Assembly: GCF_011764445.1 (NCBI RefSeq)
Contig: NZ_BLPG01000001.1
Span: forward strand, 7,953,001-8,017,000
Length of the DNA: 64,000 bases
Source: Phytohabitans rumicis
Lineage (GTDB): Bacteria > Actinomycetota > Actinomycetes > Mycobacteriales > Micromonosporaceae
Direction of reading: 5' to 3'
In this document: piece by piece, positions 1-64,000 of the stretch
Numbering within the stretch: position 1 is the first letter of the stretch
Layout: each line of letters begins with the position of its first letter
Program-made: the position numbers and the translations under genes
The notes under the pieces: model-generated
What the model was told of the DNA's origin: nothing
The model's database searches: none
What the model saw: only the letters and a program-made list of their open reading frames with translations

Positions 1-123
1 AGCCAGACTCGCCCCATTCCGCCCTGACCGAGCGGGTGGACAAGCCGGTACCGGCCGGCGATCAAGCGTGGAGGCATGTCAGACACGGAGTGGACCGTAC
101 CCTGCGCCGCCCGTACGCGATCA

Positions 124-1086
124 TCACGTGCCGGACGACGACCGCCGCTCGGCGGGGCCCGGCCTGGTCGACTGGATCTTATGTTGCTTGATGGCGCGCA
201 CGGTGGTGTCGAACGCCTCCGTGGTCCGCTCGACGGTGCGCTGCGCGATCAGGATGTAGACCAGGTCGAGGACGACCAGCTGGGAGTGCTTCGCCGAGAG
301 CGCCTCCGGCCGGTACGTCGTCTCGCCCGCGGTCGTGGTCAGCACAAGATCGGCGATGTCGGCGATCGGCGAACGGGGAAAGCTGGTCAGCGCGATCGTC
401 GTGGCACCCTGGTTGCGGGCCTCGGTCAGCACGTCGACCGCCTCGGCGGTGCGCCCGCTGTGCGAGATGGCCATCACGACGTCGTCCGGCGTGAGCAAAG
501 CGGCGCTGGTCAGCGCGCTGTGTACGTCGCAGCGGGCCCACGTCGGGATGCCGATCCGCTCCATCCGCAGCTGCATCTCCGACGCCGACAGCCAGCTCCC
601 GCCGACGCCGAATATGTCGAAGCGGCGGGCGCCCGCGATCCGCTCGGCGGCCCGCTGGGCGATGTCCAGATCGATCTGCGCGGCGGTCTCCTGGATGGTC
701 CGGGAGTCCGCGCCCGCGATGACCTGCAGCACCAGGTGCGCCGGGTCGTCCGGCCGGATCTCCCGGCCGAGGTTCAGCTCCCAGCGGGCCTGCTCGGCCC
801 GCCCGGTCTCCGCCGCGATGGCGATGCGCAGTGCCCGGTAGTCGTCGTAGCCGACCGTACGGCAGAAGCGGGTCACGGTGGCCGGGGCGACGCGGGCCCG
901 GTCGGCCAGGTCCACCAGCGACAGCGTGGTCATCTCCGGTGGGCTGGCCAACACCTGCTCCGCCACCCGGGCCAGGGCGTCCGGGAGGTTGGGGAGCATG
1001 CTTCTGAGCCGGTTGAGCACCGGAGTGACGTCGGATAGCTGCGTAGACACTCCCACTAGCCTCTCATCAAGGGATGACTCCATCAT
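124..1086 (-). CDS. MurR/RpiR-family transcriptional regulator
   Basis: A 320-residue sugar-phosphate-responsive repressor or activator. The N-terminal HTH_6 winged helix (about residues 30-105) includes 'RVAPATVTRFCRTVGYDDY'. The C-terminal SIS domain (about 140-285), with 'FGVGGSWLSA' and 'ISHSGRTAEAV', would bind a phosphosugar effector. The first ATG of an ATGATG pair overlaps the stop of the fucosidase gene (ATGA), so it is translationally coupled and last in a six-gene operon running from the SIS isomerase gene. It probably controls this operon and the divergent kinase. Candidate operators are listed at 5513, 6351 and 7402. The 123 bases before it, at the window edge, hold no gene I can support. 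Confidence 0.9.
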   Translation of the reverse strand: MMESSLDERLVGVSTQLSDVTPVLNRLRSMLPNLPDALARVAEQVLASPPEMTTLSLVDLADRARVAPATVTRFCRTVGYDDYRALRIAIAAETGRAEQARWELNLGREIRPDDPAHLVLQVIAGADSRTIQETAAQIDLDIAQRAAERIAGARRFDIFGVGGSWLSASEMQLRMERIGIPTWARCDVHSALTSAALLTPDDVVMAISHSGRTAEAVDVLTEARNQGATTIALTSFPRSPIADIADLVLTTTAGETTYRPEALSAKHSQLVVLDLVYILIAQRTVERTTEAFDTTVRAIKQHKIQSTRPGPAERRSSSGT

Positions 1087-2344
1087 CCGTGGTACCCGGC
1101 TCCCCGGTAGAGATCCAACACGCCGTCCAGTTCGACGGCGAGCACCGTCGCGTACTCGTCGACCTCGGCCGGGGCGTCGATGTACAGCACGCCGGGCACG
1201 TCGTCGCCGAACCCGCCGACCACCCGGTGCCCCAACGCGGCCCCGGTGCCCAGGACGGACACGCCGCGGACCTTCGTCCGGAGCCCCTTGACCGCGACGT
1301 ACTCGATGGGTCTGTCCAGACAGACCAGGAAGAGCGTGCGGCCGTCCTTCGACAGCATGGACGGGCCGTAGTGGTGGCCGAGCGGCAGCCCTCGGCCCGT
1401 GCCGTAGACGGCTTCCCGGTTGCGCTCGATCCAGGCCCCCAGGGCGTGCAGGCGCTCGACGTGCTCGGGCTGGAAGGTGCCGTCCTCGCGCGGGCCGATG
1501 CCGAGCAACAGGTTGCCGCCGCCGCCGAGCGTCTCGGCGAAGATGCGCACGAGTTGCCGGGTGGATTTGAAATTCCGGTCGGCGGGTTGGTGGCCCCAGG
1601 AGTCGTTGACCGTCAGGCACAGCTCCCACGGCCCGTCCGGCGGGACGATCGGCAGGCCCTGCTCCGGCGTCTCGTAGTCGCTGTGGTCCAGCAACCGTGA
1701 CACGATCATGTTCGGCGCCTCGGCGAGGATCGAATCGCGCAACTCGCGCATCCGCCATTGGGACTCGTCGCGCTCCCATGCGCCGTCGAACCACATCAGG
1801 TCCGGCCGGTACCCGAGCAGCTCCCCGACCTGAGCCCGGTGGAACCGCAGGAACCGCTCCCACCGTGCCGGATCCTCCGCGCCTTCGGCGCAGAGCCCGA
1901 ACCGGCTCTCCACCCACGGCCTGACCAGAGTGGACGGTCGCTGCGTCGGGTAGTCCGGATGCGACCAGTCCAGGTGCGAGAAGTAGAAGCCCACCTTCAG
2001 GTCGTGCCGCCGCATGCCGGCGACGTACTCGCCGAGCAGGTCGCGGGCGGCCGGCGTGCGCTTGGCGACCGACAGGTCGCCGGCCTGGGTGTCCCACAGC
2101 GCCATGCCGTCGTGGTGCTTGGCGGTCAGCACCGAGTACCGCGCCCGGAGCGCCGGAAGAGGCGGGCCCACGCGTCCGGGTCGAAGCGCCGCGCGGTGAA
2201 CCCCGCCGCCTGCGCCATGTAGTCCGCATAGGACACGTCGCCGAAGTAGAACGACCACGACTCGGCCACGCCCCGGACGGCGTAGATCCCCCAGTGCAGG
2301 AAGATGCCCAATTTCGCGTCGGTGAACCAGGGCTGCATGGTCAC
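1083..2344 (-). CDS. GH29 alpha-L-fucosidase, frameshifted
   Basis: Retaining alpha-L-fucosidase that removes terminal L-fucose. The N-terminal part ('KLGIFLHWGIYAV') and the rest ('YSVLTAKHHDGMALWD', then 'MWFDGAW' with the probable nucleophile Asp) lie in two frames. They join if one G is added at the C run (top strand) at 2144-2146. The product would be about 420 residues, without a recognisable signal peptide, so it probably acts in the cytoplasm on imported fucosylated oligosaccharide. The start is GTG 2344 or ATG 2338. GTG overlaps the stop of the permease gene upstream. The single-base defect resembles ten others in the window, so a sequencing error is more likely than decay. Confidence 0.85.
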
Positions 2345-3155
2345 TTGACGGCCCCGCGGTCAGGCCGGCCTGGACGTGCCGGTAGAAAATCAGATAGACG
2401 ATGAGGACGGGCATGATCGCGATGGTCAGCCCGGCGAAGAGTGCGCTCCAGTCACTGCGGTAGCCCTGGTTGACGGCCAGCGCGGCGAGCCCTTGCGCCA
2501 GGACATACCGTTCCGGCTGCTGGTTGAGCACCAGCGGGAGCAGGTACTGGTTCCACAGCCCGAGGAAGTTGAAGATTCCGATGCTGACCAGTCCTGGTTT
2601 CGCCATCGGCAGCATGACCCGGAAAAACACGCCGTAGTGCGAGCATCCGTCGACGATGGCGGCTTCGGCGACGGCCCACGGCAGGTTGCGGAAGAAGCCC
2701 CGCAGGAAGAACACCGTGAACGGCAGGGCGTACGCGGTGTAGACAAGAATCAATCCGGGGTACGTATTGAGCAGCCCGAGCTGCTTGACGACGAAGAAGA
2801 GCGGCACCAGGGCGAGGAAGACGGGGAAGGTCATGCCCGCCACGAAGAGGTAGTAGACGAGCCGGTTGCCGCGAAAGCGGTAGCAGGCCAGCACGTACGC
2901 GGTCATCGAGCCCAGCAGCATGACCAGCAGCACCGAGCCGCCCACCACGATCAGGCTGTTGAGGAAGTACGTGCCGATCTGCGCCTGACCCCAGGCTCGG
3001 GCGTAGTTCCCGAACTGGGGATCGGTGGGCACGCTCCACGGGCTGGTGAAGATCTGGCTGTCGGTCTTCAGCGAGCTGACCACCGCCCACAGCAGCGGCA
3101 CGGTGACGACCAGCGCCCACAGCACCAGAAAGACGTGCACGCCGGTCCGCTTCAC
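2341..3155 (-). CDS. Carbohydrate ABC transporter permease (CUT1, MalG-like)
   Basis: Inner-membrane permease with about six transmembrane segments. The EAA-type loop around 'AEAAIVDGCSHYGVFFRVML' contacts the ATPase. GTG 3155 overlaps the stop of the preceding permease gene (GTGA). The last codons need one extra base in the C run (top strand) at 2352-2355 to restore the usual ending Ala-Val-Lys-stop. Without it, the frame runs on into the fucosidase region. With the correction it is 271 residues, the normal family length. No ATPase gene is present, which is typical of actinobacterial CUT1 systems sharing an MsiK-like ATPase. Confidence 0.88.
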
Positions 3156-4066
3156 AGCTCGATCCGTTCGCGTCGCGACACCCGGAAAGTGAGCAGGGCG
3201 AGTGTCATCGTCAGGAAGAACAGGGTCACTCCCATCGCGGTGGCGTAGCTGAACCGCCCGTACGAGAAGGCATTGCGCCACAGGCTCAACGCCAGCACCT
3301 CGGTGGCGCCGTCCGGCCCGCCGGGGCCCACCGTCATGATCTGGATCAGCGCGAAACCGTCGAGCGCCGCCACCCCCAGGTAGACGAGGGCCACCTGGAC
3401 GCTGTCCCAGACCAGCGGCAGCGTCACCCGCCAGAACGTGGCGACCTGGCCCGCCCCGTCCAGCGCCGCCGCCTCCAGCACATCGGACGGCACCGACTGC
3501 ATCGCCGCGCTGAAGAGCACGACGTAGAAGCCGAGCGAGCTCCAGATCATCACCACGATCACGGCGGGCAGCGCCGTGGCCGGGTCCGCGAGCCACGACC
3601 GCTCCAAACCATCCAGACCAACCGCATCGAGTACGCCGTTGAGCAGCCCGTTGTTCGGTGTGTACACGAACTGCCACAACACCCCGACGATGGAGACGGA
3701 CAGCAGCAGCGGAAAGAACGTGACCACCTTGTAGAAGTTGGCCCCGCCGGCGTGGGCGAACCCGCCGCTGCGCCGCTTGCCGCCGAAGTTGAGCAGGGCC
3801 GCGATAAACAGCCCGAGCGCCACGGTCAGCGCCGGTACCACCGCCAGCAGGATGCCGTTGTTGCGCAACGCCCGCCAGAACAGTTCGTCGTCGAACAGGC
3901 GGGCGAAATTGTCCAGGCCGACGAAGTTCGCCTGGGCGGAGAAGCCCCGCCAGTCGGTGAGCGAGAGGTAGAAAGCCTGTGCGTACGGCGAGAGCACGAA
4001 CACGCCGTACAGCGTCAGCGGCAGCACGAGCATGGAGGCGATGAAACGGCGCCGACCGTGGTGCAT
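3152..4066 (-). CDS. Carbohydrate ABC transporter permease (CUT1, MalF-like)
   Basis: A 304-residue permease with six predicted membrane spans, the first near residues 8-30. The coupling loop is near 'LEAAALDGAGQVATFWRVTL'. It pairs with the permease encoded immediately downstream (4-base overlap) and the binding protein encoded upstream. The ATG at 4066 is chosen because it gives the family's short cytoplasmic N-terminus (HHGRRRF) before the first span. The reading frame continues upstream, but that stretch is antisense-like and overlaps the binding-protein gene. Confidence 0.9.
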   Translation of the reverse strand: MHHGRRRFIASMLVLPLTLYGVFVLSPYAQAFYLSLTDWRGFSAQANFVGLDNFARLFDDELFWRALRNNGILLAVVPALTVALGLFIAALLNFGGKRRSGGFAHAGGANFYKVVTFFPLLLSVSIVGVLWQFVYTPNNGLLNGVLDAVGLDGLERSWLADPATALPAVIVVMIWSSLGFYVVLFSAAMQSVPSDVLEAAALDGAGQVATFWRVTLPLVWDSVQVALVYLGVAALDGFALIQIMTVGPGGPDGATEVLALSLWRNAFSYGRFSYATAMGVTLFFLTMTLALLTFRVSRRERIEL

Positions 4067-4077
4067 GCGTACGGACC

Positions 4078-5487
4078 CTAGCGCTTGAACTTGGTGATGG
4101 AGCTGTCGCCGGCGGTCTTGTCCGCGGCCTTCTGGACGCGGTCGGCCCACGCGGCGGGGGTGATGCTCTTGGTCATGAGCGCGCCGTTGGCGTCGCCGAT
4201 CGCCTTGCCCAGCTCGGCGTACCAGTCGCCCAGCTTGAAGAAGAACACGTTGTCGCCGGCGGCGGAAAGCGCCTCGCGCGCGGAGGCGAGGCCGGGCGTC
4301 AGCGTGACGTTCTTGGCCACCCCCTTGATGACCGGGAGGGAGCCGGTCAGCTCGGCGAACTTGTTTCCCGCCTCCAGGGACAGCATGATGCGCAGGAACT
4401 CCAGTCCACCTTGGACGTTCTTGCCCTGGGCCGGGACGATGAACGACTCGCTGGAGCCCGCGTACAGCGCCTGGTGCGGGAGTTTGTCCGAAGTGGACAG
4501 GGACGGGGTGGCGCCGACCGTGGTCTCGAAACCGGTGGGGATGATGCCCTTCATCTCGTTCTCGACCCAGCTGCCACAGGGGATGAACGCCACCTTGCCC
4601 TGTGCCCAGGCGGTCTGCGCCTCGGTGTGGGTCAGGCCCTCGGTGCCGGACAGCAGGTAGCCCTTGTCCGCGATCTGGTAGAGCGCCTCCGCGGCCGCGA
4701 GCACGGCGGGCTGCTTCCAGGCGTTCGGCTCCAGGTTGTCGATGGCCTTGACGGCGTCCAGGCCGCCCGCCTTGCCGATCAGCGTGACGATCTGCTCGGT
4801 CCAGTAGCCGGGGTACTTGCCCTGGTACGTCCACGGCGCGACGCCGGCCTTCTTGATCTCCCCGCAGAGGGTGAGCATCGCGTCCCAGGTCGTCGGGTAC
4901 GTCCAGCCGCGGTCGGCGAACAGTTTCTTGTTGTAGTAGAAGCCGAACACGGTGGAGACGTAGTTGAGCTGGTAGACGGCGCCGTTGACGGTGTTGGACT
5001 CGATGACGCCGGCGGTGATCGTGTCGCGCACCTTCACCTTGGGGTCGTCGATGGAGGGGGCGTCGAGCAGCTCGGTGAGGTCCTTCACCTGCTTGCCGGA
5101 GATCAGCGTCGCCATGTCCAGGCGGCTGTCGCCGGCGTTGTCGATGACGTCGGGCGCGTCGCCGGCGACGAGGCGCGGTTGCATGGTCTGGGCGATCGTC
5201 TGGATGCCCTGGTGCTTGACCTCCGCCTTGGGAAACCGCTTCTGGTAGAGGGACTCGTTGAACTTGGCGTAGTCGTCGCCGTACCCGCCCTTGAAGATGA
5301 CGACCTCGAGCGCCTTGTCCGGCAGCACGCCGAGCGGGTTGGTCTCGTCGGCGGCGCCCTTCGCCGACTCCGCATCGTCGTCGGACCCGCTGGTGACGCA
5401 GCCGCCCAGCAGCCAGGTGGTGCCGCCCATCGCGGCCAGGGAAACACCGCCGTGCAGCAGCTTCCGGCGGTTCAACGAGCTAGACAC
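4078..5487 (-). CDS. Sugar ABC transporter substrate-binding lipoprotein
   Basis: A 469-residue extracellular solute-binding protein (family 1). It has an N-terminal Arg-Arg signal ('NRRKLLHGGVSLAAMG') and a lipobox ending LLGGC, so it is a probably Tat-exported lipoprotein. The body has typical SBP_bac_1 features, such as 'FYYNKKLFADRGWTYPTTWD'. GTG 5487 is chosen because AAGGAG lies five bases upstream; a further in-frame ATG at 5532 has no such site. It delivers an oligosaccharide to the two permeases encoded downstream. The substrate is unproven, but the context (fucosidase, SIS isomerase, BadF kinase) suggests a fucosylated or amino-sugar glycan. Confidence 0.88.
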   Translation of the reverse strand: MSSSLNRRKLLHGGVSLAAMGGTTWLLGGCVTSGSDDDAESAKGAADETNPLGVLPDKALEVVIFKGGYGDDYAKFNESLYQKRFPKAEVKHQGIQTIAQTMQPRLVAGDAPDVIDNAGDSRLDMATLISGKQVKDLTELLDAPSIDDPKVKVRDTITAGVIESNTVNGAVYQLNYVSTVFGFYYNKKLFADRGWTYPTTWDAMLTLCGEIKKAGVAPWTYQGKYPGYWTEQIVTLIGKAGGLDAVKAIDNLEPNAWKQPAVLAAAEALYQIADKGYLLSGTEGLTHTEAQTAWAQGKVAFIPCGSWVENEMKGIIPTGFETTVGATPSLSTSDKLPHQALYAGSSESFIVPAQGKNVQGGLEFLRIMLSLEAGNKFAELTGSLPVIKGVAKNVTLTPGLASAREALSAAGDNVFFFKLGDWYAELGKAIGDANGALMTKSITPAAWADRVQKAADKTAGDSSITKFKR

Positions 5488-5512
5488 ATTATCTCCTTGG
5501 CTAGGAAGTGTC

Positions 5513-5526
5513 GTAGAAATTACAAC
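5513..5526. promoter_or_regulatory. Candidate RpiR operator, copy 1
   Basis: GTAGAAATTACAAC lies 26 bases upstream of the binding-protein start. It shares the GTAG...AAATTAC pattern with sites at 6351 and 7402. The match is seen by eye. Assignment to the RpiR-type regulator is an inference from location. Confidence 0.4.
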
Positions 5527-5549
5527 CATCACATGTGCGGGTCAATACT

Positions 5550-6302
5550 TTATGCACCTCGCCGGATGCGCCCCGCGTACCGGGCCTCCAGCCGCTGGTT
5601 GTGCTCGTCGCCCTCGGGGATGTTGGCGGAAAGGTAGACGGCCGGGGTCTGGCCGGCTTCCAGCAGCAACCGGACCACCTCGGCGACCGTCATCTGGGCG
5701 AGCAGGGCCGAGGTGATCGTGGAGACCGCCCCGAACGCGCCGCCGCCGGGCAGGTGCATGACCGAGTCGCCACGCGGTGCGCCGTTGTCCAGCACCACGT
5801 CGGCCAGGTCGCTCAGCTTCAACCCGGACGGATGGCGCGACGGCACCGCGGCGCTGTGCCGCAGCGACGTCAGCGCGATCACGTCGTGTCCCTGCTCCTT
5901 CGCGATCCGGGCAAGCTCCACCACGCAGCCGTTGACGCCGGAGCTGGAGATCACCACGAAGATGTCCGGCGGGGCCACCTTCGCCAGCTCGAAGATCCGG
6001 TGCGCGATGGCCGGGTCGCGCTCCAGCCCCGGATTGTCCAGGATGCTCGGCGGCTCCCCGCCGAAGATCACCAGATCGCGCAGGGTCAGCCGGTTGGTCG
6101 GCACCAGGCCCCCGGCGCGTCCGGCGATCTCCATCGCGATCGCCTCCGAGTGGCCGGAGCCGAATGCCTGGATGACACCGTCGTTGCGGAGCGCGGTCGC
6201 GATGCGTCCGGCGGCGTCTCGAACGTTGTCGCGCTGGCTGACGGGCACCTCCCGGACGAAATCGGAGATCACGTCGGCGTACCCGGAACCGCTGATCGGC
6301 AT
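5550..6302 (-). CDS. SIS-domain phosphosugar isomerase
   Basis: A 250-residue single SIS-domain protein of the 'sugar isomerase domain-containing' type. 'FGSGHSEAIAMEIAGRAGG' is the phosphosugar-binding loop region and 'VISSSGVNGCVVELA' carries the Ser-rich motif. Family members act on or bind phosphorylated sugars, often amino sugars; the exact reaction is unknown. ATG 6302 is the first gene of the minus-strand operon. The divergent kinase gene starts 89 bases away, suggesting phosphorylation by the kinase followed by isomerisation here. Confidence 0.8.
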   Translation of the reverse strand: MPISGSGYADVISDFVREVPVSQRDNVRDAAGRIATALRNDGVIQAFGSGHSEAIAMEIAGRAGGLVPTNRLTLRDLVIFGGEPPSILDNPGLERDPAIAHRIFELAKVAPPDIFVVISSSGVNGCVVELARIAKEQGHDVIALTSLRHSAAVPSRHPSGLKLSDLADVVLDNGAPRGDSVMHLPGGGAFGAVSTITSALLAQMTVAEVVRLLLEAGQTPAVYLSANIPEGDEHNQRLEARYAGRIRRGA

Positions 6303-6350
6303 ACAGACTCCTGCCCGGTGCTGTCGTAGGATGTTTCACCATCGTGCGTT

Positions 6351-6368
6351 GGTAGGCAAAATTACTAC
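6351..6368. promoter_or_regulatory. Candidate RpiR operator, copy 2
   Basis: GGTAGGCAAAATTACTAC lies between the divergent SIS isomerase and kinase genes. Its outer arms GTAG/CTAC are inverted, and it contains the AAATTAC block shared with the 5513 and 7402 sites. The position fits control of both divergent units. Confidence 0.45.
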
Positions 6369-6391
6369 ACATCACCGGCGGGGCGGGAGAC

Positions 6392-7359
6392 ATGGTTCTG
6401 GTTCTCGGCATCGACGCGGGCGGGACCTCGACCCGGGCCGTCCTGGCCACGGTCGACGGCGAGCGCGTCGGCACCGGGGGAGCCGGTGGCGGCAACCCGA
6501 TCGCCCACGGCGCGCCGGCCGCCGCGGCGCAGATCCGTACGGCGGTGCGGCAGGCGCTCGGCGACGCCGACCCCGCCACGGTCGCCGGCGGCGTGCTCGG
6601 CCTCGCGGGCCGCGGGGCGCTGGCCGACCCGGCGAACGCGGCGCTCTTCGCCCGGATGTGGGCCGACCTGGGGCTCGGCAGGGCGCCCCGGCCGGAGGCC
6701 GACCCGCTGGTCGCCTACTGCTCCGCGACACCGGCGCCGGCGGGCAGCGTCCTGCTGTCCGGGACCGGGGCGGCGGCCCTGCGGATCGAGGGTCTGCGGG
6801 TGACCCGGGTCGCCGACGGCCACGGATGGCTGCTGGGCGACGAGGGCTCGGCGTTCTGGCTGGGCCGCGCGGCCGCCAAGGTCGCCGTCCGGCAGATCCT
6901 CGCCGGGGAGGCGGGCCCGCTCGCCCGCCTCGTGATCGATCGGCTGGCCGGGCCCGGTGCCCCGGCGACGCAGGACACCGCCGACGCGATCTCCACGGCC
7001 GTCCAGGGCGCCCCCGTGCGGACGCTTGCCCCGCTGGCACCCCTGGTCAGCGTGGCCGCCGGGGCCGGGGATCCGGTCGCGGCGTCCATCGTGGACGAGG
7101 CGGCGGACCGCCTGGTCGCCACCGCCGCCAAGGTCCGCGACCCCGACGACCGCGGGCCGATCGTGCTGGCCGGGGAGTGCTGACCGCGGTGGGTCCGCTG
7201 CGGGCGCGGGTCGAGCACCGGTGCGCGACACGATGGGCCGCCCCGGTGCGCGTGGCCACCGACGGCGCGGCCGGTGCGGCCTGGCTCGCCGCGTGTGAGT
7301 TCGCCGCCCTGACCGGCCCGCGTGCTTCTGCGGTACACCGCCGGCTGATTGGCGGCTAG
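6392..7359 (+). CDS. BadF/BadG-type N-acetylglucosamine kinase-like protein, frameshifted
   Basis: Cytoplasmic sugar kinase of the ASKHA fold. It has the phosphate-1 motif 'GIDAGGTSTRAVLA' at residues 6-19, 'LLSGTGAAAL' and 'GHGWLLGDEGSAFWLG'. The family includes N-acetylglucosamine and glucosamine kinases. The frame breaks at the G run 7172-7175: adding one G joins 'IVLAGG' to 'VLTAVGPLRARV' and gives about 322 residues, the usual length. ATG 6392 follows GGGCGGGAGAC. It is divergent from the SIS isomerase gene with a shared control region, so it probably supplies the phosphorylated sugar that the isomerase uses. Confidence 0.85.
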
Positions 7360-7401
7360 CCATGATCGTATCGATGGATCTATTGACTTCATGTCGAGCG
7401 A

Positions 7402-7420
7402 ATCGTAATTTCGCCCTACC
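7402..7420. promoter_or_regulatory. Candidate RpiR operator, copy 3
   Basis: On the minus strand this reads GGTAGGGCGAAATTACGAT, close to the 6351 site. It lies 51 bases before the start of the secreted beta-helix protein gene, which would put that gene in the same regulon. Confidence 0.4.
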
Positions 7421-7470
7421 GTCGGGGAAGGTGATACTTCTTCGCACTAGGTCAGAGGGGAGACAACCAC

Positions 7471-9504
7471 GTGCAAAGCCCACGCCCCTGGGCCGCCGCA
7501 GCCCTCACCATGATCGTTGTCGGGGGGAGCCTGTGGCCCGGCTCGCCCGCGTCCGCCGCGGGCACCGACCGCTACGTCGACTGCTCCGCCACCACCAACG
7601 GCACCGGCACGCAGACCTCGCCGTGGAACGCGCTCAGCACCGTCTCGGCCCAGACGTTCGCCCCCGGCGACCGCGTCCTCTTCAAGCGCGGGACCACCTG
7701 CAACGGCCGGGTGACGCTGCACGGCTCCGGGACGGCGGGCAGCCCGATCGTGGCGGACGCCTACGGCACCGGAGCCCTGCCGAGGCTCGTGGGCGACGGC
7801 ACCTGGTCGACCATCACCGTCTACAACGAGGAGTACTGGGAGTTCCACCGTCTCGAGATCACCAACTCCGGGACCCCGATCACCGAGTCGGACCCCGCGC
7901 TCATCCCCGAGTCCAACCGGCGGCGCGGAATCTACATCGAGCTGCACGACTACGGCGTCGGCGACCACTACCAGTTCACCAACCTGTACATCCACGACGT
8001 CAACGGCCCGCGCGGCTACGACAACACCACCACAGGCGGCATCTTCCTGCACGTCACGGGGACCAGCACGCCCACCCGCTTCAACGACATCCTGGTCGCG
8101 GACAACACGTTCGAGCGGACCGACTACTTCGCGGTCACGCACTGGACCACCTGGCGGCATCGGACGGAACTGCCGGGCAACACCTCCGGTAGCCCCTACG
8201 CCACCGGCACCTGGCAGCCGGCGACGAACTTCGTCATCCGCAACAACAGCCTCGCCGACCTCGGCGCGGACGGCATCCACACCCACCATTCGGTCGGCGC
8301 CATCATGGAACACAACGTCGTGAATGGACACACCACCCGCGACGTCAACCGGTGTCACGTGCCCATCTACAACTGGAACGCGGACGACGCGCTGATCCAG
8401 TTCAACGAGGTGTACGGGGGGATGGGCACCTGCGACTCGACCGCCTTCGACTTCGACGGCGGCAACATCCGCGCCACCTTGCAGTACAACTACTCGCACA
8501 ACAACAAGGGCGGCTTCCTGACCATCTGCGAGGCCGGCACGTCGCGGGACAACGTCGTCCGCTACAACATCAGCCAGAACGACGGGGACGAGCTCTTCTC
8601 CCTGGTCTGCGGCACCGAGGACAACACGCAGATCTACAACAACACCTTCTACCTGAGGAACCCGGCGTACACGCCCGTACGGATCGTCAACAACACCAAC
8701 TCCTCCGGGGCCGGTCACGCCAAGTTCTACAACAACATCTTCTACGTCGACCCGACGCTGACCACCAGCCAGGTCACCTACTCCGGCGCCACCGGCCTGA
8801 CCTGGAACGCCAACACCTTCTACGGCCTGCACCCGTCCGGCGAGCCGACCGGCACCAACAAGTCGACCGCCAACCCCAACTTCACCAGCCCCGGCACCGG
8901 GCCCAACGGGTACCAGCTCACCGCCGGGTCGCCGGCACTCCAGTCCGGCATCGTGGTCGCGGGCAACGGCGGCCGGGACTACTGGGGCAACGCGGTGCCC
9001 ACCAGTTGCGCGCCGGACCGCGGCGCCCACCAGTACACGACCACGCCGACGAACTGCAACCTGGCCGTGCTCAAGACCGCCACGCAGTCCAGCACGCACG
9101 TCAGCGGCGCGAGCGCCAGCCGCGCGGTGGACGGCAACACCAACGGCGCGTGGACGGGCGGGTCCGTCACGCACACCTCCGACAGCCCGCTCGACACCAA
9201 CCCCTGGTGGCAGGTCGACCTCGGCGCGTCCCGGTCGGTCAGCACCATCAAGCTGTCGAACCGCACCGACTGCTGCGCGGACCGGCTCCGGCTGTTCTAC
9301 GTCTTCACCTCCAACAGCGCGTTCACCTCCACCAACCCCACCACCACGGCGGGTCAGGCCGGGGTCTGGAACTTCTACCAGGCCGCGGCGGTCGGCACCT
9401 CGCAGACCATCACCGTCAACCAGTCCGCCCGGTACATCCGGGTGCAACTGGTCGGCAGCGACCGGCCCCTCTCGCTTGCCGAAGTCGAAGTGTTCGGTTC
9501 CTGA
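7471..9504 (+). CDS. Secreted right-handed beta-helix protein with F5/8 type C domain
   Basis: A 677-residue exported protein with a signal peptide at about 1-29, cleaved after PASAA. Residues about 30-520 hold many Asn-rich coils ('NNTFYLRNPAY', 'FYNNIFYVDP') typical of parallel beta-helix polysaccharide-active proteins. The C-terminal region (about 530-677) is a discoidin/F5-8C carbohydrate-binding domain: 'AVDGNTNGAWTGGS' and 'PWWQVDLGASRSVSTIKL'. GTG 7471 has AGGGGAG upstream. It may be a lyase or hydrolase that liberates the oligosaccharide imported by the ABC system encoded at 2341-5487. I cannot place it in a catalytic family. Confidence 0.8.
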   Translation: MQSPRPWAAAALTMIVVGGSLWPGSPASAAGTDRYVDCSATTNGTGTQTSPWNALSTVSAQTFAPGDRVLFKRGTTCNGRVTLHGSGTAGSPIVADAYGTGALPRLVGDGTWSTITVYNEEYWEFHRLEITNSGTPITESDPALIPESNRRRGIYIELHDYGVGDHYQFTNLYIHDVNGPRGYDNTTTGGIFLHVTGTSTPTRFNDILVADNTFERTDYFAVTHWTTWRHRTELPGNTSGSPYATGTWQPATNFVIRNNSLADLGADGIHTHHSVGAIMEHNVVNGHTTRDVNRCHVPIYNWNADDALIQFNEVYGGMGTCDSTAFDFDGGNIRATLQYNYSHNNKGGFLTICEAGTSRDNVVRYNISQNDGDELFSLVCGTEDNTQIYNNTFYLRNPAYTPVRIVNNTNSSGAGHAKFYNNIFYVDPTLTTSQVTYSGATGLTWNANTFYGLHPSGEPTGTNKSTANPNFTSPGTGPNGYQLTAGSPALQSGIVVAGNGGRDYWGNAVPTSCAPDRGAHQYTTTPTNCNLAVLKTATQSSTHVSGASASRAVDGNTNGAWTGGSVTHTSDSPLDTNPWWQVDLGASRSVSTIKLSNRTDCCADRLRLFYVFTSNSAFTSTNPTTTAGQAGVWNFYQAAAVGTSQTITVNQSARYIRVQLVGSDRPLSLAEVEVFGS

Positions 9505-9995
9505 TGCGTCTCCGCCTCACCCGGACCAGAGCGGCCATGATCATCGTGGCCGCTCTGGTCCCGCTGCTGCTGGCCGCCATCCTGTACGGCACGCGGGAGG
9601 ACCCGCCGCAGCCCGCCCAGGTCGCCGAGCCGGGCCAGACCACGTTGCTCGGGTTCATCGCCATCTCGGCGACCGGCGCCGACCCCTCCCAGCTCCAGGT
9701 CACGACGCTCAAGAGCATGGCCGACCAGTACGGCCCCGCCGGCCTGCGTGTGGTCATCGTGGACACCTCGTCGGCGGACCCCGACACGCTGACCAACTAC
9801 CCGTACGACCGCCACCTGGTCGGCGTCACCCTCGTCGGCGACGCGGACGCGGCCATCGCCCGGCGGTACGGCGTCCAGGCCGCACCCACCACCGTCCTGA
9901 TAGGACCGGACGGCGCGGTCGTCCACCGCTGGGACGGACTCGCGCTGAGCCAGGACCTGGCCCTCGTCATCCAGCAGCGCCCAGGCATGGGCTGA
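9504..9995 (+). CDS. Membrane-anchored thioredoxin-fold protein lacking CxxC
   Basis: 163 residues with one N-terminal membrane anchor (about 11-28, 'MIIVAALVPLLLAAILYG'). The rest is a TlpA/thioredoxin-like fold: 'LRVVIVDTSSADPD' and 'YGVQAAPTTVLIGPDGAVV' with the conserved cis-Pro region. The position where redoxins carry WCxxC reads 'GFIAISATGADPSQ', so there is no redox-active cysteine pair. The ATG overlaps the stop of the beta-helix gene (TGATG), implying coupled expression. The role is unknown; a non-catalytic chaperone or partner of the secreted protein is possible. Confidence 0.7.
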   Translation: MRLRLTRTRAAMIIVAALVPLLLAAILYGTREDPPQPAQVAEPGQTTLLGFIAISATGADPSQLQVTTLKSMADQYGPAGLRVVIVDTSSADPDTLTNYPYDRHLVGVTLVGDADAAIARRYGVQAAPTTVLIGPDGAVVHRWDGLALSQDLALVIQQRPGMG

Positions 9996-10135
9996 GCGCC
10001 GTTGACCGCGGCGGGTACCGTCCATCGTCCTGGGATGGCGTTCGCCTGGCGCCTGTGCTACCTGCCCCACCGGGACTGGCCACCGCGCCCCGACGAACGT
10101 TGACAGATCGGGGGCCGAGCCGGACAGGAATAGTC

Positions 10136-10708
10136 GTGACCGCTGCCCATCCACGCGAGGACGACCGGCAGGAGCGCTTCCGGCGCCTGGCCGCGCTGGT
10201 GCACGAGCCGCTACAGCGGTACGCGCTGCGCCGGGTCGAGCCGGCCGACGTCGACGACATCGTCGCGGAGACGCTGCTGGTGCTCTGGCGCCGGCTCGAC
10301 GAGGTGCCCGCCGATGCGGAGCTGCCATGGTGCTACAACGTCGCGCGGAACTGCGTGGCGAACCTCCGGCGATCCGAGACCCGCCGGGGACGGCTGATCC
10401 GGCGGCTGGCCGGCGAGGCGCCCGCCGCCGCCGGCCTCGACGGCGCGCGGCTGGAGCTGGGACCGGACCTGCATGGCGCGCTGGCGTCGCTGCGCGTCAA
10501 GGACCGCGAGGTGGTCCTGCTGTGGGCGTGGGAGGGGCTGGCGCCCCGGGAGATCGCCATCGCCCTCGGGACGAGCGCCAACGCGGTGAGCCTGCGGTTG
10601 TCGAGGGCCAAGCGCCGGCTGAGGGCTTATCTGTCCCACGACGAGCCGGGACAGGATCCGACGGGTGCCGGACAGATAACCGGTGTGAGCGGGAAGGAGG
10701 CCCGATGA
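10136..10708 (+). CDS. ECF-type RNA polymerase sigma factor
   Basis: 190-residue sigma-70 family factor. Region 2 is near residues 18-80 ('YALRRVEPADVDDIVAETLL', 'PWCYNVARNCVANLRR') and region 4 near 115-170 ('LRVKDREVVLLWAWEGLAPR' followed by an HTH). GTG 10136 is preceded by AGGAA at a workable distance. Its stop overlaps the ATG of the membrane protein encoded downstream, the usual arrangement for an ECF factor and its anti-sigma partner. The signal sensed cannot be read from sequence. Confidence 0.88.
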   Translation: MTAAHPREDDRQERFRRLAALVHEPLQRYALRRVEPADVDDIVAETLLVLWRRLDEVPADAELPWCYNVARNCVANLRRSETRRGRLIRRLAGEAPAAAGLDGARLELGPDLHGALASLRVKDREVVLLWAWEGLAPREIAIALGTSANAVSLRLSRAKRRLRAYLSHDEPGQDPTGAGQITGVSGKEAR

Positions 10709-11337
10709 GCCTGATGAATGACGACGAGCTGAGGGCCACGCTGTCCCGCCACGACCCCGCGGCCGGCCGGCAGGTCGAGGCCGCGTCCAGTCCGCGAGCC
10801 CGAGCCCATTGGGAGCGAATCATGAGTACCCCTGTCGACCAGCGCGTCCCCGCCTCGCCGGCCACCGCCCCGGCCCGATTGCGCCGCCGGCTGGCGGTCG
10901 CGATCACGGCCGCCGTCCTCGCCGCGGCGGGCGTCGGGGCGGCGATCGCCGTCCGGTCCGGGGAGCCGGAACGGGCTCCCGAGGCCGCCCGCGAGCTGGC
11001 GCTGACGCTCCCGGACGGCGGGGCGGCCCAGTCCTGTGCGATGTTCGACGTCGCCCTGCTGGGGCAGATGCCGGTGGCGTTCCAGGGGACCGCCGTCGCG
11101 GTGGCGGACACCAGCGTGGTGCTGCGTGTCGACCGCTGGTTCCGCGGCGGTGAGGGCGGCGCCACCACGGTCCGCCTTTCCAGCCCTGGCTCGCAGGTGT
11201 CCGAGACCGTGGAGTTCACCCAGGGGCAGGCATACCTGGTCTCCGCGCAGGAGGGGCATGTCAACGTCTGCGGCTACACCGGGCCGCTGACCCCCGAGCT
11301 CCTCGGGTACTTCGAGAAGGCGTTCGGCACCCGCTGA
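10705..11337 (+). CDS. Putative anti-sigma-like membrane protein
   Basis: 210 residues coupled to the sigma gene (ATGA overlap, with GGAGG upstream). The cytoplasmic N-terminus (1-60) has an Asp/Glu/Arg-rich helix, one membrane span lies at about 68-90 ('VAITAAVLAAAGVGAAIAV'), and an extracytoplasmic domain with two Cys follows ('SCAMFDVALLG', 'HVNVCGYTG'). No zinc HxxxCxxC anti-sigma motif is seen. The role as sigma partner is inferred from gene order and topology. Confidence 0.65.
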   Translation: MSLMNDDELRATLSRHDPAAGRQVEAASSPRARAHWERIMSTPVDQRVPASPATAPARLRRRLAVAITAAVLAAAGVGAAIAVRSGEPERAPEAARELALTLPDGGAAQSCAMFDVALLGQMPVAFQGTAVAVADTSVVLRVDRWFRGGEGGATTVRLSSPGSQVSETVEFTQGQAYLVSAQEGHVNVCGYTGPLTPELLGYFEKAFGTR

Positions 11338-11340
11338 CGG

Positions 11341-11357
11341 CGCGGCCATCGGCCGCG
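11341..11357. terminator. Short hairpin, possible terminator
   Basis: CGCGGCC / ATC / GGCCGCG forms a 7-bp stem with a 3-base loop just after the stop of the putative anti-sigma gene. TTGTTA follows. It is plausible as an intrinsic terminator, although the T tract is short. Confidence 0.5.
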
Positions 11358-11373
11358 TTGTTAGATTCGGGAC

Positions 11374-12180
11374 GTGTTGAAGATCGGATTGACCGGTGCG
11401 GCCGACCCCGCTCTCGTGTCCGGCGACGTATTCGGCTCCATGCTGCGGGACGCCCTTGCCGTGGCGACCGGAGTGGGCCGGCGCCCGCTGGCCGGTGGTC
11501 GGCTGCCCCGCCCGGTCATCGAGATCGTCGAGCGCGACGACGGGCTGATCAACGGGGTGCTGGCAGGGCCTTACCTCGCCGACCCGGAGCACTGGCCCGC
11601 GCACGACCGCCGGGCACTGGAGCGGGTACGGGGTCGGGTCCTCGACATCGGCGTGGGCGCCGGACGGGTGGCGCTCGCCCTGCAGGACCGGGGCGTACCG
11701 GTGACCGGCCTGGACATCTCCGCGGGCGCGATCGAGGTGTGCCGGGCCCGCGGCGTGCGGGACCTGGTCCACGCCAGCGTCGAGGAGCATGCCACGACCG
11801 GGCACCGGTACGACACGTTCCTGCTCCTGGGCAACAACCTCGGCCTGCTGGAGGGGCACGAGCGGGCACCGGCGTTCCTGGCCGCGCTCGCCGGGATGGC
11901 CGCTCCCGGCGCGCAGATCGTCGCGCAGGGCACCGACCCGTACGGCACGACCGATCCGGTCCAGGTCGCCTACCACGAGCACAACCGGCGGCGCGGCCGG
12001 CTCGGTGGGCAGTTGCGCCTGCGGCTGCGCTACCGCGAGTTGGCCACCGACTGGTTCGACTACCTGGTCTGCTCGCTGGACGAGCTGGCGGAACTGATCG
12101 CCGGCACCGGCTGGCGGCTGACCGATGTGGACAACGCCGACGCCCCGTACTACCTGGTCACCCTCACCCAGGCGGCATAG
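11374..12180 (+). CDS. Class I SAM-dependent methyltransferase
   Basis: 268 residues. The SAM-binding motif I is 'VLDIGVGAGRVALAL' (about 91-105), and acidic residue D115 in 'VTGLDISAG' ends strand 2. The N-terminal 60 residues are an extra helical segment that may cap the substrate site. Start GTG 11374. The small molecule methylated is not apparent. An alpha/beta hydrolase gene follows after 9 bases, so the two are probably cotranscribed. Confidence 0.8.
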   Translation: MLKIGLTGAADPALVSGDVFGSMLRDALAVATGVGRRPLAGGRLPRPVIEIVERDDGLINGVLAGPYLADPEHWPAHDRRALERVRGRVLDIGVGAGRVALALQDRGVPVTGLDISAGAIEVCRARGVRDLVHASVEEHATTGHRYDTFLLLGNNLGLLEGHERAPAFLAALAGMAAPGAQIVAQGTDPYGTTDPVQVAYHEHNRRRGRLGGQLRLRLRYRELATDWFDYLVCSLDELAELIAGTGWRLTDVDNADAPYYLVTLTQAA

Positions 12181-12189
12181 GGTGGCCGG

Positions 12190-12891
12190 GTGAAGCCCGA
12201 TCTCGGCGAACTGCGCAGCGTCGACGTCGATGGGCTGACGATGGCGTACCGGGTGGCCGGCGACCCGGCCGCTGCGCCGATGCTGCTGCTGCACGCGCTG
12301 GGCGAGGGCGAGCACGACTGGCATGGCGTACTGCCGGAACTGGCCCGGACCCACCGCGTGTACGCGCCGGACCTGCGGGGGCACGGCGCCAGCGGCTATC
12401 CCGAGCGGTACTCCTTCGAGCTGATGCGCGACGACGTGCTCGGCTTCCTCGACGCGGTCGGCATCGGGCAGACCGTCCTGATAGGACACTCGTTGGGCGG
12501 GATGGTCGCGGTGCTCCTGGCGCAGGCCGCGCCGCACCGGCTGACCCGGCTGGTCCTGGAGGACTGCCCGACGGCCAAGCCGGGCGCGCTGGACCGACCG
12601 CCGCTGGAGCCGCCGGACGAGCCGCTGCCGTTCGACTTCGGGGTCGTCAACCCCATCCGCTTCCAGCTCACCAACCCCGACCCGGCATGGTGGGAAGGCA
12701 CCGCGGGCATCGCGGTCCCGACGCTTGTCATCGGCGGCGGCCCGGAGAGCCAGATCCCGCAGGAACTGCTGGCCGAACTGGCCGACCGCCTGCCGGACGC
12801 CACGTTCGTGACGATCAGGGCCGGCCACCACGTGCACCGCGAACGGCCGGCCGAATTCCTCGCCGCGGTGCGTGACTTCCTGAGTCGGTGA
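12190..12891 (+). CDS. Alpha/beta hydrolase
   Basis: 233 residues with the nucleophile elbow 'IGHSLGG' (Ser101), an oxyanion-region 'LLHALGEGEHDW' and the catalytic His in 'RAGHHVHRERP' near the C-terminus. Start GTG 12190. It is of the small esterase/lactonase type; substrate unknown. It ends one base before the convergent glyoxalase-fold gene. Confidence 0.82.
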   Translation: MKPDLGELRSVDVDGLTMAYRVAGDPAAAPMLLLHALGEGEHDWHGVLPELARTHRVYAPDLRGHGASGYPERYSFELMRDDVLGFLDAVGIGQTVLIGHSLGGMVAVLLAQAAPHRLTRLVLEDCPTAKPGALDRPPLEPPDEPLPFDFGVVNPIRFQLTNPDPAWWEGTAGIAVPTLVIGGGPESQIPQELLAELADRLPDATFVTIRAGHHVHRERPAEFLAAVRDFLSR

Positions 12892-13287
12892 TCAGGGCGC
12901 CGGTCGGGAGTGGGCGGGTTGGAACAGCTCGATCAGGTTGCCGGCGGGGTCGGCGAGCAGGATCTGGCGCCCGCCGGGCCCGGAGATCGGGTCGCTGCGG
13001 AACGACAGGCCCGCGCCGCGGAGCCGGTCGATCTCGGTGTCCAGGTCGTCGACGACCAGGTGGATGCGGTTGCGTCCCGGCGCGGTGGCGTCGTCGGGTG
13101 TGGCGCGGGCGCCGGAGCTGGCCGGTCCGGACAGCAGCAGCCGCAGTGGGCCGCGGAGCACGTCGGCGAAGGCGGGCGCGGCGCTGGTGTTCAGCTGGAA
13201 GCCGAGGTGCTTGGTGTAGAAGTCGACGGCGGCCTGAACGTCGTCGACGAGGTAGCGGACGCTGGCGTACTTGTCTGGCGTGGTCAC
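12892..13287 (-). CDS. VOC (glyoxalase/bleomycin-resistance fold) protein
   Basis: 131 residues forming one vicinal-oxygen-chelate module pair: 'YLVDDVQAAVDFYTKHLGF' and 'LADPAGNLIELFQP'. Candidate metal ligands are His76 in 'RIHLVVDD' and Glu near the C-terminus. It lies downstream of the ArsR-arsenate reductase gene on the same strand (15-base gap). ArsI C-As lyases also have this fold, but the Cys motif of ArsI is missing, so I do not call it an arsenic enzyme. Confidence 0.75.
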   Translation of the reverse strand: MTTPDKYASVRYLVDDVQAAVDFYTKHLGFQLNTSAAPAFADVLRGPLRLLLSGPASSGARATPDDATAPGRNRIHLVVDDLDTEIDRLRGAGLSFRSDPISGPGGRQILLADPAGNLIELFQPAHSRPAP

Positions 13288-13302
13288 AATGCGACCTCCT
13301 TT

Positions 13303-14043
13303 TCAGTTGGTGGCGAGGACCGGCAGCAGATGCCGGACGCGGGTGTCGATGTCCGCGGCGGTGCGGGTGAACGCCTCGTAGCCGGCCGCCGCAGGGTCGG
13401 GGATGCTCCAGTGCAGCCGGCGGGGATGGCTGTCGAACGCGGGACAGACCTCGCGGGCCCGGTCACACAGGGTGATCACGTAGTCGAAACGGTGGCCGGT
13501 GAGCGTGTCCATGTGCCGGGGGAGCTGAGCGGCGACGTCGATGCCGAACCGGTGTCGCAGCACCTGTACCGCGTGGGGATGCAGCCGCGGCTTCGGGTGG
13601 CTTCCGGCGCTGATCGCCGCCACGTGACCGCCGGTGTGCTGCCGTAACAGGGCTTCGGCGATCGGCGAGCGGGCGCTGTTACCCGTACACATGAAAAGCA
13701 CCGCGAGTCCGTGCGGTCGGCGGGCGCCGACCGGCGCGGGGGTGTCCAGGCGCAGGGCCGGGTGCAGCGCGGCGCCGGCGCCGGCCAGCGCCTGGGCGCA
13801 CCGGTCCAGGTCCAGGTGGTAGTAGCTGTCGCGGCCGTCGAAGCTGCTGCGGGCGGCGGTGACCAAGCCGCCGGCGCGCAGCAGCCGCAGGTGGTACGAG
13901 ACCAGGTTTTGCGGCTGGCCGACCAGCTCCACCAGCTCGCGGACCCGCAGGTCGCTGTGGGCGAGCTCGGTCAGCAGCCGCCACCGCAACGGGTGTCCGG
14001 CCAGGCGCACGAACGCCGGGGCGTCCTGACTCGCCGAGCCCAT
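13303..14043 (-). CDS. ArsR repressor fused to low-molecular-weight arsenate reductase
   Basis: 246 residues. Residues 1-100 are an ArsR/SmtB winged helix ('VELVGQPQNLVSYHLRLLRA'). Residues 112-246 are an LMW-phosphatase/ArsC domain with the CX5R loop 'CTGNSARS' (Cys119, Arg125) and 'VITLCDRAREVCP' and 'HWSIPDPAAAG', the latter favouring arsenate reductase over tyrosine phosphatase. The fusion would couple arsenic sensing and reduction in one chain. Start ATG 14043 lies 14 bases from a palindromic operator. No arsenite pump gene is adjacent. Confidence 0.85.
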   Translation of the reverse strand: MGSASQDAPAFVRLAGHPLRWRLLTELAHSDLRVRELVELVGQPQNLVSYHLRLLRAGGLVTAARSSFDGRDSYYHLDLDRCAQALAGAGAALHPALRLDTPAPVGARRPHGLAVLFMCTGNSARSPIAEALLRQHTGGHVAAISAGSHPKPRLHPHAVQVLRHRFGIDVAAQLPRHMDTLTGHRFDYVITLCDRAREVCPAFDSHPRRLHWSIPDPAAAGYEAFTRTAADIDTRVRHLLPVLATN

Positions 14044-14056
14044 GACCCCGACGATA

Positions 14057-14074
14057 CATCAAATGGGTTTGATG
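14057..14074. promoter_or_regulatory. ArsR-type operator palindrome
   Basis: CATCAAA / TGGG / TTTGATG is a perfect inverted repeat with 7-base arms just upstream of the ArsR-arsenate reductase start. It matches the ATCAA-N6-TTGAT pattern known for ArsR-family operators, so autoregulation is likely. It may also affect the adjacent thioesterase gene, which ends at 14081. Confidence 0.7.
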
Positions 14075-14080
14075 CACTCG

Positions 14081-14842
14081 TCAGGGGTGGCGCGGGGCGA
14101 CGAAGAGGCTCTGCACGGAGCGGCCGATCCGGCCGCTCTCGTCGTACAGCGCGGTGTCGGCGATCCCGATGCCGGCCCCGTCGATCGAGGTGGCGGCGCG
14201 CAGGCAGACCCACTCCCCGATCGGGTACCGGAGAAGGTGGACGGTCAGGTCCGGGTTGACGAAGAGGTACTGCTGGAAGTCGAGCACGTTGCTGACGCCG
14301 TTGCCGGAGTCGGCGGCGACGAGCACGCGGGTCAGCGGGCTGGGTTGCTCGCCGTCGACCAGCGGCACGCGCATGCGCATCCAGGCGGTGGCCGGTCCCG
14401 GCTCGACGAACGATCCCGCGGCGAACCGCACCTCCATCGCGGTGTGGTATCCGACCTGGTACGGCACGGGGAAGAACGGCTTCGCCTCGGCGTCCGCCAG
14501 CGGAGGCGGTGCGCTCGCGCCGATGGCGGGTGCGGCGTTCGCCGCCGTGCGGATGAGGAGGGCGGTGCACCGCATGTAGGGTTCGATGGCGGCTTCGACG
14601 ACCATCGCGCGCCGGCCCTCGCGGACGACCGCGGCGGTGACGGTCAGCGGTGCGATCGGCACCGGGCGTGCGATGTCGAATGTCAGTCGGGCGACACGCA
14701 TCGCCGGGCGAGCCTTCGCTTCGACAGCCCGGCCGAGCAGCGCGGCCGGCGGTCCGGCGTGCTGCGAGTCGGCGTCCCACGGGCCGCGGGTGTGTGCCGA
14801 AGACTCGAACCGGTCATCGGCTACTCGCGAGTAGAAGGCCAC
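14081..14842 (-). CDS. Acyl-CoA thioesterase family protein
   Basis: 253 residues with a double hot-dog layout: 'RGPWDADSQHAGPPAALLGR' near residue 20, and the second half including 'DLTVHLLRYPIGEWVCLRAA' and 'GIGIADTALYDESGRIGRSV', close to TesB/4HBT_3 thioesterases. It would hydrolyse acyl-CoA thioesters in the cytoplasm. Start ATG 14842. Neighbours do not indicate the acyl substrate. Confidence 0.75.
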   Translation of the reverse strand: MAFYSRVADDRFESSAHTRGPWDADSQHAGPPAALLGRAVEAKARPAMRVARLTFDIARPVPIAPLTVTAAVVREGRRAMVVEAAIEPYMRCTALLIRTAANAAPAIGASAPPPLADAEAKPFFPVPYQVGYHTAMEVRFAAGSFVEPGPATAWMRMRVPLVDGEQPSPLTRVLVAADSGNGVSNVLDFQQYLFVNPDLTVHLLRYPIGEWVCLRAATSIDGAGIGIADTALYDESGRIGRSVQSLFVAPRHP

Positions 14843-14982
14843 TCTGGAATCCTACGGACACATCCGCCATCGTGACCCAGCACACGTCTACCCGGGTCAG
14901 GCGGCCCTGTCAGCGGCGTCGATGTGATCCTGGACGCACGCGTCAACATCGCCCGCCGGCCACCGTGGACCTGGAGAGTCGA

Positions 14983-16563
14983 GTGACAAGTCAAGCCGCA
15001 GCACCGCCCAACAAGCTCGACGCCGCCGTGCTCAAGGTCGCCGGGGTGGTCGTACTCGGCGCCATCATGTCCATCCTCGACATCACCGTCGTGAGCGTCG
15101 CGCTGCCGACCTTCCAGACCGAGTTCGACGCGACGTACGCCGAGGTCGCGTGGACGATGACGGGCTACACCCTGGCCCTGGCCACGGTGATCCCGCTCAG
15201 CGGCTGGGCCGCCGACCGGTTCGGCACCAAGCGGCTCTACATGCTGGCCGTGCTGCTGTTCACGCTCGGCTCCGCGCTGTGCGCCACCGCCGACTCGATC
15301 GGCCAGCTCATCGCGTACCGGGTGCTGCAGGGCCTGGGCGGCGGCATGCTCATGCCGCTCGGCATGACGATCATGACGCGTGCGGCCGGGCCGGAGCGGA
15401 TCGGCCGGCTGATGGCCGTCCTCGGCATCCCGATGCTGCTCGGTCCGATCGGCGGACCGATCCTCGGCGGCTGGCTGATCGACTCGGTGGGCTGGCACTG
15501 GATCTTCCTGATCAACGTGCCGGTCGGCGCGATCGCGCTCGTGTACGCCCACTTCGCGCTGCCGAAGGACGCCGCCGAGCCGTCCGAGTCGTTCGACTTC
15601 CTGGGCATGCTGATGCTGTCGCCGGGCCTCGCGCTGTTCCTCTATGGCGTGTCGTCCCTGCCGGAGACCGGCACGATCACCGCCACCAAAGTCTGGACCA
15701 CGATGCTGGCCGGTGCCGTCCTGGTGGTCAGCTTCGTCCTGTACTCGTTCAAGCCCCGGCACCCGCTGCTGGACCTGCGGCTGTTCCGCAACCGCAACCT
15801 GACGATCGCGTCGGTCTCGCTCTTCGTGTTCATCATCGCGTTCATGGGCGCCGGCCTGCTGTTCCCGAGCTACTTCCTGCAGGTGCGCGGCGAGTCCACC
15901 CTCAACGCCGGCCTGCTGATGGCGCCGCAGGGCATCGGCGCGATGCTGACCATGCCGATCGCCGGCACCCTGGCCGACAAGATCCCGGTCGGCCGCACCG
16001 TGCCGTTCGCGATGGCGCTCATCGCCGCCGGGTTCTTCACCTTCACCCAGGTCGGCACCGACACCTCGTACGTGCTGCTGTGCGGCTCGCTGTTTGTGAT
16101 GGGGCTGGGCATGGGCGGCACGATGATGCCGATCATGACGTCGGCCCTGCGCACGCTGGCCAGCCAGGACGTGGCGCGGGGGTCCACGCTGGTGAACATC
16201 CTCCAGCAGATCGGCGGCTCCGTCGGCGCCGCGACCATGTCGGTGATCCTCACCAGCCAGCTGAACGGCTCGGCCCCGATCCCGGGCATGACCGACCCGA
16301 ACACCGGCGAGCCGGTCACCGAGGCGGGCGCGGCCATCGCCAACCAGCACGGCGCGCAGATTCCGCTGCCTCCGGGCGTCTTCCAGCGCGGCCTGGAGTT
16401 CGTCGCCGACTCCTTCGCCACGACGTTCCTGGTCGGCTTCGTGCTGGTGCTGGCGACGTTCATCCCGATCGCGTTCCTGCCGCGCAAGCGCCCGGCGCCG
16501 GAGCCGCTGGCGGACACGAGCGCCGAGGGTGCGGCCGTGCCGGCGCCCACAATGATCCACTAG
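14983..16563 (+). CDS. DHA2-family multidrug exporter (MFS)
   Basis: 526 residues with about 14 membrane spans, of the EmrB/QacA type. Motif C-like 'GPILGGWLIDSVGWHWIFLI' and early 'SILDITVVSVALP' carry the DHA2 acidic residue in span 1. GTG 14983 has GGAGAG upstream; longer frames start in non-coding-looking sequence. No regulator gene is adjacent. The stop TAG lies inside a CTAGAGACGTCTC repeat end. Confidence 0.85.
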   Translation: MTSQAAAPPNKLDAAVLKVAGVVVLGAIMSILDITVVSVALPTFQTEFDATYAEVAWTMTGYTLALATVIPLSGWAADRFGTKRLYMLAVLLFTLGSALCATADSIGQLIAYRVLQGLGGGMLMPLGMTIMTRAAGPERIGRLMAVLGIPMLLGPIGGPILGGWLIDSVGWHWIFLINVPVGAIALVYAHFALPKDAAEPSESFDFLGMLMLSPGLALFLYGVSSLPETGTITATKVWTTMLAGAVLVVSFVLYSFKPRHPLLDLRLFRNRNLTIASVSLFVFIIAFMGAGLLFPSYFLQVRGESTLNAGLLMAPQGIGAMLTMPIAGTLADKIPVGRTVPFAMALIAAGFFTFTQVGTDTSYVLLCGSLFVMGLGMGGTMMPIMTSALRTLASQDVARGSTLVNILQQIGGSVGAATMSVILTSQLNGSAPIPGMTDPNTGEPVTEAGAAIANQHGAQIPLPPGVFQRGLEFVADSFATTFLVGFVLVLATFIPIAFLPRKRPAPEPLADTSAEGAAVPAPTMIH

Positions 16564-16685
16564 AGACGTCTCGCGGTGAGGGTGAGAAAAATCAAAAGAT
16601 GTTGAGCTGCCGCGACGCCCGACGCTGTCCAGGCCGTTGCTCCCGCGGCCTCACCCTCCGCGTCCCCACAACCCCACCTTTGCTA
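16562..16685. repeat. CTAG-bounded intergenic repeat, copy 1
   Basis: A 124-base segment between convergent genes, starting CTAGAGACGTCTCGCGG and ending CTAG. Both flanking stop codons lie within these CTAG ends. The conserved core (16604-16662, GAGCTGCCGCGACG... to CCTCACCCTCCGCG) recurs at 23659, 27121 and, inverted, 59258. No coding function is seen. It resembles a small mobile or REP-like element. Confidence 0.65.
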
Positions 16686-17888
16686 GGGAGTGTGGCTGAC
16701 GATGGTGGTCTTGGATTTCGCGAACCGGCAGTCCCACTCGACCAGCAGATCGTGATCCACGTTCGGGGTGCCACCGGTGAGCTTCGGGTCGGTGGTGGTC
16801 GAGGGTGCCGCGCCCGCCGTCGTGGCCGGGTTGCTGTGGATGAAGTGGGCCGGGAGAGTGGTCAGGCCCTCGTAGAACTGGGCGTCGCCGGTCACTTTGA
16901 TGCTGCCCTTGGTGCCCGTGCCGTGGTCGGGGTCGGCGAAGTTGTCGCGACCGGCGCTGTAGGGAACGGCGAAGCCGGGAGCTCGATTCCCGCCCTTGGT
17001 GGGCACGGGCGTCGGCGTCGCTGGAGCAGGCGTCGGCGCCGGAGCGGGAGTTGGTGGAACCATCCGTGCGGTGCCTTCGCCCGCCTGGACGTCCCATGCC
17101 TCCCAGAAGTCCCAGTGTGGCTTGACGATCGTGGACGTGATGTCGATGCCGAACATGTTCTTGATGTCGTAGTCGACGACGATGTGCTGCACGATGTGGC
17201 CGCCCACGTCCGAGTCCTTGCTCAGAAGGAATGAGGTCGACCAGGAGTAGCCGCCGCAGTCCTGCGGGGTCGGGCCGGTCTCTGTGCTGATCAACAGCCG
17301 CCGCGGTGGCGCCGGCGCGGGCAGCTTGGGCGTCGAGATGACGGCGACCCGATTGCGCGCCGGGTCGCCGCCGAACTCGCTCGTCTCGCCGTGGGCGAAC
17401 AGGGACAGCTGAGTCTTGGGGATGCCGGGCATGAAGCCGCCCGGTCGCGTCAGCTCGGCCACGGTGTTGGTGGCGCGCTCGCAGGACAGCGACCAGTTGA
17501 ACTCCTGGGTGCCGGGCTCGCTGGCGTATCCGTCGACGCGCACCGGCGCCAGGAAGCTCAGCGGGGGCCGCTTGCTCACGAAGTCGCTGACCAGAGCCTG
17601 AGCCACCCCGTTGAGCGTGCCGACACCGTTGTCGAACGGCACCTGGAGGACCGGCGACGCCGGGGACGTCGTACCGACGGGGCAGGACATGCCCGCGGGC
17701 ACCTTGGTCGGGTCGCCCTTTCGTCGTACCACCGGTATCTGACCGAAGTCGTGGCCGAGGTCGGGCGCGGCGAAGGACCCCGCCGGGGCATCCGGGGCGC
17801 GCTCGGGCGCGCCATGGCGACTCCCGGTGCGGACCGCTTGCGTCGACCGTGTCGCCGGTTGCTGCTGTCGTCCCGATGCCCGCGTCAT
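16683..17888 (-). CDS. OmpA-like domain protein with Pro-rich linker
   Basis: 401 residues from ATG 17888 (GGGGGAAG just upstream); ATG 17942 is an alternative. Residues about 105-200 match the OmpA/MotB peptidoglycan-binding pattern: 'VDGYASEPGTQEFNWSLSCE', then RA, then 'GETSEFGGDPARNRVAVI'. Upstream, 'APDLGHDFGQIPVVRRKGD' resembles the HDF-x-I-x-V lead-in of eCIS-associated DUF4157 proteins, but no HExxH site follows. A Pro/Thr/Ala-rich linker (about 290-320) leads to a C-terminal domain with two Cys. No signal peptide is evident. I cannot assign a function. Confidence 0.55.
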   Translation of the reverse strand: MTRASGRQQQPATRSTQAVRTGSRHGAPERAPDAPAGSFAAPDLGHDFGQIPVVRRKGDPTKVPAGMSCPVGTTSPASPVLQVPFDNGVGTLNGVAQALVSDFVSKRPPLSFLAPVRVDGYASEPGTQEFNWSLSCERATNTVAELTRPGGFMPGIPKTQLSLFAHGETSEFGGDPARNRVAVISTPKLPAPAPPRRLLISTETGPTPQDCGGYSWSTSFLLSKDSDVGGHIVQHIVVDYDIKNMFGIDITSTIVKPHWDFWEAWDVQAGEGTARMVPPTPAPAPTPAPATPTPVPTKGGNRAPGFAVPYSAGRDNFADPDHGTGTKGSIKVTGDAQFYEGLTTLPAHFIHSNPATTAGAAPSTTTDPKLTGGTPNVDHDLLVEWDCRFAKSKTTIVSHTP

Positions 17889-17981
17889 TCTTCCCCCTGC
17901 GAAATGCACCCGCCGGCGCATGGATGGTATCCCCGCCACCACCCTCGCGACACCGAACTGTCCCGCGCCAGACAGCCTGCG

Positions 17982-18824
17982 CTACTTGCCGAGGCCCAGC
18001 GTCAGTCCGCTGAGGAGCTGGCGGCGGCCGAGCGCGTACAGGGCGAGGATCGGTAGCGTGGCGAGGACGACGGAGGCGAGTACGGCGGGCACGTTGACGC
18101 CGTACTCGCCCTGGAAGGTCCACAGTGCAAGCGGCATCGTGCGTTGCTCAGGGCTCTGGGTGAGGATCAGCGGCAGCAGGAAGCCGTTCCAAATCGTCAG
18201 TCCATTGTAGATGGACACGGTGACCAGGGCGGGTCTGGTCAACGGAAACGCGAGGTGCCACAGAGTGCCCCACTCGGTCGCGCCGTCCATCCGCATCGAC
18301 TCGAAGAGCTCCCGGGGCACGTCGCGGATGAAGTTGGCCAGAACCAGCACGGACAGCGGGACCGCGAAAGCGATCGACGGCAGGATGATGGCGAGCAGGG
18401 TGTCGTACAGGTGCAGCCGGATGATGATGAGGTAGACCGGGATGATGGTGGCCTGCAAGGGGATCGCCAGTCCCATGAGGAAGAGCACGTTGACCGAGCG
18501 GAGAAACCGGCTGCCGGCCGAGCCGCGGACGACGGCGTACGCGGCCATGAACGAGACCGCGACGGCGGGCACGACGGCGCCGGCGGTGACCACGACGCTG
18601 TTGAGGAAGTAGCGGGCGAAGTCCGACTCGATGACCGATCGGTAGTTCTCCAGCGTCGGATCGGTCGGCGGCGCCAGCGGGTTCTGGGCGTAGTAGGTGC
18701 TCCGCGACTTCAGGCTGGTGATCACGATCCAGTAGATCGGCACCACCCCGATCACCAGCCAGAGCCAGCCGGCCGCGCCACCGAGCACGTTGAAGCGCCA
18801 GCCGGCGGCGGCCCTCGTCGACAC
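17982..18824 (-). CDS. Carbohydrate ABC transporter permease (CUT1, MalG-like)
   Basis: 280 residues, six membrane spans. The EAA loop is near 'LFESMRMDGATEWGTLWHLA'. GTG 18824 is preceded by AAGGGG and by the stop of the partner permease gene two bases upstream. It forms a three-gene transporter operon with the permease and lipoprotein encoded upstream. No enzyme or regulator gene accompanies the operon, so the sugar is unknown. Confidence 0.9.
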   Translation of the reverse strand: MSTRAAAGWRFNVLGGAAGWLWLVIGVVPIYWIVITSLKSRSTYYAQNPLAPPTDPTLENYRSVIESDFARYFLNSVVVTAGAVVPAVAVSFMAAYAVVRGSAGSRFLRSVNVLFLMGLAIPLQATIIPVYLIIIRLHLYDTLLAIILPSIAFAVPLSVLVLANFIRDVPRELFESMRMDGATEWGTLWHLAFPLTRPALVTVSIYNGLTIWNGFLLPLILTQSPEQRTMPLALWTFQGEYGVNVPAVLASVVLATLPILALYALGRRQLLSGLTLGLGK

Positions 18825-18826
18825 TC

Positions 18827-19753
18827 TTACGCCCCTTCCAGTTGGCTCGCACTGGCGTCGCGGCCGCCGAGCCGCTGCAGCAGCAGGGCCAGCGCGAGAC
18901 CGGCGAGGACGAGGATGACCGCGATGGCGCTGGCCGGCCCCATCAGGTTGGCCTGGAAGCCGCGCTTGTACATGTCGAGGGCGAGCACGCGGGTCGCGTC
19001 CCCGGGGCCGCCCTCGGTGAGCACGAAGATCAGGTCGAAGAAGGTCAGCGACCCGACGACCATCAGCGTCGAGGAGGTGATGATCGTGTACTTGAGCTGG
19101 GGGAGCGTGATGCTGAGAAACTGCCTGATCCGGCCGGCCCCGTCGATCTGCGCCGCCTCGTACAGGGTCACCGGGATCTGCCGTACCGCGCCCTGGTAGA
19201 TCAGCGCGTGGAACGGGATGAACTGCCAGGACACCACGAACACCACGACGCCGAGCGCGAGGCCGCTGCGGCCCAGCCAGTCCTGGACCAGGAACGGGAG
19301 CCCCAGCCCGGCGCCGAGGCCGAAGTTGGGGTCCAGCAACGCCTTGTACGTGATGGCGATCGCCGCCGAGCTCAAGAGCAGCGGGATGACGTAGAGCACC
19401 GCGAGGAACTCGCGATAGCGCTGGCGCCCGGCGAGGAACACCCCGATGAGCAGGCTCATCGGCGTCTGGAACGCCCACGACAGCGCCATCACCAGGAACG
19501 TCACCCACAGCGCGTGCGGCAGGCCCGGGTCGGTGAGCACGGTCCGCCAGCTGTCGAGGCCGGCGGGGTGGATCGCGCCGATCCCGTCCCACCGGGTGAA
19601 GCTGAGCGCCAGCACACCCACGAGGGGGACCAGTCCGAAGGCGACGAAGATGGCGAGCGCCGGCAGCGCCATCCACCCGAGTGACCCGCTACGCCCGCCG
19701 GCCGAGCCGGTCGCCGCCCGTACCCGGACGGCGGGCGGAGCGAGCCCACTCAC
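18827..19753 (-). CDS. Carbohydrate ABC transporter permease (CUT1, MalF-like)
   Basis: 308 residues with six spans and the loop 'LYEAAQIDGAGRIRQFLSIT'. GTG 19753 overlaps the stop of the binding-protein gene (GTGA), so it is translationally coupled. An in-frame extension upstream overlaps that gene and looks like shadow coding. Confidence 0.9.
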   Translation of the reverse strand: MSGLAPPAVRVRAATGSAGGRSGSLGWMALPALAIFVAFGLVPLVGVLALSFTRWDGIGAIHPAGLDSWRTVLTDPGLPHALWVTFLVMALSWAFQTPMSLLIGVFLAGRQRYREFLAVLYVIPLLLSSAAIAITYKALLDPNFGLGAGLGLPFLVQDWLGRSGLALGVVVFVVSWQFIPFHALIYQGAVRQIPVTLYEAAQIDGAGRIRQFLSITLPQLKYTIITSSTLMVVGSLTFFDLIFVLTEGGPGDATRVLALDMYKRGFQANLMGPASAIAVILVLAGLALALLLQRLGGRDASASQLEGA

Positions 19754-21075
19754 TGGCCGATTACCTGGTTCATGTTGTCCACGTACTGCTGCGGTGTGAT
19801 CGACAGTTGGAAGAGCTTGGCGATGTTGTCCAGCAGCTTCTCCGCCGCCGTCGGGCTCAGCGCCTGGTCCCAGGACTGCGCGAAGACCTTCGCGTTGCTC
19901 GCCGTGTCGTAGACGAACTTGAGGAAGGCGGGGTCCTTGGAGCTGGCTATCTTGCTTTCGCTGCCCTTGACGATCGGCACGCCACCGGTGTCGAGCCACT
20001 CGGCGCTCTCCTCGTCGGTGAGCACGCCGGTGGTGAAGAACTTCTTGGCGGTCTCCTTCTGCTCCGCGCTGGACTTGGTGGAGATCGCCAGATATTGCGC
20101 GGGGTTGCCGACCGTGTTGCTGGGGTCGCCCTTGCCGCCGTCGACCGGCGGGAAGTTCATGTACCCGAGGTTGCCGCCGGAGACGAAGTTGCCACCCTCC
20201 TCGGCCATCTGCCCGTACGTCCAGGTGCCGTGCACCATCATGGCGGCCTTGCCGGTGAAGAGCAGTGCCTGGTCGGCGTTGGCGTCGGCGACGACAGAGG
20301 AGAAGCCCTTGACGAAGCCGTCGGCCCTGACCAGTTCCTGCACCTTGCCGAGCGCATCCAGGGCGGCCGGGTGGGACCAGGCGTCCTTCTGGCCGTCGAA
20401 GACCGCCTGGAACACCTCGGGGCCGCCGATCCGGTCGAAGAGGAACTCCAGCCACATCATGTTCGTCCACCGCGACTGCCCGGCGAGCGAGAACGGCGCG
20501 ATGCCCTTGGCGTTGAACTTGGGCACCAGGTCCATGATGTCGCCCCACGACTGCGGCGGTTCGGCCCCGATCTTGTCGAACGCCCGCTTGTCGTAGAACA
20601 GCACGATCGGCTCGACCGTCTCGCACGGCATCGCGTAGATCTTGCCGTTGACCGTCGCGGCGCCGAACGACGAGGGGAACAGCCGGTCCTTGACCGCGGC
20701 GTTCTGGGCGAACCAGTCGGTCAGGTCGTCGACCTGGCCGGCCTCCACCCAACTCTTCAGCCCGCCGCCGCCCCAGCCCCAGATGATGGTCGGCGCCTGG
20801 CCCGCGCCGAGCGCGGTCCGGATCTTTGTCTTGTACGCGTCGTTCTCGAACGCGGTCGGCTTGATCTGGTTGTCGGGGTTCGCCTTGTTGAAGCGGCTGA
20901 CGGCGTTTTTCCGGATGACCTCGCCGGGTGCGGCGGTGAGGAACCAGTAGCTGGCCTCCGCACCGCCTCCACCCTGGCTCGGGCCTGAGCTGCCGCAAGA
21001 GGCGAGTGCCACCCCCGCGCCGGCGCCAGCCGCAAGGTTGAGGAAGTTCCGCCGGGACATCGAACCGTGTGCCAC
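19750..21075 (-). CDS. Sugar ABC transporter substrate-binding lipoprotein
   Basis: 441 residues. The signal has twin arginines ('SRRNFLNLAAGAGAG') and the lipobox LASC, indicating a Tat-exported lipoprotein. The SBP family 1 body includes 'WGWGGGGLKSWVEAG' and 'AAMMVHGTWTYGQMAEEGG'. GTG 21075 is favoured by GGAGG at 5-6 bases; ATG 21060 is an alternative. An imperfect palindrome-like CCGGAAAACTTACGGA at 21108-21123 lies upstream and partly resembles the GAAANTTTC-type site at 26144. Confidence 0.88.
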   Translation of the reverse strand: MAHGSMSRRNFLNLAAGAGAGVALASCGSSGPSQGGGGAEASYWFLTAAPGEVIRKNAVSRFNKANPDNQIKPTAFENDAYKTKIRTALGAGQAPTIIWGWGGGGLKSWVEAGQVDDLTDWFAQNAAVKDRLFPSSFGAATVNGKIYAMPCETVEPIVLFYDKRAFDKIGAEPPQSWGDIMDLVPKFNAKGIAPFSLAGQSRWTNMMWLEFLFDRIGGPEVFQAVFDGQKDAWSHPAALDALGKVQELVRADGFVKGFSSVVADANADQALLFTGKAAMMVHGTWTYGQMAEEGGNFVSGGNLGYMNFPPVDGGKGDPSNTVGNPAQYLAISTKSSAEQKETAKKFFTTGVLTDEESAEWLDTGGVPIVKGSESKIASSKDPAFLKFVYDTASNAKVFAQSWDQALSPTAAEKLLDNIAKLFQLSITPQQYVDNMNQVIGQ

Positions 21076-21160
21076 GCTGACCTCCGGTGGTCGTATGCGG
21101 GCTAGTACCGGAAAACTTACGGAGATATTCAAGCCAACGTATGTACCCGAACCGGACGTG

Positions 21161-22624
21161 TCAACCGGCGTGCACGAGTACGTTCTCGTCGTCCGTCCGC
21201 TCGGCGGGGGTGCGCTTGGGCTGGCGGAGCACGGTGAAGGCCACGATGAAGGCGGCGACGAGGAGCCCGGTGCCGACCGCGAAGGCCAGGTGGTAGCCGC
21301 CGGTCAGCGCGGCCGGCTGGCTCTGGCCGTCGGCGAGCAGCGTCCCGGTGCGGGAGGCCGCCAGCGTGGACAGGACGGCGACGCCGGTGGCCATGCCGAT
21401 CTGCTGGGTGGTGTTGAAGAGCCCGGAGGCGAGCCCGGCGTCGTCCGCCCCCGCGCCGGACATGCCGAGCGTGGTCAGGGCCGGCAGGGCCAGCCCGAAC
21501 CCCGCGGCGAGCAGCATCACCGGGAGCAGGTCGGTCACGTAGTTCGCGTGCACGGGTACGCGGGTCAGCAGCCCGAGCATGCCGATCAGCAGGACCAGCC
21601 CGCTCAGCAGGACGGTGCGCTCGCCGAAGCGGGCGTTGAGCCGGGCGGCGACGCCCAGTGACACGGCGCCGACGATCGCGGCCGCCGGCAGCATCGCCAG
21701 GCCGGTCTCGGCGGCGCCGTACCCGAGCACCTTCTGCAGGTAGAGCGCGACGAGGACCTGGAAGGAGAACAGCGCGGCGACCATCAGGATCTGGACCAGG
21801 TTGGCCCCGGAGACGCTGCGGGAGCGGAAGATCCGCAGCGGCATGAGCGGGTTGCGGGCGGTGGCCTGGCGGACGAAGAACCCGGCGATCAGGACGGCGG
21901 AAAGGGCGCCCAGGCCGAGCGTGGCGGCGGAGGTCCAGCCGAGTTCCTCGATCTTGACGACGGTGTAGATGCCCGTCATGAGCCCGGCGGTGACCAGGAA
22001 CGCCCCGGCGGCGTCGGCGCCGGCGGCGAGCCCGAGCCCACGGTCCATGGGTAGGACGGGGATGGCGACGGCGATCGCGGCGAGCCCGATCGGCAGGTTG
22101 ATCAGGAAGATCCAGTGCCAGTTGAGCGCGTCGGTGAGGACGCCGCCGAGCACCTGACCGATCGAGGCGCCGGCGGCACCGGTGAAGCTGAAGACGGCGA
22201 TCGCCTTGGCGCGTTCCCGGGGTTCGGTGAAGAGCGTGACCAGGATGCCCAGGCTGACCGCGGCGGCCATCGCGCTGCCGAGGCCCTGCAGGAAGCGGGC
22301 GGCGATCAGCAAGGCCGGGGAGGTCGCCGCGCCGGCCAGCAGCGAGGCCAGGGTGAAAAGCGCGGTGCCGGCCACGAACATGCGCTTGCGGCCGATCAGG
22401 TCGCCGACCCGTCCGGCCAGCAGCAGCAGGCTGCCGAACGCGATCAGATACGCGTTGACGACCCAGCTGAGGCCGGCGGGGGAGAAGCCCAGGTCGTTCT
22501 GGATCGCGGGCATCGCCACGGTGACGATGCTGCCGTCGAGGATGGTCATCAACAGCCCGGTCGCGATCACCGCGAGGGCGAGCCAGCGTGACCGGGCCGG
22601 GGACGTGACCGAGGGGGTCGACAT
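21161..22624 (-). CDS. DHA2-family multidrug exporter (MFS)
   Basis: 487 residues with about 14 spans, including 'TILDGSIVTVAMPAIQNDLG' in span 1 and 'LNWHWIFLINLPIGLAA' near span 6. Start ATG 22624 with AGGAGG upstream. It is downstream of a MarR-family gene on the same strand (74-base gap with a palindrome and a promoter-like sequence), so MarR-controlled drug efflux is the likely arrangement. Confidence 0.85.
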   Translation of the reverse strand: MSTPSVTSPARSRWLALAVIATGLLMTILDGSIVTVAMPAIQNDLGFSPAGLSWVVNAYLIAFGSLLLLAGRVGDLIGRKRMFVAGTALFTLASLLAGAATSPALLIAARFLQGLGSAMAAAVSLGILVTLFTEPRERAKAIAVFSFTGAAGASIGQVLGGVLTDALNWHWIFLINLPIGLAAIAVAIPVLPMDRGLGLAAGADAAGAFLVTAGLMTGIYTVVKIEELGWTSAATLGLGALSAVLIAGFFVRQATARNPLMPLRIFRSRSVSGANLVQILMVAALFSFQVLVALYLQKVLGYGAAETGLAMLPAAAIVGAVSLGVAARLNARFGERTVLLSGLVLLIGMLGLLTRVPVHANYVTDLLPVMLLAAGFGLALPALTTLGMSGAGADDAGLASGLFNTTQQIGMATGVAVLSTLAASRTGTLLADGQSQPAALTGGYHLAFAVGTGLLVAAFIVAFTVLRQPKRTPAERTDDENVLVHAG

Positions 22625-22678
22625 GTGGTCCTCCTGTTGAGCGTGCCTACAGGAGAGACCGTAGTGGATAGTTCCGTT

Positions 22679-22691
22679 AGAGACAATCTCT
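22679..22691. promoter_or_regulatory. Candidate MarR operator and promoter
   Basis: AGAGA / CAA / TCTCT is a perfect 5-3-5 inverted repeat between the MarR and exporter genes. On the minus strand it partly overlaps TTGTCT, which is followed after 17 bases by TACGGT, a possible -35/-10 pair for the exporter gene. Confidence 0.4.
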
Positions 22692-22698
22692 TTGTGAT

Positions 22699-23187
22699 CT
22701 AGTTTCCGCGCTGGCGGGCTCGCCGGACCGGCTGGGCGTGCTCCACCGGCTCGGCCAGGTGCCCGGTGACCAGGCGATTCATGGCCCGGAGGAACACCGC
22801 CCGCTCGTTCGCGGGAAGCGCCGCCAGCGCCTCCTCGTGTACCTGGTCGACGATCTGCTGGCTCCGCGCCGCCACGCGCGCGCCCTCCTCGGTGACCGCG
22901 ATGATCCGGGCGCGGCGGTCGGTGCTGGAGGGGCGGCGCTCGGCCAGCCCGGCCTCTTCGAGGGCGTCGACCGTCACCACCATCGTGGTCTTGTCCATGT
23001 CGCCGATCTCGGCGAGCTGGATCTGGGTCCGCTCCTCTTCCAGCGCGTGGACGAGCACGCAGTGCATGCGGGCGGTGAGGCCGATCTCGGCGAGCGCCGC
23101 CGCCATCCGGGTCCGCAGCACATGGCTGGTGCGGTCCAGCAGGAACGACAGGTCCGGTTCGGTGCGGGTGGGTGCCATGGCGGTCAT
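22699..23187 (-). CDS. MarR-family transcriptional regulator
   Basis: 162 residues from ATG 23187; ATGs at 23199 and 23178 are alternatives. The winged helix includes 'QLAEIGDMDKTTMVVTVDAL' and the wing 'ERRPSSTDRRARIIAVTEEG'. It is upstream of and codirectional with a DHA2 exporter gene, matching the common MarR-exporter pair that responds to phenolics or antibiotics. Confidence 0.85.
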   Translation of the reverse strand: MTAMAPTRTEPDLSFLLDRTSHVLRTRMAAALAEIGLTARMHCVLVHALEEERTQIQLAEIGDMDKTTMVVTVDALEEAGLAERRPSSTDRRARIIAVTEEGARVAARSQQIVDQVHEEALAALPANERAVFLRAMNRLVTGHLAEPVEHAQPVRRARQRGN

Positions 23188-23221
23188 GCCTGCTAGCATA
23201 CCGACTTTGTTCCGTCGCAGA

Positions 23222-23593
23222 TTATCCGACAGAAGACCACTGGCTGGTGGGTGCCGGGACGGCGGGCGGTGCCCCGCCAAGCACCGCGCCGACGAGCAGC
23301 CCGATGCCCACGGTCTCCAGCACCGACAGCGCCGCGCTCCCGCCCCAGACGACCGCGCCGTAGTCGGAGACCCCCAGGTCGCTGTTGATCAGGATCTGTG
23401 GCAGCGCGATCGACCAGACAACGCCGGCGACGGAGCCGAGCAGCAGGACGCCGAGCCCGCTGAAGGCGAGCGCGACGGACCGCCCAGCCAGCCGGGACCG
23501 CCGGATCGCGAGGAACACCGTTCCCACGATCAGGACAGCGAGGAAGGGCAGCTGGGCGATGGTCAGCCCGACGAGTAAGCCGTATTCGCGCAC
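23222..23593 (-). CDS. Small three-span membrane protein
   Basis: 123 residues from GTG 23593. Predicted spans are about 3-27, 37-62 and 80-104 ('SVALAFSGLGVLLLGSVAGV' in span 2). I recognise no family. Upstream in-frame sequence belongs to the repeat at 23632, so the GTG is preferred. Confidence 0.5.
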   Translation of the reverse strand: MREYGLLVGLTIAQLPFLAVLIVGTVFLAIRRSRLAGRSVALAFSGLGVLLLGSVAGVVWSIALPQILINSDLGVSDYGAVVWGGSAALSVLETVGIGLLVGAVLGGAPPAVPAPTSQWSSVG

Positions 23594-23631
23594 GGGACGA
23601 CCATAGTGACGCCGATCAAGACCCCTAGACG

Positions 23632-23896
23632 CTAGGTTCAGGTTCAGGATCGAGTTCTGAGCTACCGCGACGTCCGTCGCGCTCCAGACCGTCGCTCCCG
23701 CGGCCTCACCCTGCGCGCTCCACAATCGACAGACCCCGGCGGGCGGTGCGCGCGTCGCGGGAACGCATAGATCTTGGTGACTTGTTGTTGCTGGGGCGAC
23801 AATAATTCACCAAGATCTATGCATGCTGACGTACAAATGCGGCATATCGGCCGATACCCACCGACCGGCCTCACCCTCACCGAGAGACGTCTCTAG
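23632..23896. repeat. CTAG-bounded intergenic repeat, copy 2, with internal hairpin
   Basis: About 265 bases from CTAGGTTCAGG to GAGACGTCTCTAG. The core at 23659-23717 matches the 16604 copy. Its right end mirrors, in inverse orientation, the CTAGAGACGTCTC end seen at 16562. Between core and end lies a perfect 16-bp inverted repeat (23765-23780 and 23807-23822, GCATAGATCTTGGTGA) with a 26-base loop. The right CTAG supplies the stop codon of the next gene. No protein is supported here. Confidence 0.65.
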
Positions 23897-24276
23897 AAGA
23901 ATGGCCACGACACCGCCGCCACCGCCGCTTCCTGTTGCTGCTTTTCCGTACACGCCTTTTGCGCCTCCGGCGTCGGCAGCGCGGTGCAGTCCGGCAGATA
24001 GATGTCGATTTCCTTGACGCGCGTGGCGATGGTGCTCCACGTGCGCTCCGCGAGCGTGTCGTCCGGATCGCTGGCGCACACGGGTACGGTGCCGGCGATC
24101 AGCGTCGCTGCCACGGCGAGCCAGCTATCTCGTCTTCTCGCCTTGGCCCCGATGATCGCGGCTCGCTCCATCGCCGCTGCCTTGATCAGGGCTTCCTTCT
24201 CGGTGGCCTCGGCCAGTATTCGCGCGGCGGCAATTTCGGGAGAGGGACGCCTCGCTCGCTTCTTCCGCGAAGACAC
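23893..24276 (-). CDS. Hypothetical protein with N-terminal coiled coil
   Basis: 127 residues from GTG 24276 (TTG 24294 is an alternative). A basic, Ala/Glu-rich helical N-terminus (about 1-55) could form a coiled coil, and a hydrophobic segment follows ('SWLAVAATLIAGTVPVCA'). The C-terminus has two Cys ('LPDCTAL', 'KACTEKQQQ'). The stop codon lies in the CTAG end of the adjacent repeat. I recognise no family. Confidence 0.45.
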   Translation of the reverse strand: MSSRKKRARRPSPEIAAARILAEATEKEALIKAAAMERAAIIGAKARRRDSWLAVAATLIAGTVPVCASDPDDTLAERTWSTIATRVKEIDIYLPDCTALPTPEAQKACTEKQQQEAAVAAVSWPFF

Positions 24277-24369
24277 GCCTAGATGCTCGCACAACCCCGC
24301 AACATCGGGTTTGTCGGCAGGCCGAGTCCGGTGTGGAGGGTTGTCGCCGCCACACCGGACCGTGAGTAC

Positions 24370-26037
24370 CTAGCGGGCGGTGCAGGTGGGTGTCATGCCC
24401 GTGCCGGTACCGGCGCCCTGGAAGCCGAACTCGGTCGACTGGCCAGCGGCGACGGAGCCGTTGTAGGCGACGTTCGTGAACTGGACCGCCCCGGTGTTTC
24501 CGCTGCGGTTGGCGTTCCAGGCGTTGGTGACGCTGGCGCCCGACGGCAGGGTGAGGGAGACCGTCCAGCCGGTGATCGGCGACGAGCCGGCGGTGACCCG
24601 CACCGTGGCGACGAAGCCGCCGGTCCACTGGTTGAGCGACACCGTCGCCGAGCAGCCGGCGCCGGTCGGCGGAGTGGTCGGCGGCGTCGTCGGTGGGGTG
24701 GTCGGAGGTGTGGTGGGCGGCGTGGTCGGAGGCGTCGTCGGGGGTGTGGTGGGCGGCGTGGTCGGGCCGTCGGCGAGGGTCGGCGTCTGCCAGTCCCGCC
24801 ACTCGGCCAGGTTGCCGAGCTTCCTGCTCGAGATCCTCATCGCGCCGGTGACGCTGCCGGTGTTCAGGAGGAACTTCTGGATGTACTGCTGCAGCGGCGT
24901 CCGCCATTCGGGCCGGACCGCGCAGTGGTTGCCGTCCGCGATGTCGGACCAGTAGGTGATGTTGTCACCCGCGCCGAGCGCCTTGTACACCTCGGCGCCG
25001 GCCAACGCCGCCACGCTTCCGGACCGGGCGGCCAGCCAGTCGATGTGCGGATTCTCCATGATGAACAGTCCGCGCGGCGCCACCATGGCCACAGCGGAGT
25101 GGGTGTCCACCGGCAGCGTGGTCGGGTTGCCCGTGAACGCGCTGAACGCGTCACCCAGCCACGGCTGCTCCCCGTACGCGCTGCTCAGGGGCTGGGAGCC
25201 GGACTCGCCGGGGATCCCGCGGAAGATGGGCGCACCGCCACTGCCCGACTCGATCGGCATGGTCAACGCCACCCGCTGGTCGAACACGCCGGCGACGAAG
25301 GCGCCCTTGCCGTATCGGGAGCAGCCGGTGACGCCGGTCGCGTCGGCGCGCAGGACGTTGCCGCCCGACTGCTCGATCACGTCGATGATCCGGCTCACGC
25401 CCCAGGCCCAGGCCATCAGCAGGCCGGTACTGCTGGTGTTGCCGTAGATGGTGTAGAACGCGCCCTGCTTGTTGTTGCGCGCCGTCCCCTCGCGCCCCAC
25501 CGTGAAGGGGTCGTAGCTGATCACGGCGGCGCCGGCGGCGCGGATCGTCGCGGTGTCGGCGCCGAAGCCACCGTAGACGACGACCGCCGGGAACGGGCCG
25601 GTGCCGGTCGGCAGCTGTACGCCCGCGGAGAAGCTGGCGGTCCTGCCGTTCTGCGACACGTTCACCGTGATGTTGCTGCCGGAGACCGTGCCGGTGACGC
25701 TCGCCGGCTTGGCGGGCTTGTCGCCGTAGACGTACCGCTCGGCCATCTCCCGAATCTGCGCCCGCTGGCAGCGCCAGTCGGCCTTGGTGGCGATGCGCGA
25801 GCCGTCCGCCCGCCGGAACGGGTCGGGGAGCCTGGAGTTGGCGGTCAGCGATCCCGGGAGGGTGACCGCGCAGTCGGCGCCCTCGTCTTCGACCGCCGCG
25901 GCGAGCGCGAGGGTGCCGGCGGCTGCCACGGCGGTGGTGGTTCTCGCCGCGGTGACCGCTCCGGCGGCCGCGAGTGCCGCTATCGCCAGCGCGACGATCA
26001 TGGAACGGACCTGAGAGCGGCCCGAGCTGATGATCAC
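24370..26037 (-). CDS. CE15 glucuronoyl esterase with C-terminal CBM2
   Basis: 555 residues, secreted. It cleaves ester bonds between 4-O-methyl-glucuronic acid of xylan and lignin alcohols. An Arg-containing N-terminal hydrophobic signal (about 12-45) leads to the catalytic domain (about 55-440) with the CE15 signature 'VTGCSRYGKGA' (Ser240), Glu263 in 'PIESGSGG' and His371 in 'DGNHCAV'. A run of about nine Pro-Pro-Thr-Thr units links to a CBM2 (about 465-555, 'VSLNQWTGGFVATVRV'). GTG 26037 has AAGGAG upstream. A palindrome like those of xylanase genes lies at 26144. Confidence 0.88.
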   Translation of the reverse strand: MIISSGRSQVRSMIVALAIAALAAAGAVTAARTTTAVAAAGTLALAAAVEDEGADCAVTLPGSLTANSRLPDPFRRADGSRIATKADWRCQRAQIREMAERYVYGDKPAKPASVTGTVSGSNITVNVSQNGRTASFSAGVQLPTGTGPFPAVVVYGGFGADTATIRAAGAAVISYDPFTVGREGTARNNKQGAFYTIYGNTSSTGLLMAWAWGVSRIIDVIEQSGGNVLRADATGVTGCSRYGKGAFVAGVFDQRVALTMPIESGSGGAPIFRGIPGESGSQPLSSAYGEQPWLGDAFSAFTGNPTTLPVDTHSAVAMVAPRGLFIMENPHIDWLAARSGSVAALAGAEVYKALGAGDNITYWSDIADGNHCAVRPEWRTPLQQYIQKFLLNTGSVTGAMRISSRKLGNLAEWRDWQTPTLADGPTTPPTTPPTTPPTTPPTTPPTTPPTTPPTTPPTGAGCSATVSLNQWTGGFVATVRVTAGSSPITGWTVSLTLPSGASVTNAWNANRSGNTGAVQFTNVAYNGSVAAGQSTEFGFQGAGTGTGMTPTCTAR

Positions 26038-26143
26038 TGGGGCTCCTTCCGGGGATGATGAAGGGAGGACGTCAATCGACGATCGCAAATATCGACTATG
26101 ACAAGTGTCGGACAAGATCTTGCGGGGTGTCAACGACGAGTCC

Positions 26144-26156
26144 CGGAAACTTTCCG
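26144..26156. promoter_or_regulatory. Xylanase-type operator palindrome
   Basis: CGGAAA / C / TTTCCG, a 6-1-6 inverted repeat about 107 bases upstream of the CE15 gene; an overlapping ACTTTC/C/GAAAGT palindrome follows (26149-26161). It resembles the CGAAACTTTCG element described upstream of Streptomyces xylanase genes. Regulation by a LacI-type xylan repressor is an inference. Confidence 0.5.
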
Positions 26157-26183
26157 AAAGTGAATACCGACTAGACTTCCCTG

Positions 26184-27092
26184 ATGCCCGTGCCGAGACA
26201 GCGATCCGCGGAACCGGCGGCGTCGCGCTTGTCGCGGGTGGCCGCCCGGTGCGCGCGGATCGTGGAATCGCGCCCCTTCGACGCGGTCATCGTCATCATC
26301 ATCGGCGCCAACGCGGTCGTCCTGGGCCTGGAGACCTACGAGCACCTCGGGGCGGCTACGCCGTTGCTGCGCGGACTGGAGTGGTCGTTCCGAGCCGTCT
26401 TCGTGGCCGAGATCGCGGTGCGCATCCTCGCCTACGGGCGCCGGCCCCAGGACTTCTTCCGGCACGGCTGGAACGTCTTCGACTTCATCGTCATCGCCGC
26501 CGCGTTCATCCCCGGCCTGCACGGCGAGTCACCCATCCTGCGCATCGTGCGGATCGCCCGCGTACTGCGGCTGGTGCGCTTCTCACCCGGCCTGCGCACC
26601 ATCGTGGCCGCGCTGTGGCGCAGCCTGCCCGGCGTCGGCGGCTTCCTCGCCCTCGCGATGGTCACCCTCTACGTGTACGGCATGGCCGGCTGGCTCATCT
26701 TCGAGGAGACCTACCCGGAGCAGTACGGCACCATCGGCCGCGCCGTGCTGACCCTCTTCGTGCTGCTGTCGTTGGAGAACCTGCCCGAACTGATCGAACA
26801 GGGCATGGCACTGTCGCCATGGACCCTCGTCTACTACGTCAGCTACGTACTGATCACCGCCAACCTGTTGCTCAACATCCTCATCGCCGTCATCGTCAAC
26901 TCGATGGAGGAGGCCCGCCGCCTGGAGATGACCGAGCGGATGGCCTCCGATGAGGACGGCGACGGCGTACCCGATGAGCTGGACCGGATCGCGATCAGCC
27001 AGCGCCTCGACGACCTGCGCACGGTCGTCGCCGAACTCGAACGCGAGCTGCGCATCAACCGCGACGTCACCGAACGCTCCAGGGACGACTAG
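26184..27092 (+). CDS. Voltage-gated ion channel (bacterial Nav-type, one domain)
   Basis: 302 residues with six spans between about 30 and 235. The S4 voltage sensor is 'ILRIVRIARVLRLVRF' with regularly spaced Arg. The pore loop is 'FVLLSLENLPELIEQG', unlike the usual TLESW filter of NaChBac-type channels but keeping the Leu-Glu pair. After S6, 'SDEDGDGVPDELD' looks like a calcium-binding DxDxDG loop, followed by a coiled coil (about 270-300) expected to tetramerise the channel. ATG 26184. The stop abuts a CTAG repeat end. Confidence 0.8.
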   Translation: MPVPRQRSAEPAASRLSRVAARCARIVESRPFDAVIVIIIGANAVVLGLETYEHLGAATPLLRGLEWSFRAVFVAEIAVRILAYGRRPQDFFRHGWNVFDFIVIAAAFIPGLHGESPILRIVRIARVLRLVRFSPGLRTIVAALWRSLPGVGGFLALAMVTLYVYGMAGWLIFEETYPEQYGTIGRAVLTLFVLLSLENLPELIEQGMALSPWTLVYYVSYVLITANLLLNILIAVIVNSMEEARRLEMTERMASDEDGDGVPDELDRIAISQRLDDLRTVVAELERELRINRDVTERSRDD

Positions 27093-27391
27093 CTAGAGAT
27101 ATTGGGTCAGGGTCAGGATTTGGGCTGCCGCGACGCTCGTCGTGGTCCAGGCCGTCGCTCCCGCGGCCTCGCCCTCCGCGGTTGACGACCCATACCCCTC
27201 GGCGCGCTTGTCCCGCGGACCTGGCAGCGCTGGTCGGGGATTTCGGCTCGCTTTGCGAGCCGCCGACCTGCGCGGTGCCCGCGGGAGCATGCGGTCCGCA
27301 GGTGACGCGGACCGGGGTAAATCTGCCTGAGAATCGTTACGACGCGCCGGACCCGTCATCAGCCGGGCCCTCGACTCCGAAAGGTCTCTAG
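27092..27391. repeat. CTAG-bounded intergenic repeat, copy 3
   Basis: About 300 bases bounded by CTAGAGA and, inverted, TCTCTAG. The core at 27121-27179 matches the copies at 16604 and 23659. A hairpin GGCTCGC/TTT/GCGAGCC at 27246-27262 could end transcription of the channel gene. An 88-residue open frame on the minus strand here is repeat-derived and not credible. Confidence 0.65.
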
Positions 27392-27936
27392 ATCGTCATT
27401 GCGGTGGTTACCGCGATCAGCGCGCAGCCGAGGACGAGAGACGTGTCCCGGTAGAACGTCAGGGTCGTGGGGCACCGCGTGTCGAGGAAGCCGCGGACTC
27501 CGCCCCTTGCGGCGCTGCCGACACGGTATTCGCTGACGCGGCCGAGTGCGGCCACGATGAGCAACGCGACGAACAGGGCGACCGCCCCGAGCGTCGCCGC
27601 GACGGCACACCACGCCAGCACCCCACGTCCGAACGACAGGCCCGCCACCGTCGCGAATATGCCGGCCACGACGAGCCCCAGCAGCGTGGCGAGGGTGGCG
27701 GTGACGCCCGAGGCGCGGCGCATCAGGAGGATGACGACGTCCGTACGCATGGCGCCGGCATCGGGGTTCTTCAGGAAGGCGCGTAGGCCAAGTTCGTCGT
27801 GGCGGTCCTCATCCAGATGGGCCCGCAACAGGTGCTGCCAAAACCGGTCAAACAGCGGACCGCACAGCGCGGTCAGCACCGCCTGCAGCGCCGAGACGGC
27901 CGCCAGGAGGATCGAGGCCGCCGACGCCGCGGTCAC
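27388..27936 (-). CDS. Hypothetical membrane protein
   Basis: 182 residues from GTG 27936. It has a hydrophobic N-terminus (about 5-28), a soluble segment ('LRAHLDEDRHDELGLRAFLK'), two central spans (about 75-130) and a C-terminal span. I recognise no family. The gene starts three bases after the stop of the next gene upstream, forming an unknown three-gene unit. Its stop lies in the CTAG end of the adjacent repeat. Confidence 0.55.
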   Translation of the reverse strand: MTAASAASILLAAVSALQAVLTALCGPLFDRFWQHLLRAHLDEDRHDELGLRAFLKNPDAGAMRTDVVILLMRRASGVTATLATLLGLVVAGIFATVAGLSFGRGVLAWCAVAATLGAVALFVALLIVAALGRVSEYRVGSAARGGVRGFLDTRCPTTLTFYRDTSLVLGCALIAVTTAMTI

Positions 27937-27939
27937 CGG

Positions 27940-28344
27940 TCAACTCGCCGTCAGCGTCGGTACGCAGTGCCGGCTGTACACCTTGGCCGGGTGCCCGCTC
28001 AGCGGTTGGCTGGCGCTCAAGGTCCAGGTGACGGTGGTGTCCAGGTCGGCGACGACCGGGCTCGGCGGCGGGTTGACCAGCACCACGCCGACCGACGCGG
28101 GGACCCCGCACCGGGCGGCCACCCGACCGCCGCGGTGGGACCACGTCGAGCATCCGGCTTGGCCGAACGCCAGGATCTGATCGCCGGGCGGCGTGAGCGC
28201 GAAGCTGAACGTGGCATCGAAGAGGTCGCAGCCGGTGTGGTTGTCGAGGACGGCCTTGTGCACGCTGCCCATGGCCGGGATCGGGTCCGGCGCGCTCTCC
28301 GCGACCAGTTGGATGAAGTTGCGGTTGTCGTAGCTCTTGGTCAT
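27940..28344 (-). CDS. Hypothetical protein, 134 residues
   Basis: Soluble, with four Cys ('HTGCDLF', 'GQAGCSTW', 'ARCGVP', 'SRHCVP') and a central segment suggestive of a beta-rich domain. ATG 28344 overlaps the stop of the preceding gene by four bases, so the two are coupled. No signal peptide and no family recognised. Confidence 0.55.
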   Translation of the reverse strand: MTKSYDNRNFIQLVAESAPDPIPAMGSVHKAVLDNHTGCDLFDATFSFALTPPGDQILAFGQAGCSTWSHRGGRVAARCGVPASVGVVLVNPPPSPVVADLDTTVTWTLSASQPLSGHPAKVYSRHCVPTLTAS

Positions 28345-28964
28345 AGCCGAGGCTCCCAGAAGGCCGTACCTACCACGGTGACGATCCGCGGGACCGCCGA
28401 TGGCGCGACATCCGTAAGGAAGATCTGGTTGTCGTCGAAGAGGTTGACGATGCCGTCCGCCAGTCGCACGGTCAACCCGTTCACCGCGCGCGCCTCCGGG
28501 ATCCCGAAGGCGTCGTACAGCGGCCGAGGATCCGCGAGATCCACGACATGCGTGCCGAGCGGGTCCTGAAATCGCAGGGCCAGCACGACACCGTCGGCGT
28601 GGTACGCCTGGTGAAAGTCCGTCCGGATCTCGTGCCCGGCGGTCGGGCGCCACCGCGCCGCGACGCTCAGGTTGGCGGCCGCGACCGGGCCGGCGACGCC
28701 GACAACGGCGCCGGCCATCCGCTCGGACAACCCGGGATCGTCCAGGACGTACGCGGCCACCGTGAAGTCGGACCGCGGCGACAGCCAGGCGGCCTCCAAT
28801 CCCTCGTACGCCATCCAGCCGCGCCCCAGCGAGGCGTACCCGGAGTCGACGCGCATCCAGGTGGGGTCGCCGCCGGGGAGGGCGGGCGGCGCGCCGTTGA
28901 AGACGACCTGCTCCGGGGCCACGCCGTCAAACACGTACCACGCGCTATGCACGTGCATGGCCAC
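28341..28964 (-). CDS. Hypothetical protein, 207 residues
   Basis: Starts MAMHVHSAWYVF; ATG 28958 is an alternative. A beta-rich sequence with Trp and Asp ('WMRVDSGYASLGRGWMAYEG', 'FFDDNQ'-like 'LFDDNQIFL'). No signal peptide. It heads a coupled unit with the two unknown genes downstream and follows an alcohol dehydrogenase gene by only three bases. I cannot assign a function. Confidence 0.55.
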   Translation of the reverse strand: MAMHVHSAWYVFDGVAPEQVVFNGAPPALPGGDPTWMRVDSGYASLGRGWMAYEGLEAAWLSPRSDFTVAAYVLDDPGLSERMAGAVVGVAGPVAAANLSVAARWRPTAGHEIRTDFHQAYHADGVVLALRFQDPLGTHVVDLADPRPLYDAFGIPEARAVNGLTVRLADGIVNLFDDNQIFLTDVAPSAVPRIVTVVGTAFWEPRL

Positions 28965-28967
28965 AGG

Positions 28968-30125
28968 CTACCGCGTGGCGTGGGCCAGGATGGCGTGTAA
29001 TTCAGCTGCTTCGAGGACGACGGGGTTGCCCTGGGTGCTGCTGGCCTTGGCGGTCTTGGCGACGATGTCGTCGGCGTGTTCGGCGCGCAGGCCGTACGCG
29101 CCGAGCGCCGGCACCTGGAGCAGGCTCAGGGTTTCGCGCAACCAGGCGATACCGTCCGCTGTGGAGGCTTGGGCGTTCCCGGTGAGCAGCGCCGCGCTCT
29201 CCGCGTACCGGGTCAGCGCCGGGTGGTGGGGTTGACGGGCGCGCAGTGCCGCGACGTTCGCCTCGATGACGGGGACGAGCAGCGCGGCGCAGGCGAGGCC
29301 GTGCGGCACGTCCAGGACGCCGCCGATCACGCCGGCGAACCCGTGTACCGCGCCGAGTTTGGCGTTGGCGAGCGCCATCCCGCCCAGGAGCGCGCAGACG
29401 GCCATGTCGGTGCGCGCGTCGACGTCGGTGCCGTCCGCGTAGGCGCGCCGCAGGCCGCTGCCCGCGCGGCGGAGCCCTTCGCGCGCCAGCGCGTCGGTCA
29501 CCGGATTGGCGCGGATCGAGACGAGCGGTTCGAGGCACTGGGTGAGTGCGTCCAGCCCGCTGGCCGCGGTCACCGCCGGCGGGCAGTCGATGGTCAGCAG
29601 CGGGTCGACGAGCGCGACGCGGGGGATCATCCCGGGCGCGCGCAAGCTCGCCTTCAGCCCGTGCGCGGGCGAGGCGAGCACCGCGTTGGCGGTCACCTCC
29701 GAGCCGGTGCCGGCGGTGGTGGGCACCGCGACGCACGGCACGGACGGCTTGGCGATGGGGTGCCCCTGCCCGACCACCTCGAGGTAGTCCAGCGGGTCGC
29801 CGCCGTTGGCCAGCAGCATGGCCACCGCCTTGCCCAGATCGAGGACGCTGCCGCCGCCGATCGCGACGACGACGTCGGCCCGGTGCTCCCGGGCCGCCGC
29901 CACGCCGGCACGCGCCAGGTCGACGGTGGGTTCGCCGGTCACGGGGAACACCGCGTACGGCACGGCCAGCCGCGCGATCAGCTCATGGTGCCGGTCCGGG
30001 TGGGCGCCGGTGCACACCAGCGCCCGCGTGCCGAGGCCGCGCACGACCGCCGGCAACTCCGCGGCCCGGCCGGGACCGACCAGCAGCCGGCCGGCGGTGG
30101 CGAACTCGAACGGCGCCGTACTCAT
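28968..30125 (-). CDS. Iron-containing alcohol dehydrogenase
   Basis: 385 residues of the group III (Fe) alcohol dehydrogenase fold. The NAD(P) site is 'VVVAIGGGSVLDLGKAVA' and 'VPTTAGTGSEVT'. Metal-site region: 'GLDALTQCLEPLVS', then 'GAVHGFAGVIGGVLDVPHG' with two His. The position that is His in FucO (DALTH) is Gln here, as in one large subfamily, so metal preference may differ. It would interconvert an alcohol and aldehyde in the cytoplasm; substrate unknown. Confidence 0.85.
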   Translation of the reverse strand: MSTAPFEFATAGRLLVGPGRAAELPAVVRGLGTRALVCTGAHPDRHHELIARLAVPYAVFPVTGEPTVDLARAGVAAAREHRADVVVAIGGGSVLDLGKAVAMLLANGGDPLDYLEVVGQGHPIAKPSVPCVAVPTTAGTGSEVTANAVLASPAHGLKASLRAPGMIPRVALVDPLLTIDCPPAVTAASGLDALTQCLEPLVSIRANPVTDALAREGLRRAGSGLRRAYADGTDVDARTDMAVCALLGGMALANAKLGAVHGFAGVIGGVLDVPHGLACAALLVPVIEANVAALRARQPHHPALTRYAESAALLTGNAQASTADGIAWLRETLSLLQVPALGAYGLRAEHADDIVAKTAKASSTQGNPVVLEAAELHAILAHATR

Positions 30126-30159
30126 GCGATGACAGCCTAGTCTCCGATCTCGCGTCCCT

Positions 30160-30193
30160 ACGACAGAACGGAGACCTGACGACAGAACGGAGA
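30160..30193. repeat. Two 15-base direct repeats upstream of the 30202 gene
   Basis: ACGACAGAACGGAGA occurs at 30160-30174 and 30179-30193, a 19-base period, ending eight bases before the ATG of the + strand gene and between it and the divergent alcohol dehydrogenase gene. It could bind a regulator on two faces of DNA; the second copy also covers the ribosome-binding region. Confidence 0.45.
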
Positions 30194-30201
30194 ATGGACG
30201 G

Positions 30202-30786
30202 ATGACGGGACCCAGTGTCTTGGTGCTTCTGCGCACTCCACTGTCCGATGCGGATGTCAACGCGTTGTACGCGTGGCTGGCCAAGGGGTTCGGCGCGGAG
30301 GACGACGGTTGGTGGCTGCTGCGTGACGCGGACGCGGTCGGCCTGCCGTGCCCGTCGGAGCCGACCGGTGCGGTGCTGGTGGAGCCCGGCCCGTGGTCGG
30401 GTCGCGACGAGCCCGAGGTGCCCGCGACGTACGCGGCGGCGGTGGGCTTCGTGCCGGTCGCGGAGATCGGCCTGGCGATGGAGGGCGGCCGCGACGGCGA
30501 GCACCGACTCCTCGCCCACCTGGCGTTGGCCCTGGTCGGCTGCTACGGCGGACTGATCGAGGTGGACGGCATGGTCAAGTTCGCGCCGCCGGCTGCCGCC
30601 CAGCCGGAGACCGAGGCGCAGCGACGGCAGCGGTGGCTGGCCGCCAACCGTACGGGGGTGGCCGGCATGCCCGGTCGCTGTTACGAGGCCCCGTACGTGT
30701 CGATGCGGGGCGAGCCCGTGATCGTGAACGTGGTGGACGCGGAGTTCCTGGCGGCGTGGCTGCGTCACCCGAGCTTTCGCATGTGA
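30202..30786 (+). CDS. Hypothetical protein, 194 residues
   Basis: Compact soluble protein beginning 'MTGPSVLVLLRTPLSDADV', with 'HLALALVGCYGGLIEVDGMV' and a C-terminal 'EFLAAWLRHPSFRM'. The pattern resembles small actinobacterial proteins of unknown function. Start ATG 30202. Divergent from the alcohol dehydrogenase gene. No function inferred. Confidence 0.6.
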   Translation: MTGPSVLVLLRTPLSDADVNALYAWLAKGFGAEDDGWWLLRDADAVGLPCPSEPTGAVLVEPGPWSGRDEPEVPATYAAAVGFVPVAEIGLAMEGGRDGEHRLLAHLALALVGCYGGLIEVDGMVKFAPPAAAQPETEAQRRQRWLAANRTGVAGMPGRCYEAPYVSMRGEPVIVNVVDAEFLAAWLRHPSFRM

Positions 30787-30806
30787 GTCGTCCCAGGGCT
30801 TGCGAG

Positions 30807-30820
30807 TGGAAGCCTTTCCA
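30807..30820. promoter_or_regulatory. Palindrome upstream of the GH62 gene
   Basis: TGGAA / GCCT / TTCCA is a 5-4-5 inverted repeat about 170 bases before the GH62 start. A possible regulator site; no match to a specific known operator. Confidence 0.3.
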
Positions 30821-30933
30821 TCGATACTTGCAACTGTTTCGCGAGCTGGGCACGTGCGCAGGGCGAGGGCATCCCTGCGTGATCCCGCCTGGTCAGCTGC
30901 CGCATGGTTGTCGACCGGTCGGGCCCCGACAGA

Positions 30934-30947
30934 TGTTAACGCTAACA
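30934..30947. promoter_or_regulatory. LacI-type operator upstream of GH62-GH43
   Basis: TGTTA / ACGC / TAACA has inverted 5-base arms around a CG centre, the form of LacI/GalR-family operators. It lies 40 bases before the GH62 ATG, suggesting sugar-induced control of the two-gene arabinoxylanase unit. Confidence 0.55.
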
Positions 30948-30987
30948 CCGACCGTGCCGCCATCGAGGCGGTGGAACGGAGAGTGGC

Positions 30988-32451
30988 ATGTCCGCGAAAC
31001 GAACGAAATCCCTGCTGGCCGCGGGGGCGGTCGCCGCGCTGGCGGTCACCGCGCTGACCGTCACGACGGCGAACGCCGCCGCGGGCTGCCGGGTCAGCTA
31101 TGCGGTCACCAGCCAGTGGCAGAGCGGGTTCGGCGCGAGCGTCGCGGTCACCAACCTCGGTGACCCGATCTCCTCGTGGAACCTGGTGTGGAGCTTCGGC
31201 GCCGGCCAGAGCATCACGCAGATCTGGAACGCCACCCACACCCAGTCCGGCGCGCAGGTCACCGCGCGCAACGTCTCCTACAACGGCAGCATCGCCACGA
31301 ACGCGACGGTGTCGTTCGGCTTCAACGGGGCCTGGGCCGGCAGCAACCCGGTGCCCACGGCGTTCACCCTGAACGGCACCGCGTGCACCGGCGGCGTCAC
31401 GCCGACGTCCGCGCCGCCCACGTCCGCCGCGCCGACGACGCCGCCCCCGACCACGCCGCCGCCCACCTCGCCGCCGCCGACCGGCACGTTGCCGTCGACG
31501 CTGCGGTGGAGCTCCAGCGGCGTGCTGGCCGGTCCGAAGCCAGACGCGGCACACAGCGACATCGCGGCGATCAAGGACTACACGGTGGTGCGGCACAACA
31601 ACGCCTGGCAGGTCTACGCGACCACGGCGAGCCCGGCGCGGGGCTGGAACCTGGTGCACTTCTCGTTCCCGGACTGGCCGCAGGCGAACGCCGCCACACA
31701 CACCTATTTGGACACCGCGACCCCGATCGGCACCGGATACCGGGCGGCTCCGCACATCTTCTACTTCGCGCCGCAGAACCTGTGGTACATGGTCTATCAG
31801 ACCCCGCTGCCCACGTACTCGACCAGCACCGACCCGAGCAACCCGCGCTCCTGGACCACGCCGCGCAACTTCATCGGCAGCGAACCGGCGATCGTCACGC
31901 AGAACAAGGGCAGCGGCTCGTGGCTCGACTTCTGGATGATCTGTGACAGCGCGAACTGCTACCTGTTCTCCAGCGACGACAACGGCCACATCTACCGGTC
32001 GCAGACCACCATGGCCAGCTTCCCGAACGGCTTCGGCAACACGGTCATCGCCCTGCAAGACTCCAACCGGTTCAACCTCTTCGAGGGCAGCGCCGTCTAC
32101 AAGGTCGGCAGCGGCAACCAGTACCTGCTGCTGCAGGAGGCGATCGGCTCCGACGGCAAACGCTGGTACCGGTCGTTCACGTCCAGCAGCCTCGCCGGGT
32201 CGTGGACCCCGCACCTGGCGACGGAGGCCAACCCGTTCGCCCGCTCCAACAACGTGACGTTCTCCGGTACCGCGTGGACCCGGGACTTCAGCCACGGCGA
32301 GCTGATCCGGGCCGGCAACGACCAGACCGTGCCCCTCAACCCGTGCCAGATGCGGTTCCTGTACCAGGGCATGGACCCCAACGCGAGCGGCGACTACATC
32401 CGGCTGCCCTGGCGCATGGGCCTGCTCACCCAAACCAACTCGACCTGCTAG
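30988..32451 (+). CDS. CBM2-GH62 alpha-L-arabinofuranosidase
   Basis: 487 residues, secreted. It removes arabinose side chains from arabinoxylan. Signal peptide about 1-31 ('TVTTANAAAG' cleavage region), CBM2 about 33-133 ('WQSGFGASVAVTNLGDPISS'), a Thr/Pro linker about 134-170, then the GH62 five-blade propeller. The latter shows 'LRWSSSGVLAGPKPD', 'IAAIKDYTVV' with the catalytic-base Asp, 'SGSWLDFWMICD' and 'FNLFEGSAVYKV' with the probable acid Glu. The GH43 gene follows after 17 bases. Confidence 0.92.
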   Translation: MSAKRTKSLLAAGAVAALAVTALTVTTANAAAGCRVSYAVTSQWQSGFGASVAVTNLGDPISSWNLVWSFGAGQSITQIWNATHTQSGAQVTARNVSYNGSIATNATVSFGFNGAWAGSNPVPTAFTLNGTACTGGVTPTSAPPTSAAPTTPPPTTPPPTSPPPTGTLPSTLRWSSSGVLAGPKPDAAHSDIAAIKDYTVVRHNNAWQVYATTASPARGWNLVHFSFPDWPQANAATHTYLDTATPIGTGYRAAPHIFYFAPQNLWYMVYQTPLPTYSTSTDPSNPRSWTTPRNFIGSEPAIVTQNKGSGSWLDFWMICDSANCYLFSSDDNGHIYRSQTTMASFPNGFGNTVIALQDSNRFNLFEGSAVYKVGSGNQYLLLQEAIGSDGKRWYRSFTSSSLAGSWTPHLATEANPFARSNNVTFSGTAWTRDFSHGELIRAGNDQTVPLNPCQMRFLYQGMDPNASGDYIRLPWRMGLLTQTNSTC

Positions 32452-32468
32452 TGAGGGAGGAGGGCTTC

Positions 32469-34448
32469 GTGCACTTCGCGCGCCCTCGGCTCTGGCTCGT
32501 GACCGCGGCGGTCGCCGCGGTCACGGCCGCCGGAGTCGTCACCGCCGTGTCGGCGCAGGCCGCCGCCGGATGCAAGGTCACCTACACCGTCACCAACCAG
32601 TGGCAGGGCGGCTTCGGTGCCAGCGTCACGGTGGACAACCTGGGCGACCCGGTCACCGGCTGGGGGCTGACCTGGTCGTTCGCCGCCGGACAGACGATCA
32701 CCCAGCTATGGAACGGCTCGTTCGCGCAGTCCGGTGCCCAGGTGACCGTGACCAACGCCGCCTGGAACGGCAGCATCCCCACCGGCGGCTCGGTCGGCTT
32801 CGGCTTCAACGGCACGTCGACGTCGTCGAACCCGGTCCCGACGAGCTTCGCCCTCAACGGCGTGATCTGCACGGGGTCGGTCCCGCCGACGTCGTCCGCG
32901 CCGCCCACCTCCGCGCCGCCCACCTCCGCACCGCCCACGTCCGCGCCGCCGTCCACGTTCACCAACCCCGTGCTGTGGCAGGACTTCGCGGACATCGACA
33001 TCATCCGGGTGGGTGACGCGTACTACTACTCGGCGTCCACGATGCACTACTCGCCCGGTGCGCCGATCCTGCGCTCCTACGACCTGGTCAACTGGGAGTT
33101 CGCCGGCCACTCGGTGCCCAGCCTGGACTTCGAGTCGGCCAACTACAACCTGTCCGGCGGTCGGGCGTACGTCAAAGGCATCTGGGCGTCCACATTGAAC
33201 TACCGGCGCAGCAACGGCACCTTCTACTGGATCGGCTGTGTCGAGTTCAACCGCACCTACGTCTACACCGCCACCACGGTCGAAGGGCCGTGGACCAAGC
33301 GCTCGCGCATCAACAACTGCTACTACGACGCCGGCCTGCTCGTCGACGACAACGACACGATGTACGTCGCGTACGGCAACACGAACATCAGCGTGGCGCA
33401 GCTGTCCGCCGACGGGCTGTCCCAGGTGCGCGCCCAGCAGGTCTTCACCACGCCGTCGAGCGTCGGGACCCTCGAAGGCGCCCGGTTCTACAAGAGGAAC
33501 GGCAGCTACTACATCTGGCTCACCCGGCCCGCCAACGGGCAGTACGTGCTGAAGGCCAACAACCCGTTCGGCCCGTACGAGATGCGGCAGGTCCTGCTCG
33601 ACCTGCCCGGCCCCATCACCGGCGGTGGGGTGCCGCACCAGGGTGGCCTCGTGCAGACACAGAACGGCGACTGGTACTACATGTCCTTTGTGGACGCCTT
33701 CCCGGGCGGCCGGGTGCCGGCGCTGGCACCCATCACCTGGACGGCGGACGGCTGGCCGGTCCTGCAGACCGTCAACGGTCGCTGGGGAGCGACGTACCCG
33801 AAGCCGAACATCCAAACCTCGCGGACCGTCAAGCCGATGATCGGGACGGACACGTTCGCCGGCACGACCCTCGGCCCGCAGTGGGAGTGGAACCACAACC
33901 CCGACAACGCCCGCTGGTCCGTCAACAACGGCCTGCGGCTGCAGACCGCGACCGTCACCAACGACCTGTACGCGGCCCGCAACACCCTGACCCACCGCAT
34001 CCAGGGGCCGACGTCCACCGCCACCATCGAGCTGGACTACTCGACGATGGCGGGCGGCGACCGGGCCGGACTGGCGATGCTGCGGGACTCGTCCGCCTGG
34101 ATCGGCGTCAAACGCGACAACGGCGCCACCCGGGTCGCCATGACCACCGGGCTCACGATGGACAGCAGCTGGAACACCACGGGCACCGGTACCGAGCAGG
34201 CCGGCGCTGCCATCACCGGCGGCCGGATCTGGCTCCGTGTCAACGCCGACATCAGACCCGGCGCGGGTAGACAGGCCCGCTTCTCGTACAGCACCGACGG
34301 GACCACCTTCACCACCCTCGGACCCGCGTTCACGCTCAACAACGCCTGGCAGTTCTTCATGGGCTACCGCTACGGCATCTTCAACCACGCCACCCAGGCC
34401 CTGGGCGGTGCGGTGACCGTACGCAAATTCGACCTCACGACGCCGTGA
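32469..34448 (+). CDS. CBM2-GH43 beta-xylosidase/arabinofuranosidase
   Basis: 659 residues, secreted. GTG 32469 follows GGAGGAGGG. Signal peptide about 1-34, CBM2 about 36-135, Pro/Ser/Thr linker, GH43 propeller (about 165-455) with Asp in 'FADIDIIRVGDAYYY', Asp in 'YYDAGLLVDD' and Glu in 'GTLEGARFYKR', and a concanavalin-like GH43_C2 domain at the end ('WEWNHNPDNARWSVNNGL'). It would act with the GH62 enzyme on arabinoxylan. The CBM2 modules of the two proteins are close relatives, suggesting shuffling. A strong terminator follows. Confidence 0.9.
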   Translation: MHFARPRLWLVTAAVAAVTAAGVVTAVSAQAAAGCKVTYTVTNQWQGGFGASVTVDNLGDPVTGWGLTWSFAAGQTITQLWNGSFAQSGAQVTVTNAAWNGSIPTGGSVGFGFNGTSTSSNPVPTSFALNGVICTGSVPPTSSAPPTSAPPTSAPPTSAPPSTFTNPVLWQDFADIDIIRVGDAYYYSASTMHYSPGAPILRSYDLVNWEFAGHSVPSLDFESANYNLSGGRAYVKGIWASTLNYRRSNGTFYWIGCVEFNRTYVYTATTVEGPWTKRSRINNCYYDAGLLVDDNDTMYVAYGNTNISVAQLSADGLSQVRAQQVFTTPSSVGTLEGARFYKRNGSYYIWLTRPANGQYVLKANNPFGPYEMRQVLLDLPGPITGGGVPHQGGLVQTQNGDWYYMSFVDAFPGGRVPALAPITWTADGWPVLQTVNGRWGATYPKPNIQTSRTVKPMIGTDTFAGTTLGPQWEWNHNPDNARWSVNNGLRLQTATVTNDLYAARNTLTHRIQGPTSTATIELDYSTMAGGDRAGLAMLRDSSAWIGVKRDNGATRVAMTTGLTMDSSWNTTGTGTEQAGAAITGGRIWLRVNADIRPGAGRQARFSYSTDGTTFTTLGPAFTLNNAWQFFMGYRYGIFNHATQALGGAVTVRKFDLTTP

Positions 34449-34449
34449 C

Positions 34450-34483
34450 GGCGCGCCCCGTCGTCGTTTCGACGGGGCGCGCC
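34450..34483. terminator. Strong hairpin terminator after GH43
   Basis: GGCGCGCCCCGTCG / TCGTTT / CGACGGGGCGCGCC: a perfect 14-bp stem with a 6-base loop, right after the GH43 stop and before the convergent 34495 gene. There is no long T tract, as is usual for high-GC actinobacteria. Confidence 0.8.
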
Positions 34484-34494
34484 TTAGGGCCTGG

Positions 34495-35513
34495 TCAGCC
34501 GAGGCGGTCGGTGCGGTCGTAGCCGACGATGACGGTGGCGCCGGCGACGGTTTCGGTGGGTCGTTCGACCTGTTCCCAGGCGAGCAGGGCGCCCGTCTCG
34601 GGGTCGAAGATCAGCAGTTCCCGGGTGGTGGCGGTGTCGACGCTGACGGCCTGGCCGGGCCGGCCGGCGCGGTCGGTGACCGTGCCGCGCCAGGAGACGC
34701 CCGGCACGTCCGCCAGGATGTGCAGGATCCGCGCCCGGGCCTCTTGGGGTACGGCGTAGTAGGAGTAGACGTCGCGGACGGCGAGGAAGACGCTCTGCGG
34801 GTCGGCCCCCATGCTGAGGCGCTTGGCGAGCCGGTCCGCCCCGGTGGACAGCGGCTGGCGGGGCCCGGCCTTGCCGGCTGGCAGGTCGTCGTGCTGGACG
34901 CCCGGGGTCGGATCCGCCTCGTGCCGCTGCCAGTACTGGCGGGACCGCTCGTTGGGGTACACCGGGGCGAGCGGGGTCACGGTGATCCGGCCGGATCCGT
35001 CGGCCAGGTACCAGCGCTGCTTGTCCTGCGGGTAGATGACCTGCGAGTCGCCGCCGGGTTCGGCGTCGATGACGGCGTTCCAGCCCACCGTGTGGATGTA
35101 CGTGTAGCGGCCCGACTTGCCGTCGTACGGTGCGGCGGAGATGCCGTCGGCGAGTCGCCGCAGCCCGTCGCCGGCGCTCGGCGGGTCCAGCGCGTACTGC
35201 ACCGCCACCGGCTGCACGACCGGCCCGAGGAGCAGGTCACCGCGCGGCGGCTCGCCGGCCTGCCCGGGTGGGGCGGGCCCGTCGGCGGTGAGGGCGACCG
35301 CGCCGGCCGTCACGCCGGCCGCCACCGCGAGCACCGCCGCGGCCAGCACGAGCCGGCGCCCGGCTAGGGCCGGGCGGGTCAGGTCCGCCCCCGGGTGGTC
35401 GCCTCGGCGAGCGCGATGACGTCGGCCGCCGCGGTACGCGGATACGGCACCGCGATGTCGCGGGCCGGGTCGGCCGGGCCGAGCAGTGTTCTGGTCCCCT
35501 GTACGTCATGCAT
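34495..35513 (-). CDS. CU044_5270-like sigma-partner membrane protein, frameshifted
   Basis: About 340 residues if one base is restored in the C run (top strand) at 35388-35392. That joins the N-terminal 'PYPRTAAADVIALAEATTRG' to the membrane span 'LVLAAAVLAVAAGVTAGAVA' and an extracytoplasmic domain ('YTYIHTVGWNAVIDAEPGG'). This layout, encoded directly after an ECF sigma gene, is that of the CU044_5270 family. ATG 35513 has GAGGGG nine bases upstream; ATG 35522 is too close to it. Probable anti-sigma or sensor role, inferred. Confidence 0.7.
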
Positions 35514-35530
35514 GTCTGACATCCCCTCAT

Positions 35531-36073
35531 CTACCGTCGGATCGCAGCGGTGTTGGCGTCGTCGACCGGAGCCGGGCCCAGGGCGTCGATCAGGCGTCGC
35601 CGCGCCCGGTGCAGGCGTACGGCGGCGGTCTGACGGCGGCACCCCAGCACGACCGCCGCCTCCGCCACGGTGAGTTCCTCCCACCCGATCAGGCGGAGGA
35701 TCTCCTGGTCCGCGTCGGACAGCGTGGCCAGCGCGGCGCGTACGTCGCCCAACTGGTCCACGGCGCCTTCGCCGGCCCGGCGGTCGTGGCCGGCGTCCCC
35801 GGTGCCGAGCGGCAGGATCTCCGGAGCGGACCGGCGGGCCCGCCACTGGTTCGCCAGCAGGCGCCGGGCCACCCCGTACAGCCACGGCAGGCCGTGGTCC
35901 GGCACCTGCGCCCGCCGGCGCCACGCGATGACGAAGACCTCCTGCGCCAGATCCACCGCGGCATCCAGGTCGGCCAGCCGGCGTAGCCCGTATCTGACGA
36001 CCTGCGCGTGGTGGGTGGCGTAGAGGTCGGTGAACCAGCCCTCTCCGCGTTCTCCCGACGATCGCATCCGCAC
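35531..36073 (-). CDS. ECF-type RNA polymerase sigma factor
   Basis: 180 residues. Region 2: 'LAQEVFVIAWRRRAQVPD', then 'GLPWLYGVARRLLANQWR'. Region 4: 'DQEILRLIGWEELTVAEAAV' followed by the HTH. Start ATG 36073 or 36067. The next gene, 17 bases downstream, encodes its likely partner. This is the second ECF-plus-membrane-partner pair in the window. Confidence 0.88.
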   Translation of the reverse strand: MRMRSSGERGEGWFTDLYATHHAQVVRYGLRRLADLDAAVDLAQEVFVIAWRRRAQVPDHGLPWLYGVARRLLANQWRARRSAPEILPLGTGDAGHDRRAGEGAVDQLGDVRAALATLSDADQEILRLIGWEELTVAEAAVVLGCRRQTAAVRLHRARRRLIDALGPAPVDDANTAAIRR

Positions 36074-36147
36074 TCCTGACTGCCCTCGACGACGCTTCCA
36101 CCCCTGTATGTGTCGGCGCCCGCGGCAGGATTACGCGGCGGTGAGGA

Positions 36148-36825
36148 TTAGGCCGGTCCGACGGTGATCTCGCCGGTGCTGGCCCGTACGGTGATCTTGT
36201 TGGCTGCGTCCGGCCGGCTGGGCAGATCCACGACCGCACCGGCGTCCGTCTTGGCCTCGATGCGGTACGCGCCGGCGGCGGGCAGGTAGACCCGGGTGGC
36301 GCCGACGTCGTTGGTGACGTCCACAGCGGACGGCGGAGCCGCGTACCGCAGCTCGATGTCGCCGACGCTGGTGCTGGCCTTGGTCGCGCCGGCCATGCCC
36401 GACCCCGTGATCGCCCCGACCTCGGTGGTGACCTGGACCGGGCCGGTGATGCCGGTCAGCGTGACCGGCGCGGTGCCGACCTGCACGGTCACCGCGATGC
36501 CCGGTGGCGCCTCGACCCGGTAGTGGGTCTCGCACTGCCCGGCGGCGTCGGCCTTCTTGCCGCAGCCGCGGTCCACCAGGTACAGCGTGCCGTCCTCGAC
36601 GCGGTGGCTGGTGAGCGGCGGCAGGTCGGCGTACAAGCGCCGTTCCTGGACCCGCAGCGGGCCCTCGACGGCCACGATCTCCACCGCGCCGGAGCCGCCC
36701 CGCAGGTCCAGCGCCGTGACGGTGCCGGGCACGGCGTACCTGGTCAGGTCCTCGGCGTCGCGAAGGGGCGAGGTGTCGCAGCCGGCGCAGGCCAGCACCA
36801 GCAGCACGATCGGAAGCCGGCGCAT
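36148..36825 (-). CDS. Surface lipoprotein with DUF4097-like beta repeats
   Basis: 225 residues with a lipoprotein signal (lipobox LACAGC, residues about 11-16). The mature part has repeating beta strands with alternating Val/Thr ('VTVQVGTAPVTLTGITGPVQ', 'VGDIELRYAA', 'ITVRASTGEITVGPA'), similar to DUF4097 adhesin-like beta-solenoids. ATG 36825 comes two bases after the stop of the acetyltransferase gene. Function unknown; probably outer-surface. Confidence 0.65.
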   Translation of the reverse strand: MRRLPIVLLVLACAGCDTSPLRDAEDLTRYAVPGTVTALDLRGGSGAVEIVAVEGPLRVQERRLYADLPPLTSHRVEDGTLYLVDRGCGKKADAAGQCETHYRVEAPPGIAVTVQVGTAPVTLTGITGPVQVTTEVGAITGSGMAGATKASTSVGDIELRYAAPPSAVDVTNDVGATRVYLPAAGAYRIEAKTDAGAVVDLPSRPDAANKITVRASTGEITVGPA

Positions 36826-36827
36826 GG

Positions 36828-37271
36828 TCAGAGCGGCACCACGTACTGGATGAAGCCCCGGTTTTCCGCGACCCGGTCGTAGAGGCCGCGGGCCACGTGG
36901 TTGTCCTCCTTCGTGTGCCAGTACACCCGCGCACAGCCCTGGTCGCGGGCCCACGCCCCGGTCGCTTCGATCAGCGCGCGGGCCACACCCCTGCCGCGCG
37001 CCTCGGGAGCCGTGAACAGGTCCTGGAGGTAACACACGTCGGATGACGTGGTGCTGGCGTGGACGAGGAAGTGGACGATGCCGACCAGTCGGCCGTCCAG
37101 CCGCGCCCCGAGCGCATGTATCCGCCCGCCCTGCTGGAACTCCTGCCACGCCTGCTCGTACCGGTCGGCCGGCCAGGTGCGTCCGTAGAACGCGTTGTAG
37201 CCGCCGAACAGGTCCTCCCATCCGGCGCGGTCGCCGGGCTGGAGCGGGCCAACGCTAATGATCGGAGCCAT
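36828..37271 (-). CDS. GNAT-family N-acetyltransferase
   Basis: 147 residues. The acetyl-CoA motif A is 'LQDLFTAPEARGRGVARALI' (R/QxxGxG/A as RGRGVA) and a C-terminal 'CARVYWHTKEDNHVARGLYD' is motif B. It would acetylate an amine in the cytoplasm; substrate unknown. Start ATG 37271. It is cotranscribed with the lipoprotein gene. Confidence 0.85.
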   Translation of the reverse strand: MAPIISVGPLQPGDRAGWEDLFGGYNAFYGRTWPADRYEQAWQEFQQGGRIHALGARLDGRLVGIVHFLVHASTTSSDVCYLQDLFTAPEARGRGVARALIEATGAWARDQGCARVYWHTKEDNHVARGLYDRVAENRGFIQYVVPL

Positions 37272-37330
37272 CCCCGGCACCCTAGACGATTTCCCGCCCT
37301 CCCGCCGGACCGCGTCGATCAAGGACTTTC

Positions 37331-37397
37331 GCGTTGATCAAGGGCAAATGGTCGTGGAAAAGAGATCAAACCACGGCCGTTTGCCCTTGATCGACGC
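37331..37397. repeat. Solo hairpin repeat (GATCAAGGGCAAA family)
   Basis: A 27-base left arm (37331-37357) faces a 27-base right arm (37371-37397) across a 13-base loop. Three pairs are G-T type, which would still pair in RNA. The arm motif GATCAAGGGCAAA...GG and the loop AGATCAAA recur in the tandem array at 49569-50160. It lies downstream of the DUF3050 gene and may also act as a terminator. Confidence 0.7.
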
Positions 37398-37427
37398 AAA
37401 AAGGGGGGCGCCCGCGCGGGCGCGGGG

Positions 37428-38228
37428 CTAGGTCAGGACGCGGTCTGCCTGCAGGGCGGACACGATGCCGTCCCAGAGGCGGGTACGGGCGGTGAGCGCC
37501 CGGTTCACCACGTGTACGCAATCGTCCCACCTGGCGGTGTCGTCGCCGCACAGGTCGGCCAGCATCTGCATGGCCATCGGGGTGTGCTGCTCGCCGTCGA
37601 CCTCGATGTGCCGGGCCAGGTAGTCGCGGAAGGCGGCGAACCGGCCGTCGTCCCCGTCGACGGCGATGACCTGGTCGAACATCTGCGGGATGAGGTCCTC
37701 GCGGCCGAAGGCGAACGCGGCGGCGCGGCAGTGCACGGGGCCGTTGGCGATGATGTCGAAGGTCGTGTGCACGAACTCCGCGGCCGGGGCGGGGGCGCCC
37801 GCGGAGTGCAGCGCGGACGGCACGTCGCTGCCGGCGTAAAGCAGGGCCAGGAACGCGTCGATGGGCCGGATGTCGGCACCGGCCTCGGCCATGCCATAGC
37901 GATAGAGCTCGAAGTGGCTGGTGAAACCGTTGCCGAGCTCGTCGCTCTCCTCCACCAGCACGATGTCGTTGATCAATCGCCGGCTCGCCGCCGGTCCGGC
38001 CGGCACCCAGGGCACATTCACGCAGGTCAGGCTGCGTTGCAGCGACTTGAGCAGGGACATGAAGTCCCACACGGCGAACACGTGATGCTCCATGAATGTC
38101 AGCAGATCGCGCCGGTCGTGCAAGCCGCGATAGATCGGATGATTGGTCACCCGATCCCGGGCGGGTGCGATCTCGGCCCGGATCCGTTCAATACCGGGAT
38201 GCGTCTGACCCCATTCGTAGCGAGACAA
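37428..38228 (-). CDS. DUF3050 heme-oxygenase-like protein
   Basis: 266 residues, alpha-helical, of the DUF3050 family (heme-oxygenase-like fold). Acid/His residues that could bind iron: Glu47-His48-His49 in '[12 protein letters not shown]', Glu93/Glu94, His105 and Glu107 in '[10 protein letters not shown]', and His207/Glu209/His215 in '[12 protein letters not shown]'. Related folds include diiron oxidases and N-oxygenases such as CADD, UndA and SznF. Divergent from a p-aminobenzoate-type gene set, it may oxidise an intermediate of that pathway; this is an inference. Confidence 0.75.
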
Positions 38229-38597
38229 GGCTGTCCTTTCCTTGGTCCTCGATGGTGTGGTCGCGTCGCATTATCCGTCCTGGCGGATTTCACTGAAGCG
38301 TGGCGACCGGGCGACCGAGACACCTGTGGTCGGCGCCTGAGGCGTCGTTCAAGCGTGCATCGCCCCGCCCGATCCGACAAGTACCGAGGGTTGGCCACAC
38401 TGCTCGCGGATAAGCCGATAATCGCAGGTCAAAGTCCATTGAGGAGCGACTGATCATATTGAAAAATTTACCGTCCGTAATTAGTTGATCGACTCGCTGT
38501 CGTGCATTCCTTAGGCGTTCTGCAAGTTTCTTAAGGTGGTTGACCCTTGAACCTTCCCGGCGTTGAATCCGTACCGGATGTCAGGAGGTTGTAAGGA
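38229..38597. promoter_or_regulatory. 369-base divergent intergenic region
   Basis: No gene seen. The part at 38440-38560 is markedly AT-richer than the surroundings. A weak promoter candidate for the + strand is TTGACC (38540-38545), 17 bases, TTGAAT (38563-38568). AGGAGG at 38583-38588 serves the GTG at 38598. It probably holds both divergent promoters for the biosynthetic locus. Confidence 0.4.
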
Positions 38598-39395
38598 GTG
38601 GAAGCCGAACCGGTCACGGTGACCATCGCCTTTCGTGTTGCTACCGGGCATGAGGCGGATTTCCATTCCTGGGCCTTACGGGAATTGGCAGATTCCTCGC
38701 TGCAAGGCGGCCATCAAGGGGGCGGAGTATTGGCCCCGGAGCCGGTGACCGCGACTGGCGAATTGTCATCACCTTCGACGACGAAGAGGCGGCACTGCGA
38801 TGGGAAGACTCGTTCATGCGCACCCGGGACGCGTCCTTCGTCCGCAGCGTCCGGTGGCAGGTCGGCAAGGCCCGCATCAGCGGCCCGCCGACCCGGCGCC
38901 GCCGGCGCGAGCAGCCGGACCGCGAGCAGCCGGACCTGGTCCCGCCGATGCCGGCACCGCAGCCGGTCCTGGCGGAGCCCGACTCCCCGGCCGCACCGGC
39001 CCCGCCGGCGCCACCGCCGGCGCCTGGGCCGCCGCCGCCGAAGTGGAAGCTGGCGATCGTCACGCTGAGCGCCGTGTTCCCGCCGGTGCTGCTGTTCAAC
39101 GTGACGCTGATCCCGTTCCTGCGTGGCTTCTCGGTCGTCGCCCGCAGCGCGGCGCTGTGCGTGGCCGTCACCGCCGTCACGACGTACGTGCTGATGCCCC
39201 GCCTGCAGAAGTGGTTCCGGACGTTCCTCTACCCGCTCGCGGGCCGCCAGCGGGCGGTCCGGCCGGGCGGTGTCCCGCCCAGTACCCGCCGGCGCGCCCG
39301 GCGCAGCGCGCGTCGCCCAGCCGCCAGTCGTGGCCCGCTCGCGACGCCAGCTTCCCAGCGGCGGACAGCCGCCCCGTGTTCCGGAGAGAGCGTGA

Positions 39396-43001
<3,606 letters not shown>

Positions 43002-43014
43002 GAAGGGGTTCGAC

Positions 43015-44612
43015 ATGTTGTGGCAACGGTTCTTCTCCGGGCGCGGTTTCTACCTGGGGCTGATGTTCGCGCAGGCGGCGGCCCGCCATCCCGATGTGCG
43101 CGTCACCCTCGACCGCCCGCTCGACGTGGCGGACGAGTACCGGCGCCACTACACGTACCGCGACCTGGCCGACATCGTCGACGACCTGGCGGGCCGGCTG
43201 TGGACGGCCGGGGTACGGCCCGCCGACCACGTCGCCATCCACAAGACCGACAACGTCGACATCGCGCTGCTGGCCTGCGCCGTCTCCCGGATCGGCGCGG
43301 TGCCGGCGATGCTGTCGCCGGCCCTGAGCGGCGTCGTCGTGGCCGGACTGCTGGCCCGGATCGACCGCCCCTGGCTGGTCACCGACGAGGCGAAGTTGGC
43401 CGGGCCGCTCGCCGACGTCGGCGTGCGCGAGCTGGCCCGGCGGGTGCTGACGGTGGGCCGGTTAGCGGGCGAGGTGCTCGGCGTGACCAACCTGAGCGGG
43501 CTCAGCCCCGACCCGTCCCGGCGCGGACCGGTACGGCTCGCACCGCAGGACCCGGTGTTGGTGACGCACAGCTCCGGGACCACGGGGTGCCGAAGCTGGC
43601 GGTGCACTGCGCGCAGGCGATGTGGCACCGGCTGGTACCGCAGAAGATGCTCGGCTGGCCCACCCGCGGCGAGACCGCGGCGTTGCACATGTCCTTCGTG
43701 CACTCGCGCTTCTACCATGCGCTGGGCGTGTTACTCCACTATGGAAGCCCGCTCGTGCTGCTGGTCGACCCGGATCCGAAAAGCGTCGGCCAGATCCTCA
43801 CCAGCACCCGGCCCGGCATCCTGGAGACCCACCCCAACACGTACGTGCTGTGGGAGGACCTGGCCGACGCGCCCGGTGCGCCGCTGGCCAGCGTCCGCTG
43901 TTTCGGGAGCACCTTCGACGCCATCCACCCGCGTACCGTGCGCCGGCTGCTGGGCGCGTCGAAACGGGGTTCGCCGTGGCTGACCCAGCTCTACGGGCAG
44001 AGCGAGACCGGACCGGTCTCGGCCTGGTGGTACACCCGCCGCAGCGCGCGGAAGGTGAACAGCCGGCTGGTCGGCATCGGACTACCCGGCTTCACCCGCG
44101 TCCGGGTCGTCGACCAGGACGGCAACCGCGCCAAGCCGGGCACCCACGGCCACATCGAGGCCCGCACGTACGGGCGCTGCCTGACGTACCTCGGCGGCGA
44201 GCAGCTCTACAAGCGCCAACTCGACGGCGACTGGTGGCGGATGGGCGACATGGGCTACCTCAACCGGTGGGGCGCCCTGCATCTGATCGACCGGGAGGTC
44301 GACCAGATCGACTCCGTGGCCAGCAGCCTGGAGATCGAGGACGTACTCATGTCGCGGCTGGAGGAGCTGCGCGAGGTGATCGTCGTGCCGAACGGCGCGG
44401 GGGAGGCGGTGCCGGTGGTGTGCACCCGCAACGACGAACCGCTGGCGCCGGACCGGTGGAAGCGCGCCACCGAGGACCTCCCGGCACTGGCCGGTCCGAT
44501 GCAGTGGCGCTTCGAGGACCTACCCCGCACCTCCACCTGGAAGATCAAGAAGCTGGAGATCGCCCGCATGCTCGCCAGCGGCGCCGTCCCGGCGGTCCGC
44601 TACGGTGGCTGA
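43015..44612 (+). CDS. AMP-forming acyl-CoA ligase 2, frameshifted
   Basis: About 532 residues, a divergent ANL ligase. P-loop 'LVTHSSGTTG' then 'VPKLAVHCAQAM', 'QLYGQSETGPVSAWW', 'WWRMGDMGYLNRWGALHLID' and terminal Lys residues in 'RTSTWKIKKLEIARM'. The frame breaks in the G run 43584-43587. It starts 13 bases after ligase 1. Two different ligases suggest that two carboxylic acids are activated, perhaps to be joined as an amide or ester. Confidence 0.83.
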
Positions 44613-45816
44613 GCCCGGGCCCGCGGCGGCACCGGTCCTCGTGGTCGGCGCCGGCCCGGTCGGCCTGACCACCGCGCTCGCGCTGTGCGCCCGCGGCCTG
44701 CCCGCCACCGTGCTGGAGGCGGACCCGGAAAACCGGATCCGGCCGGGCAGCCGGGCGCTCTTCGTACACCGCGAGTCGCTGGCCCTGCTGGAACGGGCCA
44801 GACCGGGGCTGGGTACGACGATCGCCAACCACGGCGTGACCTGGCACACCCGGCGGACGCTCTACCGGGGCCGGCAGGTGTACGAGCGCAGTCTCGCGCC
44901 GCCGGAGCCGGACGCGCTACCGCCGTTCGCCAGCCTGCGCCAGGTGGAGACCGAACGGCACCTGCTCGCCGCCTGCGCGTCGGCGGGCGTCCGGTTCGAG
45001 TGGGACGCCGGGGTCGCCGGCGTGGCCGTCACGCCGGCCGGTGTGACACTGACCACATCGGACGGTCGGGAGTGGACAGCGGAGTACGCCGTCGCCGCGG
45101 ACGGCGCCCGCTCGGTGGTGCGGCGGGCCTTGGACATCCCGATGTCGGGTACGCGCACGGAGGGCTGCCACGTCGTGGTGGACGTCGCCGAGCTGCCGTA
45201 CGCCCCGCCGCCCTCGGAGCGGGTCTTCCACTACGAGCACCCGGCGTTGGGTGGGCGCACCGTGCTGCGCGTGCCGTTCGCCGGTGGGTTCCAGGTCGAC
45301 CTGCAGTGCCGCGACGACGACCCGCCCGAGGCGTACGGGACGGCCGAAGCGGTGCGGCGCTGGCTGCCGGCGGTGGTCGGCGCGGGCTATGAGGACCAGA
45401 TCCTGTGGGTCTCCACGTACCGCTTCCTCCAGGTCGTGGCGACGGCGTTCGCCGATCCGCGGCGCCGGGTCCTGCTGGTGGGTGAGGCCGCGCACCTCTT
45501 CCCGCCGTTCGGCGCGCGCGGCATGAACAGCGGCATCGCGGACGCCGTCGCCGCGGCGGACGCGATCGCGGCGGCCGTCGCCGATCCGGGCCGGGCGGCG
45601 CAGGCGGTGGACGGCTTCGCGGCCGACCGCCGGGCCGCCGCCCTCTTCAACAGCGCGGCGGCCGGCACGGCGCTGGCGCACCTGCGCCCCGGCCGGGTGA
45701 TGCGGGCCCGGCAGCGGATGGCCGCGGCGCTGGTCCCGATGCTGCCGCGGCTGGGCTCGTGGCTCGAACACGCCCCGTACGGGCCGCGCCAGACAGCCAC
45801 GAGCCGCCGCTACTAG
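44605..45816 (+). CDS. FAD-dependent aromatic monooxygenase (PHBH type)
   Basis: 403 residues of group A flavin monooxygenases. GxGxxG in 'VLVVGAGPVGLTTALALCAR', the DG motif in 'YAVAADGARSVVRRALDI' and the GD-like 'LLVGEAAHLFPPFGARGMNS' (Glu replacing Asp). It would hydroxylate an aromatic ring or N using NAD(P)H and oxygen. GTG 44605 overlaps the ligase 2 stop. It ends the + strand biosynthetic operon and overlaps the convergent 45813 gene by four bases. Confidence 0.87.
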   Translation: MAEPGPAAAPVLVVGAGPVGLTTALALCARGLPATVLEADPENRIRPGSRALFVHRESLALLERARPGLGTTIANHGVTWHTRRTLYRGRQVYERSLAPPEPDALPPFASLRQVETERHLLAACASAGVRFEWDAGVAGVAVTPAGVTLTTSDGREWTAEYAVAADGARSVVRRALDIPMSGTRTEGCHVVVDVAELPYAPPPSERVFHYEHPALGGRTVLRVPFAGGFQVDLQCRDDDPPEAYGTAEAVRRWLPAVVGAGYEDQILWVSTYRFLQVVATAFADPRRRVLLVGEAAHLFPPFGARGMNSGIADAVAAADAIAAAVADPGRAAQAVDGFAADRRAAALFNSAAAGTALAHLRPGRVMRARQRMAAALVPMLPRLGSWLEHAPYGPRQTATSRRY

Positions 45817-46274
45817 GGGGTCATGCGCGTCGCGATCGCGATCCGGTTGTACGCGTTGATCACCGTCGCCGCCCAGATCAGCGCGGCCACCTCGGCCTCG
45901 CTGAACACCTCGGACGCCTGCTGGTACACCGGATCCGGCACGCGTCCATCGTGGACAAGCGTGACCGCCTCGGTCAGCGCGAGCGCGGCCCGCTCCCGCT
46001 CGGTGTAGAACGGCGCCTCCGACCACGCGTTCAGCGTGTAGATCCGTTGCTCCGTCTCGCCCGCCGCCCGCGCCTCCCGGGTGTGCAGGTCCAGGCAGTA
46101 GGCGCAGCCGTTGATCTGTGACGCCCGGATCCGCACGAGCTCCAGCAGGGACGCGTCCAGCCCGGCCGACGTCGCCGCCGACACCGTGGCGGCGTTCAGC
46201 GCGCGCATCGCGGCGGACACGTCGGGTGTGACTTTCTTGAGGGTCACTCGGGCGGTCATCGTGTCGGTCGTCAT
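45813..46274 (-). CDS. Carboxymuconolactone decarboxylase/AhpD-family protein
   Basis: 153 residues with the redox pair in 'QINGCAYCLDLHTREARAAG' (CxxC plus His), the AhpD-type core motif. Members act as alkylhydroperoxidases, often with peroxide or quinone stress. It is convergent with the monooxygenase gene. Role in the pathway uncertain; it may detoxify peroxide from uncoupled flavin turnover. Confidence 0.85.
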   Translation of the reverse strand: MTTDTMTARVTLKKVTPDVSAAMRALNAATVSAATSAGLDASLLELVRIRASQINGCAYCLDLHTREARAAGETEQRIYTLNAWSEAPFYTERERAALALTEAVTLVHDGRVPDPVYQQASEVFSEAEVAALIWAATVINAYNRIAIATRMTP

Positions 46275-46335
46275 GGCGCGATCGTATCCACGACTGTGGG
46301 GATCGGTGATCGGACGCTTGGCCCACCGCCGCGGA

Positions 46336-47103
46336 TCAAAGTTCCTCGCCCGGGATTGCCAAATACGCCGCCTGGAGTTCGCCGATTATTGCGGCGTCGC
46401 TCGCCAAGGCGGTGTCGTCGATCTGGCCGACCGGGCGCACACCCACCGCGGCGTTGGTGACGAACGCGGCCGACATCGACGCCGGCTCCGCGATCGGTCG
46501 TACCATCGCTGTTTGGCTGAGGCCCTTCAGCAGCGCCATGGTGACACCCGGCAACTGCTCGGCGGCGGGCCACACCACACTTTCCCCCTCGATGAAACCA
46601 ATGTTCCAGGTGGCTCCCTCGGAGACGTTTCCGTGCCGGTCGACGAAAAGCACATCGTCAAACCCGTTCCGCTGCGCCTTCCGCCGTTGCTCCATGGCAC
46701 CGAACAGGCCCACATGCTTCACCCGGGGGCGGTCCCGCTCGTACCCGGAAGTCTGTAGCCGCAGCGGCGGCAGGTCGTGATCCTGGACCGGCCGCGTGCT
46801 GACGAGCAGGCGCGGCTCGACAAACCGCGCCGGACGGCCCAGGTCCAGGTCCGGGGCGAAGACAGTCACCCGCACCATGATGGGGGAGTCGCCGCGGACC
46901 CGGCGGACGAGCCGGCGGACGGTCGCCGGGTCGAGGTCGGCGTCGAAGAGCGCGCGGCAGTCGCGGACCAGCCGCTCCAGGTGCAGCGACAGGCCACGGA
47001 CGCGCCCCCGGTCGACCCGCATCGTGGTGAAGTGGCCGTAGTTCACCAACGCCAGGCGGGCCAACTCGTCCGGCGTCACGGCGCGACCGTCAAACTCCAT
47101 CAC
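46336..47103 (-). CDS. Class-IV PLP aminotransferase / aminodeoxychorismate lyase-like
   Basis: 255 residues of the fold IV PLP family (PabC/IlvE/Dat). The catalytic Lys is in 'PRVKHVGLFGAMEQRRKAQ', Glu in 'GNVSEGATWNIGFIEG', and 'LPGVTMALLKGL' is the phosphate-binding turn. With an aminodeoxychorismate synthase gene 5 kb away, a PabC-type lyase giving p-aminobenzoate and pyruvate is the natural reading, although an aminotransferase cannot be excluded. Start ATG 47103 or 47100. Confidence 0.78.
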   Translation of the reverse strand: MMEFDGRAVTPDELARLALVNYGHFTTMRVDRGRVRGLSLHLERLVRDCRALFDADLDPATVRRLVRRVRGDSPIMVRVTVFAPDLDLGRPARFVEPRLLVSTRPVQDHDLPPLRLQTSGYERDRPRVKHVGLFGAMEQRRKAQRNGFDDVLFVDRHGNVSEGATWNIGFIEGESVVWPAAEQLPGVTMALLKGLSQTAMVRPIAEPASMSAAFVTNAAVGVRPVGQIDDTALASDAAIIGELQAAYLAIPGEEL

Positions 47104-47146
47104 GCTGTCATCCCATCACATCGACGTTTTTGGTTAGCCTCGAACG

Positions 47147-49531
47147 ATGAGGCGTACATTCATGACGCTCGTTAGCGCGGCCACAGCCGTGCTGCTGACC
47201 GCACCGCAGACCGCGTGGGCCACCGCCGAGCCGGAAGTCGGTAGCGCCACTCTCGTACCGCTGCAGATCACGGGTCCGGCGAGCCAGCGGCTCAACCTGG
47301 TGGTCCTGGGCGACGGCTACACCGCCGCCGAGATTCCCAAGTTCCGCGCCGATGTCGACCGGCACCTCAACGTGCAATGGAGCATCGAGCCGTTCCGCAG
47401 CTACCGCAACTACTTCAACGTGTACGCCATCGAGATGGTCTCGGGCGAGTCCGGCATCCGGTGCGACCCCGACGACGACCCGCCCAACCCGGATCGCATC
47501 ACACCGCTCGGCCTGCACTACGCGGACGGCTGCGTCAACCCGCTCGCCCGTGGCATCACGTTCCAGAGCTATGGCACGCAGGCGCTCAACCGTTACCTGG
47601 CCGAGCTGGTGGCGCCGCTGGGCGTCACGGCCAGCAACCGTCAGGTCCTCGCGATCGCCAACACCGACACGTACGGCGGGATCGGCGGCACCAACGCCAC
47701 CACGTCCGGCGGCGCGCCGCAGGGGCCACTGATCAGCCCGCACGAGCTGGGGCACTCGCTCGGCCAGCTGCAGGACGAGTACCCGTACAGCGACCGGCCC
47801 ACGCCGGGCGGCCCGTACTGCACCACCGCGTGCTCCGAGCCGGCCTCGCGGCACCACACCCGGCTGACCGAGCAGCAGATGCGCGACCAGCAGGCCAAGT
47901 GGTGGCGCTGGCTGGGTGAGGAGAGCGAATCCGGCGGCGTCATCGGCCGGTACGAGGGCGGCATGTACCGGACGTCGGCCGTGTGGCGGCCCAGCGCGCA
48001 CTCCATCATGCGCTGGATCGGCTTCCACTACGACCAGGTGAGCCGCGAGGTCATGACGCAGCGCATCTCCGGCCGGCGGGACACCAACGCCATGGCGCTG
48101 TCGTCGACCCCGACGGGCCAGCCGGTTGGGCCCACCGACGTGCTGTGGGTGGAGACCCAGCACCCCGTCTACCACGAGCTGACCGTGACCTGGGCGGTCA
48201 ACGGCACGGCCGTGCCGGGCACCCACAACAGCCGCAACCTCGCCCTCGCCGGCCTCGGCGTACGGGCCGGCGACACGGTGAGCGTGACCGTGCAGGACCC
48301 GACCGAGTTCGTCCGCGACCCCGCGATCAGAAACGGCGCCGCCCTGACCCAGACCCGGCAGTGGACCGTACGGGCCGAGCCGACCACGCCGGTCCCGGTC
48401 CCGGTCGCGATCACCGGCTCGACGCCGACCGGCTCGACGCCCGCCGGCGAGGGCGCCGTCGGTGGCCAAGACGTCGTGTACGTCGAGACGACCCACCCGG
48501 CCGACCGGGTGCTGGACGTGACGTGGCGCCTGGACGGCCGGGCGCTGCCGAACCCGTACCAGAGCCGCAACGTCGACCTCGGCGCCCTCAACCTGGGCCC
48601 GGGGACGTACCAGCTGACCGCGACCGTCACCGACCCGGCCGCCCCCGGCGGCGCCTCGGACAGTCGCACATGGACGGTCGACAACGTCGAGGCCGCGGCG
48701 CCGGCCAACCTGTCCGAGCCGCTGGCCACCCTGCCCGGGAGGACGCCGCACCACGTGTACTTCGAGCGCTTCACGATGGGGCTCGACCCGACCGACGACC
48801 GGATGGGCTTCACGGTGGGGGAGTTCCGGCTCGACCGCGACGGCTGGTTCAACTACTTCGGCTGGCCCGACGCGCCGCCCGGCACGCCGTTCCTGTTCAC
48901 CCCGACGGGCACGATCATCAAATCCCTGGTCTACGGCAACCTCGGCTCCGGCGGGCTGTCCAAGGCCGTCTTCGAGCAGACCGATCCGGGGTACGGCACG
49001 CACACGGTCGAGCACCGCGCCATCGACGCCGCCGGCAACGTGGGTACGGCGGACGAGTTTCGGGCGACGGTGCTGCCCGGGACCGCGCCCGCCTGCACCA
49101 CCACGCTGACCGGAAACCGCCCTGGCAACCTGGTCGTGACCAGCGGCGTCACCTGCCTCGACGGCGCCCGTGTGGCCGGCCGCGTCACCGTACGCCCCGG
49201 CGCCTCGCTGGTGGTGTCCGGCGGATCGATCGCGGGCGCGCTCACCACCGACCGGGCGGCGGTCGTACACCTGTTCGACACGACGGTCAACGGTGCGATC
49301 CGGATCGCCGGTACGACCACCGACGTGACCGCGGCGGGCAGCACGCTGGTCGGCGCGGTCACGCTGTCCGGCAACCGCACCGGCGACCGCCCGGTGATCC
49401 TGGCGGGCAACCGGGTCGACGGCGCGCTGGCGTGCACCGGCAACGGCGCCGTCGCGGACTTCGGCGCCCGCAACGATGTACGCGGATCGAAGACCGGCCA
49501 GTGCGCCGCCCTGCCCCGGGCGGCGCCCTAG
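47147..49531 (+). CDS. Secreted M64-family metallopeptidase
   Basis: 794 residues with a signal peptide at about 1-26. The IgA-peptidase M64 domain (about 40-320) has the zinc site 'SPHELGHSLGQLQDEY' (His199, Glu200, His203, Asp210). After it come Ig-like segments (about 325-510), a 'TMGLDPTDDRMGF' region and a C-terminal beta-rich stretch ('VTVRPGASLVVSGGSIAGAL') like a surface beta-solenoid. It degrades extracellular protein; despite the family name, no IgA link is implied. Start ATG 47147. Confidence 0.87.
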   Translation: MRRTFMTLVSAATAVLLTAPQTAWATAEPEVGSATLVPLQITGPASQRLNLVVLGDGYTAAEIPKFRADVDRHLNVQWSIEPFRSYRNYFNVYAIEMVSGESGIRCDPDDDPPNPDRITPLGLHYADGCVNPLARGITFQSYGTQALNRYLAELVAPLGVTASNRQVLAIANTDTYGGIGGTNATTSGGAPQGPLISPHELGHSLGQLQDEYPYSDRPTPGGPYCTTACSEPASRHHTRLTEQQMRDQQAKWWRWLGEESESGGVIGRYEGGMYRTSAVWRPSAHSIMRWIGFHYDQVSREVMTQRISGRRDTNAMALSSTPTGQPVGPTDVLWVETQHPVYHELTVTWAVNGTAVPGTHNSRNLALAGLGVRAGDTVSVTVQDPTEFVRDPAIRNGAALTQTRQWTVRAEPTTPVPVPVAITGSTPTGSTPAGEGAVGGQDVVYVETTHPADRVLDVTWRLDGRALPNPYQSRNVDLGALNLGPGTYQLTATVTDPAAPGGASDSRTWTVDNVEAAAPANLSEPLATLPGRTPHHVYFERFTMGLDPTDDRMGFTVGEFRLDRDGWFNYFGWPDAPPGTPFLFTPTGTIIKSLVYGNLGSGGLSKAVFEQTDPGYGTHTVEHRAIDAAGNVGTADEFRATVLPGTAPACTTTLTGNRPGNLVVTSGVTCLDGARVAGRVTVRPGASLVVSGGSIAGALTTDRAAVVHLFDTTVNGAIRIAGTTTDVTAAGSTLVGAVTLSGNRTGDRPVILAGNRVDGALACTGNGAVADFGARNDVRGSKTGQCAALPRAAP

Positions 49532-49568
49532 CCCGCGGCGCGCGCCCCCGCCCTCGCTCTTGTCGCGC

Positions 49569-50160
49569 GTCGATCAAGGCTTTCCGCGTCGATCAAGGGC
49601 AAACGGTCGTGGATCGGAGATCAAAGCACGGCCGTTCGCCCTTGATCGGCGGGCGAGTCCTTGATCGGTGCGGCCCGCGCGCGGGTGGTGACGCTGGCGG
49701 GTCCGGCGGGGCTGGCGTGCCCTTGTGGCGCGTGGATCAAGGGTTTCCGCGTCGATCAAGGGCGAATGGTCGTGGATCGGAGATCGAAGCACGGCCGTTC
49801 GTCCTTGATCGGCGGGCGAGTCCTTGATCGGCGCGGCTCGCGCGGGGGTGGTGACGGCTGCGGGTCCGGCGGGGCTGGCGTGCCCTTGTGGCGCGTGGAT
49901 CAAGGGTTTCCGCGTCGATCAAGGGCGAATGGTCGTGGATCGGAGATCGAAGCACGGCCGTTCCTCCTTGATCGGCGAGAAGGTCCTTGATCGGCGCGGC
50001 TCGCGCGGGGGTGGTGACGGCTGCGGGTCCGGCGGGGCTGGCGTGCCCTTGTGGCGCGTGGATCAAGGGTTTCCGCGTCGATCAAGGGCAAACGGTCGTG
50101 GATCGGAGATCAAAGCACGGCCGTTCGCCCTTGATCGACGCAGAAAAGCCTTGATCGACG
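49569..50160. repeat. 163-bp tandem repeat of hairpin units
   Basis: Four hairpin-bearing copies with an exact 163-base period: TTTCCGCGTC recurs at 49581, 49744, 49907 and 50070. Each has a left arm GCGTCGATCAAGGGC..., a spacer GATCGGAGATC and a right arm around GCACGGCCGTT...CTTGATCGGC. Between hairpins is a conserved segment GGTCCGGCGGGGCTGGCG. Copies differ by a few substitutions. Open frames of 60-140 residues run through it on both strands but follow only the repeat. It is non-coding, between the M64 and TetR genes; related to the solo copy at 37331. Confidence 0.85.
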
Positions 50161-50206
50161 AGAAAGCCCGCAGCCCGCGAGCGGGCCGCGGACGCGCGGC
50201 GGCGGC

Positions 50207-50779
50207 TCAGGGCGTGGGTAGGGAGGTGATCCAGCGTTCCAGGTGGCGGACCTCGGTGGTCATGATCTCGGGGTCGCGTAGCGCGTTGCTCAGCACGGCG
50301 CCGCCTTGTACGCCGGCGAAGAGCGCGACGGACAGCGCGCGTGCGTCGGTTCGGCCCAGCTCGCGGAACTGGCCCTCGGCCCAGTCCAGGATCAGGTCGA
50401 CCGGCTTGGCCGCTTCGCGGTCGAGGCCGTCGTCGCGGCGGTCCAGTTCGCTGGTGAGGGTGCCGAACGGGCAGCCGTACCGGGCGACCAGCTCGCGCAT
50501 TTCGACCCACTGTCCGACCAGGGCGGTGAGGCGCGCGGCGGGCGTCGGCTGGCGTTCGAAGTCGGCGAGCATGGCGCGGACCTCGGCCACCCGCGCGTCG
50601 ATCACGGCGCGTACCAGGTCGTCTTTGGTCTTGAAGTAGTAGTAGACGTTGCCCGGCGGCACGGCCGCGGCGTGCGCGACCTGGGCGAGTGTCGTGGTCG
50701 CGACGCCCTGGCGGTGCAGGAGCTCGCTCGCTCCCGCGACCAGCCGCTCGCGCTTGCCGGAAGCCCGTTGGTCAGTCAT
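50207..50779 (-). CDS. TetR-family transcriptional regulator
   Basis: 190 residues. The N-terminal HTH: 'GVATTTLAQVAHAAAVPPGN' followed by VYYYFKTKDDLV. The C-terminal ligand domain is TetR_C-like ('PFGTLTSELDRRDDGLDREA'). It is divergent from a DHA2 exporter gene with a clear palindrome between them, so it likely represses that exporter and itself until a drug-like ligand binds. Confidence 0.88.
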   Translation of the reverse strand: MTDQRASGKRERLVAGASELLHRQGVATTTLAQVAHAAAVPPGNVYYYFKTKDDLVRAVIDARVAEVRAMLADFERQPTPAARLTALVGQWVEMRELVARYGCPFGTLTSELDRRDDGLDREAAKPVDLILDWAEGQFRELGRTDARALSVALFAGVQGGAVLSNALRDPEIMTTEVRHLERWITSLPTP

Positions 50780-50824
50780 CTCACTCAGCAGGATAGCGGT
50801 CGGCGAGCCGGCCCTGCTAGCGTG

Positions 50825-50844
50825 AGTTAGTCAGCTCACTAACT
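50825..50844. promoter_or_regulatory. TetR operator palindrome
   Basis: AGTTAGT / CAGCTC / ACTAACT, a perfect 7-6-7 inverted repeat midway between the divergent TetR and exporter genes. Size and symmetry suit a TetR dimer. Confidence 0.7.
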
Positions 50845-50862
50845 TACCGATCGGAGTCGTGC

Positions 50863-52275
50863 ATGACCACCCTCCTCGCCACCCGGCGCGGCGTGCTCAC
50901 CCTGCTGCTGCTCTCGGCGGTCCAGTTCCTCGACATCGTCGACTCGTCGATCATGAATGTGGCGCTGCCGTCGATCCGCGGCGATCTCGGGTTCTCCCAG
51001 CAGAGCCTGCAGTGGGTGCTCAGCGGCTACCTCGTCACGTACGGCGGGTTCCTGCTCCTCGGTGGCCGGGCGGCCGACCTGCTGGGCCGCCGCCGGATGC
51101 TGGTGGCCGGCACCGTCCTGTTCGCACTGTGCTCATTGGCCGGTGGGCTGGCAGCGAACGCCGGCATGCTGGTCGGCGCCCGCGCCCTGCAAGGGATCGG
51201 CGCGGCGCTGATGGCACCGGCCGCCATGTCCATCCTCACCACCACGTTCAGCACGGCCGGCGACCGCGCCAAGGCGCTGGGCGTGTGGGGCGCCATCAGC
51301 GGGGTGGGCGCCGCCGCCGGCGTCTTCCTGGGCGGCGTCCTGTCGCAGGGACCGGGCTGGCGCTGGGTCCTGCTCGTCAACGTGCCGGTGTGCGCGCTCA
51401 TCGCCGCCACCGCGTTCCGCCTCGTCCCCGGCGACCGGGGCGCCGACCGGCCCAGGAGCTTCGACCTGCCCGGCGCGGTTCTGGTCACCGGCGGGATGCT
51501 GCTCCTCGTGTACGCGCTCGTCCGCGCGCCGGAAACGGGCTGGGCCACCGCGAGCACGCTCGGCGAGCTGGCCGTCGCCGCCCTGCTGCTGATCGCGTTC
51601 GTCGTCGTGGAGCGGCGGACCGCCGACCCGCTCTTCCCGTTCGCGATCCTGCGGATCCGCGGGCTCGCCGCCGCCGACGCCACCCAGCTCATCGCGTTCG
51701 CCGGGTTCATCTCGATGTTCTTCTTCCTCACCCTCTACATGCAGAACGTGTTGGGCTACTCGCCGATCCGCAGCGGCTCGGCGTACCTGCCGGTCACCGC
51801 CGGCATCGTCGTCGCCGCCGGACTGTCCACCCGGCTCATCCCGCAGATCGGCACGCGGCCGCTCATCGTGGCGGGCACCGCCGTCGCCGCCGCCGGCACA
51901 TACCTGCTCTCCCATGTGCCGCGCGATGGCGAGTACCTCACCGACCTGCTGCCCGGCCTCATGGTGATGTCGCTCGGGCTCGGCGCCGTCTTCGTGGCCG
52001 TCACCGCCGCCGCCAACGCGGGTGTCCCGGCCGAGCAGGCGGGGCTGGCCGCGGGCCTGCTCAATACGTCGTTGCAGCTGGGCTCGGCGCTCGGGCTGGC
52101 CATCTTCTCCGCCATGGCCACCGCGCGGACCGACGCCCTGGCCGCAGCCGGGGCGCCCGCGCTGGACGCGCTCACCGGCGGCCTCGCACGGGCACTGCTG
52201 GCCGCCGCGGTCTTCCTGGCCGCCGCCGCGTTCATCGGGCTCCGCGCGAGCAACGTCCGCGGGAACGCCCCGTAG
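50863..52275 (+). CDS. DHA2-family multidrug exporter (MFS)
   Basis: 470 residues with 14 spans: 'LDIVDSSIMNVALPSIRGDL' in span 1 and 'GPGWRWVLLVNVPVCALIAA' near span 6. Start ATG 50863. Divergent from and probably repressed by the TetR-family protein at 50207. This is the third DHA2 exporter in the window. Confidence 0.87.
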   Translation: MTTLLATRRGVLTLLLLSAVQFLDIVDSSIMNVALPSIRGDLGFSQQSLQWVLSGYLVTYGGFLLLGGRAADLLGRRRMLVAGTVLFALCSLAGGLAANAGMLVGARALQGIGAALMAPAAMSILTTTFSTAGDRAKALGVWGAISGVGAAAGVFLGGVLSQGPGWRWVLLVNVPVCALIAATAFRLVPGDRGADRPRSFDLPGAVLVTGGMLLLVYALVRAPETGWATASTLGELAVAALLLIAFVVVERRTADPLFPFAILRIRGLAAADATQLIAFAGFISMFFFLTLYMQNVLGYSPIRSGSAYLPVTAGIVVAAGLSTRLIPQIGTRPLIVAGTAVAAAGTYLLSHVPRDGEYLTDLLPGLMVMSLGLGAVFVAVTAAANAGVPAEQAGLAAGLLNTSLQLGSALGLAIFSAMATARTDALAAAGAPALDALTGGLARALLAAAVFLAAAAFIGLRASNVRGNAP

Positions 52276-52318
52276 GCTAAGGGGGTCCAACGCTGTCCCG
52301 TCCACGATGGAGAGAACG

Positions 52319-52846
52319 ATGTACGCGCCTGTCCCGGAGCTCAACCTGTTGATGGAGTTGCAGGACCGGCTCGGGTTCGAGAGTTATGCCGACGGATTCG
52401 GGCTCACCGAATTCGGCGACACCTCGGGCATCGAGGCGGGCTGGTCGAAGGACCCCGAGTTCGTCCGCGCCTTGGAGCCGTTCGCCCAGGCGAACGGCAG
52501 CGGATCCATGTACGCCCTCTGGCGTCTCGACGACCGGACCGACCTCGCCACGCTCCCGGTCGTCGTGTTCGGCGACGAGGGCGGGCAGCACGTCGTCGCC
52601 CGCGACCTTCGGGAGTTGCTTCAACTCCTGGGCTACGACTGCGAGATCTCCGTCGACTGGGACGAGGCGTACTTCTACCGCGGCGACGACCACGAGCACA
52701 CCGACGGGCACGAGGCGTACGTGGCGTGGCTGGACGAGCACTTCGGGCTGGCGCCCGCGGACGACCCGGAGGCCGTGGTCGAGGCGGCCCAGCACGAGTT
52801 CGGTGACCGGTTCGCGGCCTGGTACGGGCCCTACTTGCCGGACTGA
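52319..52846 (+). CDS. Hypothetical acidic protein, 175 residues
   Basis: ATG 52319 has GGAGAG four bases upstream; ATG 52307 is an alternative. An acidic soluble protein with 'LATLPVVVFGDEGGQHVVAR' and 'CEISVDWDEAYFYRGDDHEH', loosely like SUKH/SMI1-type immunity proteins, but I cannot confirm this. It overlaps the convergent LacI gene by 16 bases. Confidence 0.6.
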   Translation: MYAPVPELNLLMELQDRLGFESYADGFGLTEFGDTSGIEAGWSKDPEFVRALEPFAQANGSGSMYALWRLDDRTDLATLPVVVFGDEGGQHVVARDLRELLQLLGYDCEISVDWDEAYFYRGDDHEHTDGHEAYVAWLDEHFGLAPADDPEAVVEAAQHEFGDRFAAWYGPYLPD

Positions 52847-53868
52847 CCCCGGTCGCTGCTGCGGCGGACCACCAGATCGGGCGTGAAGACGACCTGGTGG
52901 TCCGGGGCCGGCGGCGCCTCACCGAGCACCCGGAGCAGCAGGTCGATGGCCGCGATCCCGAACTCCTCGTGCGGCGGTCGCACCGACGTGAGCGGGACGA
53001 GCGAGTTCTCCGCGTACTCGATGTCGTCATAGCCGACGACCGCGACGTCCTCCGGCACCCGGACCCCGCCGGTGACCAGGGTCTGCACCAGGCCGATGCC
53101 CAACAGGTCGTTGACCGCGAAGATGCCGTCCGGGCGCCGCCCCGCCGGGCGTCCGGTGAGCTCGGCGGCGACCTTGTGGCCGGTGGCGATGACCCGCGGC
53201 TCGGCCTCGATGACCTCCAGGGTGGCGGCGCCGCCGGACTCGCGGATCGCGTTGCTCGCGCCCTGCAACCGGTCGGCGACCTGCCGGATGCCCAGCGGCC
53301 CGCCGACGAACGCGATGTGCCGGCAGCCGATCTCGACGAGGTGGCGGGCGGCCTGGTACCCGCCGGACACGTCGTCGATGGACACCGACGGCTGGGCGGG
53401 CGTGCCGGCCCGCTGGCCGACCAGCACGGACGGGGTGCCCCGGCCCCGGATCGCGGCCAGCCGGGCCTCGATCGACCGCGGCGAGGCGACCAGCATGCCC
53501 CGGACCCCGTGCTCCTCGAAGAGGTCCAGGTACGAGTCCTCGCGCGCCTGGTCGCCGCCGGAGTTGGCGACGAACACCGACAGCCCGGCCTGCGCGGCGC
53601 GCTGCTCGACGCCCTCGGCGATGGTGGCGAAGAACGGGTTGCTCACGTCCGGGACGATGTACGCCACCGTCATGCTGTGGCCCAGCCGCAGCTGCCGGCC
53701 GGCGTTGTTGCGGACGAAGCCGAGCCGGTCGATGGCCTCCTGGATGCGCTTCGCCTTCTCCGCCGACACCCGGTCGGGGTGGTTGAGGAAGTGCGACACC
53801 GTGCCCATCGAGACGCCGGCCGCCGCGGCGACCTCCCGGATTCCTACCCTTGGCATCTCGGACCTCAT
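52831..53868 (-). CDS. LacI-family transcriptional regulator
   Basis: 345 residues. The HTH 'IREVAAAAGVSMGTVSHFLN' and hinge helix ('NNAGRQLRLG') precede a periplasmic-binding-like effector domain. Last gene of the operon from lerK-like to apnO-like. Start ATG 53868 or 53856. Three palindromes of the form TTGAAAC..TCAA at 58360, 60622 and 60732 are its probable operators, so it should control the whole apiose-type locus. Confidence 0.9.
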   Translation of the reverse strand: MRSEMPRVGIREVAAAAGVSMGTVSHFLNHPDRVSAEKAKRIQEAIDRLGFVRNNAGRQLRLGHSMTVAYIVPDVSNPFFATIAEGVEQRAAQAGLSVFVANSGGDQAREDSYLDLFEEHGVRGMLVASPRSIEARLAAIRGRGTPSVLVGQRAGTPAQPSVSIDDVSGGYQAARHLVEIGCRHIAFVGGPLGIRQVADRLQGASNAIRESGGAATLEVIEAEPRVIATGHKVAAELTGRPAGRRPDGIFAVNDLLGIGLVQTLVTGGVRVPEDVAVVGYDDIEYAENSLVPLTSVRPPHEEFGIAAIDLLLRVLGEAPPAPDHQVVFTPDLVVRRSSDRGQSGK

Positions 53869-53873
53869 ATTGA

Positions 53874-54716
53874 CTAGTAAACGTGCTGCAGCATCCGGGC
53901 GATGACCCGGTCCAGCTCCGTGTCGTCAAAGATCTTCTTCCAGTCCGGCCGGACGATCGTCTCGCGGCCGTAGTCCATCGCGATCCGGCACCCGTCCGAG
54001 AACGGGTTGGCGCCGCGCAGCGTGTTGCTCAGCGCCACCTGGATGTGCCCGTGCAGCATCGCGCGAGCGGCGGCCGACGGCACGCCGACCGTGTGCACGG
54101 CCTCGTGCAGCGCCTCGCGGAGCAGGTCGCCGACCATGCAGGCGACCGTCTCGACCAGGGTCGGCTCCAGCACCGCGAGCTGCTTGACGCTGACCCAGTG
54201 CACGTCCAGCACCGGGCCGTACATGACCCGGATGACCTCCTCGGCGACCGCCCTCTTGAGGTCCGGCCCCTCGAACGCCGCGACCACGTCCTGCGGCGCG
54301 GCCACGCCGCCGAAGCTGTCCGCGTACTCCTCCGGTGTGGTGCGCTCCAGGAACACCGAGGGGTGGCACGGGTGGGCGACCGCGTAGTGCACGTCGTCGC
54401 GCCGGTGCAGCACGCCCGCGTACGCGGCCGCCGGGTCCAGCGTGAGCACGATGGCGCCGGGCCGCAGCAGCGGGACGACGTCCGCCGACACCGCGGCGAG
54501 GGCGACGTCCGGCACCGCGAGGACCACGACATCCGCATCGGGTACGGCCGTACCCGTGTCGCTGAGCGTGCGACCCGCGGCCGTGACCCGCTCGCGGGCG
54601 GCCGGGGACGTCTCGCTGTAGCGCACGTCGTGGCTGGTGCGCGCCAGGTTGTCCGAGATCCGCATGCCCATCTTGCCGCCGGCGCCGACCACCGCGATGG
54701 TGCGTCGCTGCGTCAT
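53874..54716 (-). CDS. apnO: Putative D-apionate oxidoisomerase (ApnO-like)
   Basis: 280 residues with an NAD-binding Rossmann start 'IAVVGAGGKMGMRISDNLAR' and a phosphogluconate-dehydrogenase-like C-terminal half ('LEPTLVETVACMVGDLLREA'). This combination is typical of ApnO, which converts D-apionate to 3-oxo-isoapionate with NAD+. Also 'HYAVAHPCHPSVFLE'. ATG 54716 overlaps the OiaC-like gene stop. The symbol rests on fold plus an exact gene neighbourhood match to described apionate loci; not proven. Confidence 0.7.
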   Translation of the reverse strand: MTQRRTIAVVGAGGKMGMRISDNLARTSHDVRYSETSPAARERVTAAGRTLSDTGTAVPDADVVVLAVPDVALAAVSADVVPLLRPGAIVLTLDPAAAYAGVLHRRDDVHYAVAHPCHPSVFLERTTPEEYADSFGGVAAPQDVVAAFEGPDLKRAVAEEVIRVMYGPVLDVHWVSVKQLAVLEPTLVETVACMVGDLLREALHEAVHTVGVPSAAARAMLHGHIQVALSNTLRGANPFSDGCRIAMDYGRETIVRPDWKKIFDDTELDRVIARMLQHVY

Positions 54717-55465
54717 GCTCTCCTCCTCAGGTACGCCAGGTTGTGTGCGGTCCAGGTGCGCTCCAGCGCCACGGTGGCGGCCTCGTCGCCCTGCCAGGGC
54801 AGCCAGTGCTCGATGATCTGGCTGATCCCGCGCTCAGCGGGCCGGACCCGGGCGAAGAGCCGGTCCAGGTCGAGCTGGCCCTCGCCGAGCGGGCAGCCGG
54901 CCAGCCGGAAGCCGACCCAGCCCTCGTCCCGGGTGAAGGCGAAGTCCTTGACGTGCAGGTTCACCACGTGCGCGGCGGTCACGTCGACCACCCGGTCGGG
55001 GTGATCCAGCGCGGCCACGCCGTTGGCCGGGTCGAGGCAGATGCCGAGGTTCGGGTGCCCGACCCGCTCGACGAGCGCGACGAGGTCGGCGGCCGGCACC
55101 TTCTCGTACGTCTCCAGCGCGATCGTCACGCCGGCCGCCGCGTACCGGGGGAGGACCTCGGTGAGCTCCTCATCGGCCGCGGGCCCCGTCACCATCGTGC
55201 GCACCAGCCGCGCGCCGAGCCGTTCGGCGATCCCCAGGTACGCGTCGAGGTGGGCGACGGCGGTGCCCCGGGTGCCGAGTTCGAGGGCGACCCCGCCGGC
55301 GAGCGCCCGGGCGGCGAGCGCGTCCAGCCGGGCCGCGTCGAAGTCGGCCACCGCCGGGTGGTCGCAGATCTGGAACGCGTCCGCGCCCAGCTCGATCGTC
55401 CGGTCGAGCATGTCCTCGACGGTGAGCGGCTCCCAGAAGAACGCGTACGTGCTGAGCCCGATCAC
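54713..55465 (-). CDS. oiaC: Putative 3-oxo-isoapionate decarboxylase (OiaC-like TIM barrel)
   Basis: 250 residues of the xylose-isomerase-like TIM barrel superfamily. Likely metal ligands: Glu in 'VTIALETYEKVP', Asp in 'NLGICLDPANGVAALDHPD', His in 'HVVNLHVKDFAFTRDEG', Glu in 'ISQIIEHWLPWQG'. In the described non-phosphorylative apionate route, OiaC decarboxylates 3-oxo-isoapionate to L-erythrulose. GTG 55465 overlaps the TIM-like gene stop. The assignment depends on neighbours; a sugar-phosphate isomerase/epimerase is the alternative. Confidence 0.65.
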   Translation of the reverse strand: MIGLSTYAFFWEPLTVEDMLDRTIELGADAFQICDHPAVADFDAARLDALAARALAGGVALELGTRGTAVAHLDAYLGIAERLGARLVRTMVTGPAADEELTEVLPRYAAAGVTIALETYEKVPAADLVALVERVGHPNLGICLDPANGVAALDHPDRVVDVTAAHVVNLHVKDFAFTRDEGWVGFRLAGCPLGEGQLDLDRLFARVRPAERGISQIIEHWLPWQGDEAATVALERTWTAHNLAYLRRRA

Positions 55466-56174
55466 GGCGCCGCCTCGTCCAGGACATCGGCGAGCGCGGC
55501 CGGGTCGTGCGCGAACCTACCGAGGAACAGCCCGTCGACCGCGCCGCGTAGCCGGGTCAGCAGGCCCGGTCCGGCGCTGCCGCCGTAGACGACCGGGCTG
55601 TCGGGGACGCGCGCGCGCAGCGCATCGCACACCGCCGCGATGTGGTCCACGCCGGCCGGCTCGGCCGCGCCGATCGCCCACACCGGCTCGTACGCGACGA
55701 CCACGGGGCGGGATCCGTTGACCCGAGCGCCGCGTCGAGTTGGCGCACGCACTCCTTCGCCGCCGCCGGCCCCGGGTGCGCCTCGCCCACGCAGATCACC
55801 GGGGTCAGCCCGGTGCGCAGGGCCGCCGCCGTCTTGCGCGCCACCACGGCGTCGTCCTCGCCGAAGAGGCGGCGCCGCTCGGCGTGCCCCACGACGGCGT
55901 ACCGGCAGCCGAGCGCGGCCAGGTCGGCGCCGCTGACCGCGCCCGTGTACGGCCCCCGCTCGGCCCAGAACAGGTCCTGCGCCCCCACCGCGAGCGCCGA
56001 ACCGCGTACCCGCTCGGCGACCAGCGGCAAGGCGGGCAGGCTCGGCGCGACCCACAGCCGTACCCGGCCGGCGACCCACGGCCGGTCGGCGAGCAGTGCC
56101 AGCACCCGTTCACACCAGTCCAGAGTGGACGGTATGTCGAGATACAGCTTCAGGCTGACCCCGATCGTCAGCAT
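55462..56174 (-). CDS. lerI: TIM-like L-erythrulose-1-phosphate isomerase (LerI/EryH-like), frameshifted
   Basis: About 237 residues of triosephosphate isomerase fold: '[13 protein letters not shown]' (His95 motif with Ala for the usual Ser), '[17 protein letters not shown]' (catalytic Glu) and '[12 protein letters not shown]'. The N-terminal 'SLKLYL' has Ser where TIM has Asn, which fits tetrulose-phosphate isomerases better than a glycolytic enzyme. The frame breaks at the C run (top strand) 55722-55724. It overlaps both neighbouring genes. Expected: L-erythrulose-1-P to D-erythrulose-4-P. Confidence 0.75.
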
Positions 56175-56635
56175 CGCGCCTCCGTGTCGTACCCGTCGAT
56201 GACCCGCACCTTCTCCGCGGACGGCGACGTGGCGTCGAAGCGGTGGCCGAGCCATTCGCGGGCCAGGCGCCGGGCCAGCTCCAGGCCGACCACCCGCTGC
56301 CCGAGCGCGAGCACCTGTGCGTTGTTGCTGAGCACCGCGCGCTCCACCGAGTACGAGTCGTGCGCCGTCACCGCCCGCACGCCGCGCACCTTGTTCGCCG
56401 CGATCGCCACCCCCAGGCCGGTGCCGCACACCAGCAGCGCCCGGTCGGCCTGCCCGGCCGCGATCAGCTGCGCGGCGGCGACCGCGATGTGCGGGTAGGC
56501 GGTGCGCCCGTCCGCGGCAACGCCAACGTCCACAACGGACTCAACCAGGTCGCTCGACTCCAGGTCCCGCTTGAGGACCTCCTTGTAGTCGTACCCGGCG
56601 TCGTCGGAGCCGACGACGATTCGCCACCCGCTCAT
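56168..56635 (-). CDS. derI: RpiB-like D-erythrulose-4-phosphate isomerase (DerI/EryI-like)
   Basis: 155 residues of the RpiB/LacA/LacB family: '[20 protein letters not shown]', catalytic Cys in '[19 protein letters not shown]', and '[17 protein letters not shown]'. RpiB paralogues beside a DhaK-type kinase and a TIM paralogue convert D-erythrulose-4-phosphate to D-erythrose-4-phosphate. ATG 56635 overlaps the kinase stop by four bases. Confidence 0.78.
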
Positions 56636-58344
56636 GCGTTTGCCTCCATTACTGAGCGCAGGATCAGGGCCAGCGACGTCGCGCCGGCGTCCGGGGTGCC
56701 GCGGCTGCGTTCGCCGTGCGGCCGCGCCCGGCCTCGTTTCGGTAGCAGATCCGCGGTCGACCGGGCGGCGTGCTCGGCCACCGGCACCGCAGCCGCCAGC
56801 GCGGCACGGGCGCCCTCGGACGCCGCCGCCCGAAACGCGTCCCGGAACGGCACCAGCACGTCCACCATCGTCTTGTCGCCGACCTTCGCGCCGCCGGCGG
56901 CCACCACCGCGGCCACGGCCGCGTCGACGGCGGCGGCCAGCGCGGCCGCGTCCGGCTCGGCGCGGTCGCCCACGCTCTCGCCGAACGCGCGCAGGGCCAC
57001 ACCCCACAGCGCGCCCGAGGTGCCGCCGGCGCGGTCGGCCCAGGCGTCCCCGGCGTGCCGCAGCGCGGTGCCGGTGCCGCCGCCCGCCGCGACCACGCGG
57101 CCGGCGGCGTCGAGCGCCGCGTGCGCCCCGCGCCGCATGCCGATGCCGTGGTCGCCGTCGCCGGCCACCGCGTCCAGCCGGCCGAGCTCGTCCGCGTGCG
57201 CGTCGACCGTCAAAACCGCCGCGGCCAACGCGTCCCGCACGGCCGCGGCGCCGCGCCGGCTGCCATCGGGTGCCACCTTGATGATCTGAGTACGCCCAGC
57301 GGGCTCGCCGGTTGGTCGCTCGCTGGCGGGCGGGGTGGCGCCGCCCTTGCGGTACGCGGGCGTGCTCGCCCCGGCGTGCCACAGCCGTTCCAGCTCCTCG
57401 TCCAGCCAGCACAGGGTGAGCGAGACGCCGGCCATGTCGAGGCTGGTGACCAGCTCGCCGACCTCCGGCTCGACCACCGCCACGCCGGCCGCCTCCAACC
57501 GGTCGGCGACCGCGCCGTACAGGACGAACAGCTCCTCGTACTTGACCGAGCCGAGTCCATTGAGGACGGCGACCGCTCGCGCGCCCCGGGCCGCCGGCAG
57601 GTCGTCGGGCAGCTCGGCCAGCAGCGGGTCGACGAGCCGGCCGGCCAGCTCCCGCGCGGTCGGCACGTCCGTCTCGTCGATGCCCGGCTCGCCGTGGATG
57701 CCCATGCCGACCGCCATCCGTCCACTAGGGACGGTGAAGAGTGGCTCGCCGGCGCCGGGCAGGGTGCACCCGCCGAAGGCCACGCCGAGCGTGCGGGTGC
57801 GGTCGTTGGCCCGCCGCGCGATCCGCGCCACCTCGTCCAGCGGGCGGCCCTCGGCACTCGCGGCGCCGGCCGCCTTGTAGACCACCAGCCCGCCGGCGAT
57901 GCCGCGGCGCAGGTCCCGCCGGTCCGGGGGAGCGCTGGAGATGTCGTCGGTGACGAGGACGGTCTCGCAGGGTATGCCCTCGGCGCGCAGCCGCGCCTGG
58001 GCCTGGTCGAAGTGGAGCACGTCGCCGGCGTAGTTGCCGTAGGAGAGCAGCACTCCGCGGCCCCGCTGGGCGGCCATGGCGACGGCGTACACCTGCTGGG
58101 CCGACGGCGAGGCGAAGAGGTTGCCCATCGCCGCGCCGTGCGCGAGCCCGGGGCCGACCAGGCCGGCGAACGCGGGGTAGTGGCCGGACCCGCCGCCGAT
58201 GACGAGCGCGACCTGGGATGCCTCCTCGGCGGTGCGGCGCACCACCCCGCCCGAACTGCGCCGGACCCACGGCGCGAACGCCCGCGCGAACCCGGCCGCG
58301 GACTCGTCAGCGAAGCGGGTCGGGTCGTTCGCCAGGTGGGTCAC
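56632..58344 (-). CDS. lerK: DhaKL-type L-erythrulose kinase (LerK-like)
   Basis: 570 residues: DhaK domain (about 1-330) with the substrate-binding His in '[14 protein letters not shown]', and DhaL ATP domain (about 375-570) with metal Asps in '[16 protein letters not shown]' and '[14 protein letters not shown]'. A single-chain ATP-dependent kinase for dihydroxyacetone-like ketoses; with the TIM- and RpiB-like genes, L-erythrulose is the likely substrate. GTG 58344 has GGAGG upstream. First gene of the six-gene operon, behind a LacI-type operator. Confidence 0.8.
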
Positions 58345-58359
58345 CAGGGCACCTCCGTA

Positions 58360-58375
58360 CTTGAAACGTGTCAAG
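58360..58375. promoter_or_regulatory. LacI operator 1 (kinase / SMP-30 divergent)
   Basis: CTTGA / AACGTG / TCAAG, an inverted repeat between the divergent kinase operon and SMP-30 gene. It shares TTGAAACnnnTCAA with the 60622 and 60732 sites. Confidence 0.7.
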
Positions 58376-58405
58376 CATAGCAGGACCCCTGTCATACTTG
58401 GCTAC

Positions 58406-59319
58406 ATGCTGAAGCTGGTGGCTGCCAGGGCTGAGCTTGAAACGTTGTACAGCGGGACGCGGTGGGGCGAAGGCCCGGTGTGGCTGCCGGCGACCGGGCG
58501 CCTGCGGTGGAGCGACATCCCCAACGACCGGATCCTGGAGTACGCGCCGGACACCGGCCAGACGTCCGTCTACCGCGCCCCGGCCGGCTTCGCCAACGGC
58601 CGCACCCTGGACCACGCCGGCGCGGTGGTGCAATGCTCACACGGCCGGCGGGCGGTCGAACGCGACACCGGCGCCGCCGCGACCACCATCGTCGACGCGT
58701 GGGACGGCAAGCGGCTCAACTCGCCGAACGACGTCGTGGTCGCCGCCGACGGCGCGATCTGGTTCACCGACCCGCCGTACGGCATCCTCTCCGACAAGCA
58801 GGGCCACGTCGCCGAGCCGGAGTACGACGGCTGCTACGTCTTCCGGTACGACGAGCGGACCGGCCGGATCGCGCCGATGGTGACCGACATGGTCCACCCC
58901 AACGGGCTCGCCTTCGCCCCCGACGGCCGCACCCTGTACGTGTCGGACACCTCGGTCCTGCACCGCCCCGACGGCCACCACCACATCCGCGCCTACGACG
59001 TGGTCGCCGGGAAGTGTTCGCGCGGCCGGGTGTTCGCCGAGATCGACCCCGGCTGCCCGGACGGCTTCCGCGTCGACGGCGCGGGCCGCCTCTGGACGTC
59101 GAGCGCGGACTCCGTCCAAGTCCTAACCCAGACGGCGCCCAGGTAGCCCGCATCCCCGTCCCCGAACCCGTCTCCAACCTCTGCTTCGCCCCCGGTTACC
59201 TCTACATAACGGCGGCAACCTCCCTCTACCGCCTCCCCCTCGGGGTTGGGTGTGAACCGCGCAGGGTGAGGCCGCGGGAGCAACGGCCCGCACCGCGACG
59301 GACATCGCGGCAGCCCTGA
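58406..59319 (+). CDS. SMP-30/gluconolactonase-family protein, frameshifted
   Basis: About 300 residues of the SMP-30 beta-propeller: metal Glu in 'RWGEGPVWLPATGRL', Asn in 'LNSPNDVVVAADGAIWFTD' and 'MVHPNGLAFAPDGRTLYVSD'. It would hydrolyse a sugar lactone, here plausibly apionolactone. A base is missing near 59121-59128; restoring it gives SVQVL-NPDGAQVARIPVPE. The C-terminal tail after about 59245 (GCEPRRVRPREQ...) is encoded by the inverted copy of the 60-bp repeat, so the native end was probably altered by that repeat. Divergent from the kinase operon. Confidence 0.8.
59258..59314. repeat. CTAG-linked intergenic repeat, copy 4 (inverted)
   Basis: Reverse complement of the core seen at 16604, 23659 and 27121 (GGCTGCCGCGATGTCCG... 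to CCTCACCCTGCGCG), followed by CTAG at 59324-59327. It overlaps the 3' end of the SMP-30 frame and adjoins the hairpin at 59327. Confidence 0.65.
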
Positions 59320-59326
59320 ATATCTA

Positions 59327-59391
59327 GCGGTGATCATGGAGTTAGCTGCGTGGGAGAGCGCTCTCAGTGCTGCTAACTCCATGATCACCGC
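59327..59391. repeat. 20-bp perfect inverted repeat with palindromic loop
   Basis: GCGGTGATCATGGAGTTAGC (59327-59346) and its exact complement (59372-59391) flank a 25-base loop that contains GAGAGCGCTCTC (59354-59365), itself a perfect palindrome. It may act as terminator for the SMP-30 gene or be a mobile repeat. The loop palindrome also resembles LacI-family cellulase operators. Confidence 0.75.
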
Positions 59392-59444
59392 GTGGGTGAC
59401 CCGGGGGCGCGGGGCGGGGAGAGGGAGGGGGAGGGGTCAGGGGG

Positions 59445-59837
59445 CTAGGGGCGGGGGATTTCGGCGCCGCACTCGATCAAGGTGTCGGTTACCACGCGGA
59501 TGGCGTTGAGGGCGCGGGGGAAGCCGGCGTATTGGACCACGTGGATGACGGTTTCTAGGATTTCGGTGGGGGTTAGGCCGGCGTTCAGGGCGCCTCTGGT
59601 GTGGCCGCGCAGTTGGGGCTCCAGGCCACCGAGCGCGACCAGGGCGCCGAGCGTGATCATCTCGCGTTGGGCCAGCGTGAGGCCCGGGCGCGAGTAGATG
59701 TCGCCGAAGTTGAACTCGATGCCGTAGCGCGCCAGATCCTGGGCGAGGCCGGTCTGCATGGCGATCAGACCGTCCGCCTTTCCCGCGCCGTACAGCTCCT
59801 CGAACTTGCGCTTGCCCTGCTCCAGCCTGTCTGTCAC
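59445..59837 (-). CDS. Carboxymuconolactone decarboxylase-family protein
   Basis: 130 residues of CMD type, without CxxC: 'YSRPGLTLAQREMITLGALV' and 'HTRGALNAGLTPTEILETVI' carry the conserved core. Start GTG 59837 with AGGGG upstream, 7 bases after the SDR stop, so an operon. Members include true decarboxylases and lactone-acting enzymes; reaction here unknown. Its stop is a TAG inside CTAG. Confidence 0.8.
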   Translation of the reverse strand: MTDRLEQGKRKFEELYGAGKADGLIAMQTGLAQDLARYGIEFNFGDIYSRPGLTLAQREMITLGALVALGGLEPQLRGHTRGALNAGLTPTEILETVIHVVQYAGFPRALNAIRVVTDTLIECGAEIPRP

Positions 59838-59846
59838 GGATACCCC

Positions 59847-60599
59847 TCAGATCGAATGCCCGCCGTCGAGCGGCAGGACGACACCGGTGATGTTGACGGC
59901 GGCGGGCGAGGCCAGGAACACGACCGCCTCGGCCAGGTGGTCCGGCTCGCCGAGCAGCCGGGTCGGGATCTGGGCGAGCAGCGCCTCCCGGCGTTCCGGC
60001 GTGTCCCGGTCCCGGCCGGGCGTGGCCTGCGCGCCGGGGGCCAGGCAGTTGACCGTGACGCGCTGCTCGGCCACCTCGATGGCGAGCGCCTTGGTCAGGC
60101 CGACCACGCCCGCCTTGGCGGCCGCGTACGCGGTGGCGCCGCGGACCAGCCGGCCGCCGGCGATGGCGGCGACCGAGGCGATGTTGACGATCCGCCCGTG
60201 CCGCTGGGCCAGCATCGACGGCAGGGCGGCCCGGGTGACGTTGAAGACGGTGGTGAGGTTGCGGTTGACCTGGGTCGTCCAGGTCTCGTAGCTCATCTCG
60301 TGGAAGAACTGCACCGCGCCGCCGCCCGCGCCGTTGACCAGGATGTCGACGGCGCCCCACTCGTCGGCGACGCGACCGACGGCGGCCTGGACGGCCGCGA
60401 AGTCGGTGAGGTCGACCGGCTCGGCCAGCGCGTCGACGCCGTGCCCGCGGACCCGCTCGGCGACCGCGGCGAGGCCGTCGGCGTTCAGGTCGAGTCCGGC
60501 GACCCGGGCGCCCGCGGCGGCCAGGTGCTCGGCGATGACGGTGCCCAGGGCGCCCGCGGCGCCGGTGACGATGGCTCGGTTGCCCGACAGAGAGATCAC
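59847..60599 (-). CDS. Short-chain dehydrogenase/reductase
   Basis: 250 residues: cofactor motif 'IVTGAAGALGTVIAEHLA', NAG-like 'ILVNGAGGGAVQF', Ser in 'RIVNIASVAAIAGG' and YxxxK in 'ATAYAAAKAGVVGL'. Asp after strand 2 ('VAGLDLNADG') favours NAD(H). Start GTG 60599. First gene of a two-gene unit behind LacI operator 2, so it probably oxidises a sugar, sugar acid or tetrulose in the same pathway. Confidence 0.88.
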   Translation of the reverse strand: MISLSGNRAIVTGAAGALGTVIAEHLAAAGARVAGLDLNADGLAAVAERVRGHGVDALAEPVDLTDFAAVQAAVGRVADEWGAVDILVNGAGGGAVQFFHEMSYETWTTQVNRNLTTVFNVTRAALPSMLAQRHGRIVNIASVAAIAGGRLVRGATAYAAAKAGVVGLTKALAIEVAEQRVTVNCLAPGAQATPGRDRDTPERREALLAQIPTRLLGEPDHLAEAVVFLASPAAVNITGVVLPLDGGHSI

Positions 60600-60621
60600 C
60601 TCGCCATTGTTCGGTCGTTAC

Positions 60622-60635
60622 TTGAAACCTGTCAA
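60622..60635. promoter_or_regulatory. LacI operator 2 (upstream of SDR)
   Basis: TTGAAACCTGTCAA, matching the 58361 site in 12 of 14 positions. It is 22 bases upstream of the SDR start. Confidence 0.65.
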
Positions 60636-60731
60636 ACGCCGGCCATTGTTACGCGGGCTCGCCGAGACTGCGGAGTAGCCTCTGGACATGTGAGATCCTT
60701 GACAGTCCGTCGGTCGCCGGTCTAGCCTCCC

Positions 60732-60749
60732 CTTTGAAACGCTTCAAAG
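60732..60749. promoter_or_regulatory. LacI operator 3 (upstream of ABC operon)
   Basis: CTTTGAAACGCTTCAAAG, a near-perfect 18-base palindrome (7-base arms CTTTGAA/TTCAAAG), 27 bases before the binding-protein start; the best-formed of the three sites. Confidence 0.75.
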
Positions 60750-60776
60750 TCCCGCCGCGCTTCACGAGGAGGAAAT

Positions 60777-62095
60777 GTGTCGGTTGCAATGACAGGGCGC
60801 CGCGGCTGGGCCCTGCGGCTGACGGCCGCAGCGGGGGCGGCGCTGGTGCTGGCCGGGTGTGCGTCGGACGGCGGTTCCGGGAGCGGTGGCTCCACGCCGG
60901 ACAAGTTCACCCTGCTGACCCCGGCCGAAAACGCGATCATCCGCAACGAGCTGACCACGCTGTCCAAGAACGCGTGCGGCACGGCCGAGCAGGCTCTGCC
61001 GCTCAATAGTGAGACCGTCGCACAGTCCGACGTCGTCCAGAAGATCACGCTCCTGGCCAGCCAGGACGCCCTGCCGGTGATGTTCGTGGCCGGCACCGCC
61101 CAGGTGAAGCCGACCGGCGACCTGGGCAAGGGCAAGCTGATCGTCGACTACGAGCAGACGCTCAAGGACCTCGGCGTCTGGGACGACATCCTGCCCGCCG
61201 CCGCGTCGACCGTGAAGTCGGCGTACGGCTCCATGGCGTCCCTGCCGTTCCAGTACAACATCGAAGGCATCTTCTACAACAAGAAGCTCTTCGCCGACCA
61301 CGGTGTCACCGCGCCGCAGACCTGGGACGACCTGGTCAAGGCGGCGCAGACCCTCAAGGCCGCCGGCGTGGTGCCGATCACCGAGGCCGGCAGCCAGGGC
61401 TGGCCCATCACCCGGCTGATCGGCATGTACATCTTCCGCAGCCTCGGCCCGGACGCGCTGACCGCCGTCAAGAACGGCCAGGCCAAGCTCACCGATCCGC
61501 AGTACGTGGCGGCCGCCAAGGCCGTCGCCGACCTGGGCGCCGCCGGGTACTTCGGCGAGGGCGTCACCTCCCGCAGCACCGACGCGGCGAACGCCCAGTT
61601 CCTCAACGGGCAGGCGGCCATGATGTACAACGGCTCCTGGTTCCTGGCCAACCTCAACGACCCGAAGCAGAACAAGGTCGGTGCGGAGAACGTCGGGTTC
61701 ATCCCGTTCCCGACGGTGGCGGGCGGCAAGGGCGACAGCGGCCAGTGGCCGGCGAACGCCGGTGCGGCGACCGCGCTGTCCACCAAGGCGTACGGGCCGA
61801 AGGTCGGCGACTGGCTGAAGTGCGTCGCCGAGAACTACGGCAGCAGCGTCATGCAGAATCAGGGCGTGATCTCCGGCTTCAAGCTGAACCAGCCGGTCAG
61901 CAACGTCCCCCGCTCACCAAGCAGCTGCAGGAAATCGTGAGCCAGGCCAGAGCGACGGTGCTGTGGTTCGAGGCGCTCTTCGACGCGAAGACGACCTCGG
62001 ACGCGCAGACCAACGTGGCCCTGCTGCTCACCGGCAAGGTATCGCCGGACAAGTACATGGCCACGCTCCAGGCCGACCTGGACCAGGCGCGCTGA
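60777..62095 (+). CDS. Sugar ABC transporter substrate-binding lipoprotein, frameshifted
   Basis: About 439 residues. Signal with lipobox LAGC ('LTAAAGAALVLAGCASDG'). SBP family 1 body: 'FQYNIEGIFYNKKLFADHGV' and 'GQAAMMYNGSWFLANLNDPK'. The frame breaks in the C run 61907-61911; adding one C joins 'QPVSNVPP' to 'LTKQLQEIVSQARATVLWFE'. GTG 60777 has AGGAGGAAAT directly upstream. Captures the branched sugar or sugar acid used by the LacI-controlled locus; specificity inferred from context. Confidence 0.87.
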
Positions 62096-62108
62096 GGGAA
62101 GGACCACG

Positions 62109-62993
62109 TTGCACAGCGTCCTGGGTGACAAGAAGGCCGTACTGATCCTTCTCGGTCCCGCGCTGCTCGTCTACACGCTCGTCAAGCTGGTGCCGGTGTT
62201 CTGGTCGTTGGGTTTGACCTTCTACACCGGTAACCCGCTTGGCGGGTTCGAGTTCGTCGGACTGGACAACTTCAGCCGGTTCATCGCCGACCCGCAGGCG
62301 CGGTCGGCGCTGTGGTTCACGCTGAAGTACGCGTTCGTGCTGTCGGTCGGCCAGATCGTGCTGGGGTACGCGCTGGCCCTGTTGTACGTCTTCGTGCTCC
62401 GGCGGGCGTCGAACTTCGTGCGTACCGTCGTGTTCTTCCCGACCGTGCTGCCCACGGTCGCGGTCGCGCTGCTGTTCAACAGCCTGTTCGCGACCGGGCA
62501 GCAGCAGGGACCGGTGAACGCGGGGCTGGAGGCGGCCGGACTGTCCTCGGTGGACTGGTTCTCCACCGGCGGCGGCACGTTCGTGGTCGCCATCGTGATG
62601 GAGCTGTGGCGGTCCATGGGCTTCTTCGCCGTCCTGCTCTACGCCGGCCTCCTCGACATCCCGGAGGAGACCCTGGAGGCGGCCAGGATCGAGGGCGCGA
62701 CCGGATGGCGGCTGGTACGCCACGTGGTCCTGCCGCTGTCCCTGCCGATCCTGCTGTCCACGGTCATCTTCAGCGTGAACAACACGCTGAAGGTCTTCGA
62801 CACCCTGCTGGCCCTCAACAACGGCGGGCCGGGCGGGGAGACCACGCCGCTGACGCTCTACATGTACCGCACCGTGTTCAACTACGCCGACTACGGATAC
62901 GGCAGCACGATCGCGCTCGTCCTGACCATCATGTGCCTGATGGTGACGCTCGTCGTGTTCCGGTCGGCCCGACGCGACATCACGGGGTCCTGA
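62109..62993 (+). CDS. Carbohydrate ABC transporter permease (CUT1, MalF-like)
   Basis: 294 residues, six spans, coupling loop 'EETLEAARIEGATGWRLVRH'. Start TTG 62109 with GGAAGGA upstream; no better ATG/GTG fits the family length. Coupled to the next permease gene (TGATG overlap). Confidence 0.88.
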   Translation: MHSVLGDKKAVLILLGPALLVYTLVKLVPVFWSLGLTFYTGNPLGGFEFVGLDNFSRFIADPQARSALWFTLKYAFVLSVGQIVLGYALALLYVFVLRRASNFVRTVVFFPTVLPTVAVALLFNSLFATGQQQGPVNAGLEAAGLSSVDWFSTGGGTFVVAIVMELWRSMGFFAVLLYAGLLDIPEETLEAARIEGATGWRLVRHVVLPLSLPILLSTVIFSVNNTLKVFDTLLALNNGGPGGETTPLTLYMYRTVFNYADYGYGSTIALVLTIMCLMVTLVVFRSARRDITGS

Positions 62994-63820
62994 TGAGGTT
63001 TCTGCGCCGTCTGCCGCTGCGCATCGGCCTCACCCTGCTGGTGGCCGTCGAGCTGTATCCGTTGGTGTGGCTGGTGCTCGGCTCGTTCAAGACGCAGGAC
63101 GAGTTCTTCTCCAAGCCGACCTGGGCGCTGCCCGAACAGCTGGACTTCCACAACTACACCGAGGCGTGGGCGGCCGGCGGCCTGGGGCGCAACGTGCTCA
63201 ACAGCGTGCTGGTGACCGTGCCGGCGCTCGTCCTCATGATCGCGCTCGGCGTCGCCGCCGCGTACGCGCTGGAAGTGATGGTGTGGCGCGGGCGCAACGC
63301 GGTCCTGCTCGCCTTCCTGGCCGGCATCATGATCCCGGGCCAGATGATCCTGGTGCCGCTGTTCACGGTGTACTTCGAGATCGGCCTGACCAACACGCTG
63401 TGGCCGCTCATCATCACGTACACCGTGATGGGCCTGCCGCTGACCGTGTTCCTGATGGCCGCGTACCTGCGGGCCATCCCGCGCGAGGTCTTCGAGTCGG
63501 CCACCGTGGACGGTGCCGGGATGCTGCGCTCGTTCTTCCGGATCGCCGTGCCGATGATGCGCAACGCCATCGTCACCATCGCGCTGGTCGAGTTCTTCAG
63601 CGTGTGGAACGACCTGCTCATCGCGCTCACCTTCACCACCCGGGACGAGCTGGCGACCGTCCAGGTGGGGCTGTTGCAGTTCAGCGACGAGTACGGATCG
63701 ACCCAGTACGGGCCGCTGTTCGCCGCCATCAGCATCAACGTCCTGGGTATCCTCGTGCTGTACCTGTTCCTGAACAAGCAGATCATGGCGGGCCTAGCGG
63801 CGGGGTCGGTGAAGGGATGA
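62993..63820 (+). CDS. Carbohydrate ABC transporter permease (CUT1, MalG-like)
   Basis: 275 residues, six spans, coupling loop 'FESATVDGAGMLRSFFRIAV'. ATG 62993 overlaps the preceding stop. Intact, ending SVKG-stop, and its stop overlaps the ATG of the next gene. Confidence 0.9.
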   Translation: MRFLRRLPLRIGLTLLVAVELYPLVWLVLGSFKTQDEFFSKPTWALPEQLDFHNYTEAWAAGGLGRNVLNSVLVTVPALVLMIALGVAAAYALEVMVWRGRNAVLLAFLAGIMIPGQMILVPLFTVYFEIGLTNTLWPLIITYTVMGLPLTVFLMAAYLRAIPREVFESATVDGAGMLRSFFRIAVPMMRNAIVTIALVEFFSVWNDLLIALTFTTRDELATVQVGLLQFSDEYGSTQYGPLFAAISINVLGILVLYLFLNKQIMAGLAAGSVKG

Positions 63821-64000
63821 GGCCGGTCACCATCGGCACGTCCGGGTTGGACAGTGTGGACCTCGCGCTCGCGATCCTCCGTTCGCCGTACGGCCAGGTC
63901 GACACGTCCAACGCGTACGCGCGGGGGCGCAGCGAGGCGGTGCTCGGCGAGGCGCTCCGTGCGGTCGGGGCGGGCACCGTCATCTTCTCCAAGGCCGACG
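63817..64000 (+). CDS. Aldo/keto reductase, N-terminal part (cut by window end)
   Basis: 61 residues visible: 'QVDTSNAYARGRSEAVLGEA' contains the catalytic Asp and Tyr of the aldo/keto reductase fold (DxxxxYG-like), and the N-terminus 'PVTIGTSGLDSVDLAL' fits aldose dehydrogenases. It is fourth in the ABC operon and probably oxidises the imported aldose to its lactone, the substrate of the SMP-30 protein. The gene continues beyond 64000. Confidence 0.75.
   Translation, partial: MRPVTIGTSGLDSVDLALAILRSPYGQVDTSNAYARGRSEAVLGEALRAVGAGTVIFSKAD

Follow-up and report, generated by a model that had tools for sequence, protein, structure and literature searches.

A putative LacI-controlled gene cluster of Phytohabitans rumicis joins a D-apionate pathway core to a conserved import and glycan-cutting front end

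Here, we analyzed a 64,000-nucleotide stretch of the Phytohabitans rumicis genome (contig NZ_BLPG01000001.1; hereafter, the window) whose end, judging from its gene content, rather likely holds a LacI-controlled regulon for the catabolism of a plant glycan or glycoside with D-apiose, L-rhamnose, and probably D-galactose among its sugars. A known but obscure sugar-acid pathway, the D-apionate core, is joined in this cluster to an import and glycan-cutting set. The unusual part is this front end, that is, the SMP-30 lactonase, the CMD-SDR pair, the CUT1 importer, the aldo/keto reductase (AKR), and the genes that follow the AKR past the window end (GH2, an epimerase-like protein, two cupins, PF09370, UPF0261, and GH78). 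Because of these genes past the window, we consider an apiose-containing glycan, rather than free apiose, to be the likely food. Excerpts of two papers describe plant flavonols that bear apiose, rhamnose, and galactose together (PMC8701318 and PMC6479591), and none of the titles and abstract openings listed by literature searches describes such a cluster.

The initial annotation listed LacI, ApnO-, OiaC-, TIM-, RpiB-, and DhaKL-like, SMP-30, SDR, CMD, CUT1, and AKR genes, all of which Pfam searches recovered (Table 1), and it viewed the locus as complete-looking and as a single operon. The core families are indeed there, but the window stops inside the AKR gene, and ∼10 kb more of the cluster, up to the end of the GH78 gene, lies past that point. 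Strand and spacing divide the locus into four units—core and lacI (−), SMP-30 (+), SDR-CMD (−), and CUT1-AKR (+)—for which reason a single operon for the whole was rejected; the overlapping genes of one operon are the core genes only, in the order LerK-DerI-LerI-OiaC-ApnO with lacI last. The hairpin in the gap where SMP-30 and CMD converge is probably a two-way terminator for both genes. A gene-neighborhood comparison, proposed as a check in the initial annotation, found the whole cluster retained in Phytohabitans maris, Dactylosporangium, and Plantactinospora, and since it is kept in these three other genomes, the arrangement is beyond chance.

Table 1. Features of the cluster within the window
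Feature	Position	Strand	Evidence and remarks
LacI-family repressor	52831..53868	-	Pfam LacI + Peripla_BP_3; end gene of core operon
ApnO-like D-apionate oxidoisomerase	53874..54716	-	PF16896, 200 bits
OiaC-like 3-oxo-isoapionate decarboxylase	54713..55465	-	AP_endonuc_2, 69 bits
LerI-like triosephosphate-isomerase-family gene	55462..56175	-	Pfam TIM on first piece; frameshift near 55725
DerI-like RpiB-family isomerase	56168..56635	-	LacAB_rpiB
LerK-like dihydroxyacetone-kinase-family kinase (DhaK+DhaL)	56632..58347	-	Dak1 + Dak2; NF011049, 719 bits
LacI-operator-like palindrome, LerK/SMP-30 gap	58361..58374		Palindrome scan
SMP-30/gluconolactonase-family lactonase	58406..59146	+	PF08450, 127 bits; PDB 3dr2, 3e5z; frameshift close to 3' end
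Strong hairpin, SMP-30/CMD gap (convergent genes)	59325..59392		Exact 18-base inverted repeat; z = -9.4
Carboxymuconolactone-decarboxylase-family protein (CMD)	59445..59837	-	PF02627, 73 bits
SDR oxidoreductase, candidate apiose dehydrogenase	59847..60599	-	adh_short
LacI-operator-like palindrome upstream of SDR-CMD	60622..60635		Palindrome scan
LacI-operator-like palindrome upstream of CUT1 genes	60734..60747		Palindrome scan
CUT1 solute-binding lipoprotein	60777..62095	+	SBP_bac_1; frameshift near 61910
CUT1 permease 1	62109..62993	+	BPD_transp_1
CUT1 permease 2	62993..63820	+	BPD_transp_1
Aldo/keto reductase (AKR), 5' part	63817..64000	+	Aldo_ket_red; 641 further bases past window end

Three genes, encoding LerI, SMP-30, and the solute-binding protein, each carry a one-base frameshift, which may be a sequencing indel or a recent lesion. 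The orthologues of all three in relatives have full-length frames, with SMP-30 intact in all six relatives and LerI in the four that possess it. The window LerI appears as two tblastn pieces in different frames; its first piece was used for family scans and the Erwinia gene as a stand-in elsewhere, and the SMP-30 and solute-binding proteins were represented by their first pieces.

The predicted LerK-DerI-LerI-OiaC-ApnO core fits the known D-apionate route, and profiles, identities, a tree, and conserved residues bore out the families and order that the initial annotation had assigned to it. The ApnO-like protein has the NAD-binding N terminus of PF16896 and the conserved HPCHP region, and it is 61 to 62% identical to the OiaC-adjacent ApnO of Kushneria and Erwinia and 45% identical to its Pararhizobium counterpart, which lies in an OiaX-type locus. 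In the ApnO tree, the proteins of Jiangella and of one front-end genome, G095, fall apart from those of the four linked clusters. The adjoining OiaC-like protein is 56 to 58% identical to OiaC of Kushneria and Salinicola loci containing ApsD and ApnL; its residues E118, D145, H171, and E219, which we take to be the likely metal ligands, are conserved in at least 97% of 42 aligned rows, and a PDB search with it returned distant matches only. LerK, LerI, and DerI were identified at the family level (NCBIfam, Pfam, and tblastn). Profile searches, another check proposed earlier, agreed with the annotation as far as Pfam families go, but no NCBIfam model for ApnO or OiaC reached its cutoff on the window proteins, and the DerI-like protein scored above the cutoff of RPI_actino and below that of the Rhizobium DerI model NF051858. 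We tie the ApnO-OiaC pair to apiose because, in Kushneria and Salinicola, a core of this kind is accompanied by ApsD and ApnL.

LerK, LerI, and DerI are also tetritol genes, and erythritol and threitol use of this type is found in Mycolicibacterium; these three enzymes could act here on L-erythrulose that the SDR produces from tetritols, and one of the best 25 of 214 NCBIfam matches of the SDR is GolD/DthD-like, below its cutoff. We regard this as highly improbable and rejected it, given that ApnO and OiaC overlap in the same operon and carry family-conserved residues and that the lactonase, GH2, and GH78 would have no role.

Among 72 named loci, 56 have the five core genes complete, including three front-end loci, and the core is common in actinobacteria, usually beside an MFS carrier. 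Novelty among actinobacteria hence does not extend to the core; the unusual part is the conserved front end. Orthologues of the SDR (73 to 86% identity) and of the adjoining CMD protein (79 to 95%) occur in all six relatives, and the five relatives with a full front end all have LacI in the cluster (75 to 87%) along with CUT1 permeases 1 (79 to 91%) and 2 (77 to 89%). With the epimerase-like protein at ≥70% identity as the front-end marker, 7 of 200 family genomes have the front end and 12 have ApnO, the latter including every one of the seven (hypergeometric, 3.5e-10, or 5.8e-9 without the P. rumicis genome itself, with kinship ignored); these counts come from four genera and share ancestry. 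In two of the seven, G055 and G075, LacI and DerI are the sole core genes of the front-end cluster, ApnO, OiaC, LerI, and LerK being missing from it, and a complete MFS-type core lies on another contig. That the cluster has lost these core genes in genomes with a second core provides a genetic argument for the front-end product.

A repeated LacI-operator-like palindrome links the units. The sequence TTGAAACNNNTCAA was found in five rows (three places) within the window compared to 0.10 expected, and three of its five exact matches in 10.7 Mb fall in the window. Five sites recur at the same promoters in all six full front-end clusters, and GH78 has operator-like sites of its own. SMP-30, the ABC importer, and the AKR have synteny and operator-like sites in common with the core, in line with the initial proposal that the importer belongs to the front end. 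From this pattern, one LacI repressor apparently switches the core, the importer, and the oxidizing and glycan-cutting enzymes together. The palindrome is absent from seven scanned ApnO loci outside the front-end group. In G055 and G075, the core operons of the MFS type likewise lack operator-like sites, so that core and front end are not coregulated in these two.

The initial annotation suggested that the AKR and the SMP-30 protein may replace ApsD and ApnL. In agreement with a replacement, ApnL orthologues were found in none of five genomes searched (G055 and G075 not among them), and ApsD searches of five genomes, likewise without those two, gave only generic matches at 24 to 32%. An actinobacterial ApnL query found nothing in G000 and G121 and recovered itself in G073, a partial control. 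PDB gave no match for the 468-residue protein of locus L047, and Pfam recognized neither Pararhizobium ApnL nor the 467-residue protein encoded in L029. The role given to the AKR is less certain: at an E value of 1e-40, the AKR is absent from G095, which retains the core, SMP-30, SDR, CMD, epimerase, and GH78, and AKR and GH2 are co-present or co-absent across the seven front-end genomes, and the AKR was rejected as the settled ApsD replacement. Because the AKR is missing from one variant and tracks GH2, the SDR, which is FabG-like by PDB search, would be an equal candidate for the apiose dehydrogenase. An SDR lies within 1,500 bases of ApnL in 13 of 23 ApnL loci (22 of the 72 named loci, plus L025); at only 30 to 35% identity, these were rejected as orthologues of the window SDR.

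AKR relatives at 56 to 68% identity occur outside such clusters in five genomes examined. None of nine AKR surroundings from ApnO-free genomes has the front end, and five inspected by eye (four from one genus) share no consistent sugar neighbor, so these surroundings are uninformative about the substrate. A probable secreted glycosidase lies nearby in L161, and a CUT2 importer lies ∼3 kb off in L167.

In a different division of labor, the core would handle apionate while the SDR, AKR, and SMP-30 protein would oxidize rhamnose or galactose released by GH78 and GH2, apiose or apionate being made or entering otherwise. GH78 and GH2 are in the same cluster, the former with its own operator-like sites; the linkage of AKR to GH2, the best PDB matches of the AKR (L-galactose dehydrogenases, a distant likeness), and the presence of more genes than apiose requires (PF09370, UPF0261, cupins, and epimerase-like) point the same way. 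However, a phosphorylative rhamnose aldolase/dehydrogenase (TIGR02632, over cutoff) is present in all seven genomes queried, so that rhamnose needs no new route and was rejected as the main purpose of the SDR and SMP-30 proteins. Moreover, barring the PF09370/UPF0261 pair, no aldonate dehydratase or aldolase was recognized in the cluster, and apiose would be left with neither dehydrogenase nor lactonase, ApsD and ApnL not having been found. We therefore deem this division of labor rather unlikely.

For the favored reading, a glycan regulon that feeds the D-apionate core, we propose that the CUT1 importer would take up an oligosaccharide, which GH78 and GH2 would cleave in the cytoplasm; both hydrolases look cytoplasmic, with no hydrophobic N terminus seen, and the nearest protein of known structure to GH78 is an α-L-rhamnosidase. 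D-Apiose would be oxidized at C1 by the SDR or AKR (less likely by the epimerase-like protein), and the SMP-30 protein would open the lactone to D-apionate, from which ApnO and OiaC would yield L-erythrulose, and LerK, LerI, and DerI would lead to D-erythrose 4-phosphate. A more specific version is a tentative possibility: a system dedicated to plant glycosides with a branched apiosyl-[rhamnosyl]-galactose trisaccharide, in which SDR or AKR plus SMP-30 replace ApsD/ApnL nonorthologously, an apiosidase is hidden among the uncharacterized genes, and the PF09370/UPF0261 pair, which has a fused relative in plants, the Tm-1 virus-resistance protein, is catabolic. No apiosidase was identified among the cluster genes.

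The pectin rhamnogalacturonan II (RG-II) also contains apiose, rhamnose, and galactose, according to an excerpt of PMC12168206, and pectate lyase and pectinesterase genes follow GH78 in P. rumicis; an outside apiosidase might free the side chains and the importer take up rhamnosyl-apiose pieces. (A CDtoxinA Pfam match of the pectinesterase was disregarded as weak, at 26 bits, and overlapping a ricin-type lectin domain.) This source is improbable, and we rejected RG-II as the preferred food: the GH140-type apiosidase domain, PF13204, is missing from the P. rumicis genome and has a match only in G075 among the seven front-end genomes, and no pectate lyase or pectinesterase match occurs within 4.4 to 6.3 kb past GH78 in three relatives.

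The glycan regulon reading points to candidate apiose dehydrogenases and a candidate lactonase of a second type and places the little-understood PF09370/UPF0261 proteins in a defined, testable regulon. Compared to the ApsD-ApnL-ApnO-OiaC-LerK-LerI-DerI route of D-apiose catabolism, which Carter et al. reportedly described in 2018, the ApnO, OiaC, LerK, LerI, and DerI families are alike, whereas here SMP-30, SDR, AKR, CUT1, and GH2/GH78 are clustered with LacI, and no ApsD or ApnL orthologue was found in the genomes searched; an ApnL-like gene is present in 22 of the 72 named loci. The OiaK/OiaX (RuBisCO-like) branch of Pararhizobium and Paracoccus shares the ApnO family (43 to 45% identity) but has a CUT2 importer, ApsD, and ApnL; the present cluster has OiaC instead of OiaX/OiaK and CUT1 instead of CUT2, and OiaX and OiaK gave no tblastn match at an E value of 1e-10 in the window, L004, or L005. 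Bacteroides RG-II systems, which use a GH140 apiosidase, likewise obtain apiose from a plant glycan; here, PF13204 is absent and the cluster hydrolases look cytoplasmic. There is also likeness to the MFS-LerK-DerI-LerI-OiaC-ApnO operons of Arthrobacter, Frigoribacterium, and some Micromonosporaceae, with similar ones in Erwinia and Pantoea: the core genes are the same, the core order is identical in the actinobacterial operons, and ApnO of the MFS-type loci is 59 to 73% identical, with CUT1 here taking the place of the MFS carrier.

The five core genes of the cluster, LerK, DerI, LerI, OiaC and ApnO, very probably encode the apionate route, judging from sequence comparisons. ApnO matches PF16896 with 200 bits in a profile search; among solved structures, 5t57 and 3c24 come nearest to it. 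The best plasmid relatives are found in Erwinia E602 and Pantoea At-9b (63% for ApnO, 49% for OiaC), where ApnO adjoins OiaC in an MFS-LerK-LerI-OiaC-ApnO operon. The neighbours of ApnO (43 to 45%) in Pararhizobium and Paracoccus include OiaX, a kinase and a CUT2 importer, along with two genes, for a Gfo/Idh/MocA dehydrogenase and for a hypothetical protein, which we take, also from gene position, to be ApsD and ApnL, the dehydrogenase and lactonase of the known D-apiose route. Kushneria and Salinicola combine an ApnO-OiaC pair of the window type with ApsD (52 to 53%) and ApnL within the same 21-kb loci. In a strain able to grow on D-apiose, ApsD, ApnL, ApnO, OiaK and OiaX share a single gene cluster, according to passages of PMC11747546. 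In a quick ApnO tree of 49 rows, the five with OiaK or OiaX neighbours split from the other 44 with a support of 100, at a split where the program flags long branches. The window ApnO clusters with its three cluster-mates (support 99), and the ApnO proteins of Jiangella and of genome G095 fall among the MFS-type rows, so front ends accompany more than one ApnO lineage; the OiaC tree also sets the G095 row apart, on a long branch. Window residues conserved in at least 97% of rows number 49 in ApnO (49 rows) and 50 in OiaC (42 rows, the aberrant L062 excluded). A scan of the window proteins against NCBIfam returned no model naming ApnO or OiaC and assigned DerI to RPI_actino, with the Rhizobium DerI model scoring below its cut-off.

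This core is already known. All five core genes occur in 56 of 72 named loci, the yield of one scan of genome contigs in which some loci end at contig ends, making the core ordinary in actinobacteria; an MFS carrier at ≥60% is likewise present in 56, an ApnL-like gene in 22 and ApsD at ≥45% in 2. With the own genome counted in each set, ApnO was detected at E 1e-20 in 12 of 200 family genomes and 7 of 396 phylum genomes, three of these seven being the 38 to 39% kind that adjoins OiaK.

Gene layout of the cluster in window coordinates
Feature	Position	Strand	Remark
LacI	52831-53868	minus	
ApnO	53874-54716	minus	
OiaC	54713-55465	minus	
LerI	55462-56175	minus	one-base frameshift
DerI	56168-56635	minus	
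LerK	56632-58347	minus	
SMP-30	58406-59270	plus	opposite side of LerK promoter; one-base frameshift
CMD	59445-59837	minus	
SDR	59847-60599	minus	
CUT1 binding protein	60777-62095	plus	one-base frameshift
Two CUT1 permeases, AKR, then GH2		plus	3' of binding protein
Epimerase-like, two cupins, PF09370, UPF0261	beyond window	minus	
GH78, pectate lyase, pectinesterase, fumarylacetoacetate-hydrolase-family gene	beyond UPF0261	plus	

The window covers bases 7,953,001-8,017,000 of contig 1 in a 10.7-Mb genome, and the genes from LerK to LacI overlap or almost overlap. The three frameshifts lie no more than 7 kb apart in a cluster that is otherwise intact, and the affected frames are full length in relatives (SMP-30 and binding protein in 6/6, LerI in 4/4); they reflect either long-read assembly indels or recent decay. 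A very strong hairpin (59325-59392, z -9.4) separates the convergent SMP-30 and CMD genes, and its arm sequence has exact matches only in four loci spanning the same place among 197 fetched loci. A tandem array (49559-50137) holds 3.6 copies of a 163-base unit with 94% matches.

The LacI-operator-like palindromes shared across the cluster suggest that it forms one regulon. With at most one mismatch allowed, the window contains five rows of the palindrome TTGAAACNNNTCAA, at three places, versus 0.10 in shuffles; three of the five exact palindrome matches genome-wide lie in the window, and with one mismatch the whole genome yields 25 rows, seven of them (five places) in the cluster, against 16 for the backward control. 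LerK, SMP-30, SDR and the binding protein each begin 13 to 31 bases from a window palindrome, and a further two palindromes occupy the interval from UPF0261 to GH78. All six full front ends (own, P. maris, Dactylosporangium, Plantactinospora, G055 and G075) carry five palindromes at the same promoters. Ten front-end loci, with overlapping loci counted twice, hold 35 places in 198 kb versus 6 in 1.67 Mb of the other fetched loci of at least 5 kb; the palindrome is absent from an Acidimicrobiaceae MAG locus (L047) and seven other scanned ApnO loci.

In P. maris, Dactylosporangium sp. AC04546 and Plantactinospora mayteni, the front end follows the core in the order and orientation of the window (SMP-30, CMD, SDR, CUT1, AKR, GH2, epimerase-like, PF09370, UPF0261 and GH78 compared). 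In the own genome, a pectate lyase and a pectinesterase, both carrying a ricin-type lectin domain, followed by a fumarylacetoacetate-hydrolase-family gene, lie 3' of GH78 (L004:10973-15087, in the 16 kb from 8,016,000 on); none of the three has a match in the 4.4 to 6.3 kb past GH78 in these relatives. G095 has a related cluster with the core, SMP-30, CMD, SDR, epimerase-like protein, GH78 and a more distant CUT1, and AKR, GH2, PF09370 and UPF0261 had no match in the 35 kb examined. The stretch of Jiangella endophytica that runs to a contig end holds GH78, epimerase-like protein, SMP-30, LacI and ApnO, and L047 carries ApnO, CUT1, UPF0261 and PF09370; OiaC was not found in either stretch. Near CUT1 and ApnO, the G095 locus and L047, from two distant actinobacteria, encode a protein of 467 (L029:16659-18062, no Pfam match) or 468 residues (L047:8573-9979, no PDB match), a possible glycosidase. 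Downstream of the ApnO operon of Pantoea At-9b (L007:14628-21823) lie an ABC importer with an annotated SMP-30 protein, which contains a permease domain, and a gene annotated as CMD, which gave no tblastn match to the window CMD.

Two genomes, G055 and G075, bear on the question of which product the front end supplies. They have the entire front end with LacI and DerI; ApnO, OiaC, LerI and LerK have no match in these loci, and a complete MFS-type core lies on a separate contig. Because the cluster DerI is closer to the window DerI than the MFS-type copy is (80 to 82% versus 70 to 71%) and MFS-type operons keep the same core order, we infer that four genes were lost around DerI, which would be simpler than insertions on both sides. 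With ≥70% identity as the limit, the epimerase-like protein serves as the front-end marker and occurs in 7 of 200 genomes, all among the 12 with ApnO; the next match stands at 56%, and a limit of E 1e-60 admits 111 of 200 genomes. The chance of this overlap with the ApnO genomes is 3.5e-10 (5.8e-9 with the own genome omitted) if genomes are treated as independent; since they share kinship, the co-occurrence is weaker than 3.5e-10 implies. The palindrome was not found in the separate core operons of G055 and G075, which counts against the argument linking front end to core.

The initial annotation had proposed that an AKR and an SMP-30 protein may replace ApsD and ApnL. The ApsD search returned only 24 to 32% matches from a large family. 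A Pararhizobium ApnL query, which in tblastn matches actinobacterial ApnL-like genes in named loci, found none in five genomes, a set with no positive genome, in which an empty result is uninformative; an actinobacterial query found nothing in G000 and G121, its match in G073 being the query itself, a weak control. SMP-30 is the sole lactonase-family protein recognised in the cluster, CMD left aside. Candidate oxidoreductases for apiose are the AKR, the FabG-like SDR and the epimerase-like protein. The best PDB matches of the AKR are L-galactose dehydrogenases (4e-21), and what we take to be its catalytic-residue motif is kept in six sequences. At E 1e-40, the AKR occurs in 45 of 200 genomes, G095 not among them, and at 71% it is present in G018 with no such cluster around it; for these reasons we rate SDR and AKR about equal as putative apiose oxidisers.

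Adjacent PF09370 and UPF0261 genes (L004:6146-8192) lie inside the regulon beside operator-like sites. For UPF0261, matches came from the tomato Tm-1 protein and from a bacterial structure of UPF0261, and PF09370 is presumably the TIM-barrel domain of plant Tm-1-like proteins. The fusion of UPF0261 with a TIM-barrel domain in these plant proteins is described in the abstract of PMC5028733.

As for the substrate, an oligosaccharide is probably imported, because a hydrophobic N-terminus is seen in the binding protein, pectate lyase and pectinesterase but in neither GH78 nor GH2 (the latter with an unsure start codon). The closest structure to GH78 is 6gsz, an alpha-L-rhamnosidase that we take to be the Aspergillus terreus enzyme acting on flavonoids, and the rhamnose aldolase TIGR02632 is encoded elsewhere in the genome in 7/7 genomes asked. 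RG-II is not favoured as food, since PF13204, found in 14 of 200 genomes, is absent from the own genome and present in one of seven front-end genomes. Plants produce flavonols bearing apiosyl-(1-2)-[rhamnosyl-(1-6)]-galactose, according to passages of PMC8701318 and PMC6479591. Such flavonols would occupy GH78, GH2 and the full core and would need an apiosidase, which the analysis did not find.

None of the open-licence papers listed in the literature searches showed such a front end. The front end has a parallel in the apiose cluster of E. coli, where, in the passage of PMC13001218 concerned, two putative oxidoreductases take the place of the Pectobacterium isomerase gene.
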